DNA of 47,075 bases, from positions 1 through 47,075 of the forward strand of contig JAFRIG010000061.1 of assembly GCA_017432895.1 (NCBI GenBank). The letters are read 5' to 3'. The position numbers and the translations under genes are program-made. Numbering within the stretch: position 1 is the stretch's first letter; every line of letters begins with the position of its first letter. This document shows positions 1 through 47,075 of the stretch, piece by piece. The notes under the pieces were generated by a model. The model had not been told where the DNA came from. It did no database searches and worked only from the letters and a program-made list of their open reading frames with translations. The DNA comes from Erysipelotrichaceae bacterium (GTDB taxonomy: Bacteria; Bacillota_I; Bacilli_A; Erysipelotrichales; Erysipelotrichaceae).

Positions 1-2
1 AT

Positions 3-20
3 CTAGCTCATAAGAGCTAG
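3..20. terminator. 7-bp hairpin at the left edge, possible end of an upstream gene
   Basis: CTAGCTC and GAGCTAG form a perfect 7-bp stem around a 4-base ATAA loop. No long T-run follows on the plus strand, so it could be a terminator remnant or just a dyad. The gene it would serve lies outside the window. Confidence 0.35.
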
Positions 21-117
21 GACAACATCATCCATCATTTTCTGACTTTTTACCAAAAAGCAGTTTTCGTAGTGCACATTTTTCAAAGAACCAAATCAGT
101 CAGATAAAACTAATTAC

Positions 118-194
118 TTGACATGTTACCTAAAGACTTTCTGTCTTTAGTATATCATCTGTTTTTGTCCAAACAGCTTTCCTTCCTGTACAAT
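118..194 (+). promoter_or_regulatory. Promoter region with a 21-bp inverted repeat upstream of the DUF4139 gene
   Basis: A perfect 8-bp inverted repeat (CTAAAGAC, 5-base loop, GTCTTTAG) spans 130-150 and has operator-like dimensions. A TTGACA lies at 118-123, but no -10 box sits at the right distance from it. A more usable pair is TTGTCC at 165-170 and TACAAT at 189-194, 18 bp apart, placing transcription start near 201 and leaving a leader of about 12 nt before the ATG at 213. The dyad would then lie just upstream of the -35 box, where an activator or repressor could bind. The dyad is seen directly; its role is inferred. Confidence 0.4.
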
Positions 195-212
195 TGAATC
201 AGAGGTATGAAC

Positions 213-1700
213 ATGATAATAACACAAGTTAAAGAAGCCGCCATCTATCGTAACGGCGCCTATATCACTCGTTTGGGAAACATCGAACTTAAAAAAGGCA
301 AACAGACGATCGAGATCGATACGTTGTCCGATAAGCTCGATCCTTCAACTCTCACTCTGGCTTTGAACGAAAAAGTCAAAGGCTCCAACATCCGCGTCAA
401 TTTCCGTACGCCCGAGCAGCAAAGCGAACTCAAGAAAGACCTGACCGATTCATTAAATAAAGTAAAGGAACAGATCGCGATCTACAGCGAACAGATCGAG
501 ATCCTAAAAAAGAACACCGATTTCTCCAACAAGGAAAGCATCTCATTAAAAGAGATGGGCGAATACATCGATGCCTTGCCCGAAAAACTCGCTAAGATCA
601 ACGATCATCTTACAAAACTGAAAATAGAGGAAGAGGACTTAAACAAGGAACTGACCAAGCGCAGTAAAAAAGTCCGTTCCTACATCGTTCAGGCCGATCT
701 GGAATGCGAAGAAGACGGCGTCTATCCTCTAAGACTGCGCAGCTATGAATCCAGTGCATCCTGGACACCGTTCTATGAGATCCACACCGGGGAAGAAGAA
801 AAAGCTTCCGTCCGCCTCAGAGCCAAGATCCGCCAGAACTCTTTGGAAGACTGGAAGCAGATCAAAATCAAACTTTATACCGGTGATCCCAGCATTTCCG
901 CCGATATCCCCCTACTGGATCCCCGTCATCTGAGTTTCTATCAGCCATCACCGATATTCGGCGGCGCCAGAGCAGCCAAGATGTCCGCACCGGCCAATGG
1001 CATGATGATGATGGAAGAGACGATGGCCATGGATGTGGCGGAAGCGGAAGAAGAACTGATCGAAGTCCGCTACGATGAAGCCAGTGCCAGCCGCAGCGAT
1101 ACGATGATGGAGTACGAACTTAACGGCACTTATGATCTCGACAATGTCAACGAGATCACCCTTGATCTGACAAGTCATGATGTAGATTGCCGCTACCATA
1201 TCATCGCCGTCCCGAAAGCCGACAACTTCGGCTATCTGGCTGCGGAAGTCAAAACTCAAGACATCCAGGAAGTACTCAACTCTCCTGCCAATATCTTCCA
1301 CAAAGAGACTTTCCTAGGAAACTTCTTCCTCTCTCCCGACCAGAACAAGGATACCTATGACATCTCCTTAGGCCGCGATGAAAGCATTCGTTTAAAGAGA
1401 CAACAGACCCGCAAATACCGCTCCAATGTCCTGCTTAAAGGCCAGACCAAGGAGGAACAGGCCTATGAGCTGGAGATCTCTTCTTTGAAAGACAAGAGCT
1501 GTTCCATAACATTGATCGATCAGATCCCGGTCTCCGATGACAAGACGATAATCGTCGACATCGATGAGATCAGTAACGCCAAACTCGATGAAAAGACCGG
1601 GGAACTCAAATGGGAATTCGATCTGCAGCCCAATGAAAAAAGGACCTTCAAGATCGCCTATACGATCTCCTGGCCCAAAGACAAAACGCTTTATATCTGA
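213..1700 (+). CDS. DUF4139 (mucoidy inhibitor MuiA-like) domain protein
   Basis: 495 residues. The N-terminus (ITQVKEAAIYRNGAYITR) matches the DUF4140 segment of MuiA-like proteins. A charged coiled-coil stretch follows at about 70-155, then the beta-rich DUF4139 domain to the C-terminus, recognisable from SYESSASWTPFYEI and a closing LQPNEKRTFKIAY. A Met-rich insertion (MMMMEETMAMD) interrupts it near residue 270. There is no signal peptide or membrane segment, so it is probably cytoplasmic. The family has no established biochemical activity; the name comes from an effect on mucoidy in other bacteria. I chose the ATG at 213 because AGAGG at 201-205 sits 7 nt before it, whereas the ATG at 207 is only 1 nt away. 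Single-gene unit, convergent with the aldo/keto reductase. Confidence 0.85.
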   Translation: MIITQVKEAAIYRNGAYITRLGNIELKKGKQTIEIDTLSDKLDPSTLTLALNEKVKGSNIRVNFRTPEQQSELKKDLTDSLNKVKEQIAIYSEQIEILKKNTDFSNKESISLKEMGEYIDALPEKLAKINDHLTKLKIEEEDLNKELTKRSKKVRSYIVQADLECEEDGVYPLRLRSYESSASWTPFYEIHTGEEEKASVRLRAKIRQNSLEDWKQIKIKLYTGDPSISADIPLLDPRHLSFYQPSPIFGGARAAKMSAPANGMMMMEETMAMDVAEAEEELIEVRYDEASASRSDTMMEYELNGTYDLDNVNEITLDLTSHDVDCRYHIIAVPKADNFGYLAAEVKTQDIQEVLNSPANIFHKETFLGNFFLSPDQNKDTYDISLGRDESIRLKRQQTRKYRSNVLLKGQTKEEQAYELEISSLKDKSCSITLIDQIPVSDDKTIIVDIDEISNAKLDEKTGELKWEFDLQPNEKRTFKIAYTISWPKDKTLYI

Positions 1701-1701
1701 T

Positions 1702-1725
1702 AAAGGAAGGCGATCGCCTTCCTTT
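1702..1725. terminator. Bidirectional terminator, perfect 24-bp palindrome
   Basis: Twelve bases pair perfectly with the next twelve (AAAGGAAGGCGA / TCGCCTTCCTTT). It lies between two convergent genes, directly after one stop codon and 2 nt from the other. As RNA it forms a long stem with an A-tract on one side and a T-tract on the other, fitting termination in both directions. Confidence 0.65.
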
Positions 1726-1727
1726 CC

Positions 1728-2843
1728 TTATTCTTCGTATAACGGAACAAATTCCTCTAAAAAATCCCGGATCTGAATGTGTTGCGGGCAATTGCCTTCA
1801 CACAGTCCGCAATGCAGACAATCCGAAGCCTTGCCATGATCTAAAGCATAACGCTCATAGTACATCCTGGACTTTTTACCGGTGGAGGCATACAAATTAA
1901 GCAAGCCGAAGTAGCTGGGGATGTTGATGTTCATCGGACAGACTTCCATGCAATAGCGGCAACTCGTACAAGGTACCTTGATCGAACCATTGAGGATATC
2001 GGTGATCTTGGAAACCAGCTTTCTTTCTTTTTCACTCAAAGGTTTAAAATCCATCATATAGGAAGTATTATCATCCATCTGTTCCAAAGCCGACATGCCG
2101 CTTAAGACCACCATGACATTCTCCAGAGAAGCCACATAGCGGATCGCCAGCGAAGCAGGCGAGACCTTTTCATCCTGATAGAAATCATTGAACAGCTTCA
2201 TAGCTTCTTCCGGCAGTCTGGCCAAAGTACCGCCCTTGACCGGTTCCATGACCACTACCTTTTTGCCGTGTCTGACAGCCGTCTCATAACATTTGCCGGA
2301 TTGGGTCACTGCCGAATCCCAGTCGAAGTAGTTGATCTGCAGCTGTACGAAATCAAAAATCGGATGTTCGCTCAGGATCTTATCCAAAGTATCCGCATCA
2401 TCATGGAAAGAGAAACCGATCTTTTTAGCCAGGCCCTTTTCCTTGAGCCCTGCCATGAATTCAAAACCACCGAACTTCTCCGTATTGGGATACTGATCGC
2501 GACCCATGTTATGCAAGAGGTAGTAATCGAAGTATTCCACCCCACACTTTTGTAACTGTTCGTTGAAGATCTTCTCGTAATCCTCCGGGCCCTTCACATG
2601 GTGGACCGGCATCTTATCGGCGATCGTATAGACATCGCGTGGAAATCTTTCGGCTACCGCCGGCTTAAAGAAATTCTCCGATTGTCCTTTGTGATACATA
2701 TAAGCCGTATCGAAATAAGTGAAGCCTCTTTCGATAAACATATCCGCCATCTGCTTGTACTGCTCCAGATCGATGCTGGCGGGATCTTCCGCATTTAACA
2801 AAGGCAGTCTCATTGTCCCGAAACCCAGTTTCTTATTTGTCAT
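1728..2843 (-). CDS. Aldo/keto reductase with C-terminal 4Fe-4S ferredoxin domain
   Basis: 371 residues. The AKR barrel opens with LGFGTMRLP. It shows the catalytic pattern of Asp and Tyr in YFDTAYMYH, Lys in ADKMP and His in LLHNMG. The last third carries two cysteine clusters, CTSCRYCMEVCP and CLHCGLCEGNCP, typical of the Fe-S aldo/keto reductases common in anaerobes. The family is thought to reduce carbonyls with NAD(P)H or to shuttle electrons; the substrate is unknown. No signal peptide. The start at 2843 follows GGAAAGGAG; an upstream ATG at 2885 would add 14 residues but has no ribosome site. Confidence 0.9.
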   Translation of the reverse strand: MTNKKLGFGTMRLPLLNAEDPASIDLEQYKQMADMFIERGFTYFDTAYMYHKGQSENFFKPAVAERFPRDVYTIADKMPVHHVKGPEDYEKIFNEQLQKCGVEYFDYYLLHNMGRDQYPNTEKFGGFEFMAGLKEKGLAKKIGFSFHDDADTLDKILSEHPIFDFVQLQINYFDWDSAVTQSGKCYETAVRHGKKVVVMEPVKGGTLARLPEEAMKLFNDFYQDEKVSPASLAIRYVASLENVMVVLSGMSALEQMDDNTSYMMDFKPLSEKERKLVSKITDILNGSIKVPCTSCRYCMEVCPMNINIPSYFGLLNLYASTGKKSRMYYERYALDHGKASDCLHCGLCEGNCPQHIQIRDFLEEFVPLYEE

Positions 2844-2975
2844 ATCGCTCCTTTCCAAGATGAAATATCTTTTTTGTATTCCCATTATCGCATTTTCTTC
2901 AGCTTAAAATCTAATTCAAAATGAATGTACCGACAGTAAAATCAATAATATAATTAAGTGAAGGAGGCAATAAAC

Positions 2976-3581
2976 ATGGGTGTTTTTTCTAAGATCCATC
3001 GTTACCGGGAAAAAGGCGAATCCGCCAACGTCAACAACGTTGAACTCTTCGGCCAGCCGGTCCGCTCTTTATTTACCAGCACAGCTGTTTTTTCACTTCA
3101 TCATAAGATAGAGATCACTGATGAACATGACAATATCGCCTACTACAGCGAAACGAAGTTCCCTTCGCTGCACGATAAGACCACGGTCACCAATGCCAAC
3201 GGGAATCTGGTCGCCAACATCGAAAGAAAATTCCTTTCCCTGCACCAGAGACACTTCATCTCCATGGCTGACGGGACCGATTTTGAAATGTCCACGGAAC
3301 TGTTTCATCTGATCGACGATATCACCAATATCGAAGGCCTGGGCTGGCAATTGAGAGGCAACATCCTGGCTTTGAACTTCGAACTCTACGATGAAAACGA
3401 CGACATCGTTGCCGTCATTTCACAAAAGATGCTGTCAATACACGACAAGTACTGTATCGACATCTATCAGATCGAAGAAGAACCGATCGTCATCGCCATC
3501 CTGGTCACGCTGCAGCACATCATCAGAGACAGAGAAGCAGCCGCTTCCGCCTCGCATTCAGCTTCATCTTCCTCGAACTGA
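2976..3581 (+). CDS. LURP-one-related / scramblase-like beta-barrel protein
   Basis: 201 residues. A LURP-one-related (tubby/scramblase-fold) pattern: short beta strands with repeated motifs such as FSLHHKIEITDEHDN, FLSLHQRHFI and MLSIHDKYCIDI. The characteristic repeat is a hydrophobic stretch followed by D-x-x-x-x-I/V and then AxIxxK. The tail is Ser/Ala-rich and low complexity. Members (YxjI-like) are cytoplasmic and of unknown biochemical role; lipid or membrane association has been proposed for the fold. ATG at 2976 follows AAGGAGG at 2961-2967. An in-frame GTG at 2958 lies upstream of that site and is unlikely. Monocistronic, with its own terminator. Confidence 0.8.
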   Translation: MGVFSKIHRYREKGESANVNNVELFGQPVRSLFTSTAVFSLHHKIEITDEHDNIAYYSETKFPSLHDKTTVTNANGNLVANIERKFLSLHQRHFISMADGTDFEMSTELFHLIDDITNIEGLGWQLRGNILALNFELYDENDDIVAVISQKMLSIHDKYCIDIYQIEEEPIVIAILVTLQHIIRDREAAASASHSASSSSN

Positions 3582-3611
3582 TGTATCAGCTATCGATCAT
3601 TTAGTGTGTTA

Positions 3612-3646
3612 AAAGCCTTCGCGTTTTGCGAAGGCTTTCATTTTTT
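3612..3646 (+). terminator. Rho-independent terminator after the LURP-one-related gene
   Basis: An 11-bp perfect stem (AAAGCCTTCGC / GCGAAGGCTTT) with a 5-base loop is followed by CA and six Ts. It may also act on the convergent phosphohexomutase gene, whose stop is at 3663. Confidence 0.9.
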
Positions 3647-3662
3647 GTCTTTTCTGTTTTAT

Positions 3663-5354
3663 CTATTCGACGGCATTGACCATCGCCATAACGTCTTCTC
3701 TGATCGCTTTGTTTACTTCCAGAGCTTTTTCCCGGGAATCCTGAACGGTGTAGAAGTAGAACTTGATCTTCGGTTCCGTTCCGGAAGGTCTCACAGCAAA
3801 CCATGAACCATCTTCTAAGAAGAATCTCAAGACATTGGAAGCCGGGATGTCTTCATAGCCATTGATGTAGTCGATGACCTTTTCGACTTTGATACCCGCT
3901 ACTTCTGTCGGCAGATTTTCTCTGACATAGGACATCATCCTTCTGATGCGTCTGGCTCCGGCCAGTCCTTCCAGGATCAGGTTGGGCTCATCTTCCGCAA
4001 AGTAACCGTACTTCTCATAGAGTTCCTGCAAAACATTGAACAAAGTCTTACCCTGTTTGCGATAGTAGGCTGCCGCCTCCGTCACTAACATGCCGGCCGA
4101 AATGCCATCCTTGTCTCTGATGATCGGTGAAGCCGCATAACCAACGGACTCCTCATAACCAAACAGATAGGTGTAGCCGTTTTCCTCTAAGAACGGAATG
4201 CGTCCGCAGATGTTCTTGAAACCGGTCAGGGATTCAAACATCTTCACCCCATAGGCCTCGGCGATCCTGGTCGACATCGTCGAAGTGACGATCGACTTGA
4301 CCATAGCACCTTTTTCCGGCAAAGTGCCCGCATCCTTTCTGCCTTCCAGGATGTAGTTGACTAGAAGATAGCCGGTCTGGTTGCCGTTAAGTGGCACATA
4401 TTCACCCTCATCGTTTCTTAACTCGATCGCAAACCGGTCCGCATCGGGGTCGGTCGCCATCAAAAGTTCAGCTCCGACTTTCTTGCCCAGTTCTTCGGCC
4501 AGTTTGAAAGCCTTGGGATCTTCCGGGTTGGGATAGCCGACGGTCGTGAAGTCGGGATCGGGATCCTTCTGTTCCTCGACGAAGTGCCAGTTGCGGAAGC
4601 CTCTTTCATTCATCATCGCTTCAAAAGGCATCGTACCGCAGCCGTTTAAAGGCGAATAGACCATCGGGATATCCAGATCCAGTTCATCGCCATCGTGGAT
4701 GGCCAGTGATTTGACATGATCGATGTATTCTCTGTCGTAACTTTCATCCAGGATCTCGATATAGCCCTTGGCCAGTTCCTCATCAAAGTTGACGCTCGGT
4801 ACTTCAAACGGGGAGAGCTTTTCGATCTCTTCCAGCATGCCATCGGCCACGGTGCTTGACACCTGGCAACCATCTTCCCAATAAGCCTTATAGCCGTTGT
4901 AGTCTTTGGGGTTGTGGGAAGCGGTGATGTTGATACCGGCCTTGCAGCCAAGCCTCGTGACCATGAAAGCCAGTTCCGGCGTAGCTCTGAGATCTTTAAA
5001 GATATAAGTTTTGATCTGATTATGAGCCAGGATAGCCGCGGTATGCAGACAGAATTCCCTGGACATGTGGCGGCAGTCATGGGCGATGACTACACCCTTG
5101 TCCATGGCCTCTTGACCATAGCTTTTGATGTAGTTGGCAATGCCCTGCGTTGCCCTGCCGACCATGAGATAGTTCATGGCATTGGTGCCGGCCGTGACCT
5201 TGCCTCTTAAACCTGCCGTACCGAAGGTGATGTTCTGATGGAACTTCTCTTCGATCATGGCAACATCGTCTTTCATATCGAGCAGCTGCTGATAAAGCGG
5301 ATCATCTTCCTTAAGGTTTGTCAGCCATTCCTCAAATCTTTCTTGAGCATTCAT
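3663..5354 (-). CDS. pgcA: Alpha-D-phosphohexomutase (phosphoglucomutase/phosphomannomutase)
   Basis: 563 residues, the usual length for the Firmicute PgcA/Pgm2-type enzyme interconverting hexose 1- and 6-phosphates. The active-site phosphoserine loop TASHNPKDYNG is at about 144-154. The metal loop DPDADR is at about 302-307. The sugar-binding loop GYEESVGY and the C-terminal phosphate-binding RPSGTEPK are present, so all four functional loops are intact. Cytoplasmic; it supplies glucose 1-phosphate for glycolipid, cell-wall or glycogen synthesis. I prefer the ATG at 5354, which has GAGGAA about 8 nt upstream; a GTG at 5375 is possible. A TATAAT on the minus strand at 5385-5380 could give it its own promoter just past the upstream ABC permease. 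The symbol rests on family resemblance. Confidence 0.92.
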   Translation of the reverse strand: MNAQERFEEWLTNLKEDDPLYQQLLDMKDDVAMIEEKFHQNITFGTAGLRGKVTAGTNAMNYLMVGRATQGIANYIKSYGQEAMDKGVVIAHDCRHMSREFCLHTAAILAHNQIKTYIFKDLRATPELAFMVTRLGCKAGINITASHNPKDYNGYKAYWEDGCQVSSTVADGMLEEIEKLSPFEVPSVNFDEELAKGYIEILDESYDREYIDHVKSLAIHDGDELDLDIPMVYSPLNGCGTMPFEAMMNERGFRNWHFVEEQKDPDPDFTTVGYPNPEDPKAFKLAEELGKKVGAELLMATDPDADRFAIELRNDEGEYVPLNGNQTGYLLVNYILEGRKDAGTLPEKGAMVKSIVTSTMSTRIAEAYGVKMFESLTGFKNICGRIPFLEENGYTYLFGYEESVGYAASPIIRDKDGISAGMLVTEAAAYYRKQGKTLFNVLQELYEKYGYFAEDEPNLILEGLAGARRIRRMMSYVRENLPTEVAGIKVEKVIDYINGYEDIPASNVLRFFLEDGSWFAVRPSGTEPKIKFYFYTVQDSREKALEVNKAIREDVMAMVNAVE

Positions 5355-5390
5355 TATAAATTCCTCATCTTTCACTTTTATTATAGCTGT

Positions 5391-8300
5391 TTATTCAACT
5401 GATTTTAAGGACTCTACCATCGCGATCTCATTGAGATGCCTACGCATGAACAGCGACACCAGCAAAGTGAAACCTAAAGTGATGATAAAGGCGAACATAA
5501 AACTCAGTGGCTTGATATTCATACCGAACATCATCATATCCATATTGATGACATTCATGATGAAGTGGTGTTCCACGACCCCCAAAGGAAAGCCCAGGAT
5601 ACCACCGATGATACTTAACAATACTACTTCCTTGAAGATGTAGCTGTTGACCTCCTGGTCGTGGAAACCTAAGACCTTCAAAGTAGCGATCTCCCTGATC
5701 CTTTCAGCGATATTTACCTGGATCAGGTTGATCAAAACGACTAAAGCCAGTGAGCCTGCCGCCAGGATGATGACCAGGATGATGAAATTCAAAGCCTTGA
5801 TCATCGTCTCGAATTGGGCAATCAGACCGCTGAAATCGATAGTCGAATTGTAGTCCTCCAGTTTAGCCGTATCCTTCTTCAAAGAATCCGGATCGTCACT
5901 GCTGACGGCGATCGAGTTGGCATGGACGTTTTCCGAGAAAGTTCCCTCATAGTAGGCCTGCGATATGAACATGTAGTGCTGGAAATAGAACTCACAGATC
6001 CGGGCGACCTTGACTTCTCTTTTCAAACCGTTTTGCGATTCAACGGTGATGTAGTCGCCTTCCTTGATCTTGTGATTCTTCGCAAACTTCTCGGAAATGA
6101 TGACCCCGCTATTATCCAGTTCGATCGGTGTTTTGCGATCCGTCTTTCTTAAATTCAGAACCTGCTTGGACTCTCTCGCATCGAAGACTTCGACGATCAT
6201 CGTCCCTTCATCGCCCCCATCCAGATAGGCCTTGGTCGTATAGGTCATGAAAGGGACTACCTCACGGTTGTTGAGATCGTCTTTCAATATCTTCACGTTT
6301 TCTTCCAGATGGTGATCATTCTCCAGATCGATCTGATAGTCATAGGCAAAGATCTGCCCGAACTGGATCGAAACGATATCCGAGATCGAATCTTTGATAC
6401 CAAAGCCCACCACCAGTAAAGCCGTACAGCCGGCTACGCCGATGACCGTCATCAGAAAACGCGACTTATAGCGGAAGATGTTGCGGGCTGTGATCTTGGA
6501 CGTAAACGGCAATCTTCGCCAGATGAAATCGATCTTTTCCAGCAACACCCGCTTGGAAGACTTGGGTGCCTTTGGCCTCAGTAACATGGAAGGCATCTCC
6601 TTCAAGGTGGACTTGACTACCCTGTAGGTCACCGCACTCATCAGTAATGAGAAAGCCAATACGCATATCACTACATAAATTAACGGAAAATAGAATTTCA
6701 TCGCCGGCAGATCATACATCAGCCGCCAGGTATTGTAGATGACGGTCGGGAAGATGAGCTGTCCCCCGACGATGCCTAGAGCCGAACCACCAAGTGAAGC
6801 CAGCAAGGCATAAAGGACATACTTGCCGATGATCTGTATCTCCGAAAAACCTAAAGCCAGGAAGATACCGATCTGGGAACGCTGTTCATCCACCAGCCTT
6901 GTCATCGTGGTCATGCAGACTAAAGCCGCCACCAGATAAAACAGGAACGGCATGGCATAGCCGATGGCCGACATCTGAGAGATGGTGTTCTTGTACATAT
7001 AGGAAGAATAATGGGAATCTCTGTCTAAGATCATCCAGGAAGCAGAAGGCAGAGCATCAAGTTCCTCTTGCGCCTTATTCAGATCGTTTTGGGCCTTTTC
7101 GATCTCGTCATTGAAAGTCATCAGACCCTCGTTGTATTCCTTTAAGCCGGCTTCATATTCCCGCTTGCCGGCATCAAGCTGTCTTTGCGCATCGGCCAAA
7201 GCAGCCTGCCCCGCTTCCACCTGCCGGTAGCCCTGTTCCAGTTCGGCCTTGGAAGTCTTGAGCTTGTCTCTTGCTTCATAGAGAGTCCTCAACTGGATAT
7301 AGGTATTTTCCACGGAACCGTTGAACTGGGCATCCAGCGCATCCAGCATCTCCTGTTTGGTATCAGGCTGATCCTCTGTTACATCTTCATAATTCTTTAA
7401 AGTCTCATCGATGACGCTGTTTCTGATCTGCAGACCCTGCTTCTCCACTTCCAGAGCAGCGACGGTTTGTACATAGTCTTCCGCTAAGGGATCCAAGGCA
7501 GCGATCTCTTCATCGATCGCAGCTATCCTTTTAAGGTTTTCTTCCTTTTCTTTTTTGAGCTGCTCGACGATCTGGCCGGTATAGTTGCCGGTGTCGAAGC
7601 TGGCTTCTCTGATCATGATGTAGGAAGTATAGGCAGCCGAGACTTCGGTGTAGAGGGAATCGAAGTCTGTACCTCCCGCTTCTTCCGCCTTTCTGATACC
7701 TTCATTCACCTGGGCTTCCGAGCTCTTCAGGATCTTCTCCGCCGACTCCAGTTCCTGTAAAGACACTTCCAAAGAAGTGCGGTTGGAATCGATGAGACTT
7801 TGGGAAACGATGAGTTCGATGTTGGCATCATCCAGCTTCTGTTTGGCTTCGCTGAGTTCCTGTTCGCCTTTGGCTTTCTCTTCATAGAAAGTCGCCCGGG
7901 CATCATTGAGCTTGGCGAGATTCTCGTCATAGATCTTATCTCTGAGATACGACTCCTGACCATTCCTGGTCGCTTCGATCGAACCGATCTTGGAAGCAAT
8001 GTAGTCATCGTATTCATCCGTAAAAGACATCGTCTCATCGGCACCCTTGAGCGTCAGATAGATGGTCGTGTAGTAATCGAAAATGAAATTGTCGTTGGGT
8101 ATGTAAAGGATCGAATCGAGATCCTGATTCTCGTTGGTCGAAGAGCCCTGGATCTTGGAAGTGTAGGCCGGAGACTTGCAGGTACCAACGATCGTGAAAG
8201 TGTCGTTTTTTAAACGTTCGGAAATATCTTCCTCATTGAGATAGACTCTGACTTTCTGACCGATCAGCCGATCCGAGCTTTCGATGCCTTCACCCAAAAA

Positions 8301-8687
8301 CAGAGCTTCTTTACTGTTTTGCGGCATTCGGCCATTTAATAGCTGGATCTCGTTGACATTCCGATCGAGCTCTTCAAGCCGATAGACGGAGATATAGCCC
8401 GACTGTGATTCGCCATAGGCGTCCACGAAACGGGAACCGAAGACCCGATCGACATCCTCGTTTTTTCTTAAAGCTTCTATATCCTCATCACAGAAACCGT
8501 AGGAGGAATATAACTGGATATCCTGCAGATGCAGATCGTCGTTATAGACGTCCATGCTTTCACGAAGCAAGGTGCCATTGGAAAAAAGTCCCATCATAAA
8601 AGCCGATGAGACCATGACGATCATAAATAAAGACAGGAAACGGTTGAAAGTCTTCCCGATGAGCCTGAAAGTATCCCTGTTGAACAT
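5391..8687 (-). CDS. FtsX/MacB-type ABC transporter permease with long extracellular coiled coil
   Basis: 1098 residues. One N-terminal membrane segment (about 18-38) is followed by an extracellular region. A long Glu/Lys/Ala-rich coiled coil (about 250-560, with LDDANIEL- and KAELEQGYRQVEAGQ-like heptads) comes next. Then there is a first FtsX block of three membrane segments, a second soluble domain, and a final FtsX block ending with VSLFMRRHLNEIAMVESLKSVE. This matches large Firmicute permeases that act with a MacB/LolD-type ATPase in mechanotransmission-style export or lipid/peptide handling. Its ATG overlaps the stop of the ATPase gene (TGATG), so the two are translationally coupled. 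An in-frame extension upstream would run antisense-like through the ATPase gene and has a non-membrane composition, so I rejected it. The substrate cannot be deduced. Confidence 0.88.
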   Translation of the reverse strand: MFNRDTFRLIGKTFNRFLSLFMIVMVSSAFMMGLFSNGTLLRESMDVYNDDLHLQDIQLYSSYGFCDEDIEALRKNEDVDRVFGSRFVDAYGESQSGYISVYRLEELDRNVNEIQLLNGRMPQNSKEALFLGEGIESSDRLIGQKVRVYLNEEDISERLKNDTFTIVGTCKSPAYTSKIQGSSTNENQDLDSILYIPNDNFIFDYYTTIYLTLKGADETMSFTDEYDDYIASKIGSIEATRNGQESYLRDKIYDENLAKLNDARATFYEEKAKGEQELSEAKQKLDDANIELIVSQSLIDSNRTSLEVSLQELESAEKILKSSEAQVNEGIRKAEEAGGTDFDSLYTEVSAAYTSYIMIREASFDTGNYTGQIVEQLKKEKEENLKRIAAIDEEIAALDPLAEDYVQTVAALEVEKQGLQIRNSVIDETLKNYEDVTEDQPDTKQEMLDALDAQFNGSVENTYIQLRTLYEARDKLKTSKAELEQGYRQVEAGQAALADAQRQLDAGKREYEAGLKEYNEGLMTFNDEIEKAQNDLNKAQEELDALPSASWMILDRDSHYSSYMYKNTISQMSAIGYAMPFLFYLVAALVCMTTMTRLVDEQRSQIGIFLALGFSEIQIIGKYVLYALLASLGGSALGIVGGQLIFPTVIYNTWRLMYDLPAMKFYFPLIYVVICVLAFSLLMSAVTYRVVKSTLKEMPSMLLRPKAPKSSKRVLLEKIDFIWRRLPFTSKITARNIFRYKSRFLMTVIGVAGCTALLVVGFGIKDSISDIVSIQFGQIFAYDYQIDLENDHHLEENVKILKDDLNNREVVPFMTYTTKAYLDGGDEGTMIVEVFDARESKQVLNLRKTDRKTPIELDNSGVIISEKFAKNHKIKEGDYITVESQNGLKREVKVARICEFYFQHYMFISQAYYEGTFSENVHANSIAVSSDDPDSLKKDTAKLEDYNSTIDFSGLIAQFETMIKALNFIILVIILAAGSLALVVLINLIQVNIAERIREIATLKVLGFHDQEVNSYIFKEVVLLSIIGGILGFPLGVVEHHFIMNVINMDMMMFGMNIKPLSFMFAFIITLGFTLLVSLFMRRHLNEIAMVESLKSVE

Positions 8688-9385
8688 CAGTATTCGATTT
8701 CCTCGATATCGACCGGTTCGTTCATCCGGATATCCGTCACCTTGCCCGACTTGACCCTGATGATCTTCTGCGCCATCTGCGCTAAAGCCTGGTTGTGGGT
8801 GATCATGACGACCGTGATGCCGTTCTTGTAGCACATGTCCTGCAGAACTTTCAAAACCTGCTTGCCGGTAACATAGTCCAAAGCACCTGTCGGTTCATCA
8901 CATAACAGAAGCTTGGGGTTTTTGGCCACAGCTCTGGCGATCGCAACTCTCTGCTGCTCACCACCGGAAAGCTGGGAAGGGAAGTTGTTCATCCTTTCTT
9001 CCAGACCGACCATCTTAAGGACGAAGACCGGATCCAAAGGATCTCTGCATATCTGCAAGGCCAGTTCGACATTTTCCTTGGCCGTCAGGTTCTGGACCAG
9101 GTTGTAGAACTGAAAGACGAAACCGATATCGTAACGGCGATAATCGCAAAGCTCTTTGCGGTCAGCTCCCGCGATATCCTTGCCATCGATGACGATGGAA
9201 CCGGAAGTAGCCGTATCCATGCCACCCAGGATGTTAAGTATCGTCGTCTTGCCGGCACCGCTTTCGCCTAAAACCACGACAAATTCGCCTTTTTCGATCT
9301 CAAAAGAGACGCCGTCCAGCGCTTTGATCTGCACCTCGCCCATCTGATAGATCTTGGATACATCTTTAAATGAAATGAAACTCAT
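8687..9385 (-). CDS. ABC transporter ATP-binding protein (MacB/LolD type)
   Basis: 232 residues. Walker [10 protein letters not shown], the Q-loop in [10 protein letters not shown], signature [14 protein letters not shown], Walker [13 protein letters not shown] and the H-loop in MITHNQAL are all intact. The sequence pattern is that of the MacB/LolD/FtsE group, which pairs with FtsX-fold permeases, and the downstream gene is one. I chose the ATG at 9385; a TTG two codons upstream is also possible. No clear Shine-Dalgarno site precedes it. Instead an extended -10 box ends 10 nt upstream, so the message may be almost leaderless. First gene of a two-gene operon. Confidence 0.93.
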
Positions 9386-9395
9386 AGACAATATG

Positions 9396-9404
9396 ATTAT
9401 ATCA
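9396..9404 (-). promoter_or_regulatory. Extended -10 promoter element immediately upstream of the ABC ATPase
   Basis: On the minus strand the sequence reads TGATATAAT, a consensus extended -10. The last base is 10 nt before the ATG at 9385, so transcription starting about 7 nt downstream would leave a leader of only about 4 nt. There is no recognisable -35 box, which extended -10 promoters can do without. Confidence 0.6.
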
Positions 9405-9477
9405 AAATATACCTATGCCGACCCATTTGGCAAATAGATAATGATAAGATAAAGCTGTAAACAAAAGGAGAAATATC

Positions 9478-10290
9478 ATGGCTGTTTTAAGGATCAACTT
9501 TCTTTCCCGTTACCTGGGCCGTCAGGTCGATTTCAATGCGATCGTTCCCTCCTGGACTTTAAAAAGAGCCAGTGAAGAAAAATACGAAGACATCTACGAT
9601 ACTTCACTCCGATACAAGGTCCTGATTTTGTTACATGGCTTTTCCGGGGACTGCAACGACTATCTCAATTTCACTTCCATCACCCGATATGCCGAAGATT
9701 AAAAGATCGCCGTCATCATGCCTTCAGGCTTCAACGGCGGCTACAGCGATCATGAAACAGGCGACAAGCTGCACAACTTCGTTGCCAAGGAACTGCTGGA
9801 AGTCTGCCGCTACATGTTGCCCATATCCGATAAAAGAGAAGACACCTATATCGCCGGTCTTTCCATGGGTGGACAGGGGGCAGCCAAAATAGCGCTGGCT
9901 CATCCGGAGATCTTCTCCGAAGTCTTCTGCATGTCCGGTGCACCGGCCTCTTTAGATGGCAACAATTCAAAAGTATCTTTGGACTGGTTTGGCAAGGAAG
10001 AGGAAGTCTACCACGGCTCACCTGCCCTTGATCCGGAGAAAATAAGAGGTACCAAAGAAGATGCCTACTACATGGCTAAGAAGAACGTTGAAGACAAAGT
10101 CCAGTTACCGAAATTTAAATTCACCATCGGCGACAAAGACTTCCTCATTAAGACTGTCGACAACTTCCAGAAATATCTCAAAGACCTGGGTTACGATGTC
10201 GAATACGAAGTGATCCCGGGCTATGGCCACGAATGGGACTTCTGGGATCTCAAGATCAGAGAAGCTCTCTATTCCTGGTTCACTATTTAA
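9478..10290 (+). pseudogene. Alpha/beta-hydrolase esterase (tributyrin/acetyl esterase type), interrupted by an in-frame stop
   Basis: Read through, this is one 270-codon esterase of the EstA/FrmB-like group (putative esterase, PF00756-like). The nucleophile motif is GLSMGG, a probable acid Asp lies in GDKDFL, and the catalytic His is in GYGHEWDFW. A TAA at 9700-9702 stops the frame after 74 codons. Without any shift the same frame continues with KIAVIMPSGFNGGY, exactly the next strand of the fold. One base substitution, for example from AAA, CAA or GAA, explains it. Translation starts at 9478 after AAAAGGAG; the in-frame ATG at 9718 has no ribosome site and would lack the first strands. The rest of the reading frame looks undamaged, so the change is recent, a sequencing error, or in a mixed population. 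Confidence 0.85.
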
Positions 10291-10293
10291 CAC

Positions 10294-10320
10294 AAACATC
10301 CGCCAAACGGCGGATGTTTT
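10294..10320. terminator. Bidirectional terminator between esterase and metallophosphoesterase
   Basis: An 11-bp perfect stem (AAACATCCGCC / GGCGGATGTTT) encloses AAAC, with T-rich ends on both strands. It sits between two convergent genes. Confidence 0.85.
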
Positions 10321-11067
10321 CTAATCCATGATCTTTTTGGGGACCCAATTCAGATAATCGCCTGATACCAGTGAATATTCCCGACCATTGAACTGCCCCT
10401 GTATGCTGTCATGGAAACGTTTGGCTCCATGGCAATGGGCATAAATGACCTGATCGACATCATACTGTTCGGCAAGCTGGGTGAAGATCGATTCACTTTC
10501 CATGATGTTGGTCGGCGGATAATGCAGAAACATGATGAACTTCTTATAACCGTCAGCCCTGGCTGCTTCAAACGACCTGATCAGTCTGCCGGCCTCTCTT
10601 TCCACGAGCTTGGCCGCATGAGCTTCCTTTTCCTCATCCCAGCCAATTATCCTGCCTTTGCGGTCTAGATAGTAAGGGCCTTCAAAGGTATAGCCCTTGG
10701 AAGCGATGAGGGCATATTCGCCATAGACCTCGTAGCCATCCTGCAAAAAATTAAGTTGCGGCGCAAACTTCTCATTGAGTTTCTTTGTCTTGCCTGCATC
10801 CCAGAACATGTCGTGATTACCTCTGGTCAGGATCTTTTTTCCGGGCAGGGCTCTTATATAATCGAAGTCCTTTTCACATTGACTCAGATCCTTGCCCCAG
10901 CTGTGATCACCGACCAGAACCAGCGTGTCATCATCTTTTATCATCCTTGCGCAGTTTTCTCTGAACTTTTCTTCATGACCCTTCCATAGCGGATCAAAAA
11001 GCTGAACTTCCGATTTGAGTTCACATTGAAAATGAAGATGCAGGTCACCGATCGCATAAAGACTCAT
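10321..11067 (-). CDS. Calcineurin-like metallophosphoesterase
   Basis: 248 residues. Metal-ligand motifs occur in order: GDLHLHF, GDHSWG, GNHDMFWD, LHYPPT and HCHG. These cover the D-x-H, G-D, G-N-H-D, H and G/C-H-x-H signatures of the superfamily. The length and the GDHSWGKDL motif resemble small cytoplasmic YkuE/YfcE-like phosphohydrolases whose natural substrates are unknown. No signal peptide. The ATG at 11067 follows GAAGGAA by about 6 nt, and TAAAAT some 25 nt upstream could be its -10 box. Single gene. Confidence 0.9.
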   Translation of the reverse strand: MSLYAIGDLHLHFQCELKSEVQLFDPLWKGHEEKFRENCARMIKDDDTLVLVGDHSWGKDLSQCEKDFDYIRALPGKKILTRGNHDMFWDAGKTKKLNEKFAPQLNFLQDGYEVYGEYALIASKGYTFEGPYYLDRKGRIIGWDEEKEAHAAKLVEREAGRLIRSFEAARADGYKKFIMFLHYPPTNIMESESIFTQLAEQYDVDQVIYAHCHGAKRFHDSIQGQFNGREYSLVSGDYLNWVPKKIMD

Positions 11068-11196
11068 ATGATTTCCTTCTCTACAATTTTATCACGCTTA
11101 TCTCACCTCAAAGATAGATGCCGTTTTGTTTCCAAAGAGGCAATCTTTTCAATAACAGCTGAGGAAACAAATTGATCGATAGCTGAAGTATTTCAT

Positions 11197-11330
11197 GTCA
11201 ACTACTCGGCCATGAATGACCGAGCTTGTAACTATCCGGTGGTACTAGCGACTTGCGTCTTCCACCTTTGTTGCATCTGATTATTTAGAAGCTGATGTTA
11301 CATCAGGGGCGATTGACTGCGCCCCACCCA
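11197..11330 (-). ncRNA. Probable omega-RNA (TnpB guide RNA scaffold)
   Basis: In IS605-family elements the 3' end of tnpB and the following right end are processed into an RNA that guides TnpB. Here about 85 nt lie between the tnpB stop at 11281 and the right-end TTGAC, closing with the 8-bp hairpin at 11224-11205. The 5' boundary inside tnpB is a guess. If the right end is correct, the guide would be the flank at 11196-11177 on the minus strand, beginning ATGAAATACT. The hairpin and position are seen; the function is inferred from the family. Confidence 0.5.
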
Positions 11331-12456
11331 GAGAAGACATGCTTCCCTGAGACTCTACGAGGTACTCAATTCCCATCCGGTAGAGATTCATTGCTCCGAT
11401 GCGATCGTCATTGGAAGTATAACCGCAGTTGGTACATACGAAAGTATGTACTTTCTTATGGCGCGATCTCTTGTCAATGTGTCCGCATTTGGGGCAGGTT
11501 TGTGAAGTGTAGGTTGGATCAACTTTTATGACCTTCTGTCCATTCTCAGAGGCTTTATAGCCAAGTTTCTGTTCAAGATCATAAAAGCTCCAGCTCACCG
11601 CTTCATAGCGATCCTTCCTTAATACTCTTTCAGTGGCATGCCGGATCCCCTTGAGATCCTCAAGGACGAAGAGTGTGCCTTTGGGGTTTGATTCAACGAG
11701 TGCCTTTGATACGCAATGATTGACATCACGCATCCAACGGTTTTCTCTTTGACCAATGGCTTTCAATCTTCGTCTTGCCGAAGGGGTCTGCTTTGACTGA
11801 AGTTCGCGTCTTAGTTCCTTGTAGTGAGCTCTTTTATTCTTGATGGCTCTGCCGCTGTAAAATTTGGATCTGCCTTTGCTGTCATAGGTGTTGGCTAGAA
11901 AGTTTATGCCCCTGTCTATGCCGACTACGTTGACGACATCTGTGTCGTTTAAGATGTCCATCTCAGCTGAAACCGATATGTGCAGAAAGAACTTTCCGTG
12001 CTTACATACGACTTTGGCAGTGCCAAAAGAGTAAACGGTCTTGTCAAAATATCTCTCCACGCCTTTAATGTCATAGGTGCACTTAACGCGACCATACAAT
12101 GTTCCAACAGAAAATCTTTCCTTGTTCAGAGAGTAGTCTCTGTTCCATGATAATGTCATTTGCGGGTTTTTGTATTCACACAAGGTCCAAGGATTTCTGT
12201 TCGTCCTGTTTGTTTTGTATGAACCTATCACCGTTCTTACAACATTGCATGCCATCTGTGAGGGAAGACCGTATTCACTTCGCAATGTGGCGTATGTATG
12301 CTTTTGCACAGATACTTGCGACAGGTCTTTTGTCCTGAAGATATACTCAGACACAAAAGCACAGCCTTTTGCATAGACCCTAATGCTTTCAAGCAGAAGT
12401 TGAGCATCTTTTTCTTGTGGATGTATCTGTACTTTGGCAGTCTTAACTGATTCCAT
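11281..12456 (-). CDS. tnpB: TnpB, RNA-guided nuclease of IS200/IS605 elements (OrfB)
   Basis: 391 residues, full length for the family. The RuvC-like catalytic acids are present: Asp in VVGIDRGINFLA, Glu in FVLEDLKG, and Asp in SNDDRIGAMNL. A four-cysteine zinc ribbon (CPKCGHIDKRS ... CTNCGYTS) lies between the last two. The N-terminal helix-turn-helix region (SVKTAKVQIHPQEKD, then SQMACNVVRTVIGSY) is intact, so the protein is probably active. TnpB cleaves DNA next to the element's target motif using an RNA from its own 3' end. ATG at 12456 has only a weak ribosome site; a TATAAT about 18 nt upstream on the minus strand could be its promoter. It stands alone and is flanked by genes of unrelated composition. 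Confidence 0.93.
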   Translation of the reverse strand: MESVKTAKVQIHPQEKDAQLLLESIRVYAKGCAFVSEYIFRTKDLSQVSVQKHTYATLRSEYGLPSQMACNVVRTVIGSYKTNRTNRNPWTLCEYKNPQMTLSWNRDYSLNKERFSVGTLYGRVKCTYDIKGVERYFDKTVYSFGTAKVVCKHGKFFLHISVSAEMDILNDTDVVNVVGIDRGINFLANTYDSKGRSKFYSGRAIKNKRAHYKELRRELQSKQTPSARRRLKAIGQRENRWMRDVNHCVSKALVESNPKGTLFVLEDLKGIRHATERVLRKDRYEAVSWSFYDLEQKLGYKASENGQKVIKVDPTYTSQTCPKCGHIDKRSRHKKVHTFVCTNCGYTSNDDRIGAMNLYRMGIEYLVESQGSMSSLGGAQSIAPDVTSASK

Positions 12457-12593
12457 AATAATTCTCTAAAATTATTATATCACATTATTTAGTGAATAAT
12501 TACATGTATAAACCAATTCCTCTCCCATATGAATAAGGGAGAAACCTTGGTTATTTATTATTGAATTATTTCTAAGAACAGAAGCATCAAGTT

Positions 12594-12680
12594 TATAATA
12601 ATCGACAAAAATGTAGAATTCTACAAGATTTTGGATTAAAGCTGGTATAATAAAATCGACAAAAATGTAGAATTCTACAA
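12594..12680 (+). promoter_or_regulatory. Duplicated promoter plus palindromic repeat upstream of the first DUF4143 ATPase
   Basis: Two identical 27-nt units lie at 12600-12626 and 12654-12680, 54 nt apart. Each begins AATCGACAAAAA and contains the perfect 14-bp palindrome TGTAGAATTCTACA (12612-12625 and 12666-12679). Each is preceded within 0-2 nt by TATAAT (12594-12599 and 12646-12651). The second unit runs straight into the ribosome site AAAAAAGGAG and the ATG at 12694. In RNA each palindrome can fold as a 5-bp hairpin with an AAUU loop. This looks like tandem promoters with operators, or a leader hairpin controlling translation. Confidence 0.7.
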
Positions 12681-12693
12681 AAAAGGAGATCAA

Positions 12694-14004
12694 ATGATAA
12701 AAAGAGACAAGTACCTGAATCTGCTTATCAGCAATAAAGAAAACGGCTTTCCTAAGGTTATTACAGGAGTTAGAAGGTGTGGGAAATCTTATCTTTTAAA
12801 AGAGATCTATAAACAATATCTTTTAGATCAGGGTGTTTCTGAGGATAATATTCTTTTGATCGAATTGGATGATGATAAAAACAGCAAATATCATGATCCT
12901 TTAGAACTGGGAACATATGTAAGGGAACGTTGTAAGGGAAAAACGATGTGTTACGTATTTCTGGATGAAATACAGGAAGTTTACACGATTGTAAATCCCA
13001 ATCTTACTGATGGAAAACATGTATTGGCCAGGAAAAACGATGAACATGTGATAAGTTTTGTAAATGTGGTGCTTGGCTTGTCCAGAGAAAAAAACATCGA
13101 TCTATATGTGACAGGTTCAAATTCAAAAATGCTATCGACGGATATCATTACCGAATTCAGAGACAAAGCAGTTAATATAAATCTGTCTCCATTGTCGTTT
13201 GAAGAATTTTTCAACTTCAAAAGCGGATCTGCTGCTGAAGCTTTCTATGAATATATGCAGTTCGGCGGGATGCCTTTGACTGTTTTGAAAGAAAAAGAAG
13301 ATGATAAAAAAGAGTATCTGACTAACCTGTTTGAAACGACATATTTCAAAGATATTCTTGAACATAATCATTTAAAACGAAGTGAATCATTAGATGAATT
13401 GTGTAACATCATCAGTGAGCAGACAGGCCAATTGTTGAACAGTAAAAGAATAGCTGATACATACCGGAGCGTAAAACACGAATCAATTGATAAAGAAACC
13501 GTTGAGAAATACTTGGGTTTTTATAAGGATGCCTTTTTATTGAGACAAGCCGGAAGGTACGATATAAAAGGCGGATCAGAAATAGGGGCTCTCAGAAAAT
13601 ACTATTTTGTTGATACCGGCTTGAGAAATGCAAGGCTGAATTTTGTTTTTCCTGACGAAGGACAGATGCTGGAAAACATAATATATAACGAGTTGATCTA
13701 TAATGGCTACACCGTAAATATCGGCACATTTGATAATGTTGAAAAAGATGAAAACGGGAAATCAATAAGAAAAACATATGAAGTTGATTTTTATGCAAAA
13801 AAGAACAACAGGTTTTATTACATTCAGGTGGCTGATAATATCAGCGATAGTAAAACCAGACAAAGAGAAATAAAACCATATGTATTATTGAATGATGAAA
13901 TAATAAAAATAATCGTAATTAATAAACCGGTTAATGAATCCAGAGATGAACATGGTTATACTATTATCGGTGTTACAGATTTCCTGCTAAGATATATCAA
14001 ATAA
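12694..14004 (+). CDS. AAA-family ATPase with DUF4143 C-terminal domain (copy 1)
   Basis: 436 residues. The N-terminal AAA domain has Walker A GVRRCGKSYLL and Walker B CYVFLDEIQ, with sensor region YVTGSNSKML. The C-terminal DUF4143 part has the conserved YYFVDTGLRNARL, then EVDFYAKKNNRFYYIQVAD. The last motif recalls the core of PD-(D/E)xK nucleases, but the usual catalytic E-x-K is IQV here, so nuclease activity is doubtful. Members are widespread in gut anaerobes, often in several copies, and their role is unsettled. Codon use is clearly more AT-rich than in neighbours, suggesting transfer. Paralogue of the gene at 30956, sharing the KRDKYL start and RRCGKSYLLK. AAAAGGAG precedes the ATG. 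Confidence 0.88.
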   Translation: MIKRDKYLNLLISNKENGFPKVITGVRRCGKSYLLKEIYKQYLLDQGVSEDNILLIELDDDKNSKYHDPLELGTYVRERCKGKTMCYVFLDEIQEVYTIVNPNLTDGKHVLARKNDEHVISFVNVVLGLSREKNIDLYVTGSNSKMLSTDIITEFRDKAVNINLSPLSFEEFFNFKSGSAAEAFYEYMQFGGMPLTVLKEKEDDKKEYLTNLFETTYFKDILEHNHLKRSESLDELCNIISEQTGQLLNSKRIADTYRSVKHESIDKETVEKYLGFYKDAFLLRQAGRYDIKGGSEIGALRKYYFVDTGLRNARLNFVFPDEGQMLENIIYNELIYNGYTVNIGTFDNVEKDENGKSIRKTYEVDFYAKKNNRFYYIQVADNISDSKTRQREIKPYVLLNDEIIKIIVINKPVNESRDEHGYTIIGVTDFLLRYIK

Positions 14005-14021
14005 TTATTGCCATTCTAAAA

Positions 14022-14060
14022 GGATGCTCAACAAAGTTATCAGAAATTTGTTGAGCATCC
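14022..14060. terminator. Bidirectional 14-bp hairpin terminator
   Basis: GGATGCTCAACAAA pairs perfectly with TTTGTTGAGCATCC across an 11-base loop. On the minus strand it is followed by TTTT, making it a good terminator for the glycosidase gene; it also ends the convergent ATPase transcript. Confidence 0.8.
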
Positions 14061-14070
14061 GTTCATATTA

Positions 14071-16398
14071 TTATGCGATCGTATATTCGATCTTGACCTC
14101 TTCTAAACCGGAAGCTCTGATATAAAGAACAGCCTGGCCTTTTTCGCCGGTCGTCTTTACATAAGTGCCACCCATACCGCCTTCCGCTGTTACGACACTT
14201 GGACCGACTAATGTGATCGGACCCTGCGTCTCAAAGCAGATCGGAAGCTGAGCATAAGGAGCGATGTTATTGTTTTCATCAAGGACTCTGATCCTGATGG
14301 CGGCCATATCGTAGCTGTCTTTTTCAATCAGTTCAGCAGAACTGTTTTTGACTTCCAGATGCAGTTTGTGGCTGGGGCATAAGAGCCTGGTAGCTACGAC
14401 CTTGCCTTCCTTGATGGCATCGAAACGCCAGATCGTCGCTTCCCCGCCCCAGTTGCCGACATACTTGCCATAGAGATCCCTGGCTTGGGAGTCAGTGATC
14501 TTATAGCGGTTCTTGCAGATAAGATACTTGGCTTTATAGATGGCCGGCAAGCCATCGACGCCATAGCGGCTTATGGCCAGTAAGACATCGTGGAACAGTT
14601 CAGCCTTTTCATCCTCAAAGCCTTCCCTTTCCTTTAAAAGTTCGCCGATCAGGTCGTCGATATGTAAAGGACCGTGGTTTAAAGCTTCGAATTCGCTTTC
14701 GCTGTATTCCTTGACGAAATCGTCATTCTTATATAATTTCACGCTGTCTGCGTTGGTGAAAACATAGAAACCTTGGATGGCACCACCGGGATAATCGCCA
14801 ATGTCCATCGTCGAAGAAGTCTCCAGCACGATGTTCTCATCACCCTGGCTGGCATAGACGTAGGAAGCCAGCTTGGGATTGCGGAACATATCCATGACGC
14901 CATGGTAACAGATGCGATCTCCTGAACCGAAATCCTTATGCGTAGCATAGTCGAACATGCACCACTGGAAGACACCCGCATGTTCGCCGGAACCTAGAGC
15001 GCCGTTCATGACCCGCGCATGACGCAGGGCATGTTCTTCCCTTAGCTCCCACTTGTCAAAAGCCTTCGTCGGGAACATGTGACCATTGGCCTCCGAGATC
15101 AGATAGCCCTTCTTCATATCAGGAGTGATGTCTCTTTTCTTTCTGACTGGCGCATTATCGCCTTTGTGGGAGAAGTCGTTGAAGGCGTAGACGTCTTCCA
15201 GAAGACTGGATTTGACGATGTATCTGACCCCCGAAGTCGGACGGGTCGGATCGAGGCGATGAGCGATCTCGTTGGTTTGCGTATAGAATTCATCGTCGTC
15301 CTGGGACTCGTTGATCCGCACACCCCACAAGACGATACTGGGGTGGTTGCGATATTGAAGAACCATCTCCTCCACCTGCTTGCAGGCGACTTTTTTCCAG
15401 TCGTCATTGCCGATGTGCTGCCAGCCCGGGATCTCCGTAAATACCAGCAGGCCCATCTCATCGCAGGCATCGATGAAGGCCTGAGATTGGGGATAGTGGG
15501 AAGTACGCACCGCATTGCAGCACAGCTCTTCCTTTAAGATCCTGGCATCTTCCACCTGTAAAGAATCGGATACCGCATAACCGACATAGGGATAGCACTG
15601 ATGACGATCCAGTCCTCTCATCACCAGCCTTTCGCCATTGAGATAGAAACCGTCGGCTTTGAACTCGATCGTACGGAAACCGAAACGAACTTCTTTTCTA
15701 GCCCCGTTAGGCAAGATGACCTCGCACAGATAGAGCTTAGGATCATCGACACTCCAGTTTCGGATGCGATCGACCGAGAAAGTCGTCTCATTGTTTCTGG
15801 TCGTATACTCGCACAATACTTCGCCATTTAATTCCTTGATATGGATGGTCTTTTCGACCTTGTCGTTGCCCTCTATCTGCATCTCTACATGAACCGTATT
15901 GAGTTCCGGCGTGGATACAAACAGATCGGAAATGTATTCTTTTTCTTCGATCAAAAGATGGACCGGACGATAAATACCGCCGTAAGTCAGATAGTCGATG
16001 ACAAAACCAAACGGCGGGATCGCCGGATTTTCCGTGGAATCCAGACGTACAGCCACCTCACACTCTTCACCCGCTTTGACATAGTCGGTGATCTCCGCTT
16101 TAAAAGCCGTATAACCGCCTAAATGGGTCATCAGTTTCTTGCCATTGACATAAAGCGTCGCGATATGAGCTGCCCCATCAAACTGCAGAAAGACTCGCTT
16201 GTCTTTAGCCTCTTCAGGGATAAAGACCTTGCGACGATAGCCGCTGATCATCTGATACTCGTTATGATCGATATAGTGCAAAGGAAGCTCTTTTACTGTA
16301 TGAGGGATCCTGACTTCTTCGACCTCTTCATCACGACCGTTTAAAAAAGCTTCGCTCCAGTTTCTCGTAAATTGCCAGTTGTCGTTTAAACTCTGCAT
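14071..16398 (-). CDS. Glycoside hydrolase family 2 (beta-galactosidase-like)
   Basis: 775 residues. A sugar-binding jelly roll (about 1-155) comes first, then an immunoglobulin-like domain (about 160-245) and a TIM barrel (about 250-530). Beta-sandwich domains of the GH2 type complete it. The acid/base Glu is in WGVRINESQDD (E364) and the nucleophile Glu in YLISEANGH (E436). The GLDRHQ and RTSHYPQS motifs are GH2 hallmarks. No signal peptide, so it probably acts on imported oligosaccharides or glycosides. It could be a beta-galactosidase or a relative with another specificity; the sequence alone does not decide. A clear AGGAG precedes the ATG at 16398. Monocistronic, with no transporter next to it. 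Confidence 0.9.
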   Translation of the reverse strand: MQSLNDNWQFTRNWSEAFLNGRDEEVEEVRIPHTVKELPLHYIDHNEYQMISGYRRKVFIPEEAKDKRVFLQFDGAAHIATLYVNGKKLMTHLGGYTAFKAEITDYVKAGEECEVAVRLDSTENPAIPPFGFVIDYLTYGGIYRPVHLLIEEKEYISDLFVSTPELNTVHVEMQIEGNDKVEKTIHIKELNGEVLCEYTTRNNETTFSVDRIRNWSVDDPKLYLCEVILPNGARKEVRFGFRTIEFKADGFYLNGERLVMRGLDRHQCYPYVGYAVSDSLQVEDARILKEELCCNAVRTSHYPQSQAFIDACDEMGLLVFTEIPGWQHIGNDDWKKVACKQVEEMVLQYRNHPSIVLWGVRINESQDDDEFYTQTNEIAHRLDPTRPTSGVRYIVKSSLLEDVYAFNDFSHKGDNAPVRKKRDITPDMKKGYLISEANGHMFPTKAFDKWELREEHALRHARVMNGALGSGEHAGVFQWCMFDYATHKDFGSGDRICYHGVMDMFRNPKLASYVYASQGDENIVLETSSTMDIGDYPGGAIQGFYVFTNADSVKLYKNDDFVKEYSESEFEALNHGPLHIDDLIGELLKEREGFEDEKAELFHDVLLAISRYGVDGLPAIYKAKYLICKNRYKITDSQARDLYGKYVGNWGGEATIWRFDAIKEGKVVATRLLCPSHKLHLEVKNSSAELIEKDSYDMAAIRIRVLDENNNIAPYAQLPICFETQGPITLVGPSVVTAEGGMGGTYVKTTGEKGQAVLYIRASGLEEVKIEYTIA

Positions 16399-16481
16399 TT
16401 TAATCTCCTATCTGTCGGTATTATTTATCTTTCTCACTGTTTTAATTTTAACATCATTAACTAAGCCATAGAACATTTTGC

Positions 16482-16538
16482 TTGACGAAGCCGAAAACAT
16501 ATTATATACTGTTAGCAGTCTAAGCACTAGAGTGCTAA
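16482..16538 (+). promoter_or_regulatory. Sigma-A promoter overlapped by a CIRCE (HrcA) operator
   Basis: TTGACG (16482-16487) and TATACT (16505-16510) are separated by 17 bp, a near-consensus vegetative promoter. One base downstream of the -10 box lies TTAGCAGTC, N9, GAGTGCTAA (16512-16538). The CIRCE consensus is TTAGCACTC, N9, GAGTGCTAA, so only one of 18 positions differs. The position over the start site is where HrcA blocks groESL and dnaK promoters. The gene downstream is therefore predicted to be heat-shock induced. Confidence 0.85.
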
Positions 16539-16552
16539 AGGAGGGCCAAATA

Positions 16553-16990
16553 ATGAATTTTACGATCAATGATGTGGATCAGGTCATCGCCAGGACTAAC
16601 TGCAGTTATGAAGAAGCTAAAGAAGCGCTGATCGAAGCAGACGGCGTGGTGATCGACGCGATCATCTACTTACAGAAGAAGGACGATCCTACCAACTTCT
16701 TCCGTGGCTTTGCGAAAGACTTCACTGAAGATACGCAAAGAACTGTCGAATCGGTTGCCGAAAAGATAAGAGACGCCATTGAAACAGGCAATGCCGAAAG
16801 GATCGAAGTCAGAGACAGCCAGGACAAGAAGATCTTCTCCCTGTCACTGACCGCCGGCGCGGTTGCCGGAACCATCACCCTGCTCTATGGCGGTTTGCCT
16901 TTTGCGGTGATATCTGCCCTGATCGCCAAGTACGGACTCAACTGTCAGTTTGTGCTGATCAGAAAAGACGGCAGCGTTAGCCGCTTCTAG
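16553..16990 (+). CDS. DUF4342 protein with N-terminal UBA-like domain, predicted heat-shock gene
   Basis: 145 residues. The first 40 residues (INDVDQVIARTNCSYEEAKEAL, then ADGVVIDAIIYLQ) have the UBA-like three-helix pattern also seen at the N-terminus of EF-Ts and NAC. A charged linker follows, then the DUF4342 module: EVRDSQDKKIFSLSLTAGA and a hydrophobic hairpin (about 102-125). The hydrophobic part may dip into the membrane. The function of the family is unknown. The ATG at 16553 follows AAAGGAGGG at 16537-16545. The CIRCE operator on its promoter puts it under HrcA control and suggests a role in proteostasis or envelope stress. Confidence 0.85.
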   Translation: MNFTINDVDQVIARTNCSYEEAKEALIEADGVVIDAIIYLQKKDDPTNFFRGFAKDFTEDTQRTVESVAEKIRDAIETGNAERIEVRDSQDKKIFSLSLTAGAVAGTITLLYGGLPFAVISALIAKYGLNCQFVLIRKDGSVSRF

Positions 16991-16998
16991 ACCTGATC

Positions 16999-17023
16999 AA
17001 CAGCCCCTTCCGGGCTGTTTTTT
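16999..17023 (+). terminator. Rho-independent terminator after the DUF4342 gene
   Basis: AACAGCCC and GGGCTGTT form an 8-bp stem around CTTCC, followed by a T-run. It separates the heat-shock gene from the adenosine deaminase gene, which has its own TATAAT at about 17026. Confidence 0.85.
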
Positions 17024-17050
17024 AATATAATGAAGAAAAAGGAGTTGTAA

Positions 17051-18061
17051 ATGGAATATCCGAAAGTAGAACTGCACTGCCACATGGACGGTGCCATCCC
17101 CTATCGCCTTTTCTGTAAATACTGCCGTGAAGACGGACTTCTTAAAGAAGACACGAGTGATGAACAGTGGATCGAAAAACACGTCATGAAAGACACGATG
17201 ACGCTCACCGAATGCATGGGCGAATTCGCCTTACTGACCGGGATCCTTCAAAGCAGTGAAAGACTGGAAGAGCTCAGCTATGAGCTGATCAAAGACATGT
17301 GCGATGCCGGCACCAAGCTGGCTGAACTGCGCTTCTCGCCCCAGTCTCATGTCAACGAAAAACTCACGATGGACGAAGCCGTAGAGGCCGTCTTAAGAGG
17401 AAGAAAGAGGGCTCTTGCGGAAAGACCCGAGATGGTCTGCGGGATCCTGTTATGCATGATGAATCTGGGTCTCAACCTGGGTACCATGGAAAACAACAAG
17501 TATACCGTCGAACTGGCAGCCCGATACAAGGATGAAGGGGTCGTGGGTATCGATCTGGCAGGTGACGAATGTGCTACGCCCATACAGAGCTACGCTCCCT
17601 TATTCGAATATGCCCGTTCTTTAGGTGTCAACTATACGATCCACGCCGGGGAATCGGGACCCGCGGAAAACGTCGCCTTTGCGATCCATCAGGGTGGCAA
17701 AAGGATAGGACATGGTATCCACAGCATCGAAGATGAAAAAGTCGTCGATGAGCTGGTCAATGAAGGAGTGCTCATTGAAGTATCGGTCACTTCCAACTAC
17801 TTCTCCCGATGCGTCGATTCCATCGCCTCCCACCCCATTCGTAAACTCTGGGACAAGGGCGTCATGATCAATATCAACACCGACGATCCAGGCCTGATGG
17901 GCATAAACCTCAAACACGAATACGACATCATCGCCAAAAACTTCGGCTTCAGCGAAAGAGAATTCATCTTATCCAACCTCTATTCCGCCCGCGGATCCTT
18001 CTGCAAGGGCAAGGAAAGAATCATCGAAAAGCTCACCAAAGCTCTAAAGGAATGCGCATAA
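17051..18061 (+). CDS. add: Adenosine deaminase
   Basis: 336 residues, the normal bacterial length. Zinc and catalytic motifs are complete: ELHCHMDG (His9 and His11), GIDLAGDE, HAGESGP (His and the catalytic Glu), GHGIHS (His), and NTDDPG (zinc-binding and catalytic Asp pair). The enzyme converts adenosine or deoxyadenosine to inosine and ammonia in the cytoplasm for purine salvage. ATG at 17051 follows AAAGGAG. The LCP-like gene starts on the last base of its stop codon, so the two are co-translated. Confidence 0.93.
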   Translation: MEYPKVELHCHMDGAIPYRLFCKYCREDGLLKEDTSDEQWIEKHVMKDTMTLTECMGEFALLTGILQSSERLEELSYELIKDMCDAGTKLAELRFSPQSHVNEKLTMDEAVEAVLRGRKRALAERPEMVCGILLCMMNLGLNLGTMENNKYTVELAARYKDEGVVGIDLAGDECATPIQSYAPLFEYARSLGVNYTIHAGESGPAENVAFAIHQGGKRIGHGIHSIEDEKVVDELVNEGVLIEVSVTSNYFSRCVDSIASHPIRKLWDKGVMININTDDPGLMGINLKHEYDIIAKNFGFSEREFILSNLYSARGSFCKGKERIIEKLTKALKECA

Positions 18062-18531
18062 TGGAAGAAAGATTCAACATCCACGTCATCATCGACGATG
18101 AAGGAAACAAGACCCATCTGCTGGCAACCGTAGATACAAAAGCCAACGAAGTGCTTATCTCTCAGGGCAAACCCTTAGACGACTCCGATGCGGCGATCGA
18201 AAAGCTCTTCAATGAAAAAGTAAACTACCACCTCAATATCTCTTCCTCCTTTGTCGTCCGCCTGGTCGATGAACTGCAAGGAATCGAGGTCAAGGGTGAA
18301 AAGATCGATGGCAAGAAAGCTCTGCAGCTGGTCAGAGATGATAAGCTCGATGAAGTCGTCGATGCGCTGTCCAAAACATTGGAAAAACGCAATCTGCTTA
18401 AAACGATACCATCTCTACTGACATCACTTAACGACACCTATCAGATGGATATCGCCTTCATGGATATCTTCAAGACACTGTTAAGTGAAATAAACGAGAT
18501 CAACGACTGGAAAGTCAAATTAGTCAGATAG
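18061..18531 (+). CDS. Small LCP-like (LytR-CpsA-Psr fold) protein without membrane anchor
   Basis: 156 residues. The middle (VNYHLNISSSFVVRLVDELQGIEV ... IDGKKALQLVRD, given here in parts) follows the pattern of LytR-CpsA-Psr domains: a 'vdyyv.v' strand, 'VD.LGGI.V', then 'G..AL.yvR'. Typical LCP proteins have an N-terminal membrane helix and about 300 residues and transfer wall polymers to peptidoglycan. This one is half that size and has neither anchor nor signal peptide, and its phosphate-binding arginines are largely missing. A different, cytoplasmic role is likely, or it is a decayed fragment kept in frame. Start at 18061 (TAATG overlap with add): AAAGG sits 10 nt upstream, while the ATG at 18052 is only 1 nt from it. 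Confidence 0.6.
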   Translation: MEERFNIHVIIDDEGNKTHLLATVDTKANEVLISQGKPLDDSDAAIEKLFNEKVNYHLNISSSFVVRLVDELQGIEVKGEKIDGKKALQLVRDDKLDEVVDALSKTLEKRNLLKTIPSLLTSLNDTYQMDIAFMDIFKTLLSEINEINDWKVKLVR

Positions 18532-18537
18532 TATGTC

Positions 18538-18561
18538 AAAGGGCTTCAAACGAAGCCCTTT
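18538..18561. terminator. Bidirectional terminator between the LCP-like gene and ruvX
   Basis: A 10-bp perfect stem (AAAGGGCTTC / GAAGCCCTTT) encloses AAAC. It lies between convergent genes, 1 nt from the ruvX stop. Confidence 0.85.
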
Positions 18562-18562
18562 A

Positions 18563-18979
18563 TCATTGTTTCTGTTTATCCAGATAGTATTGCAGGATCC
18601 TGACCGCCGCCTGCTGGTCGATGACCTTCTTTCTTTTTTTGCGGGAGACATTGGCATGGATCAGGAATTCTTCAGAATCCTTGGTGGTATTGCGTTCATC
18701 CTGTAAGACCACCTTGATACCCGATTCCTGTTCCAGGATCTCGGCAATTTCTCTTGACAGAGCGGCTCGAGGTCCCTCATCGTCGTTTTCCAGAAGCGGA
18801 TAGCCCATCACCACCAGATCCGGTTTTTCTTCTTCAAAAAGCTCCAGGATCCTGTCGATCGCTTCATCATAGTCATCGGGTCTAAAGCGTATCGTTTTGA
18901 CCGGTTGAGCCAGACGTCCGGTTTCCGAACGGGCCACCCCGCAGGTCACGCTGCCCAGATCTAAAGAGATATACTTCAT
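18563..18979 (-). CDS. ruvX: RuvX/YqgF, putative Holliday junction resolvase or pre-16S rRNA nuclease
   Basis: 138 residues, the family norm. RNase H-fold motifs are present: SLDLGSVTCGVA with the first Asp, VVMGYPL, then DERNTT and the closing DQQAAVRILQYYLD with the last Asp. YqgF proteins are cytoplasmic and in several bacteria take part in 16S rRNA 5'-end maturation; the resolvase name is historical. The start at 18979 has GAGGAT about 12 nt upstream, only a fair ribosome site. It follows the STAS-HAD gene by 16 nt and is probably on the same transcript. Confidence 0.9.
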   Translation of the reverse strand: MKYISLDLGSVTCGVARSETGRLAQPVKTIRFRPDDYDEAIDRILELFEEEKPDLVVMGYPLLENDDEGPRAALSREIAEILEQESGIKVVLQDERNTTKDSEEFLIHANVSRKKRKKVIDQQAAVRILQYYLDKQKQ

Positions 18980-18995
18980 AGCTATAACTTTATCC

Positions 18996-20084
18996 TCAGA
19001 TCAGCCCGAAATGTTCAAGGGCTTTTTCAATGCCGTCGTCATCGATGTCGGCTGTCACATAATCGGCACTTTCTTTCAGGTGCTCGACGCCATTGCCCAT
19101 GGCCACACCCGTTCCGGCAAATTTCAGCATCGATAAGTCATTCTCACCATCGCCAAAGGCCATGGTCTGTGAACGATAAACACCTTCTCTATCCAGGAAC
19201 TTCTGAATGCCCGCTGCCTTGCCACCGGTCTTGGCGATGATATCTAAACCGGTCTCATTCCAGCTGGTGATCATGCATTCATCCAGCATATTATCCAGTT
19301 TCTGACGGATCCCGTCATCGACGAAAGCCAGACACTGGTAGATCTTTTCGCCCTGATATTCACCGATATCAGGGATGGTACCATGGGTCTGTTCCTGCGT
19401 CCTGATGACCGTGTCATCCACGAAGTTGATATAGCGTTTGTTTTCCCCGATCAAAACAAATGGTATTTTGCCGGCCTGGAAGATGGAGACCAGGATCTCC
19501 ACTTCCCCGGGATCGATCTCGTTGCCATCAAACATCTTTTCATTCTTATCCAGACAGATGTTGCCATTGAGGGTCAGATAGCCATCGAAATTGAGGTCCA
19601 TGATCGGCAGCTTCTTCATTTCGACCAGATCTCTGCCGGTCGCCACGACGATCTTGATGCCGTTTTCCTGCAGCTTCTTTAAAGCCTTTTTGGTACTTTC
19701 CGGGACTTGACCGGTCTTGTGAGAAAGCAAGGTCCCATCGATATCGAAGAAGACGACCTTGATATCTTTTTGGCCGTCAACACTCTGTTTTTCGATATGG
19801 AAAAGATCCGTAAAACCGGTCATTTCAAAGACATCCATGACATCCTCGTTGACGTTGATCAGCGATAAGGCTCTTCTGTTGCCTAATTCCTTTTTGGCCG
19901 CCAGAAAAACTCTTAACCCGGAAGAAGAGATATATTCGATCTCCGAGAGGTCGATGATGATATTCTGACCGCCTTTGAGGTTTTCAAACAGTGTCGCTTT
20001 GAATTCTTCCGCCGTCAGTGTGTCGATACGTCCGTAGGGACGGATGAGACAGATGTCGGCTTCTTTTGTTACATCTATTTTCAT
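18996..20084 (-). CDS. STAS domain fused to a Cof-type HAD phosphatase
   Basis: 362 residues. Residues 1-100 are an anti-sigma-factor-antagonist STAS domain: RIDTLTAEEF, IIDLSEIEYISSSGLRVFLA with the putative phospho-acceptor Ser54, and the ending MTGFTDLFHIEK. From about 108 a HAD domain starts with the nucleophile motif FFDIDGTLL. It continues with VVATGRD (motif II), the Lys in GGKAAGIQKFL (motif III) and FGDGENDLSML (motif IV), all intact, with a C2-type cap. Cof-type HADs dephosphorylate sugar phosphates or flavin-related phosphates. The fusion suggests phosphatase activity or localisation controlled by STAS phosphorylation. It begins 4 nt after the response regulator gene stops, in a LytS-type two-component operon. 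The STAS part closely resembles those at 32399 and 34132. Confidence 0.9.
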   Translation of the reverse strand: MKIDVTKEADICLIRPYGRIDTLTAEEFKATLFENLKGGQNIIIDLSEIEYISSSGLRVFLAAKKELGNRRALSLINVNEDVMDVFEMTGFTDLFHIEKQSVDGQKDIKVVFFDIDGTLLSHKTGQVPESTKKALKKLQENGIKIVVATGRDLVEMKKLPIMDLNFDGYLTLNGNICLDKNEKMFDGNEIDPGEVEILVSIFQAGKIPFVLIGENKRYINFVDDTVIRTQEQTHGTIPDIGEYQGEKIYQCLAFVDDGIRQKLDNMLDECMITSWNETGLDIIAKTGGKAAGIQKFLDREGVYRSQTMAFGDGENDLSMLKFAGTGVAMGNGVEHLKESADYVTADIDDDGIEKALEHFGLI

Positions 20085-20088
20085 AGCG

Positions 20089-20880
20089 TTAATACTCCTT
20101 CAACAGATTGTTTCGCGTTTCATCCGCGAACTCGTACTGGGTCATATACTCGCCCTTGAACTGTCTTTGGGCCTGTTCACCTCCTTCGAGGTAATGATAG
20201 TAGTCGCAATCGATCACCTTCGTATTGACCGAAATGCCGTTCTTGCTTTTGAGGATGATGTCCTTGATCTCTTTAGCTTCAAAGTCCTTGATCATCTCCG
20301 CCGTCACCGTCCTTTGTAAGGACTTTAAGGATTCCGTTAAGGGTTTATCGCCCCAGAGATTGCCGATGATCATATCATTGGTACAGACCGCTCCTTTGCG
20401 GTCGATCAGATAGGCGAAGAGTTCCTTGGACTTGCTGCGATGGAAAAACAGCGGGGTACCGTTGATGAAGACTTCGAAATTGCCGAAGCACTGGACTTTG
20501 ACTTCAGGCTTGGAATTTCCGGCCTTATTGTATCGCAAATGGTCCAAAGCCTTGCGCACCTGTATCTCATCCACCGGCTTAAGCAGATAGCCGCTGGCAT
20601 ATAAGTCGAAAGCTTCACCCATATATTCCTGATAACCCGTGATGAAGACGATGTTGGTCTCGGGGTCGATCTCCTGCAGCTGCCTGGCCAGTTCGATTCC
20701 GTTCATCTTGGGCATTTCCACATCGGAAAAGATCACATCGGGACTCTGTTGTCTCACCGCTTCCAGTACTTCTTCGGGATCAGTCGTACCCAGATGTTCA
20801 CCTTCCGGGTCCAGTTTGTTCAAGATACGCAGAATGATGTTGACGATGGAACGGCGATCGTCGATCGTGATCGTACGCAT
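20089..20880 (-). CDS. Response regulator with REC and C-terminal winged-helix output
   Basis: 263 residues. The REC domain (about 1-118) has the acidic pocket IDDRRS, phospho-acceptor Asp in FSDVEMPKMNG, Thr in FITGYQ and Lys in LLKPVDE. After a linker, residues about 128-220 (VQCFGNFEVFINGTPL, then SKELFAYLIDRKGAV) match the N-terminal winged helix of SARP/BTAD-like regulators rather than the LytTR domain that LytS kinases usually partner. Start at 20880 overlaps the kinase stop by one base (TAATG), so the pair is coupled. Likely DNA targets include its own operon or the uptake genes just upstream. Confidence 0.88.
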   Translation of the reverse strand: MRTITIDDRRSIVNIILRILNKLDPEGEHLGTTDPEEVLEAVRQQSPDVIFSDVEMPKMNGIELARQLQEIDPETNIVFITGYQEYMGEAFDLYASGYLLKPVDEIQVRKALDHLRYNKAGNSKPEVKVQCFGNFEVFINGTPLFFHRSKSKELFAYLIDRKGAVCTNDMIIGNLWGDKPLTESLKSLQRTVTAEMIKDFEAKEIKDIILKSKNGISVNTKVIDCDYYHYLEGGEQAQRQFKGEYMTQYEFADETRNNLLKEY

Positions 20881-22178
20881 TATTCCCGGCCTCCTTCTTC
20901 CAAGGGAATATAAACGGTGACATTGGATTCGTTTTCCCCGATGTCCGTTACTATCCTTCCCTTACAATAATAACTTAAACGGCTCCTGATATTCTCCAAA
21001 GCCACACTGCGGTCCTTCTTCTGACCGCTGGTCTTGGAAGCCATACCTTCGGCATTGTTCCAGACGTTGATGATGATCTCCTTGTCTGTTTTGCGGCTGG
21101 AGATGATGATCTTTCCCTTCTGCTCGACGCAAGTCAAAGCCCCGTAGTTGATCGCATTTTCCACGATCGGCTGCAGAGTCAAAGTCGGTACCATGAAGTC
21201 CATGTATTCCAGCAGATATTCGACTTCAAAATCCCGGTCGGGATCGGTCTTTTCCAGTTTGATATATTCTTTAATGAAATCCAGTTCTCTTTCAAAAGGC
21301 ACCATCTCGTTAGTCGACATATCATCGATATTGTGACGCAGATAACCGGCGAAATAGCCGATACTCTTGACGGCCAGCTGGGGATCGGAATAGCACAGGT
21401 CCTGAATGGACATCAGGGAATTGAAGATGAAATGCGGGGAGATCTGTCCCAGCAGCAGGGTCGATTTGGCCTTGGCGTTTTCCAGTTGCGACTGGAAGTT
21501 TCTTTCGATCTGATCGGTCATGATCAGCACGAACATCGCAAAACCCGCCACGACCGTCGCCATGACGACGAAGTTGAGACCGTAGCTGAACATCTGGACG
21601 ATGATGGCAACCAGAGGCACGACCAGATAGACCCAGAAGGCGACGATCTGCTTATGGGATAATCGATTCCTTTCTTCCAGCAGGATGACGACATCGATCA
21701 TCAGGGTGATGATCGAAGTCAGATACGATAAGGGATACCAGTAGCTACGCACATAGAAGTTGCTTTCATTGATCGTATAATATAAGCCCGTAAACTGCGA
21801 TATCACCAGCATCAGGAAATGGAATAAAGCCAAAGCGTTGATCATCACCTTCAATAGATCTCTTCTTTCCTTATCATAGATGGAGATATCAAAGAGATAT
21901 GTTGAGGTGACATAAGCCAGTAAAGCCGAAAACATGAATTCGCCGAAATTGGCGATATATAAGCCGATCCTGATCTCCGGACCAGGCTTGCCTCTCATCA
22001 GCAGACCCCCGAAATTGGACAGCACAAAAAGCAGATCCATGATGAAGATCGTAATAAAGTATCTTTTCACCAGATTGTTGATCCGCGAAGCGATGATCGC
22101 AGCCGTAATGCCGATGATACTGATAGCGATCGCAAAGATGTCGACCGCAATATTGAACATATAAACCCCGTTTCTCAT
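20880..22178 (-). CDS. LytS/YpdA-type sensor histidine kinase with N-terminal membrane sensor
   Basis: 432 residues. Six or seven membrane segments occupy about 1-220 (for example VDIFAIAISIIGITAAIIA). The His_kinase module follows with LLGQISPHFIFNSLMSIQD carrying the phospho-accepting His, then an HATPase domain with QPIVENAINYGALT (N box) and VALENIRSRLSYY. This layout is typical of the LytS/YehU/YpdA group. The ligand is unknown, and no extracytoplasmic sensor domain is evident, so it may sense within the membrane. Starts at 22178 (AGGAT about 8 nt upstream) and 22160 (GGGG about 5 nt upstream) are both plausible. First gene of the kinase, regulator, STAS-HAD, ruvX run. Confidence 0.9.
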   Translation of the reverse strand: MRNGVYMFNIAVDIFAIAISIIGITAAIIASRINNLVKRYFITIFIMDLLFVLSNFGGLLMRGKPGPEIRIGLYIANFGEFMFSALLAYVTSTYLFDISIYDKERRDLLKVMINALALFHFLMLVISQFTGLYYTINESNFYVRSYWYPLSYLTSIITLMIDVVILLEERNRLSHKQIVAFWVYLVVPLVAIIVQMFSYGLNFVVMATVVAGFAMFVLIMTDQIERNFQSQLENAKAKSTLLLGQISPHFIFNSLMSIQDLCYSDPQLAVKSIGYFAGYLRHNIDDMSTNEMVPFERELDFIKEYIKLEKTDPDRDFEVEYLLEYMDFMVPTLTLQPIVENAINYGALTCVEQKGKIIISSRKTDKEIIINVWNNAEGMASKTSGQKKDRSVALENIRSRLSYYCKGRIVTDIGENESNVTVYIPLEEGGRE

Positions 22179-22232
22179 CCGGATATCCTGTTACTTATAT
22201 TTTAGCCGATTTACGGATCATAGAAATAAATA

Positions 22233-22248
22233 ATACGCCTTGGCGTAT
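22233..22248. promoter_or_regulatory. 16-bp inverted repeat between the DUF624 gene and the kinase operon
   Basis: ATACGCC, TT, GGCGTAT is a perfect 7-bp dyad 55 nt upstream of the kinase start. On the minus strand it is followed by TATTTATTTC, so it could be a weak terminator for the transporter operon. Its symmetric DNA form also suits an operator for the kinase operon. The dyad is seen; the role is undecided. Confidence 0.4.
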
Positions 22249-22272
22249 GCTTATAATTTGTGTCAGATAAGC

Positions 22273-22896
22273 TTAACTGGTCTTTTGTCTTTCCCGGAAT
22301 TTATACTTCCGGAAAAGTTCCGGCAAAACCTGCCAGTCAAGGTAGGCGATGATGCCCGGCATCACTAGCAATAGACCCCTGAACAGAAAGATCGATACCG
22401 CGATCACAGTCAAAGTGAATAAAGCCATCATCAGACTTTGCCAGAAACAGGTGAAGGCCATCTCCAGGGCCAGCTTCATGAGTTTGAAGACTCTTGATTC
22501 TTTTCTTTCACCGATCAGCACAAAGACCAGCTGGAATTCAAAAAGCAAAAATACTATCAGCACGAAGATCGCCGCCGAAGCCAGAATGTCAAGACTTGTT
22601 TCACCGACTCTGTAGTAAGCAATGTCCCAGATCAGGATCGCAAAGGCGAGAAGATGGATGAGCCAGACCTTGGTCGACAAGACGAAGTGTTCCTTGAAAG
22701 ATTCAAAGAAGATCCTTAAGACCTTATCTTCATCTTCATAGAGATAGGCCTTGGTTGAAACATTCAAAGCCGTAAAGGCTGCCCCGGCTGTCACGACAGG
22801 CAAAGAAAATAAAGTCGCAAAAAAACCGAGCAGGACGATATTGGTCAATCGTCCTGCCAGTTTTTCCATAAAGTCTTTCTGTTTCCTGTCAGACAT
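22273..22896 (-). CDS. DUF624 (YesL-like) membrane protein
   Basis: 207 residues with about five membrane segments and the DUF624 pattern: an N-terminal LTNIVLLGFFATLFSLPVVTAGAAFTAL in which a helix breaks at LPVVTAG, and a tail ending ELFRKYKF. YesL-like proteins occur beside carbohydrate or two-component uptake clusters in Firmicutes and have no assigned activity. Here it is the last gene of an ABC uptake operon, 5 nt after the ATPase gene and directly before a LytS-type kinase. That supports a role in transport or in sensing its substrate. No strong ribosome site; coupling to the ATPase gene is likely. Confidence 0.85.
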   Translation of the reverse strand: MSDRKQKDFMEKLAGRLTNIVLLGFFATLFSLPVVTAGAAFTALNVSTKAYLYEDEDKVLRIFFESFKEHFVLSTKVWLIHLLAFAILIWDIAYYRVGETSLDILASAAIFVLIVFLLFEFQLVFVLIGERKESRVFKLMKLALEMAFTCFWQSLMMALFTLTVIAVSIFLFRGLLLVMPGIIAYLDWQVLPELFRKYKFRERQKTS

Positions 22897-22901
22897 AAAA
22901 G

Positions 22902-24017
22902 CTACTTGATCACCTTAAGGGAACCAAGTGAGAGCTTATTTTGGGAAGCTCCATCAAACAGGACATAGCGGTTGCCGCTGAAGTTGAAACGGACTTTCGA
23001 ATCCATCGCAAAGTCGACGCTGCCAAAAGCCACCGCCGCCAGCGTGATGTCATCGACCGCCAGCGAAAGGGTCGTCTCCATGCCCGATGGCAGAGAAGAA
23101 ATGACCGTCGCCTCCAGACCGTCTTCCGTGATGTTGACGAACTCCGGCCTGATACCCAAAACGTATTCGCTTTCTTGAGGAACATCGATCTTGTCGTTAG
23201 GCGTGAATTCGCATTCAAAGCTCCTGGTGGAAAGTACGATCCTGTCGCCTTGTTTCTTGCCATGGCAATTGACGAAGTTCATACTCGGATTGCCCATGAA
23301 GTCGGCACAGAAGACGTTTTCCGGCTCACCATAAAGCTGAAGCGGCGGACAGTACTGCTGCAGAAGACCGTTTTTGATAAGAGCGACCTTGGTGGAAAGA
23401 GTCATGGCTTCCGACTGGTCGTGGGTGACGTAGACGAAAGTCGAACCCGTGGTCAGGTGCAGTCTCTTTAATTCAGCCCGCATGTCGTTTCTTAACTTGG
23501 CATCCAGGTTGGACAAAGGTTCATCCATCAGAAGGACTTTGGGATTAGGGGCCAGAGTCCTGGCGATGGCGACACGCTGCTGCTGACCACCGGAGAGTTC
23601 CGCCGGATAGCGGTCCTTGTATTCTTCGATACGCATCGTCTGGCATATCTCATCGACTCTTTCTTCGATCCTTTCCTTAGGCCATTTCATATTCTCCAGA
23701 CCAAAGGAGATATTTTTTCTGACCGTCATGTGCGGCCACAAAGCATAGTTCTGGAACAGGAAACCGATGTCACGCTTGTCAGGTGAGACGTTGATGCCCT
23801 TTTCGTCCGAGAAGACGCAGGTATCATCGAAGTAGATTTCGCCTTCACTCGGAGTTTCCAGTCCGGCGATCATACGCAAAGTCGTCGTCTTACCGCAGCC
23901 CGAAGGACCAAGCAAGGAGACGAATTCGCCGTCTTTGATCTCCATATTCAGATTATCTACCGCAAGCGAACCCTTGGAGAAACGCTTGCTTACATTTACC
24001 AGTTTGATTGTCGGCAT
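22902..24017 (-). CDS. ABC uptake ATPase of PotA/FbpC type
   Basis: 371 residues. Walker A GPSGCGKTTTLR, Q-loop LFQNYALWPH, signature LSGGQQQRV, Walker B VLLMDEPLSNLD and H-loop VTHDQSEA form a complete nucleotide-binding domain (about 1-235). A TOBE-type regulatory domain follows to the C-terminus (YVLGIRPEFVNI). FbpC, PotA and AfuC have this architecture and energise import of ferric iron, polyamines or sugar phosphates. The start has GGAGG 7 nt upstream and the gene lies 3 nt after the permease. Confidence 0.92.
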   Translation of the reverse strand: MPTIKLVNVSKRFSKGSLAVDNLNMEIKDGEFVSLLGPSGCGKTTTLRMIAGLETPSEGEIYFDDTCVFSDEKGINVSPDKRDIGFLFQNYALWPHMTVRKNISFGLENMKWPKERIEERVDEICQTMRIEEYKDRYPAELSGGQQQRVAIARTLAPNPKVLLMDEPLSNLDAKLRNDMRAELKRLHLTTGSTFVYVTHDQSEAMTLSTKVALIKNGLLQQYCPPLQLYGEPENVFCADFMGNPSMNFVNCHGKKQGDRIVLSTRSFECEFTPNDKIDVPQESEYVLGIRPEFVNITEDGLEATVISSLPSGMETTLSLAVDDITLAAVAFGSVDFAMDSKVRFNFSGNRYVLFDGASQNKLSLGSLKVIK

Positions 24018-24020
24018 ATT

Positions 24021-25814
24021 TTATCCTCCTACACCTTTTTCGATCGAAGCGCCCGTCAGCCTTTCGACCCCGAAGTTAATGACCAGAACGACGATGATGA
24101 TAAGCAGGTTGACCGCATTGGAGAACTGGGTATAACCCTTCTCGTCGTAGAACAGCAGCAGTGTCGTCAAGACACGGTTGTTGGCCGTGACCAGAATGAC
24201 GAACAGCGACAGTTCACGCATGGCCGAAATAAACGGCAAGAGATAACCCGAAACGATCGTCGTCTTTTCGATCGGAACGATGATCCTGGTCATGCGTTTG
24301 ACCCACGGAACGCCCATGATGATACCGGCTTCCTCGATCTCGGGAGACAGCTGCAGCATCGAGTTGACGCCGCTGCGGGAAGCCATCGGCAGATACTTGA
24401 TCGTACCGATCAAAGCCAGGATGGCAAAGGATCCGTACAAGGATGGAATGATGCCGTGCTTGGTCGCAAACATGGACAGATAGATGGCTGAGAAAGCCAT
24501 GGACGGGATCAGGTACGGGATGAAAGTGAGGTTTTCCACGACCTGGGAAAGTAATGATCCTCTTCTTCTGACGATGCAATAGCCGGCCAGGAAACCTAAG
24601 GTACCGGCACCGATCGAACAGGTAAAGGACAGCTTGATCGAATTCCACAAGGTCCGATAGACTTCCGAGTTACGTAAGATGCCCGGCTCGGATTGCCAGG
24701 TATCGTGGCCTTGCGCCTGACCGATCCAGAAGCTCAAAGTCAGATTGTTGAAATCGTAGACACCCGTATAGCTAAGTAGCGATTCCAAAGCAAAGGTGAC
24801 CAGCGGAATGACTGACATCGTCATGACGACAAAGAAGGCCAAAATGGAGATCGGTGTACGCCACATGCCCAGATGGAAGATCGATATGTTGGCACTCTTG
24901 CCGGTGACGGTCGCATAGGATTTGCGGTTGCCGATCATCTTCTGGTTGATGAACATGATGACGATACTGATCAGGATCATGATCATGGCCAGGATGTAGC
25001 CGACACCCGGATTGGTGCCGTTGATCGAGGCATACAGTTCGGTCGTCAATACGAAGTATCGCACCGGCAGACCCAGAAACTGCGGCGTGGCAAAGGAAGC
25101 CATCGCACCGGAGAAGACCAGGATGATAGTACTCAAAACTGCAGGCATGACGATCGGGATCGTGATCCGGGCAAACATCCGCAGACGATTGGTCTTGAGG
25201 ATGATGGCCGCCTCTTCCAGGTTGGCATCCATGTTATGCAGGATACCGCCGATCAGGATGTAGGCGAATGGCGCATAGTGCATGCCGGTCACGACGATGA
25301 TCGGGAACTCTCCATAGGCAAACCAGGTCGGGACCTGGATGCCGGTCAGAGAATAGAAGATGCCGTTAGAACCGGTGATCTCGATATTCTTGAAGAAGTT
25401 TTTCCACGCCAGAGCTAAAGTCCAGCTGGGCATGATGTACGGGAAGATGAACAGCTTGGTAAGTAAGCTCTTCCAGCGCATGTCGCTGCGGGATACCAGC
25501 CAGGCGAAGGAACCGCCGATCGCGATCGATACCACACAGCTCCAGGCCGAAGTCTTGATGGAGTTTTTCAAAGGATCCCACAGCAGGGACTTGGAGAACT
25601 CCGATCTGAATAGCCTGTTCCAGTGGTAGGTCGTAAAGCTTCCCACGGCCTGATGGACTCTGGCCTTTTCCGACGAGTGAACGATGAAGGTATCTCTGAT
25701 GATAGATACTAACGGAATGACGACCAGAAAGCCCAGGACGATCACAAAGAGTACTAAAAGAACATTGTATGGTTTACTGAGAAATGTCTTTATTCTATTC
25801 CAACGTTTTTTCAC
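24021..25814 (-). CDS. ABC uptake permease with two fused membrane domains (FbpB/AfuB type)
   Basis: 597 residues with about twelve membrane segments. It carries two copies of the BPD permease module, each with an EAA-type coupling loop: NLEEAAIILKTNRLRMFARITIP and EIEEAGIIMGVPWVKRMTRIIVP (quoted separately, each partly). Having both modules in one chain is typical of FbpB and AfuB. The N-terminus KKRWNRIKTF is positively charged. Translation begins at a GTG (25812-25814) after GAGGGGG. A hairpin separates it from the binding-protein gene, so it is probably expressed at a lower level. Confidence 0.92.
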   Translation of the reverse strand: MKKRWNRIKTFLSKPYNVLLVLFVIVLGFLVVIPLVSIIRDTFIVHSSEKARVHQAVGSFTTYHWNRLFRSEFSKSLLWDPLKNSIKTSAWSCVVSIAIGGSFAWLVSRSDMRWKSLLTKLFIFPYIMPSWTLALAWKNFFKNIEITGSNGIFYSLTGIQVPTWFAYGEFPIIVVTGMHYAPFAYILIGGILHNMDANLEEAAIILKTNRLRMFARITIPIVMPAVLSTIILVFSGAMASFATPQFLGLPVRYFVLTTELYASINGTNPGVGYILAMIMILISIVIMFINQKMIGNRKSYATVTGKSANISIFHLGMWRTPISILAFFVVMTMSVIPLVTFALESLLSYTGVYDFNNLTLSFWIGQAQGHDTWQSEPGILRNSEVYRTLWNSIKLSFTCSIGAGTLGFLAGYCIVRRRGSLLSQVVENLTFIPYLIPSMAFSAIYLSMFATKHGIIPSLYGSFAILALIGTIKYLPMASRSGVNSMLQLSPEIEEAGIIMGVPWVKRMTRIIVPIEKTTIVSGYLLPFISAMRELSLFVILVTANNRVLTTLLLFYDEKGYTQFSNAVNLLIIIVVLVINFGVERLTGASIEKGVGG

Positions 25815-25835
25815 GTTCTTTTTCCCCCTCTAACA

Positions 25836-25873
25836 AAAAAGGGAATGGGCCTTTAAAAGCCCAAGCCCTTTTT
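25836..25873 (-). terminator. Attenuating hairpin between binding protein and permease genes
   Basis: AAAAAGGG pairs with CCCTTTTT and, after a 2-base mismatch, TGGGC with GCCCA. The 3' arm ends in a T-run. Placed between the first and second genes of an uptake operon, it would let the lipoprotein be made in excess, a common arrangement. Confidence 0.7.
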
Positions 25874-25893
25874 CAAAAAATCACAAACTAAAA

Positions 25894-27117
25894 CTATTTT
25901 ATCAGCTGGATGAAGTCTTCAACGTCTGCTCTGTATTCGGCAGCCTGCTGCGCATCTTCCTGAACCAGGATCTTCTTCCATTCAACAACGCTCATATCGC
26001 CATCGGCGATCGGGTTGGAAGTGTTACCGGAGTAGTCGCCATAACGGCCTTGCATGCCTTTGTAGACGGAATCATCGTCACAAGTCATTTCGCCATCGCC
26101 ATACCAGCCCTCTTCAGAGTATAACCAGATCAGGAAAGCCTTGGCCAGTTCGGGGTTGTCGGCATTTGCGACCTGCAAAGCATAGATCGGATAAATGAAA
26201 CCGGCGACCGGGTTGACATCGTTAGTCGTGTATAAGAGGTTCCAGGTCGTACCATCTTCACGGGTACCACGGGACTTCAGATACTTGTTCAGTGTCAGCA
26301 GACCGCTCATCGGTTTTTCAGCAGCTGCGATATCCTTGGCGATCGTAGAGTCGGATGAACCTAAGACCATGCCGTTCTGATAGATCATCTTGATGAACTG
26401 ATAGCCGGCATTCGGACAATCATCGTCCAGTACCAGATCGGTTCCGTAGTAATCTTTGTAAGCAGCTTCCAAAGCCGCTGCATTCTCATCGGAAGTCAGG
26501 TTGACTAAGAAGTTCATGTTGACACCTTCAGTTGTCGGGTCTTTCATGCAGAAAGCATTGGCATTGGCCGGATCGGTGCAGTACCATATGTTAGTGATGT
26601 CACCTTCGTTATAAGTGAAATCGGCACCGTTGTTGTACATGATGACCTTGTTGCAGTAATCCCATACCAGCAAAGGTTCGCAATCATCGCCAACCAGGGC
26701 CTTGATCTCATCGTTGTACCAGTTGTAGACATAGCCTTCTTCGACCAGGTCGGTAAGGACACGGGCACCATCCTGAATGAAGATGATATCAGCGCCGCTG
26801 ACACCTTCCTTGACTTCCTGAGCGACCTGCGTTACCTGGTTGGTATCACCGATCTGCGTTCCTTCGTATTCAACTTCCGGAGCGTACTTTCTCATGAAAG
26901 CCTGGAGGGCAGAGACAGTTACGGAGTGCGTAGAATAGATGGTCAGCTTATTGCCGTTGGCAATACCGGCAGCCAGCAGTTCCTCAAAGGTCTCTGTGGC
27001 AGCCTCAGTCGGCTCATCAGCAGGTTCTGCCGGTGTCTCACCGCCGCCATTGCTTGAGCAGGCAGCCAGTGAAAGGCACATCAGAACGCTCAACAGTAAA
27101 ATAAACAGTTTTTTCAT
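25894..27117 (-). CDS. ABC transporter substrate-binding lipoprotein (FbpA/AfuA type)
   Basis: 407 residues. The signal peptide (MKKLFILLLSVLMCLSLAAC) has a lipobox LAAC, so Cys20 would be lipid-anchored on the outer face of the membrane. An acidic linker (about 24-42) follows. The mature domain starts with KLTIYSTHSVTV and contains GADIIFIQDGARVLTDL, typical of class D/F periplasmic-type binding folds for iron or sugar phosphates. The usual ferric-binding tyrosine pair is not obvious, so a phosphorylated sugar or other anion is as likely as iron. GAAAGGATC precedes the ATG. First gene of the operon. Confidence 0.9.
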   Translation of the reverse strand: MKKLFILLLSVLMCLSLAACSSNGGGETPAEPADEPTEAATETFEELLAAGIANGNKLTIYSTHSVTVSALQAFMRKYAPEVEYEGTQIGDTNQVTQVAQEVKEGVSGADIIFIQDGARVLTDLVEEGYVYNWYNDEIKALVGDDCEPLLVWDYCNKVIMYNNGADFTYNEGDITNIWYCTDPANANAFCMKDPTTEGVNMNFLVNLTSDENAAALEAAYKDYYGTDLVLDDDCPNAGYQFIKMIYQNGMVLGSSDSTIAKDIAAAEKPMSGLLTLNKYLKSRGTREDGTTWNLLYTTNDVNPVAGFIYPIYALQVANADNPELAKAFLIWLYSEEGWYGDGEMTCDDDSVYKGMQGRYGDYSGNTSNPIADGDMSVVEWKKILVQEDAQQAAEYRADVEDFIQLIK

Positions 27118-27146
27118 TCAATTGATCCTTTCTGTATTACTGTCAA

Positions 27147-27179
27147 TACCGGATATACCGGTACCATAATAATATTATA
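27147..27179 (-). promoter_or_regulatory. Promoter with a 17-bp operator-like dyad before the binding-protein gene
   Basis: The perfect inverted repeat TACCGG, ATATA, CCGGTA lies at 27147-27163. On the minus strand a TATAAT at 27179-27174 lies 10 bp upstream of the dyad, so the dyad covers the start of transcription. No good -35 box is visible. The layout fits a repressor site, for example for a sugar- or metal-responsive factor; the factor is not identifiable. Confidence 0.55.
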
Positions 27180-27235
27180 ATACTATTTTTGAAAGCGCAT
27201 ACAGGTCTCTTTCCCGATAATGTTTCTCTAAATAC

Positions 27236-27273
27236 AAAAAGATGCCGTTAAGATCATTCTTAGCAGCATCTTT
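27236..27273 (-). terminator. Terminator after the ABC exporter gene
   Basis: On the minus strand AAAGATGC pairs with GCATCTTT, and after a one-base mismatch the stem continues inward (GCTAAGA opposite TCTTAAC with a G-T pair) around a 4-base loop. A TTTTTG tail follows. Confidence 0.8.
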
Positions 27274-27280
27274 ACATCTG

Positions 27281-29005
27281 TTATTGTTGTGACACGGTAT
27301 ATAACGAATAGAAGTAGCCCTTGTCTTCCATCAATTTATCAAAACTGCCCTTTTCATTGACGACCCCGTTTCTTAGGATGAACAGTCCATCCAAGCGGCG
27401 CAGGATATTTTCATCCAGATCGTGGGTCACGATGATGCGCGTATAGCCATCCAGCTTTAAGATCGCATCCAGCACCTCGAATGAAGTTTTCGCATCCAGG
27501 GAAGCCGTCGCCTCATCGACAAAGAGGACCGGTGTCTTTCTAAGCAAAGCTCGCGCGATCGAGACCCGTTGCCTTTCACCACCGGAAAGACCCGAACCAT
27601 TCTCACCGCAGAGATAATCTTCACCCTTTTCTTCGATCAGCTTACTTAAACCCGATAATCTTATCGCCCTGTCGACTTCCTCTTTCTCATACTGCGAGAA
27701 CATCGTGATATTGTCATAGATCGTGCTGTTGAAGACAAAGACATTCTGCTGGATGATCGAAACCAGATCGTAAAGTGAACTTGGTGAGATATCCTTGAGT
27801 TCTTTATCGTCATAGAAGATCTGACCCTGATAGTCTTTGGAAGCCGCCATCAGCAGGTTCAGGATCGTTGACTTGCCACAGCCCGAACCGCCCGCAATGG
27901 CATAACAGCCTCCGGCCTTAAGTTCCATGTCAATGTCCTGTAAAACACCCTTGTCTTTCTCGTAGGCAAAGCTCAGATCCTTTATCATAATACCTTTCTT
28001 TAATTCAGGCTTTATCGGCGTTCCTTCATCAGGAATGTTCTGATTCAAAGCCTGGGCCAGTTTATCGGTCAATCCAAACGAAGACTTCATGCCCGCATAG
28101 AAAGTAGGTATAGTCTGAATAGGAGACAGGACATAGTTCATCAGCTGGACAAAAACGACCGCCGTACCGCCTGTGATGTTTTGACCTGTCAAAGCCAGAA
28201 TGGCCGCCGTAAAGAAGACTCCAAACTGCAGTATACCGGCTGCGATCAAAGTGGAATAACTTACCAGTACATTGGCTCTGGTGCGATCGGATGAGGCTTT
28301 CGCCACTCCTTCACTTTGCCCCTCATGCATGTGCAGGATATTGTTTTCGGCTTTGGAACTTTTGATGATCGTAAAACCGGTCAGTGTATCCTTAAGCATT
28401 CCGGTATAGCGTTCTTTCTTATCGGAAAGTACTTTCTCGGCTTCAGCCGCTTTGTTTCCCAAAAGTAACGTCACAACCAGTGGCAGCAAAGCCATGAGGA
28501 TCGAGATCACTGTCAGCTGCGGAGAGCACCACAGCATCATTCCCAATGCTCCGATAAAGATCAGTATTGACTCCAAGACCGACTGCAGCCTGGAAACAAA
28601 ATCCTGTTCAATGGTATTGGCGTCATTGGAAAGAGCCGAGAGATAGACGGAACTGTTTTCCCTGGAAAAGGCCTGGATGCCCTTGTTGAGTAACTTATTG
28701 AAGGCGTATTCCCGATACTGTTTCATGGCTCTGGCCCTGAAACGGGAGAGAAAGATCGCATCAAGAAACATCGCCACCAGCATCAGCACGATCCCGATGA
28801 CCATCACCATAAACAAACATTTGAGCGTGTAACTGCTCGACCCCGATATCAGATCGGTGATCTCCTTTATCAGCAAGGAAATAATCAGATTGGTGGCAGC
28901 ACTACAAAGCGAAGCCACCATCGTCATCGCCAGATTGAAGCCGTTTGCGTGAAAGAACTGTCTGATGAAAGGACGCCTCAACTGCTTAAGTTCTTTCTTA
29001 TTCAT
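27281..29005 (-). CDS. ABC exporter, fused membrane and ATPase domains
   Basis: 574 residues, a half-transporter. Six membrane segments lie in about 15-310. The nucleotide-binding domain has Walker A GGSGCGKSTIL, Q-loop IIQQNVFVF, signature LSGGERQRV, Walker B VLFVDEATASLD and H-loop VTHDLDE, all intact. It resembles MsbA/LmrA-like multidrug or peptide exporters and should act as a homodimer. I chose ATG 29005, 5 nt after the upstream stop with GGCGG just before it; an earlier start at 29077 would overlap the upstream gene. Last gene of a PadR-controlled operon, so its substrate may be the PadR inducer. Confidence 0.9.
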   Translation of the reverse strand: MNKKELKQLRRPFIRQFFHANGFNLAMTMVASLCSAATNLIISLLIKEITDLISGSSSYTLKCLFMVMVIGIVLMLVAMFLDAIFLSRFRARAMKQYREYAFNKLLNKGIQAFSRENSSVYLSALSNDANTIEQDFVSRLQSVLESILIFIGALGMMLWCSPQLTVISILMALLPLVVTLLLGNKAAEAEKVLSDKKERYTGMLKDTLTGFTIIKSSKAENNILHMHEGQSEGVAKASSDRTRANVLVSYSTLIAAGILQFGVFFTAAILALTGQNITGGTAVVFVQLMNYVLSPIQTIPTFYAGMKSSFGLTDKLAQALNQNIPDEGTPIKPELKKGIMIKDLSFAYEKDKGVLQDIDMELKAGGCYAIAGGSGCGKSTILNLLMAASKDYQGQIFYDDKELKDISPSSLYDLVSIIQQNVFVFNSTIYDNITMFSQYEKEEVDRAIRLSGLSKLIEEKGEDYLCGENGSGLSGGERQRVSIARALLRKTPVLFVDEATASLDAKTSFEVLDAILKLDGYTRIIVTHDLDENILRRLDGLFILRNGVVNEKGSFDKLMEDKGYFYSLYTVSQQ

Positions 29006-29010
29006 ATGTT

Positions 29011-29916
29011 TTAATCCGCCAGGAAATGATAACTGATCTCGCCGTTCACCGTATCGATACGCAGCTTGTATTCGCAATCAGAATTACCGGAAGTCTTTTC
29101 GTGGAAAAGCGAAGTGACTTTATACTGGACCTGATCGCGATAAGCGTTTAGACCTAATTCGATATCACCATTCACCGTGTTGATACCGACATCCTTACAA
29201 GAGATATGACCGGCATCTACATCGCCGTTGACCGCTTCGATCTTCAGCGTCTGCCCAACACAGACGTCATCCATATCGACATCGCCGGAGACGGTATTGA
29301 CCTTCATTCTTTCGCTTGTCACATCTTCCATTTCGATATCGCCGCTGACGACATCGAGATCGAGTTTATTTAAACGCAGCCCTTCCATTTCGACATCACC
29401 CGAGACATTGTTGAAGATGATATTGCAGCCATCCGGTACATGTAACGTCGCATCACCACCGCTGAATGAGCCATGGAACATCTTCTTTAAGATCCCGACT
29501 CCCTGACCATAGGGGAAGTCCTGTTCGATGCCCAAGGTATCCCCGATCTGATCGTGCATCAGCGAATCGTCATCACTGTCGTATTCCAGGATCGTCTCTT
29601 CACTTCCGGAAGGAAGGATCTTGAAGTCAAAGGATTGCGTATCGATCTTGACCGTACGGATACCGTAATACACAAAGTGTCCATGCCGGGAACTTTCGTC
29701 ATATCTTTCTTTTTCCTTCGTCTCTTCTTTGCCGCCAAAAGCTTTGACGATCTGCTCGGGTTCACCAAGATCGTTTAATACTTCTTCCAGGCTTTCGCCC
29801 TGTTCGACACGATCGTTGATGATCTCTTCGAAGTATTGCAAGATATCATCCGTCTCCGGAACATTTCTTTTATTTAAAGCTTTTTTCAAGCGATACAGAT
29901 ATTCCTCAAGCATCAT
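29011..29916 (-). CDS. HAAS (DUF1700) plus DUF4097 beta-solenoid protein
   Basis: 301 residues. The first 75 residues (MMLEEYLYRLKKALNKRNV, then DILQYFEEIINDRVEQGES) are a HAAS/DUF1700 helical domain. After a Glu/Lys linker, the C-terminal 200 residues are a DUF4097 beta-solenoid with recurring V-S/N-G-D-V/I turns, such as NNVSGDVEM, NTVSGDVDMDD, EAVNGDVDAG and NTVNGDIELG. HAAS and DUF4097 proteins are repeatedly found behind PadR regulators and often have a membrane helix between the domains; this one has none, so it may be cytoplasmic. Start at 29916 follows AAGGAGG; it overlaps the end of padR by 11 nt. Confidence 0.85.
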   Translation of the reverse strand: MMLEEYLYRLKKALNKRNVPETDDILQYFEEIINDRVEQGESLEEVLNDLGEPEQIVKAFGGKEETKEKERYDESSRHGHFVYYGIRTVKIDTQSFDFKILPSGSEETILEYDSDDDSLMHDQIGDTLGIEQDFPYGQGVGILKKMFHGSFSGGDATLHVPDGCNIIFNNVSGDVEMEGLRLNKLDLDVVSGDIEMEDVTSERMKVNTVSGDVDMDDVCVGQTLKIEAVNGDVDAGHISCKDVGINTVNGDIELGLNAYRDQVQYKVTSLFHEKTSGNSDCEYKLRIDTVNGEISYHFLAD

Positions 29917-30226
29917 TTTTGACCTCCTTTGCGATGTAATTGAAAACATTCAGCAGTTCTTTAAAATCCAGCAGATATTCATTGATCCGGTCTTTCCCCT
30001 TTTCCGTGATCGAATAGAACTTCCTTAAACGACCGTTATGTTCGACGTTATAGGACTTGAGACAATCGCTGGCCTCCAGCCTTCGCAGGATCGGATACAA
30101 CGTTGACTCCGAGATCTCGATGACATCCTGCAGGGACTGGATGATCTTATAGCCATAGGAGTCTTCCTTTAACAGCGAAGCCAGGACACAGACTTCCAGT
30201 GACCCTCTTTTTAATTGCGCTTCCAT
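29906..30226 (-). CDS. PadR-family transcriptional regulator
   Basis: 106 residues, a minimal PadR protein. The winged helix reads LKRGSLEVCVLASLLKEDSYGYKI, with the wing at LRKFYSITEKGK. A short C-terminal dimerisation helix follows. These repressors sense hydrophobic compounds and usually control an adjacent transporter and themselves. GGGAGGT precedes the ATG at 30226. It is the first large gene of the regulator, HAAS-DUF4097, exporter operon and is likely autoregulated at the dyad-bearing promoter at 30329-30357. Confidence 0.92.
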   Translation of the reverse strand: MEAQLKRGSLEVCVLASLLKEDSYGYKIIQSLQDVIEISESTLYPILRRLEASDCLKSYNVEHNGRLRKFYSITEKGKDRINEYLLDFKELLNVFNYIAKEVKNDA

Positions 30227-30248
30227 AGATACCTCCCTTCAAATGACC

Positions 30249-30305
30249 TCATATTTTGCAATACATGATCACTAAACCATGAAATATCGTTATCCTTTGG
30301 ATCAT
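30249..30305 (-). CDS. 18-codon small ORF leading the PadR operon
   Basis: The ORF reads MIQRITIFHGLVIMYCKI, a short basic and hydrophobic peptide. It is preceded by an almost ideal ribosome site AAGGAGGT, 5 nt from the ATG. It lies between the promoter at 30329-30357 and padR, whose ATG is 22 nt beyond its stop. It could be a leader peptide, a small membrane protein, or a decayed start of an old gene. The ribosome site and frame are seen; translation is inferred. Confidence 0.4.
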   Translation of the reverse strand: MIQRITIFHGLVIMYCKI

Positions 30306-30328
30306 GTTTATACCTCCTTACATATAAT

Positions 30329-30357
30329 ACTATATAACGCATAGTACTATGTGTCAA
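30329..30357 (-). promoter_or_regulatory. PadR operon promoter with a palindromic operator
   Basis: On the minus strand TTGACA (30357-30352), a 17-bp spacer and TATAGT (30334-30329) form a near-consensus promoter. The spacer contains the perfect 12-bp palindrome CATAGTACTATG (30340-30351), and the -10 region repeats its ATAGTAT half. This is the classical position and AT-rich form of PadR operators, so autorepression is predicted. Confidence 0.75.
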
Positions 30358-30398
30358 GTAATAAAAAAGAATTTCGATTTTTGTCAAAAAAATCCTGT

Positions 30399-30427
30399 CT
30401 GACATATACACGTAACAAAGGTATAAT
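30399..30427 (+). promoter_or_regulatory. Promoter within the toxin remnant, driving higA
   Basis: CTGACA (30399-30404), a 17-bp spacer and TATAAT (30422-30427) make a strong vegetative promoter. A small dyad AACAA, N8, TTGTT surrounds the -10 box and could be the HigA operator. The only downstream gene in range is higA, 70 nt away. Confidence 0.6.
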
Positions 30428-30484
30428 TGTTTTGTATTCAGAGACGGCGATTTCTATGATGTGAAGATCACCGATTATAACTAA
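30416..30484 (+). pseudogene. 3' remnant of a HigB/RelE-type toxin gene
   Basis: A short open frame ending in TAA encodes FRDGDFYDVKITDYN at its C-terminus. HigB toxins close with a very similar 'f.w.dGdaydVeivDYH' strand. The frame is closed by a stop at 30413-30415 and everything upstream is unrelated, so about the last 20 codons of a roughly 95-codon toxin remain. It sits 12 nt before higA, in the normal higB-higA order. The match is by eye and short. Confidence 0.6.
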
Positions 30485-30496
30485 GAGGCAATGAAG

Positions 30497-30787
30497 ATGG
30501 CAAAAACGATTGAAACACCGAAGATAAGCGAAATATTAAATGAAGAATTCATGGAGCCTTTTGGTCTGTCTGCCTATAAGCTTGCCAAGCAGATCGATGT
30601 TCCGGTCTCCAGGATCCAGGACATCCTTCATGACAGAAGAAAGATCACCGTTGATACATCAATCAGGTTGGGCAGATTTTTTGGCATATCGGAAAGATAT
30701 TTCATCAATCTTCAAAATGATATCGATTTCAGAAACGCCATGATCGAAATGACGGAATCTTATGCCAAGATCAATCCGTTTGTTTAA
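30497..30787 (+). CDS. higA: HigA-family antitoxin (VapI-type helix-turn-helix), toxin-less
   Basis: 96 residues. The order matches HigA: KISEILNEEFMEPFGLSAYKLA, the helix-turn-helix DVPVSRIQDILHDRRKITVDTSIRL, then FFGISERYFINLQNDID. HigA binds its own operator and neutralises HigB. The start at 30497 has GAGG 7 nt upstream; the ATG at 30491 is too close to it. The full antitoxin is intact while only the end of the toxin remains, so it may now act as a free regulator or as an anti-addiction gene against a related toxin elsewhere. AT-rich like the adjacent ATPase gene. Confidence 0.85.
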   Translation: MAKTIETPKISEILNEEFMEPFGLSAYKLAKQIDVPVSRIQDILHDRRKITVDTSIRLGRFFGISERYFINLQNDIDFRNAMIEMTESYAKINPFV

Positions 30788-30841
30788 AAAAGTCGAAAAC
30801 ATTTTTGATTGTTTTTATGAACGGAAGCAACAAACGATAGA

Positions 30842-30950
30842 TATAAAACATCTATTCGAAAATTATTTAACATGTTACGTTTTTTTCGAATATATCATAT
30901 AATATTCTTGTAATCGAAAACTACTGCACTTGTTACGTTTTTTTCGGAGG
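30842..30950 (+). promoter_or_regulatory. Duplicated promoter plus hairpin repeat before the second DUF4143 ATPase
   Basis: Two 33-nt units (30856-30888 and 30914-30946), 58 nt apart, share TCGAAAA at the left and TGTTACGTTTTTTTCG at the right. The ends of each are complementary (CGAAAA with TTTTCG), so each can fold into a hairpin. TATAAA (30842-30847) precedes the first and TATAAT (30898-30903) the second by about 10 nt. The second unit abuts the ribosome site GGAGG at 30946-30950. The layout copies that before the ATPase at 12694 although the sequence is different. Confidence 0.65.
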
Positions 30951-30955
30951 AAATA

Positions 30956-32212
30956 ATGAAAATTAAGAGAGACCGTTATCTACAAAAACTGATTGATCGA
31001 AGGCACAGCTCTTATATAAAGATAATTACAGGAATTCGCCGCTGTGGCAAAAGTTATCTGCTGAAGACGCTGTATTACGATTATCTGCTTTCACAAGGCG
31101 TTAATAATGATCAGATAATCATCGTCGAACTCGATGATGACCGTTTTGAAAATCTAAGAGAAAAGAAGCGACTTAGAGAATATATAGAAACAAAAGCTTC
31201 TGACAATAATATTCAATATTATGTTTTTGTTGATGAGGTTCAGATGGTCAAAGATTTTGAAGGAACCATAATTTCACTGAACAATCACGATAACTATGAT
31301 GTGTATATTACCGGAAGCAACTCTGAGTTCTTGTCAAAGGATATTTCCACGAGATTTAAGGACAGGGGAAGTGAAATAAGAATCCACCCACTATCTTATG
31401 AAGAATACTATTATGCATATCAGGGCGATAAGCGATTTGCCTTAAGGGACTATCTGACTTATGGCGGAATGCCGCGCCTGTTTGATGAGAAAACGGAAGC
31501 GGATAAAATATCTTACCTGAATAATCTTATTAACAGAACGTATTTAAGTGATGTTGTAGAAAGGAACGATCTCAAACTTCCTGAAGAGATGAGCTCTTTA
31601 TTTGACTTGCTTTGTTCAACAACCGGTTCCTTAATTTCTCCCAGCAGTATTGCAGGAACACTTCAGGCTGATAAGCATGTAAAGATAGATGACGAAACCG
31701 TTTTTTCCTATGTTCAATACCTGGAAGATGCTTTCATTTTTGAAAAAGCCAGAAGATATAACATAAAAGGCAAAGAATATCTAAAAACACCATTCAAGTT
31801 ATATCCTGAAGATGTCGGGTTAAGAAATGCCAGAATCAATTTCCGTCAGCAGGACAGAGGATTTGGCATTAAAAATGTTGTTTACAACGAGTTAAGAAAC
31901 AGAGGTTATGCAGTAGATATCGGTCTTTTGGAAACCAGAGAGAGAAATTCAGAAGGTAAGCAGGTATATAAGCAGAACGAAGTTGATTTCATAGCCCGTT
32001 TTGCCAGCAAAGAATATTACATTCAAGTAATGGACGAAGTACCTGAAGGGCAGCATGCGAAAAATGAATATTCAAATTTAATAAAGGTACCTGGATCATT
32101 TAAAAAGATTGCCGTCATCAACAAGCCTTTCAAATCCTACACTGACGAGAAGGGGATACTGATAATATCGCTGGAAGAGTTTTTGATTGACCGGGATTCT
32201 TTAAATCTGTAG
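30956..32212 (+). CDS. AAA-family ATPase with DUF4143 C-terminal domain (copy 2)
   Basis: 418 residues. Walker A GIRRCGKSYLL and Walker B YYVFVDEVQM lie in the N-terminal AAA domain, with YITGSNSEFL as sensor region. DUF4143 motifs are DVGLRNARINF and EVDFIARFASKEYYIQV; as in the copy at 12694, the E-x-K of a PD-(D/E)xK nuclease is replaced by IQV. The two copies are clearly paralogous but far from identical, so they are not a recent duplication. AT-rich codon use marks it as imported with higA. Cytoplasmic; proposed roles for the family are unproven. GGAGG lies 5 nt before the ATG at 30956. Confidence 0.88.
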   Translation: MKIKRDRYLQKLIDRRHSSYIKIITGIRRCGKSYLLKTLYYDYLLSQGVNNDQIIIVELDDDRFENLREKKRLREYIETKASDNNIQYYVFVDEVQMVKDFEGTIISLNNHDNYDVYITGSNSEFLSKDISTRFKDRGSEIRIHPLSYEEYYYAYQGDKRFALRDYLTYGGMPRLFDEKTEADKISYLNNLINRTYLSDVVERNDLKLPEEMSSLFDLLCSTTGSLISPSSIAGTLQADKHVKIDDETVFSYVQYLEDAFIFEKARRYNIKGKEYLKTPFKLYPEDVGLRNARINFRQQDRGFGIKNVVYNELRNRGYAVDIGLLETRERNSEGKQVYKQNEVDFIARFASKEYYIQVMDEVPEGQHAKNEYSNLIKVPGSFKKIAVINKPFKSYTDEKGILIISLEEFLIDRDSLNL

Positions 32213-32301
32213 AAGGTGAGTATCGAGAAAAGATTTGGCCGGCACATAAAAACGAATTCAAAAAGGCCGCCGAAGAATACGAACCAAAGATATCAGAATA
32301 A
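32191..32301 (+). other. Possible 3' gene fragment behind the second ATPase
   Basis: In a different frame from the ATPase, an open stretch ends with GEYREKIWPAHKNEFKKAAE then EYEPKISE and a TAA at 32299-32301. Its amphipathic Lys/Glu-rich composition looks protein-like, but there is no start codon with a ribosome site, and I recognise no family. It may be the tail of a gene cut when the ATPase island arrived. The remaining bases to 32398 hold only a 9-bp inverted repeat (AAGAGATTG at 32313, CAATCTCTT at 32340) that may serve as a terminator. Confidence 0.25.
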
Positions 32302-32398
32302 GAAGAGAAAAAAAGAGATTGAAGATACAACATGATCAACAATCTCTTATTGTTTAATAGTGTCAATTATTTACAACTGTCTTTGTGATACTGATTTT

Positions 32399-33559
32399 CT
32401 AGTAAAGCAGAGTATCCGTTTTTGCGACGTAATCGATCAGCTGCTTTCTGTAGTAATCGATATATTCCTTGTTGTCCGGATCTCTCTTTATAGTCCTTCT
32501 TAAGACTCGGGCATAGCCCAAGACCTTGGCCTTTTCCAGAACGGAAGCTTTAAAGTCTTCGTCCTTTCCTTCGAAATAGAAATCGAACAGCTTGGCCATG
32601 ATCTGCTGAGCCAGATCCCAGTCGATCTTTAAGAAGTTGGTGATGTTGTCGTGATTTAATTCACCGAAACCGCAGTAAGCCAGATAGATGGATGCGAATT
32701 CCAAGATCGGATGACCCCAGGAGAGAGTATCCATATCCAGAAGTATCGCTTCGCCATTACCATAGTGGACGTTGCTGCAATGATAGTCGCCATGGATCAT
32801 GTAGTGATGTTCCGGGATTTCATCGATCAGCTTCAGCAGCTTGTCGCAGGTCTCATCGGGAATATGGCCCTTTAACCACTCCGCCCTGTCTCTGGCTGCC
32901 TTCTTGGCATCGGGCAAGGCATCGGAACTGACCTCAGTTCCATGGATCTCCTTAAGCATATCCGCATAGATCTTCACATAGTGATCGATATTATCCGGAT
33001 CCTGCAGGATCAGTTTGGTGATGGACTTGGAATTGAGCAGTTCAAAGACCGAACCGAATTTATCGCCGACCTTTACCACATCAAACGGGATCGCCGTATT
33101 GACACCCATGACTAAAGCTCTCTTGGCCAGTTCTCTTTCTCTTTTGATATCCTCTAAAGCATCCGGATTTTTGTAGACCTTTAAGATCGTATCCGGATTG
33201 ATCCGATAGACGATACCGTTGGAACCTTCACCGATCACTTCACAGCCTTCCACCGACAGATGACGGTAACCCTTTTCGATATCCATCATCTCCGTGAAAC
33301 CCGTCATCGAGAAGATCTCGTAGATCTCGGAGTTGCAGTTGACGATCTTCAGATCGGCTTCCTTTTTCTTTAAACGCAGGATCTGCCTGAGACCGGCGGA
33401 TGATATATAGTTGAGCTCATCGGCATCGATGACTACTTTCCCTTCCGGATATTCACTTCTGGCAGCGGCGATCTCTGCACCGACCTGTTCGGCATTGTTG
33501 GTATCGACACTTCCTTCCAGATGAAGTGTCAGGACACCGTTTTCATATTCATATCTCAT
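32399..33559 (-). CDS. STAS domain fused to an APH/choline-kinase-fold phosphotransferase
   Basis: 386 residues. Residues 1-100 are a STAS domain: SVDTNNAEQV, VIDADELNYISSAGLRQIL with Ser54 as the phospho-acceptor, and MTGFTEMMDIEKG. From about 108 a protein-kinase-like fold begins: glycine loop GEGSNGIVYRI, ATP-binding Lys in ILKVYK, Glu in IKRERELAKRA. The catalytic loop HGDYHCSN and the metal-binding LDMDTLSWG follow, as in aminoglycoside, choline and fructosamine kinases. The kinase part looks active; the substrate is unknown and resistance is only one possibility. It is the last gene of a STAS, RsbW-like kinase, STAS-phosphotransferase operon, 12 nt after the kinase gene. Its activity is probably switched by STAS phosphorylation. 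Confidence 0.9.
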   Translation of the reverse strand: MRYEYENGVLTLHLEGSVDTNNAEQVGAEIAAARSEYPEGKVVIDADELNYISSAGLRQILRLKKKEADLKIVNCNSEIYEIFSMTGFTEMMDIEKGYRHLSVEGCEVIGEGSNGIVYRINPDTILKVYKNPDALEDIKRERELAKRALVMGVNTAIPFDVVKVGDKFGSVFELLNSKSITKLILQDPDNIDHYVKIYADMLKEIHGTEVSSDALPDAKKAARDRAEWLKGHIPDETCDKLLKLIDEIPEHHYMIHGDYHCSNVHYGNGEAILLDMDTLSWGHPILEFASIYLAYCGFGELNHDNITNFLKIDWDLAQQIMAKLFDFYFEGKDEDFKASVLEKAKVLGYARVLRRTIKRDPDNKEYIDYYRKQLIDYVAKTDTLLY

Positions 33560-33571
33560 ATCACAAACCTC

Positions 33572-34105
33572 TCATCTGAATTTCTTGCCCATCGTCAGGA
33601 TGTTCCAGCGTCCGTTTCGCTTGTATCTGACACTATCCATCGATTTCTTGATCATATAGATACCTAAGCCGCCGATCTTGCGATGATGGACTTCGCTCTT
33701 GATATCGGGATCTTCTTTCGCCAATGGATCAAACGCCATACCGTCATCCAAAAGCGTGATATCGACATTGTCACCATCAAAAGCCAGTCGGATCCACACC
33801 TTGCCGGTACCCTCTTCCTGACCCTCATAGGCGTAATGGGCGACATTGACGAAAGCCTCTTCCAAAGACAGCGTCATCGCCATCGTCTGTTTCAATCCGG
33901 CTTCGTGTTTCTCCAGCTCTTCTTCCAGGAAAGCCAGGACATCGTGCAGATGTTTATCATCGGCCTCGAATTCCCTGATGATCTCCTCTTCGCATTCCGG
34001 CATCTCATTTCCTTCATATTCAAAAGGAGAGGTCGTCACGATCTCTTCGTTCATAGCCTCATTCTCCTCTTGTTTTAAGGATTCGTTTTCCAAATCAAAC
34101 AGCAT
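33572..34105 (-). CDS. RsbW/SpoIIAB-like serine kinase (anti-sigma-factor type HATPase)
   Basis: 177 residues. After an acidic 35-residue extension, an HATPase_c_2 domain shows the N box LSLEEAFVNVAHYAY, the G1 box LLDDGMAFDP and the G2 box GGLGIYMIKKSMD. These are the landmarks of RsbW, SpoIIAB and BtrW kinases that phosphorylate STAS partners on serine. No sigma factor gene is adjacent; its neighbours are a free STAS protein and a STAS-phosphotransferase, its likely substrates. Start at 34105 is uncertain: no ribosome site is well placed. Met18 (34054) is an alternative and would trim the acidic extension. Confidence 0.88.
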   Translation of the reverse strand: MLFDLENESLKQEENEAMNEEIVTTSPFEYEGNEMPECEEEIIREFEADDKHLHDVLAFLEEELEKHEAGLKQTMAMTLSLEEAFVNVAHYAYEGQEEGTGKVWIRLAFDGDNVDITLLDDGMAFDPLAKEDPDIKSEVHHRKIGGLGIYMIKKSMDSVRYKRNGRWNILTMGKKFR

Positions 34106-34131
34106 TTTGATAAGAATGCCTCTCTTTCAGA

Positions 34132-34428
34132 CTATTCGATGGTCAGTATCTCCGTGAAGCCGGTCATCTCCAGGACTTCCATGATCTCTTCATTGACGTT
34201 GCAAAGAGCCATCTGACCCTTGGCAGACATCGTCTTCTGGGCATTGAGGAAGACTCTTAAACCCGCCGAAGAAACGTACTCCAGATCCTTGAGATCCAGC
34301 GTCAGTTCGCTGATGTTTTCAGGAAGCTCTTTGAGTTCTTCCTCCAGCTGCGGTGAAGTAATGGTATCGAGCCTGCCTGATAATTCCAGTCTGCAGGAAT
34401 CGTCTTTGATCACTTTATTTATTTCCAT
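34132..34428 (-). CDS. STAS domain protein (anti-anti-sigma factor type)
   Basis: 98 residues, a single STAS domain. LSGRLDTITSPQLEEEL is the first strand-helix unit, LDLKDLEYVSSAGLRVFLNA carries the phospho-acceptor Ser54, and it ends MTGFTEILTIE. These three segments match those of the STAS-HAD and STAS-phosphotransferase fusions almost position by position. The ATG at 34428 follows AGGAGG; an upstream GTG at 34434 lies inside that site. It heads the three-gene operon and should be the substrate of the RsbW-like kinase next to it. Confidence 0.92.
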   Translation of the reverse strand: MEINKVIKDDSCRLELSGRLDTITSPQLEEELKELPENISELTLDLKDLEYVSSAGLRVFLNAQKTMSAKGQMALCNVNEEIMEVLEMTGFTEILTIE

Positions 34429-34480
34429 AAGCACCTCCTATATTGAATTAATGTTAATGATTTAGATCCAGTTTTATTAT

Positions 34481-34509
34481 ATTATACCTTCTATCTTTCC
34501 TGTCGGAAA
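34481..34509 (-). promoter_or_regulatory. Probable promoter of the STAS operon
   Basis: On the minus strand TATAAT (34486-34481) is preceded at 17 bp by TTTCCG, a weak -35 box. The resulting leader to the ATG at 34428 is about 45 nt. Confidence 0.4.
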
Positions 34510-34528
34510 ATTAGAAACATTTATATCG

Positions 34529-34873
34529 TCAGGTCACTTCCATTTCTTTGATCATGAACTCATTGCCCTGCAGTAGATAGGTATTTTCACTTTGACAATG
34601 AGGACAGGTCTTGCCATAGACGATGGTGTTATAGTCATGGCCGCAGTTATCGCAATGTGTGATGGCTTCGATCTTTTCGATGATGAGTTTGCAATCGATC
34701 ATGTTTTCGTGTTTGCTGACCGCCCAGTTCCAGCAGTCGATGAGATAATCCGGGATGATCCCGGTCACCGTCCCGATCTGTAAGGTCACCGAATTGACAT
34801 GGCTGACATTGTTCTCTTTAGCCAGTTCTTCGATCTGATCGATCACATGAAAGACGACACCGAGCTCATGCAT
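34529..34873 (-). CDS. hypA: HypA, nickel insertion protein for hydrogenase maturation
   Basis: 114 residues. It starts with MHELGVV, where the N-terminal Met-His-Glu binds nickel, and has the zinc site CDNCGH ... CPHC. HypA passes nickel with HypB to [NiFe]-hydrogenase and, in some bacteria, to urease. The ATG at 34873 lies inside the last codons of the flavoprotein gene (8-nt overlap), so it is translationally coupled. Upstream in-frame codons encode an Arg/Lys-rich stretch that belongs to another frame of that gene. No other hyp gene apart from hypB and no hydrogenase subunit is in the window. Confidence 0.92.
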   Translation of the reverse strand: MHELGVVFHVIDQIEELAKENNVSHVNSVTLQIGTVTGIIPDYLIDCWNWAVSKHENMIDCKLIIEKIEAITHCDNCGHDYNTIVYGKTCPHCQSENTYLLQGNEFMIKEMEVT

Positions 34874-37712
34874 GCTTCTGCGCTTTCTTCCACTCTTTAT
34901 GTTTCTTTTCGGATGCCTTCTCTTCCTCCGTCTTCTTGCCAAACTTGATTTGAACAGCCCGTTTAGCCGCATAAGGAATGATGGCCTTGAACTTGTCTTC
35001 GGACTTGATCATCGTCGAATTTTCCGGATGATCTCTGAACAGATGGATGGCATCGAATTCGCACTTGGTCGTACAGATACCGCAGCCGATACACTTGTTT
35101 TCATCGACAACGGAAGCACCGCAGGACAGACAGCGGGCCGTTTCGATCTTCACCTGTTGCTCTGTCAGAGTCTTATGGGCATCTTTGAAGGAAAGACGGT
35201 AATCGAAACTTTCATCCATACCCGCTTCCTGTCTACCGGCATGATCGTAGTCATCGACTTCGATGTTGTCCTTATCCAACATGATGAATTCCCGACGGTT
35301 CTTGCCGATGGTCATGGAAGTACCGGGTTGTACGAAACGATGTAAGGAGTCGGCTGCCTGATGGCCCTGTTCGATCGCATCGATCACGAATTTGGGACCC
35401 GTGTAGACATCGCCACCCACAAAGATATCTTCTTGCGCCGTCTGGTAGGTCAAAGGATCAGCCACCGGATAGTTGCCATGCCAGTACTCGACCTTGCTGT
35501 CTTTGAGCAGGTCGCCCCAGACAATGGACTGTCCGATCGCATAGATCACATGATCGGCCTCAACAGATAAGGTATCATCCTCATCATAGGAAGGATTGAA
35601 CTTTCCATTCTCATCGATCGTCGACAGACACTTCTTGAAGACGACTTCCTTGATCTTGCCGTCATTATCACGAATTATTTCCTTAGGACCGAAGCAGTTG
35701 TTGATCCTGACGTTCTCTTCTTCCGCTTCCGCGATCTCCAGCTTTGTTGCCGGCATGCTGTTTCTATCTTCCAGGCAGAAGATAGAGACTTCATCCGAAC
35801 CTAAACGATGAGCACTGCGGGCACAGTCGATCGCGACATTGCCGCCACCAACGACTACCGTCTTGCCCGGCAGTTTATCCTGGATGCCATCAGAGACCCG
35901 ATGCAGGAAATCGACCGCGATATAGGTATCGGGACCGCTTTCCCCTTCAATACCCGGCAGCTTGCCGCCCTGGCAGCCGATCGCGATATAGAAGGCCTTG
36001 TATCCCTCATCTCTTAACTGCTCAATGGTGATGTCCTTTCCGACTTCCACACCGCACTTGATCTCTACACCCAAGGCTTTGATGACATCGATCTCGGCAT
36101 CGATGACATCATTCTCCAGTTTATAGGAAGGGATACCGTAATGCATCATGCCACCTGGTTTTTCATTTTTTTCAAATACGGTCGGCAGATAGCCCTTGGT
36201 CGCCAGATAGTAGGCGCAGGAAAGACCGGCCGGACCGGCACCGATGATGGCGATCTTTTCTTTCCAGTGTTTTTCCACATTGGAAGGAATGACTACCGGC
36301 GGGATATAACGGGTTTCGGCGTCAAGATCCTGTTTAGCAATAAACTTCTTGACCGCATCGATGGAAACGGCCTGATCGAACAGACCTCTGGTACAGGCAT
36401 CTTCACAACGCTTGTTGCAGACACGTCCGCAGATCGCAGGGAAGGGATTGTCCTTCTTGATCAAAGCCAGCGCATCCTGATAACGACCCTGAGCGGCCAT
36501 CTTCAGATAGCCCTGGATGGCGATATGCGCCGGACAAGCCGTCTTGCAGGGAGCGGTACCGCTGTCGTAGCAGTTGATGCGGTTATTGTCGCGATAATCT
36601 TCGTCCCACTTGTCTTCACCCCAGGAAAGATGATCGGGGAGTTCGTGTTTGGGATAGACCATCGGTCCGTTCTTCGTACATAATTTCTGACCCAGTTTCA
36701 CCGCCCCGGCCGGACAGTATTCCACACACTTGCCGCAGGCGACACAGTTTTTAGGATCGACCTTGGCGGTATAGGCACTGCGGGAGAGGTTCGGGGTATT
36801 GAAAAGCTGCGAGGTACGAAGGGCGTTACAGATGTTGACGTTGCAGTTACAGATGGCAAAGATCTTATCTTCGCCATCGATGTTGGTGATCTGATGAACG
36901 AAGCCGTTGTCTTCGGCATTCTTCAGTATCTGCATCGCTTCTTCATAAGTGATGTCATGGCCCTTGCCCGTCTCGCGGCAATAATCGGCCATATCACCGA
37001 CACCGATGCACCAGTCTTCGCAGGAGTCGCCTGACCCTTCACCCATCTTGGCTCGGCCATAACGGCAGGAACAGATACCGACACCCAGATGGCCTTCATA
37101 TTTTTTCAGCCAGTGGGAGATGTGTTCGATATCGAGGGTCTTGTTTTCCAAAGAGATGGCCTTTTCCACCGGAATGACATGCATACCGATACCGGCGCCG
37201 CCGGGCGGAACCATTTCCGTGATACCGGCCAAAGGAATGAAAGTCATCCTCTCAAAGAACTGCGCCAGCTCCGGGAACTCATCGATCTGTTCCTTTAACA
37301 TATTCGTAAACTCGGCGGAACCCGGTACGAACATCGGCAGCTGGTAGCGTTTGATCCTTTCGGCATTTTCAATCGGACCATCCTTGCCATAGTGATCGCC
37401 ATAGTCGTACTCCAAAAGACCGCGATGTGCCATTTCTTCCAACACTTCTTCCAGATGATTTTTCTCGACCCCGGTCAAAGCGACCATCTGATCAAGGGTG
37501 TAATGTTCCCTGACCTTCATCTTCAAGGCGATATCCGCCATCTCATCCGTACAGATGCATCTGAGTCCCCAGTACTCGGGATCATCCGCCGTGATGCCAA
37601 AGATCTTGTGCTTGGCAACATCGGTGATCTTCTTTCCTAAAGCCAGGATCTTCTCGTTAGGTTTTTCTTCTCCCATATAGCGGGGAGTAAATGCTTTGGA
37701 CATTTCCGGCAT
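34866..37712 (-). CDS. Large Fe-S flavoprotein: Cys-rich N-domain, ferredoxin, GltD-like NAD(P)/FAD domain, ferredoxin
   Basis: 948 residues. About 1-320 is a helical, winged-helix-like domain with clustered cysteines (CSCRYGR, CEDWC, CNCNVNIC). A ferredoxin cluster CVACGKCVEYCP lies at about 323-334. A DPYD/GltD-type Fe-S domain (CKTACPAH, CGRVCNKRCEDAC) is at about 389-440. FAD and NAD(P) Rossmann motifs follow, GAGPAGLSCAYYLA at about 491 and VVGGGNVAIDCARSA at about 620. A second ferredoxin (CLSCGAS ... CIGCGICTTKC) lies at about 861-884. It resembles NADPH-dependent glutamate-synthase-beta-like oxidoreductases that move electrons between NAD(P)H and ferredoxin. Start at 37712 with GGAG 10 nt upstream, 1 nt after hypB. 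The substrate is unknown. Confidence 0.88.
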   Translation of the reverse strand: MPEMSKAFTPRYMGEEKPNEKILALGKKITDVAKHKIFGITADDPEYWGLRCICTDEMADIALKMKVREHYTLDQMVALTGVEKNHLEEVLEEMAHRGLLEYDYGDHYGKDGPIENAERIKRYQLPMFVPGSAEFTNMLKEQIDEFPELAQFFERMTFIPLAGITEMVPPGGAGIGMHVIPVEKAISLENKTLDIEHISHWLKKYEGHLGVGICSCRYGRAKMGEGSGDSCEDWCIGVGDMADYCRETGKGHDITYEEAMQILKNAEDNGFVHQITNIDGEDKIFAICNCNVNICNALRTSQLFNTPNLSRSAYTAKVDPKNCVACGKCVEYCPAGAVKLGQKLCTKNGPMVYPKHELPDHLSWGEDKWDEDYRDNNRINCYDSGTAPCKTACPAHIAIQGYLKMAAQGRYQDALALIKKDNPFPAICGRVCNKRCEDACTRGLFDQAVSIDAVKKFIAKQDLDAETRYIPPVVIPSNVEKHWKEKIAIIGAGPAGLSCAYYLATKGYLPTVFEKNEKPGGMMHYGIPSYKLENDVIDAEIDVIKALGVEIKCGVEVGKDITIEQLRDEGYKAFYIAIGCQGGKLPGIEGESGPDTYIAVDFLHRVSDGIQDKLPGKTVVVGGGNVAIDCARSAHRLGSDEVSIFCLEDRNSMPATKLEIAEAEEENVRINNCFGPKEIIRDNDGKIKEVVFKKCLSTIDENGKFNPSYDEDDTLSVEADHVIYAIGQSIVWGDLLKDSKVEYWHGNYPVADPLTYQTAQEDIFVGGDVYTGPKFVIDAIEQGHQAADSLHRFVQPGTSMTIGKNRREFIMLDKDNIEVDDYDHAGRQEAGMDESFDYRLSFKDAHKTLTEQQVKIETARCLSCGASVVDENKCIGCGICTTKCEFDAIHLFRDHPENSTMIKSEDKFKAIIPYAAKRAVQIKFGKKTEEEKASEKKHKEWKKAQKHA

Positions 37713-37713
37713 C

Positions 37714-38385
37714 TTATTTTCTCCAATCTTCAATCAGTTTTCTGATATATTCCGCAACTTCTTCAATACCTCTGCCGTCTTTGGCACAGATCTCAAAGAT
37801 ATCGGCCATTCCATTGCGGTAACGGATGTTTTCTTTACATTTATCGACATCGAAATCAAAATAAGGCAAAACATCGATCTTGTTTATGAGCACGAAGTTT
37901 GACACCTCAAACATCAAAGGATACTTCAAAGGCTTGTCGTCGCCTTCCGGTACCGAAAGGATGCACATATTGGCGATTGAACCGGTATCGAACTCGGCGG
38001 GACAGACCAGATTTCCGACGTTCTCCAGAATGATCAGATCGTAGTGCTTATCCTCCAGACTATCTATCCCCTGTGCGGTCATCCCGGCATCCAGGTGGCA
38101 CATCCCACCGGTATGTAACTGTATCGTCTCGACCCCGGTCAAAGAACTGATGGTACGGGCATCGACATCGGAATCGATATCGGCTTCCATGACCCCGATC
38201 TGATAATCCTTCTTCAGTATATTGATGATCTTTGATAAGGCAGTCGTCTTGCCCGAACCGGGAGAGGACATGACATTCAAAAGGAAAGTACCCTTTTCTT
38301 TCAGCTGCTGACGCAGTTCATCGGCCTTGCGGTCGTTGGCGGCAAAGACCGATTGTTTGACTTCAATGATTCTTATTTCTTCCAT
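37714..38385 (-). CDS. hypB: HypB, GTPase for nickel insertion
   Basis: 223 residues. P-loop MSSPGSGKTTAL, metal-site cysteine and histidines in HTGGMCHLDAGM, switch region ILENVGNLVCPAEFD, and the guanine-binding NKID motif are all present. It lacks the N-terminal histidine stretch of some HypB proteins. GTP hydrolysis by HypB drives nickel transfer from HypA to the target enzyme. The start at 38385 fits HypB family N-termini (MEEIRIIEVKQ); an in-frame ATG at 38403 is possible. A TATAAT only 6 nt before the ATG could make a leaderless mRNA. First gene of the hypB, flavoprotein, hypA operon. Confidence 0.92.
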   Translation of the reverse strand: MEEIRIIEVKQSVFAANDRKADELRQQLKEKGTFLLNVMSSPGSGKTTALSKIINILKKDYQIGVMEADIDSDVDARTISSLTGVETIQLHTGGMCHLDAGMTAQGIDSLEDKHYDLIILENVGNLVCPAEFDTGSIANMCILSVPEGDDKPLKYPLMFEVSNFVLINKIDVLPYFDFDVDKCKENIRYRNGMADIFEICAKDGRGIEEVAEYIRKLIEDWRK

Positions 38386-38436
38386 GTTTCCATTATAAAG
38401 CATATCAAGCCACTATTAAGTAAGCTTCCGTCTTTC

Positions 38437-38467
38437 TTGACCCAAAAAGTCCTTCATCATCTATAAT
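38437..38467 (+). promoter_or_regulatory. Promoter directly before the cca gene
   Basis: TTGACC (38437-38442) and TATAAT (38462-38467) are 19 bp apart, long but usable. The -10 box ends 9 nt before the ATG at 38477, so the predicted leader is 0-3 nt and no ribosome site exists. Confidence 0.5.
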
Positions 38468-38476
38468 TAAAGCGTG

Positions 38477-39811
38477 ATGGACAAAAGGGAATTAAGCAGG
38501 ATCATAGCCCAAAAGGTCAAGGAAGAAGGCGGAAGAGTCTTCTATGTCGGCGGTTGTGTACGCGATAAGCTTTTAGGCATCGAAAACAAAGACATCGACA
38601 TCGAAGTCCACGGCATCAGCCCCGAGCAACTCAAGGCGATCTTAGAAACCCTGGGAACCCCGATGAGCTACGGTCAGAGTTTCGGCGTCTATTCCTTAAA
38701 AGGCTACGACATCGACATCGCCATGCCCCGCAAGGAAAGAGCTATCGGCACAGGCCATCGGGATTTTGAGATCGACGTCGATCCTTTCATCGGCTACAAG
38801 GAAGCTGCCCGCCGCCGCGACTTCACCATCAACGCCCTGATGGAAGACGTCCTGGACGGCACTATCATCGACAGCTTCAATGGCTTGGAAGATCTTAAAG
38901 CGGGCATCATCCGCTGTGTCGACCCGAAGACCTTCATCGAAGATCCCTTAAGGGTCCTTAGAGGAGCTCAATTTGCTTCCCGCTTCCATTTCGGCATTGC
39001 CCAGGATACCCTTGACCTGTGTAAGAACATCGACCTGACACCCTTACACAAACAGCGTGTTGAAGAAGAACTGAAAAAAGCGATCCTAAAAAGCGACAGG
39101 CCCTCGATCTTCTTTGAGACTTTGAAGCAGATGGATCAGCTTCATGTCTGGTTCACGGAACTCAAAGATCTGATCGGCCTCAAACAGGATCCCATCTATC
39201 ATCCCGAAGGTGATGTCTTCACCCACGCGATGCAAGTGCTGGATAAAGGCAGTGGCTATCGCAATAAGGTCAAAGATCCCTATGCCTTCATGCTGCTGTG
39301 TTTGTGCCACGACCTGGGCAAGATCGTGACCACGGAAGAGGTCGACGGCCGTATCCACAGTTATGGTCATGAGATCAAAGGTCTGCCCCTGATCAAAAGC
39401 TTCTACAGGCGCTTTGCGGATGAAAAGGAACCTCTTAAGTACCTGCTGAACATGACGCCTTTGCATATGCGTCCTTTTGCTTTGGCTTGTGCCAGGGCTT
39501 CCATCAAAGCCACCAACAAGGTCTTCGACAAAGCCATGGAACCCGAGGATCTGATCTGGTTTTCTTTGGCCGACAAGGGCGACAAGGCCAAGCAGGAAGA
39601 GATCGACTACCTCTTTGAAAGATACGAGGTCTTCAAAGACTATATGGCCAGAGATTTTGTCAGCGGCGACGATCTCATCAAAGAAGGTCTCAAGCCTGAT
39701 GAATCTTTCTCGCAGATCCTGGCCTATGCCCACAAGCTCAGACTCGCCGGTGTCAAAAAAGAGAACGCCTTGAAACAGACTCTGGCCTATGCCGCTAAAC
39801 TAAAGGACTAG
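38477..39811 (+). CDS. cca: CCA tRNA nucleotidyltransferase with HD domain
   Basis: 444 residues. The class II nucleotidyltransferase head has VFYVGGCVRDKLLG, the metal acids DIDIEVHG and RRDFTINALM. The template motif ERAIGTGHRDFEID and DPLRVLRGAQFA follow. A C-terminal HD phosphohydrolase domain has HAMQVLD, LCHDLGK and GHEIKG. The enzyme adds CCA to tRNA 3' ends in the cytoplasm; some relatives add only CC or A, which I cannot distinguish. ATG at 38477 is preferred; a GTG one codon earlier is in frame. No ribosome site, see the promoter entry. It ends 1 nt before the 5'-nucleotidase-like gene. Confidence 0.9.
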   Translation: MDKRELSRIIAQKVKEEGGRVFYVGGCVRDKLLGIENKDIDIEVHGISPEQLKAILETLGTPMSYGQSFGVYSLKGYDIDIAMPRKERAIGTGHRDFEIDVDPFIGYKEAARRRDFTINALMEDVLDGTIIDSFNGLEDLKAGIIRCVDPKTFIEDPLRVLRGAQFASRFHFGIAQDTLDLCKNIDLTPLHKQRVEEELKKAILKSDRPSIFFETLKQMDQLHVWFTELKDLIGLKQDPIYHPEGDVFTHAMQVLDKGSGYRNKVKDPYAFMLLCLCHDLGKIVTTEEVDGRIHSYGHEIKGLPLIKSFYRRFADEKEPLKYLLNMTPLHMRPFALACARASIKATNKVFDKAMEPEDLIWFSLADKGDKAKQEEIDYLFERYEVFKDYMARDFVSGDDLIKEGLKPDESFSQILAYAHKLRLAGVKKENALKQTLAYAAKLKD

Positions 39812-39812
39812 T

Positions 39813-41276
39813 ATGAACATCCGCAAACTGACGATCTTACATTCCAACGACCCCCATGGGGCCTTTCTGCCTAGAGAAAAAGATGGCAGGCTCATCGGCG
39901 GTATCAGCATGCTGGCGGGGAAACTGGAAGCGATCAGAAAAGAAGAAGAGAATTGTCTCTACGCCATCGCCGGCGATCTTTTCAAAGGATCCCTTATCGA
40001 TGCGGAATTCAAGGGTATCTCCACCATCGAAATGATCAATCTGCTTAGACCCGATGTGGTCACCATCGGCAATCATGAAGTCGACTATGGTCTGGCGCAT
40101 CTGCTTTTTCTGGAGAAGTGTGCCCGCTTCCCTCTCATCAACGCCAACATGTTTATCTCCGACTTCTCTAAGCGGCTTTTCGAACCCTGTAAAGTCATCG
40201 AAGTTAACGGTCTCAAAGTCCTTTTTATCGGTTTAGTAACCAGTGAGATCCTGATGACCACCAAGGGTGAAGAACTCATCGGCTCGTATCTGGATGTCGA
40301 TGATCATCTAAGACAGATCAATACGATCCTTGATTCCTACAAGACCACCGATATCGATCTGACCGTCTTACTGACTCACATCGGCTATGAGGAAGACCGG
40401 CGGCTGGCGCAAAGGCTGGAAGAAAACAGCGGTATCGATATCATCATCGGTGCCCACTCCCATACGCTTTTAGTCAGACCCAAGGTCATCAATGGCATTC
40501 CTATCGTACAGGTCGGATCGGGTTTTGAACACCTGGGACGTTTCGATATCAGTATCGATACCGATACGCATAAGATGATCGACTACTCCTGGATGGCTCT
40601 GCCCATCAATTCCGACAACTGCCGCAAAGATCAGCTGATGGAAGAAGTGCTCAATGCCTATGGCAAGCAGATCGACGAAAAAAGCAGCCGCATCCTGACG
40701 ACCTTCAAAAGAAGACTCGATCACCATAGTCGTCATGAGGAGACACCGCTAAGCAATCTCTTCGCCGACCTCATGCAGAAGGACTCTTCTTTCGACATCA
40801 TGATGTTAGGTACCGGTTCCTTTAGAGGCAAGGGCCTGGGACCGGTCGTCGACTATCGAAATTTCAAAGAAGTCTACCCCTTCGACAATCGGATCTATAT
40901 GTTGACGATCGAGGGAAAGACCTTTAGAAAAATGTGCCATCACTTTCTTAAACAGACCTATTTGTCCAAAGGCTCGGAAGAATTCTACGCCTTCTCCAAA
41001 GGCATGGAACTTAAATACGACGCCAACAGTGATGATCTGATCACTTTTCGCTATAACGGTAAAGACATTCAAGATGATCAGATCCTGAAGATCGGTCTGC
41101 CTGAATTTCATTTCAACAGCTGTGAAGAATTCCTTAACGTGACCAAAGAAGAATTGTCACAGCTTGAACAGCCGCGCATCGTCGTCAACAGCGACGTCGC
41201 AACCTATGAAGAAATGCTGAAAAATTCCTTTGAACTCGACAGTGACATTGAAGGGCGTGTGCTCATCTTACAGTAG
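39813..41276 (+). CDS. 5'-nucleotidase / 2',3'-cyclic phosphodiesterase family protein, cytoplasmic
   Basis: 487 residues. The metallophosphatase half has HSNDPHG, AGDLFKGS, TIGNHEVDYG, LTHIGYEED and GAHSHT. The C-terminal 5'-nucleotidase domain (about 320-487) has FRGKGLGP, VYPFDNRIYMLTIEGK and a substrate-stacking aromatic region. UshA and YfkN relatives are secreted; this one has no signal peptide and resembles cytoplasmic YunD-like proteins, so the substrate may be a nucleotide or nucleotide-sugar inside the cell. AAAGGA precedes the ATG. Probably in one transcript with cca. Confidence 0.88.
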   Translation: MNIRKLTILHSNDPHGAFLPREKDGRLIGGISMLAGKLEAIRKEEENCLYAIAGDLFKGSLIDAEFKGISTIEMINLLRPDVVTIGNHEVDYGLAHLLFLEKCARFPLINANMFISDFSKRLFEPCKVIEVNGLKVLFIGLVTSEILMTTKGEELIGSYLDVDDHLRQINTILDSYKTTDIDLTVLLTHIGYEEDRRLAQRLEENSGIDIIIGAHSHTLLVRPKVINGIPIVQVGSGFEHLGRFDISIDTDTHKMIDYSWMALPINSDNCRKDQLMEEVLNAYGKQIDEKSSRILTTFKRRLDHHSRHEETPLSNLFADLMQKDSSFDIMMLGTGSFRGKGLGPVVDYRNFKEVYPFDNRIYMLTIEGKTFRKMCHHFLKQTYLSKGSEEFYAFSKGMELKYDANSDDLITFRYNGKDIQDDQILKIGLPEFHFNSCEEFLNVTKEELSQLEQPRIVVNSDVATYEEMLKNSFELDSDIEGRVLILQ

Positions 41277-41328
41277 CTCAAAGCGTCATTTTTCCATTGA
41301 TTCACCCGTGTGTTATTATGTAAAGGAT

Positions 41329-42165
41329 ATGATATTATTTTCAAAAGTACCGGCTATCCTGATAGACAGTGAAAACGTCGGCTCGACCTGGATCTCCCTG
41401 TTACAGAACGATGAAAAGTTTGAACTTTACATCTGCGTGACCGAGAATGCCAAGAGCCTGAATTTCTCCTTGCTGAAACAGCTGACCGATGAACATCGTT
41501 ATAAGATAAACATCATCGAATGCCAGCCCGGCAAGAACTCTCTGGATTTCTACCTGTCATCCTACCTGGGCTACCTCATCGGTAAAGGAAAACACTCTTC
41601 CTATACCGTCGTTTCCCAGGATACCGGCTATGACGGAGTCATCGAATACTGGCGCAGTGAAGGCTACGATGTCAAACGCATCAACACCAAACCTGAAACG
41701 CCGAAGAAGACAGCCCGCCGTTCAGCCAGAAAGAATGCCGAACCTAAGGCAGAACCTAAAAAGGAAGAAAGAAAGTCAGTCAAGGAAGAAGCGAAACCTG
41801 AAGTCAAAGTAAATTCCGAGACCAGGATCATCTTAAAAGACAAATCCAAAGAGGTACAGGAAAACAAAAAGAGCGAAGCTCCTAAAAAGAAACAGACGAC
41901 CAAAAAGGCGGATAAACCTAAGAAACAGGAAACCCCTAAGGCCGACGAAGCTTCCAAGCTCATTAAGCAGCTCTTGAAAGACTACCCGGAAAACGAGGTC
42001 GAAGATGTCATGAAGTACCTCAACAAAGTCCCGGCTGAAAAAAGATCCGACAGGAACTACATCTACCGCGGACTGGTCCGCAAGTTCAAGAGTGAAAAGG
42101 GTCTGGCGATCTATACGCTGATCAAAAAAGACCTGGAGAAATACTATCAGTTAAACGCCAAATAA
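41329..42165 (+). CDS. PIN-like domain protein with Lys-rich linker and C-terminal helical domain
   Basis: 278 residues. Residues 1-115 form a PIN/NYN-like fold: AILIDSENVGSTW with an acidic residue, GKNSLDFYLSSYLGYLIG and VVSQDTGYDGVIEYW with further acids. A basic, low-complexity linker (about 120-215, Lys/Glu/Pro repeats) suits nucleic-acid binding. The last 65 residues are helical (ASKLIKQLLKDYPENEVED). It is probably a ribonuclease of unknown target. ATG at 41329 lies 3 nt after AAAGG, too close for a normal site. TGTTATTAT ending at 41319 is an extended -10, so the mRNA may be leaderless. An earlier in-frame start would lie inside the previous gene. Confidence 0.75.
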   Translation: MILFSKVPAILIDSENVGSTWISLLQNDEKFELYICVTENAKSLNFSLLKQLTDEHRYKINIIECQPGKNSLDFYLSSYLGYLIGKGKHSSYTVVSQDTGYDGVIEYWRSEGYDVKRINTKPETPKKTARRSARKNAEPKAEPKKEERKSVKEEAKPEVKVNSETRIILKDKSKEVQENKKSEAPKKKQTTKKADKPKKQETPKADEASKLIKQLLKDYPENEVEDVMKYLNKVPAEKRSDRNYIYRGLVRKFKSEKGLAIYTLIKKDLEKYYQLNAK

Positions 42166-42168
42166 GCT

Positions 42169-42201
42169 AAAGGATCTGCATGACACAGATCCTTTTCTTT
42201 T
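42169..42201 (+). terminator. Terminator after the PIN-like gene
   Basis: A 10-bp stem (AAAGGATCTG / CAGATCCTTT) with a 7-base loop is followed by TTCTTTTA. It may also end the convergent glycosyltransferase transcript. Confidence 0.85.
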
Positions 42202-42217
42202 ACTGATTTTAATTGTC

Positions 42218-43462
42218 TTATTTTACAGCTTTGCGATAGAGTTCATCGAGCTCTTCGATGATCTTATCCTGAGCGTAGTGTCCTCTGGCATAATCCGCGA
42301 TCTGTTTGCGCCAGTCGCGGAATTCCGGTTTATCTTCCCGCTGCAAAACTTCGATGATCTTGTTGGCCAGATCCACCGGATCTTCCGGTTCCACCAGGCC
42401 ACCCACGCTTTCGTTGACGAAGTCGGGTAAGCCACCCTGGTTGGTCGCAATGACCGGAGCACCGCAGGCCATGGCCTCGATGGCTACCAGACCGAATGGT
42501 TCCCTTCTGGAAGGTACCAGGTTGACATCGGAGATATTGTACACGCAACGCAGTTCCGCCTGCGGCACATTGCCAAAGAATCGCACACTCTTTAATCCGA
42601 GATCTTCCGCCTGCTTATGCAGCTTGTCTCTTTCATCGCCATCGCCTACGATCAGCGTGATCGTTGCGGGTTCCTTGTCTTCATAAAGCTTTATTGCCTC
42701 CAAAAGGACATCGACACCTTTGAAGTTGGCCAGTTTGCCCGCAAAAGTGACGATCTTCTTGTTTTCGAATTCCTTTTTCTCGACGCCATGTCTGGCCATG
42801 ACGGCTTCCACATTCTGCTTCTCGGGATAGAAGATCGAAGGATCGTAGCCGTTACGCATCATGACGATCTTGTCCTTGTCTTTCGGGAAACGTTCCTCGA
42901 TCAGGACACAGTTATCTTTGGAAATGGAGATGACGGCCTTGCAGGCATCCATCGCCGTTTGAGCGTAGGGACGAAGTTCCGGCCACTTGTCAAAGCCCAT
43001 CAGATCGGTACCGTGGGCTGTCAACACTAACGGAATATCGTAGTCCACCGCCAGTGAAGGCAGGATCCAGACGTGCTGGCCATGGATGATATCGGGTTTG
43101 AAGGTTTCGATCTCTTCAGCGATCGCTTCCTTGAAGACTCGGGTATACTGACCAAGCTGTTCCACCGAAAGATCACCGAAGGTCATGATCGAACGGGGAT
43201 GGGAAGTGAAGCACGGGAAGTTGAAAGGCAAAGGATCGTCTACCGTTTTGCCCGAACCGTTTTTAGCACCGGGCTGATCGCTTGGCGTAAAGTAGACCGG
43301 TTTGAGACCTATCCCGTCGGGTTCTTTGAAATCGTCGCTGTTTTCCGGCAGAACGATACGGACTTCGTGTCCGAGTTCTTTAAGATGGACGGCCAGATTG
43401 CGGGTGTAGGTACCGCTGCCCGACCCCTCCAAAGGAAAATGGTTGATCATCAGTATCTTCAT
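42218..43462 (-). CDS. GT4-family glycosyltransferase
   Basis: 414 residues, GT-B fold. The N-terminal motif GSGSGTYTRNLAVHLKELGHEV binds the acceptor side. VTFAGKLANFKGVDVLLEA and IVGDGDERDKLH mark the start of the donor half, and EPFGLVAIEAMACGAPVIA is the E-x7-E nucleotide-sugar site. Close in pattern to glycogen/glucosyl-lipid type GT4 enzymes; donor and acceptor are not determinable. No membrane segment. ATG at 43462 follows AAGGAG. Transcribed alone from a TATAAT at 43498. Confidence 0.88.
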   Translation of the reverse strand: MKILMINHFPLEGSGSGTYTRNLAVHLKELGHEVRIVLPENSDDFKEPDGIGLKPVYFTPSDQPGAKNGSGKTVDDPLPFNFPCFTSHPRSIMTFGDLSVEQLGQYTRVFKEAIAEEIETFKPDIIHGQHVWILPSLAVDYDIPLVLTAHGTDLMGFDKWPELRPYAQTAMDACKAVISISKDNCVLIEERFPKDKDKIVMMRNGYDPSIFYPEKQNVEAVMARHGVEKKEFENKKIVTFAGKLANFKGVDVLLEAIKLYEDKEPATITLIVGDGDERDKLHKQAEDLGLKSVRFFGNVPQAELRCVYNISDVNLVPSRREPFGLVAIEAMACGAPVIATNQGGLPDFVNESVGGLVEPEDPVDLANKIIEVLQREDKPEFRDWRKQIADYARGHYAQDKIIEELDELYRKAVK

Positions 43463-43492
43463 GATAGTACTTCTCCTTGCTGCTATACCTTG

Positions 43493-43498
43493 ATTATA
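43493..43498 (-). promoter_or_regulatory. -10 box of the glycosyltransferase gene
   Basis: TATAAT on the minus strand, 30 nt before the ATG at 43462. No clear -35 box. The divergent membrane-protein gene starts about 90 nt away. Confidence 0.45.
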
Positions 43499-43583
43499 AC
43501 CTATAATTTCTGCATCTTTATCTAAGCCTGTTTTTAATTTTGCTTAGCTTTCTTATGTTAAGATTTATATGAAAGAAGAGCTT

Positions 43584-45116
43584 ATGGATCTTAATATATT
43601 TCTTTATACTCTGTGGCTTGGCGGCTTCCTTTCCGATTTTCCTGCCTTCCTGTCAGCCGGGATCGGACTGGTCTATCTTTTTGTCAGCATCCTTGGCATG
43701 TGGAAGCTTTTTCAAAAAGCCGGACGCCGTCCCTTCTACGCCCTGATCCCGTTTTTTAACTACTATCAGCTCTTCGATATCGCCTGGGACAAACGTTTCG
43801 GTCTGCTGTTCAATGCTTTGGACCTGGGCTGCATGATCTTAGGTTTCGGTCAAGGCGAATTACTGACCAGAGGTTTTCGCGGCTATCTGACGCTCTTCTT
43901 ATTCGTTGCCGCCTTTATCTTGCTCTGTATCGCCAAGATCAAGCTGTCCTATTCCTTCGGCAAGGGACCGGCTTTCTGTTACGGACTGATCTTCATGGAA
44001 GCGGCCTTCATCACGATCCTGGGCTTTGACAAGTCTGAATATCTGGGCCGCACTTTACGAAAGTACAATCCCGACTACGTCAATTTCAAAAACAAGACGG
44101 TCATCAATTCCTCAGCTCACAAGGGACGCAATTTCATGATCACCCTGCACAAGTATCGCAGTATCATCGCCCTTGTCTCCGGGACGCTGGTCTTCATACT
44201 GACCTTTAGAGCGGTCGCCATCTCTTTGTATACCGCCCATATCGAACAGAAGATAGATCCCAGCTACGGAGTCTTCCACTATTTCACGGTCAATTCCAAC
44301 ATCCTCTCGGCCGTCGGTGCTGCCTTCATGATCCCCTACGCCATCGAAGGCATCCGCAAGAAGCGTTTCGTCTTCCCGCGCTGGGTAACCTTATTCCAAT
44401 ACAGCGGCGCCATCTGCACGACTTTGACGATGTTTTTTGCCCTGACCTTCATCCTGTCCACCCAGGGACCGGAGGTTGCGGTCGGCGGCATGAACTTCTG
44501 GCTGCATGTGATCTGTCCGATCATGTCGCTGGCCTTGCTGTTTACCGTTGAGACCGATCGCAAGCTGACCCTCATTGATTCTCTGTATTGTCTCTTGCCT
44601 TTCTATCTGTATTCCCTGGTCTATATCACCAATGTCGTTCTGGTTGGGGAATACAACGGTGGCTGGAAAGACATCTACATGTTCAACACCTATCTGCCGG
44701 CTACGATCTCGGCTCCTTTGATGTACATGTTCGGCTTCTTTGTCGCCACGACCATCAGGGTCTACTACAACAGACTGTCGGAGAAACACAAAAAAGATTT
44801 CGTAGCTGCGTGGGCTGATGATACCGATCCGATCGGCATCAACATCGAGATCTACGGTTTAGGACGCTACCAGGGCCGTCACAGCGACATCAATTCCATC
44901 ACCGTCCCCATCGACATCTTTGAGATGCTGGCGGAAAAATACGGCATCAGCGTCGATAAGCTGTGCACCATCTACAACAAAGGCGTCATCGACGGTCTCA
45001 AGGAACATCGGACCTATGCCGTCACGATAAACCAGATGTTCGCCTATATCTTCGGTCTGCCGGAAAAAAGAGGCTCGATAATAGAGGAAGAAGAAACCGT
45101 AATCGAAGAATCTTAA
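43584..45116 (+). CDS. Multispanning membrane protein, DUF5684-like N-part and Pr6Pr-like C-part
   Basis: 510 residues. The N-terminal quarter (about four membrane segments, with KAGRRPFYALIPFFNYYQLF) looks like the DUF5684 signal-peptidase-associated type of membrane region. From about 190 a six-helix region follows (YRSIIALVSG, then FHYFTVNSNILSAVG and NFWLHVICP), the pattern of Pr6Pr/FAR-17a-like proteins. A cytoplasmic tail of about 90 residues ends in an acidic run. No enzymatic function is known. ATG at 43584 has GAAGAG 3 nt upstream; ATG at 43569 is in frame and would follow the -10-like TAAGAT too closely for a leader. The fusion is unusual but my domain calls are by pattern only. Confidence 0.7.
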   Translation: MDLNIFLYTLWLGGFLSDFPAFLSAGIGLVYLFVSILGMWKLFQKAGRRPFYALIPFFNYYQLFDIAWDKRFGLLFNALDLGCMILGFGQGELLTRGFRGYLTLFLFVAAFILLCIAKIKLSYSFGKGPAFCYGLIFMEAAFITILGFDKSEYLGRTLRKYNPDYVNFKNKTVINSSAHKGRNFMITLHKYRSIIALVSGTLVFILTFRAVAISLYTAHIEQKIDPSYGVFHYFTVNSNILSAVGAAFMIPYAIEGIRKKRFVFPRWVTLFQYSGAICTTLTMFFALTFILSTQGPEVAVGGMNFWLHVICPIMSLALLFTVETDRKLTLIDSLYCLLPFYLYSLVYITNVVLVGEYNGGWKDIYMFNTYLPATISAPLMYMFGFFVATTIRVYYNRLSEKHKKDFVAAWADDTDPIGINIEIYGLGRYQGRHSDINSITVPIDIFEMLAEKYGISVDKLCTIYNKGVIDGLKEHRTYAVTINQMFAYIFGLPEKRGSIIEEEETVIEES

Positions 45117-45145
45117 TAATGATCACAATATAAAAACACTTGATC

Positions 45146-45167
45146 AGGGGCAAAAAACCCCTTTTTT
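45146..45167 (+). terminator. Short GC-stem terminator
   Basis: AGGGG, a 7-base loop CAAAAAA and CCCCT, followed by TTTTT. It ends the membrane-protein gene. Confidence 0.75.
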
Positions 45168-45229
45168 AAAGGTTTCAGAGAAAAAATTAAAATTTTTACA
45201 AAAATATGTTGCATTTGCCAAAAATCGTG

Positions 45230-45360
45230 TATAATATAGTCAGAAGTTCATATGACCATATAATGAGTTAGTAAGAACTCATAAATAGGATCTTGAATCG
45301 AATCGTCGTTAACCCTGACGTGAGCGGAAAGTTGGTGCAATTTGATTGGAGGTAAGATTT
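45230..45360 (+). promoter_or_regulatory. Promoter and structured 5' leader of the Met/His-rich microprotein gene
   Basis: TATAAT at 45230-45235 puts the transcript start near 45242, giving a leader of about 119 nt before the ATG at 45361. A TTGCAT lies upstream but only 15 bp away. The leader has a perfect 7-bp hairpin (ATGAGTT / AACTCAT, 45263-45282). A possible long-range stem pairs ATCGAAT (45297-45303) with ATTTGAT (45340-45346), one G-U pair, and encloses CGTC/GACG. That stem ends one base before TGGAGG at 45347-45352, so it could control access to the ribosome site. It does not match a riboswitch class I know. Confidence 0.5.
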
Positions 45361-45582
45361 ATGATGATTTTTGCAATTATTTTATTCCTTTTCTTCAGAA
45401 GCCTGAGCTTAGGCGTCTGGAACTATGGCAGATCTTATAGAAGATTCTATGGCATGCGTCCTTATCATTACGGACATCAGCCTTATGGCTTTGGCCCTCA
45501 CATGGGCCCCCATCATATGGGTCCTCAGCACATGGGTGGTCATCCCGGCAGAGGCCCGGGTGGTGGCCATGGCAGATTCTAA
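45361..45582 (+). CDS. 73-residue Met/His/Gly-rich membrane microprotein
   Basis: The first 20 residues (MMIFAIILFLFFRSLSLGVW) form a membrane segment or uncleaved signal. The rest is dominated by Tyr, His, Met and Gly: RRFYGMRPYHYGH, then GPHMGPHHMGPQHMGGH with the unit GPxHMG in tandem, and a GRGPGGGHGRF tail. Such clusters can bind copper, nickel or zinc, and low-complexity tails can also mediate interactions. TGGAGG lies 8 nt before the ATG. The SPFH gene starts 18 nt after its stop, so the two are probably an operon. No family is recognised. Confidence 0.7.
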   Translation: MMIFAIILFLFFRSLSLGVWNYGRSYRRFYGMRPYHYGHQPYGFGPHMGPHHMGPQHMGGHPGRGPGGGHGRF

Positions 45583-45600
45583 ATGAAAGGAGCTAAAAAG

Positions 45601-46389
45601 ATGATCAAAGTACAGAAGAAATACATTCTGGCTGTCTTCGGTCTGATACTGCTGGTGCTGTTATCCCAGCTATGTATCGTTAAAGTTCCCACCGGACATA
45701 CCGGTGTAGTCGTGACCTTCGGTAAGGTAGAAAATTATACGCTTGATTCAGGCGTCCACGCTAAACTGCCGTGGCAGTCCATCATCAAGATGGATAACCG
45801 CATTCAGAAAGAAACGGTGGATCTCTCCGCTTTCTCCAAAGATATCCAGGAAGTCAATATGATCTATACGGTCAACTACCAGATATCCAAGAACGAAGCG
45901 ATGACTATCTACTCCACCATCGGCAAGGAATACTACAACACCGTCATTTCACCCAGTGTGATGGAAGCGGTCAAGACCGTATCAGCCAAATATACGGCGG
46001 AAGAACTGATAACCGACCGTACGAAACTGGCCGTAGGCATTGAAGCCGAATTAAGCAATGCCCTGTCCAGATACAATATCGAACTGGTCTCCACTTCGAT
46101 CGAAGATATCGACTTCACCGACGCCTTTACAGACGCCGTTGAAGCCAAACAGGTCGCTCAGCAAAACAAGCTGAAAGCCGAAACGGAAGCCGAGACCAAG
46201 ATCATTCAAGCCAATGCGGAAGCCGAGGTCAAAAGGATCGAAGCCGATGCGGAAGCCTATGTCAACGAAACGACTTCGGAAAGCCTGACTCCCGAGATCC
46301 TACAGAAGATGTACTATGAAAAATGGAACGGGGTCCTGCCGGAGATCGTCTCGGACAGCTCAATGATCCTATCACCTATGAACGACTAA
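45601..46389 (+). CDS. SPFH/band 7 (prohibitin-like) membrane protein
   Basis: 262 residues. One N-terminal membrane segment (about 8-25) is followed by the SPFH start VPTGHTGVVVTFGKVENY. Its core has KDIQEVNMIYTVNYQI and SVMEAVKTVSAKYTAEELI. A coiled coil of Glu/Ala repeats (KLKAETEAETK, then AEAEVKRIEADAEAYV) precedes a short C-tail. Such proteins (HflK/HflC, prohibitin-like) form membrane rings that organise proteases or microdomains. ATG at 45601 has AAAGGAG 8 nt upstream; the ATG at 45583 overlaps that site and is rejected. It shares a transcript with the Met/His-rich microprotein, a possible partner. Confidence 0.9.
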   Translation: MIKVQKKYILAVFGLILLVLLSQLCIVKVPTGHTGVVVTFGKVENYTLDSGVHAKLPWQSIIKMDNRIQKETVDLSAFSKDIQEVNMIYTVNYQISKNEAMTIYSTIGKEYYNTVISPSVMEAVKTVSAKYTAEELITDRTKLAVGIEAELSNALSRYNIELVSTSIEDIDFTDAFTDAVEAKQVAQQNKLKAETEAETKIIQANAEAEVKRIEADAEAYVNETTSESLTPEILQKMYYEKWNGVLPEIVSDSSMILSPMND

Positions 46390-46396
46390 AAAATGG

Positions 46397-46421
46397 CGCT
46401 GCTTTCTCAAGCAGCGTCTTT
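46397..46421. terminator. Bidirectional terminator
   Basis: CGCTGCTT and AAGCAGCG form an 8-bp stem around TCTC, with TCTTTTC beyond. It separates the SPFH gene from the convergent YgjV-like gene. Confidence 0.8.
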
Positions 46422-46925
46422 TCATTCTTCCTTCTTATCCTTTAAAGCGTGATACAGATACGACAAAGCGGTAAACACATTGATCGCCGCTCCCGCATAA
46501 GCCTTGATCACATAATCATAGACGCCCCAGCACAGACACCCCAGACCCGAGACCAGCTTGATCTGCCAGGCCTTGGCCTTGGGATCCATGACGATCAGCG
46601 ATTGCGAGACGTTGGCGATGATCGGTAAAGTTCCTAAGAAACCCAGATTGTTGAACAGGATCCCGAAGACGATCGAAGCGACAATAAACAGATAGGAAAG
46701 ATATTTCCCTGTGATACCTTTGATCGAAAGCAGATTGCGGATGATGCCCAAGACATCCTGAACGATGCCGCTGTACCCCTTAAGTAACAGCGAAGCCAGC
46801 GACATTATCAGCATCGATAATATCTGGATGTACAGGATCTGTTTCTTTTCTTTGAACCTCGCTCCGGCTAAGAGGACTATATCACCGATTATCAGCAGGA
46901 TGTTGGCAACTAAAATGACATTCAT
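46422..46925 (-). CDS. YgjV-like inner-membrane protein
   Basis: 167 residues with about five or six membrane helices. The arrangement LLIIGDIVLLAGARFKEKKQ, SLLLKGYSGIVQDVLGIIRN, and YDYVIKAYAGAAINVFTALS corresponds to the YgjV (Imp-YgjV) family of small polytopic membrane proteins with no known function. The start at 46925 has only a weak AGG 11 nt upstream. Single gene. Confidence 0.75.
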   Translation of the reverse strand: MNVILVANILLIIGDIVLLAGARFKEKKQILYIQILSMLIMSLASLLLKGYSGIVQDVLGIIRNLLSIKGITGKYLSYLFIVASIVFGILFNNLGFLGTLPIIANVSQSLIVMDPKAKAWQIKLVSGLGCLCWGVYDYVIKAYAGAAINVFTALSYLYHALKDKKEE

Positions 46926-46960
46926 CTTTATTAACCTAAATTCCCTGTCACATTTTCTAG

Positions 46961-47075
46961 CTACAGTATGATCTGATCTGAATCCTGTCTCCTTTTCAGA
47001 TCTTTCTGAGGTATCAGGATATCTCCTTGCTTCTTAAATGCCATAGGGCATTCGATCCTGAATCTGTCATAGAAT
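46961..47075 (-). CDS. Partial ORF running off the right edge, C-terminus only
   Basis: The frame is open from the window edge to a TAG at 46961-46963 and encodes 37 residues, FYDRFRIECPMAFKKQGDIL then IPQKDLKRRQDSDQIIL. The balanced, protein-like composition suggests a real gene whose body lies beyond the window. It is not recognised; a transposase tail is one possibility but is only a guess. Confidence 0.4.
   Translation of the reverse strand, partial: FYDRFRIECPMAFKKQGDILIPQKDLKRRQDSDQIIL

Follow-up and report, generated by a model that had tools for sequence, protein, structure and literature searches.

A conserved fusion of a STAS domain to an APH-fold kinase suggests a partner-switching operon with a small-molecule kinase as its output

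A three-gene operon on the minus strand of a 47,075-nucleotide stretch of DNA from an Erysipelotrichaceae bacterium (the whole stretch is referred to here as the window) probably encodes a partner-switching module that carries a small-molecule kinase as its covalently attached output. In the textbook case, a partner switch regulates a sigma factor. A switch fused to an enzyme points to a widespread, apparently undescribed on/off control of an enzyme in gut bacteria. The window belongs to a fragmented assembly that is 93.5% complete with 5.5% contamination.

The operon begins with a free STAS protein of the RsbV/SpoIIAA type (34132..34434, minus strand; Pfam STAS, 7e-17; TIGR00377, 77 bits, over the cut-off), whose true start is probably the ATG at 34428, 5 nt behind an AGGAGG ribosome-binding site. 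Its predicted phosphosite, S54 when numbered from MEINK, is encoded at 34267-34269 on the minus strand. Next comes a 177 aa serine kinase of the RsbW/SpoIIAB type (33572..34105, minus strand; Pfam HATPase_c_2, 2.1e-24) with intact ATP-binding boxes: the N box EEAFVNVAHYAY, the G1 box DDGMAFDP and the G2 box GGLGIYMIKK. The last gene encodes a 386 aa STAS-APH fusion (32399..33559, minus strand), which Pfam, TIGR02172, AlphaFold and PDB matches connect to aminoglycoside phosphotransferases (APHs) and choline kinases. Pfam places a STAS domain at residues 6-95 (4.9e-12; 33275-33544, minus strand) and an APH domain at residues 109-296 (1.1e-14). The minus-strand codon of the predicted phosphorylation site S54 lies at 33398..33400, the APH catalytic loop HGDYHCSN (H256-N263) at 32771..32794 and the metal-binding D275 of the DMD motif at 32735..32737. 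All three minus-strand ORFs are thus backed by Pfam, each domain scoring well above its cut-off, with both APH motifs intact, as the preliminary description had proposed.

That description had also remarked on the absence of an adjacent sigma factor or PP2C phosphatase gene, and for the window operon this holds: neither was found next to it among the ORFs and Pfam domains. The intergenic gaps, 26 nt between the free STAS and HATPase genes and 12 nt between those for HATPase and STAS-APH, leave no space for a PP2C gene within the operon. The genes upstream encode HypA, a large oxidoreductase and HypB. Consensus scanning of the operon region found no promoter or terminator on the minus strand. 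Two stretches of the window have low GC content, 30001-32000 (0.37) and 12001-14000 (0.34) against about 0.47, and carry genes on the plus strand, among them the gene at 30956-32212, whose 418 aa product is ATPase-like; both stretches were possibly acquired.

When the fusion is compared by eye with SpoIIAA (YISSAGLR against FMDSSGLG), S54 aligns with SpoIIAA S58, which agrees with the phosphosite position originally suggested. This residue is serine in all 111 STAS-APH fusions in which the position is filled, an invariance that is partly biased, as one of the two search patterns for the wider set contained the serine. A genus set free of this bias, collected with whole proteins as queries, conserves S54 and the APH residues likewise, even in a relative 25% identical to the window protein. 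The serine of the YxSSAGLR motif is also found in 67 of 67 aligned free STAS proteins. In the APH domain H256, G257, D258, N263 and D275 are invariant (111/111), as are K127 and E141 (112/112), and the N-box Glu and Asn of the HATPase are kept across all three homologue architectures, with the G1 and G2 boxes conserved too. By sequence, then, the operon holds both a STAS antagonist with a phosphorylatable serine at the SpoIIAA S58 position and a HATPase_c_2 serine kinase with intact ATP-binding boxes, as expected of a partner switch.

The AlphaFold model of the window fusion (pLDDT 94.3, pTM 0.79) places S54 at the start of the helix formed by residues 54-66, where it caps helix 2. In SpoIIAA-type antagonists the phosphosite S58 sits at the N-terminus of helix 2 in the structure 4QTP (PMC7647112, excerpted text). 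Profile searches show that the STAS part resembles SpoIIAA-type antagonists and the APH part, weakly, APH(4) and APH(2''). Fold comparison of the APH part retrieved choline and ethanolamine kinases together with APHs (Z up to 17.3, 10-18% identity); its family score, fold, HxDxxxxN loop and metal-binding Asp assign it to PF01636. The fold shows no substrate preference, since choline kinase, APH(4), APH(2''), aminopropanol kinase, FN3K and others score alike. The best NCBIfam model for the APH part is TIGR02172, which describes paralogous APH-like proteins of Fibrobacter succinogenes, but membership was rejected at 112 bits against a cut-off of 228.2, and other relatives reach 94-102 bits.

A scan of genome contigs confirmed at least 559 STAS-APH relatives, so the fusion extends far beyond the window, and the architectures reported here were counted in the 80 nearest of these. 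Genes in the 80 loci were picked with their domains in view, as longer antisense ORFs overlie the STAS and HATPase genes in GC-rich loci. These best 80 of at least 559 belong largely to Clostridia and Erysipelotrichia of gut and rumen, with Treponema in addition. In 28 loci STAS, APH and HATPase form a single polypeptide of 500-585 aa, in 34 the HATPase is encoded in the same operon but separately from the fusion, and in the remaining 18 it is absent from the operon; eight of these 18 reach a contig edge, and several do not. The tripartite architecture was confirmed with Pfam in two loci (L136, at 6314-7906, and L102), and an AlphaFold model of a tripartite protein has a pLDDT of 86.8 and a pTM of 0.68. 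For comparison, five HATPase_c_2 matches in a genome of 2.29 Mb would place one within 5 kb of a given gene in about 2% of cases, against 63 of 80 observed. The tripartite proteins cluster on the tree, with 5 label changes against 25 in shuffles. Among other components of the nearest 80 operons, PP2C occurs in 37, a free STAS in 33 and an HD protein in 24. STAS-APH is patchily distributed: sampling located it in 12 of 392 genomes from the phylum, in 24 of 391 from the class to which locus L136 belongs and in 11 of 297 from that of L155. Some loci carry paired STAS-APH paralogues close by, as at L218:4066-5265 and 6240-7415, with a 312 aa protein between them, and at L120:816-2018 and 2063-3253.

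Within the genus of the window organism we sampled 36 genomes (family f1). Here the usual gene order is MscS channel, free STAS, PP2C-HATPase, HD_4 protein and STAS-APH, where the PP2C-HATPase is a membrane protein of 630-700 aa with SpoIIE/PP2C and HATPase_c_2 domains. Most relatives have SpoIIE/PP2C fused to the HATPase and an alarmone-hydrolase-like HD protein in the operon. The window and its sister on the tree, L038, have the HATPase alone in place of the PP2C-HATPase usual in the genus, which suggests that the missing PP2C is most likely a derived, reduced form of the operon. Linkage of PP2C to a partner-switch module is common, not required. The window genome does encode four PP2C sensors, all unlinked and none with a neighbouring STAS or HATPase gene; a SpoIIE/RsbU-type PP2C is therefore present in the genome, and its action on these STAS proteins is putative. 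The point made earlier about a missing phosphatase accordingly stands for the neighborhood of the window operon, but not for the system, to which PP2C belongs in relatives.

Presence and absence of the two main components match across the genus, in line with the expectation that the fusion and the RsbW-like gene would co-occur. The 29 genomes with a full-length STAS-APH are the same 29 that have a strong HATPase_c_2 match (at least 68 bits), although these genomes are related and do not count as independent events. Three genomes without any STAS (G008, G017 and G026) also have no HATPase over the cut-off, and G025, which is 72% complete, contains a STAS-APH fragment only.

The central proposal of the preliminary description, that the switch acts on a phosphotransferase in place of a sigma factor, has strong genomic support: a HATPase fused or in the operon at 28 and 34 of the 80 loci, the co-occurrence in the genus and the lack of a SigB/F/G homolog. 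None of the 36 genus genomes has a SigB/F/G protein over the TIGR02980 cut-off, the top matches (about 130 bits) being RpoD-like, and a cognate sigma factor of the B/F/G group is likewise missing from the window operon. The sigma factors of the window genome are RpoD and four ECF/SigH-like proteins only.

What the genomes show, from the genes present and their order to the conserved motifs, the fusions and the co-occurrence, leads us to infer that the switch gates the APH kinase. The HATPase would bind unphosphorylated STAS domains and phosphorylate the serine of YxSSAGLR, which is S54 of the free STAS and of STAS-APH alike. Membrane-sensor PP2C phosphatases would reverse this; most relatives have them joined to the HATPase, whereas those of the window organism would act in trans. 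Docking of the HATPase on the STAS domain, or phosphorylation of that domain, would alter the activity of the attached APH kinase, and the free STAS would compete for the HATPase and so set the share of it that engages STAS-APH. Phosphorylation of S54, the resulting change in APH activity and its direction, and competition by the free STAS are all predictions drawn from sequence comparison. The tripartite proteins favor an enzyme that is gated where it sits, with which the free STAS would compete for the HATPase, over one that is released from the kinase; in those 28 loci release by simple dissociation would be impossible, because the HATPase is covalently attached.

The same covalent joining weighs on the idea that STAS and HATPase sequester or localize STAS-APH, on a stressosome-like scaffold or at the membrane, so that location and not rate is controlled. 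STAS domains often serve as docking or scaffold modules, and this general role, together with the MscS and membrane PP2C genes adjacent in the genus, lends the idea some appeal; with the HATPase part of the STAS-APH chain in 28 loci, we judge it unlikely. Less probable still is a classical partner switch in which the HATPase has an unlinked target that acts on transcription, whether RpoD, one of the ECF/SigH-like sigma factors or some other regulator; STAS-APH would then be an additional anti-anti-sigma input and would modify its own signalling through its APH activity. Sigma factors are the classical binding partners of RsbW-like proteins, which speaks for this reading, as does the presence of RpoD and the four ECF/SigH-like factors in the window genome. 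Yet no sigma gene was noticed when the gene maps of the examined relative loci were inspected, the HATPase is fused to APH and not to a sigma factor, and the genus-wide lack of SigB/F/G over the cut-off also argues against it.

We consider it extremely improbable that the fusion is an aminoglycoside resistance gene that happens to bear a STAS domain. The fold matches to APH(2'') and APH(4) would fit such a gene, but identity to resistance enzymes is about 11-18%, the resistance model APH_2pp_Ie_IVa of NCBIfam scores 16 bits against a cut-off of 600, and about 30 genomes of a single genus keep the gene linked to a signalling operon.

If the output is a small-molecule kinase, as we favor, the recurrent neighbors give a weak hint at its substrate. 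Profile comparison puts the HD protein nearest to Lmo0812, small alarmone hydrolases, SpoT/RelA and MESH1, and it keeps the HD and downstream Asp/Asn residues. A PHP-domain protein is encoded one or two genes downstream of STAS-APH in 18 of the 80 loci, mostly tripartite ones (for example L109:7589-8485); its best NCBIfam model is 3',5'-nucleoside bisphosphate phosphatase, with a score below the cut-off. Known members of both neighbor families act on 3'-phosphorylated nucleotides, and on this ground we guess that the APH substrate may be a nucleotide or nucleoside. One special case of the favored reading would then be that APH makes or removes a nucleotide-type messenger, which the HD and PHP proteins and a STAS-HAD phosphatase (described below) turn over, so that the operon is a second-messenger switch. 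Such a circuit would have its parallel in the partner switches that control diguanylate cyclases, and the presence of the alarmone-hydrolase-like HD protein in 24 of 80 operons is in keeping with it, as is the PHP protein at its 18 loci. However, the APH fold fits choline, aminoglycosides and fructosamine about equally, the window operon is without HD and PHP genes, and the neighbors may serve unrelated roles; we hold this special case to be fairly unlikely. A SpoIIE-type PP2C fused to the alarmone-hydrolase-like HD_4 domain is encoded directly upstream of STAS-APH in Treponema and related bacteria (L153:4605-5963, where Pfam confirmed the fusion in Treponema, and L160:3260-5971).

The window contains a second STAS-enzyme fusion, a STAS-HAD phosphatase (18996..20084, minus strand; Pfam Hydrolase_3, 2.5e-54, and STAS, 8.7e-20) whose S54 codon lies at 19923-19925. 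It scores 182 bits against the cut-off of 137 of the Cof subfamily model TIGR00099, which makes it a Cof-type phosphatase, and S54 and every HAD motif are kept in 12 of 12 homologs. Adjoining it on the minus strand (20089..22178) are genes that Pfam identifies as a response regulator (20089-20880) and a sensor histidine kinase (20880-22178). STAS-HAD and STAS-APH are 12 kb apart in the window, with about 10 kb of other genes splitting the two halves, and in several relatives they share an operon: STAS-HAD directly follows STAS-APH in L039 and lies between the free STAS and PP2C-HATPase genes in L058 and L059. The order in L038 and L050 is free STAS, HATPase (in L050 PP2C-HATPase), STAS-APH, histidine kinase, response regulator, STAS-HAD and RuvX, where the histidine kinase/response regulator pair corresponds to clusters c13 and c16. 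The window retains the same genes in two separated halves. The STAS proteins of the window genome number just three, against its four PP2C sensors, and each of them (the free STAS, STAS-APH and STAS-HAD) is encoded within the window; STAS-HAD would supply a phosphatase output in the same circuit.

The module resembles the SpoIIAA/SpoIIAB/sigma-F and RsbV/RsbW/sigma-B switches of Bacillus in its free STAS with a phosphosite, its HATPase_c_2 kinase and, in relatives, its SpoIIE/RsbU-type PP2C. It differs from them in that the genus has no sigma-B/F/G, a small-molecule kinase is attached to the other STAS domain and the HATPase often shares a chain with PP2C or with STAS-APH. Enzymes have already been described as outputs of partner switches: HsbA-HsbD, BgrV-BgrR, SiaC-SiaD and MtT-MtG of Moorella all control diguanylate cyclases (PMC7647112, excerpted text). 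In SiaABCD, HsbRA-HsbD and BgrUVW-BgrR, too, a switch kinase and phosphatase and a phosphorylatable antagonist control an enzyme and not a sigma factor; according to the same excerpts, the antagonist is there a separate protein acting on the diguanylate cyclase, whereas here STAS forms one chain with the enzyme, be it an APH-fold kinase, a HAD phosphatase or an adenylating ligase. Because of these precedents the general design, which had been put forward as not familiar from any described pathway, is not new; a small-molecule kinase as the covalently fused output of a partner switch does appear to be.

Two further systems offer partial parallels. MlaB regulates the Mla ABC transporter, and the MlaB-MlaF pair is similar in that a STAS protein acts directly on an ATP-driven machine (PMC7367683, excerpted text). 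It is dissimilar in that this STAS is a separate protein and is part of a lipid transporter, not of a PP2C/HATPase module. Anabaena all4160 joins an N-terminal STAS domain to a glycosyltransferase and so is also a STAS-enzyme fusion, but with another enzyme, and the excerpted text of PMC8256260 describes no HATPase/PP2C operon for it. A literature search for STAS-APH, STAS phosphotransferase, TIGR02172 and STAS-enzyme-HATPase found no description, which is weak evidence, as subscription journals are poorly covered.

We tentatively raise a broader scheme, which we hold to be possible though short of an even chance, in which gut and rumen Firmicutes and some spirochaetes use the STAS/HATPase/PP2C set as a general post-translational metabolic bus. 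STAS would be the address tag on enzymes (APH kinase, HAD phosphatase, acyl-adenylating and GH3 ligases), HATPases would be fused to transporters (MatE) or enzymes, and many outputs would be set, without a sigma factor, by a single free STAS together with several sensor phosphatases, the product of STAS-APH being maybe a nucleotide messenger. Hundreds of genomes with the switch fused to a small-molecule kinase, plus STAS-phosphatases and STAS-ligases, would mean that metabolism in the animal gut and rumen is under a further, widespread kind of control that has gone unstudied. The single-chain STAS-APH-HATPase proteins offer a compact test object, with switch kinase, phosphosite and regulated enzyme together in one chain of 520-550 aa.

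Several other fusions of STAS or HATPase domains were seen in these genomes. Some MatE-type transporters, about 580-600 aa long, carry a C-terminal HATPase_c_2 domain (L083:601-2346 and L128:8488-10260, both confirmed with Pfam), which by its predicted domains is a switch kinase fused to a transporter. The window genome has two candidates, judged from length and sequence, in G000:C46 (L178:2172-3923) and G000:C73 (L179:2664-4451). A GH3-family ligase with a C-terminal STAS is encoded at L131:9472-11514 and L213:773-2788, and STAS is joined to an AMP-binding, acyl-adenylating ligase at L075:4390-6276 and in L076 and L077, with a YITSxGLR phosphosite and an intact TSGxTGxPKG motif. Finally, a sodium:dicarboxylate symporter (L107:2900-4507; PF00375 from residue 135) has an N-terminal extension that by eye resembles a diverged HATPase, and similar proteins are encoded near 4 of the 80 loci.
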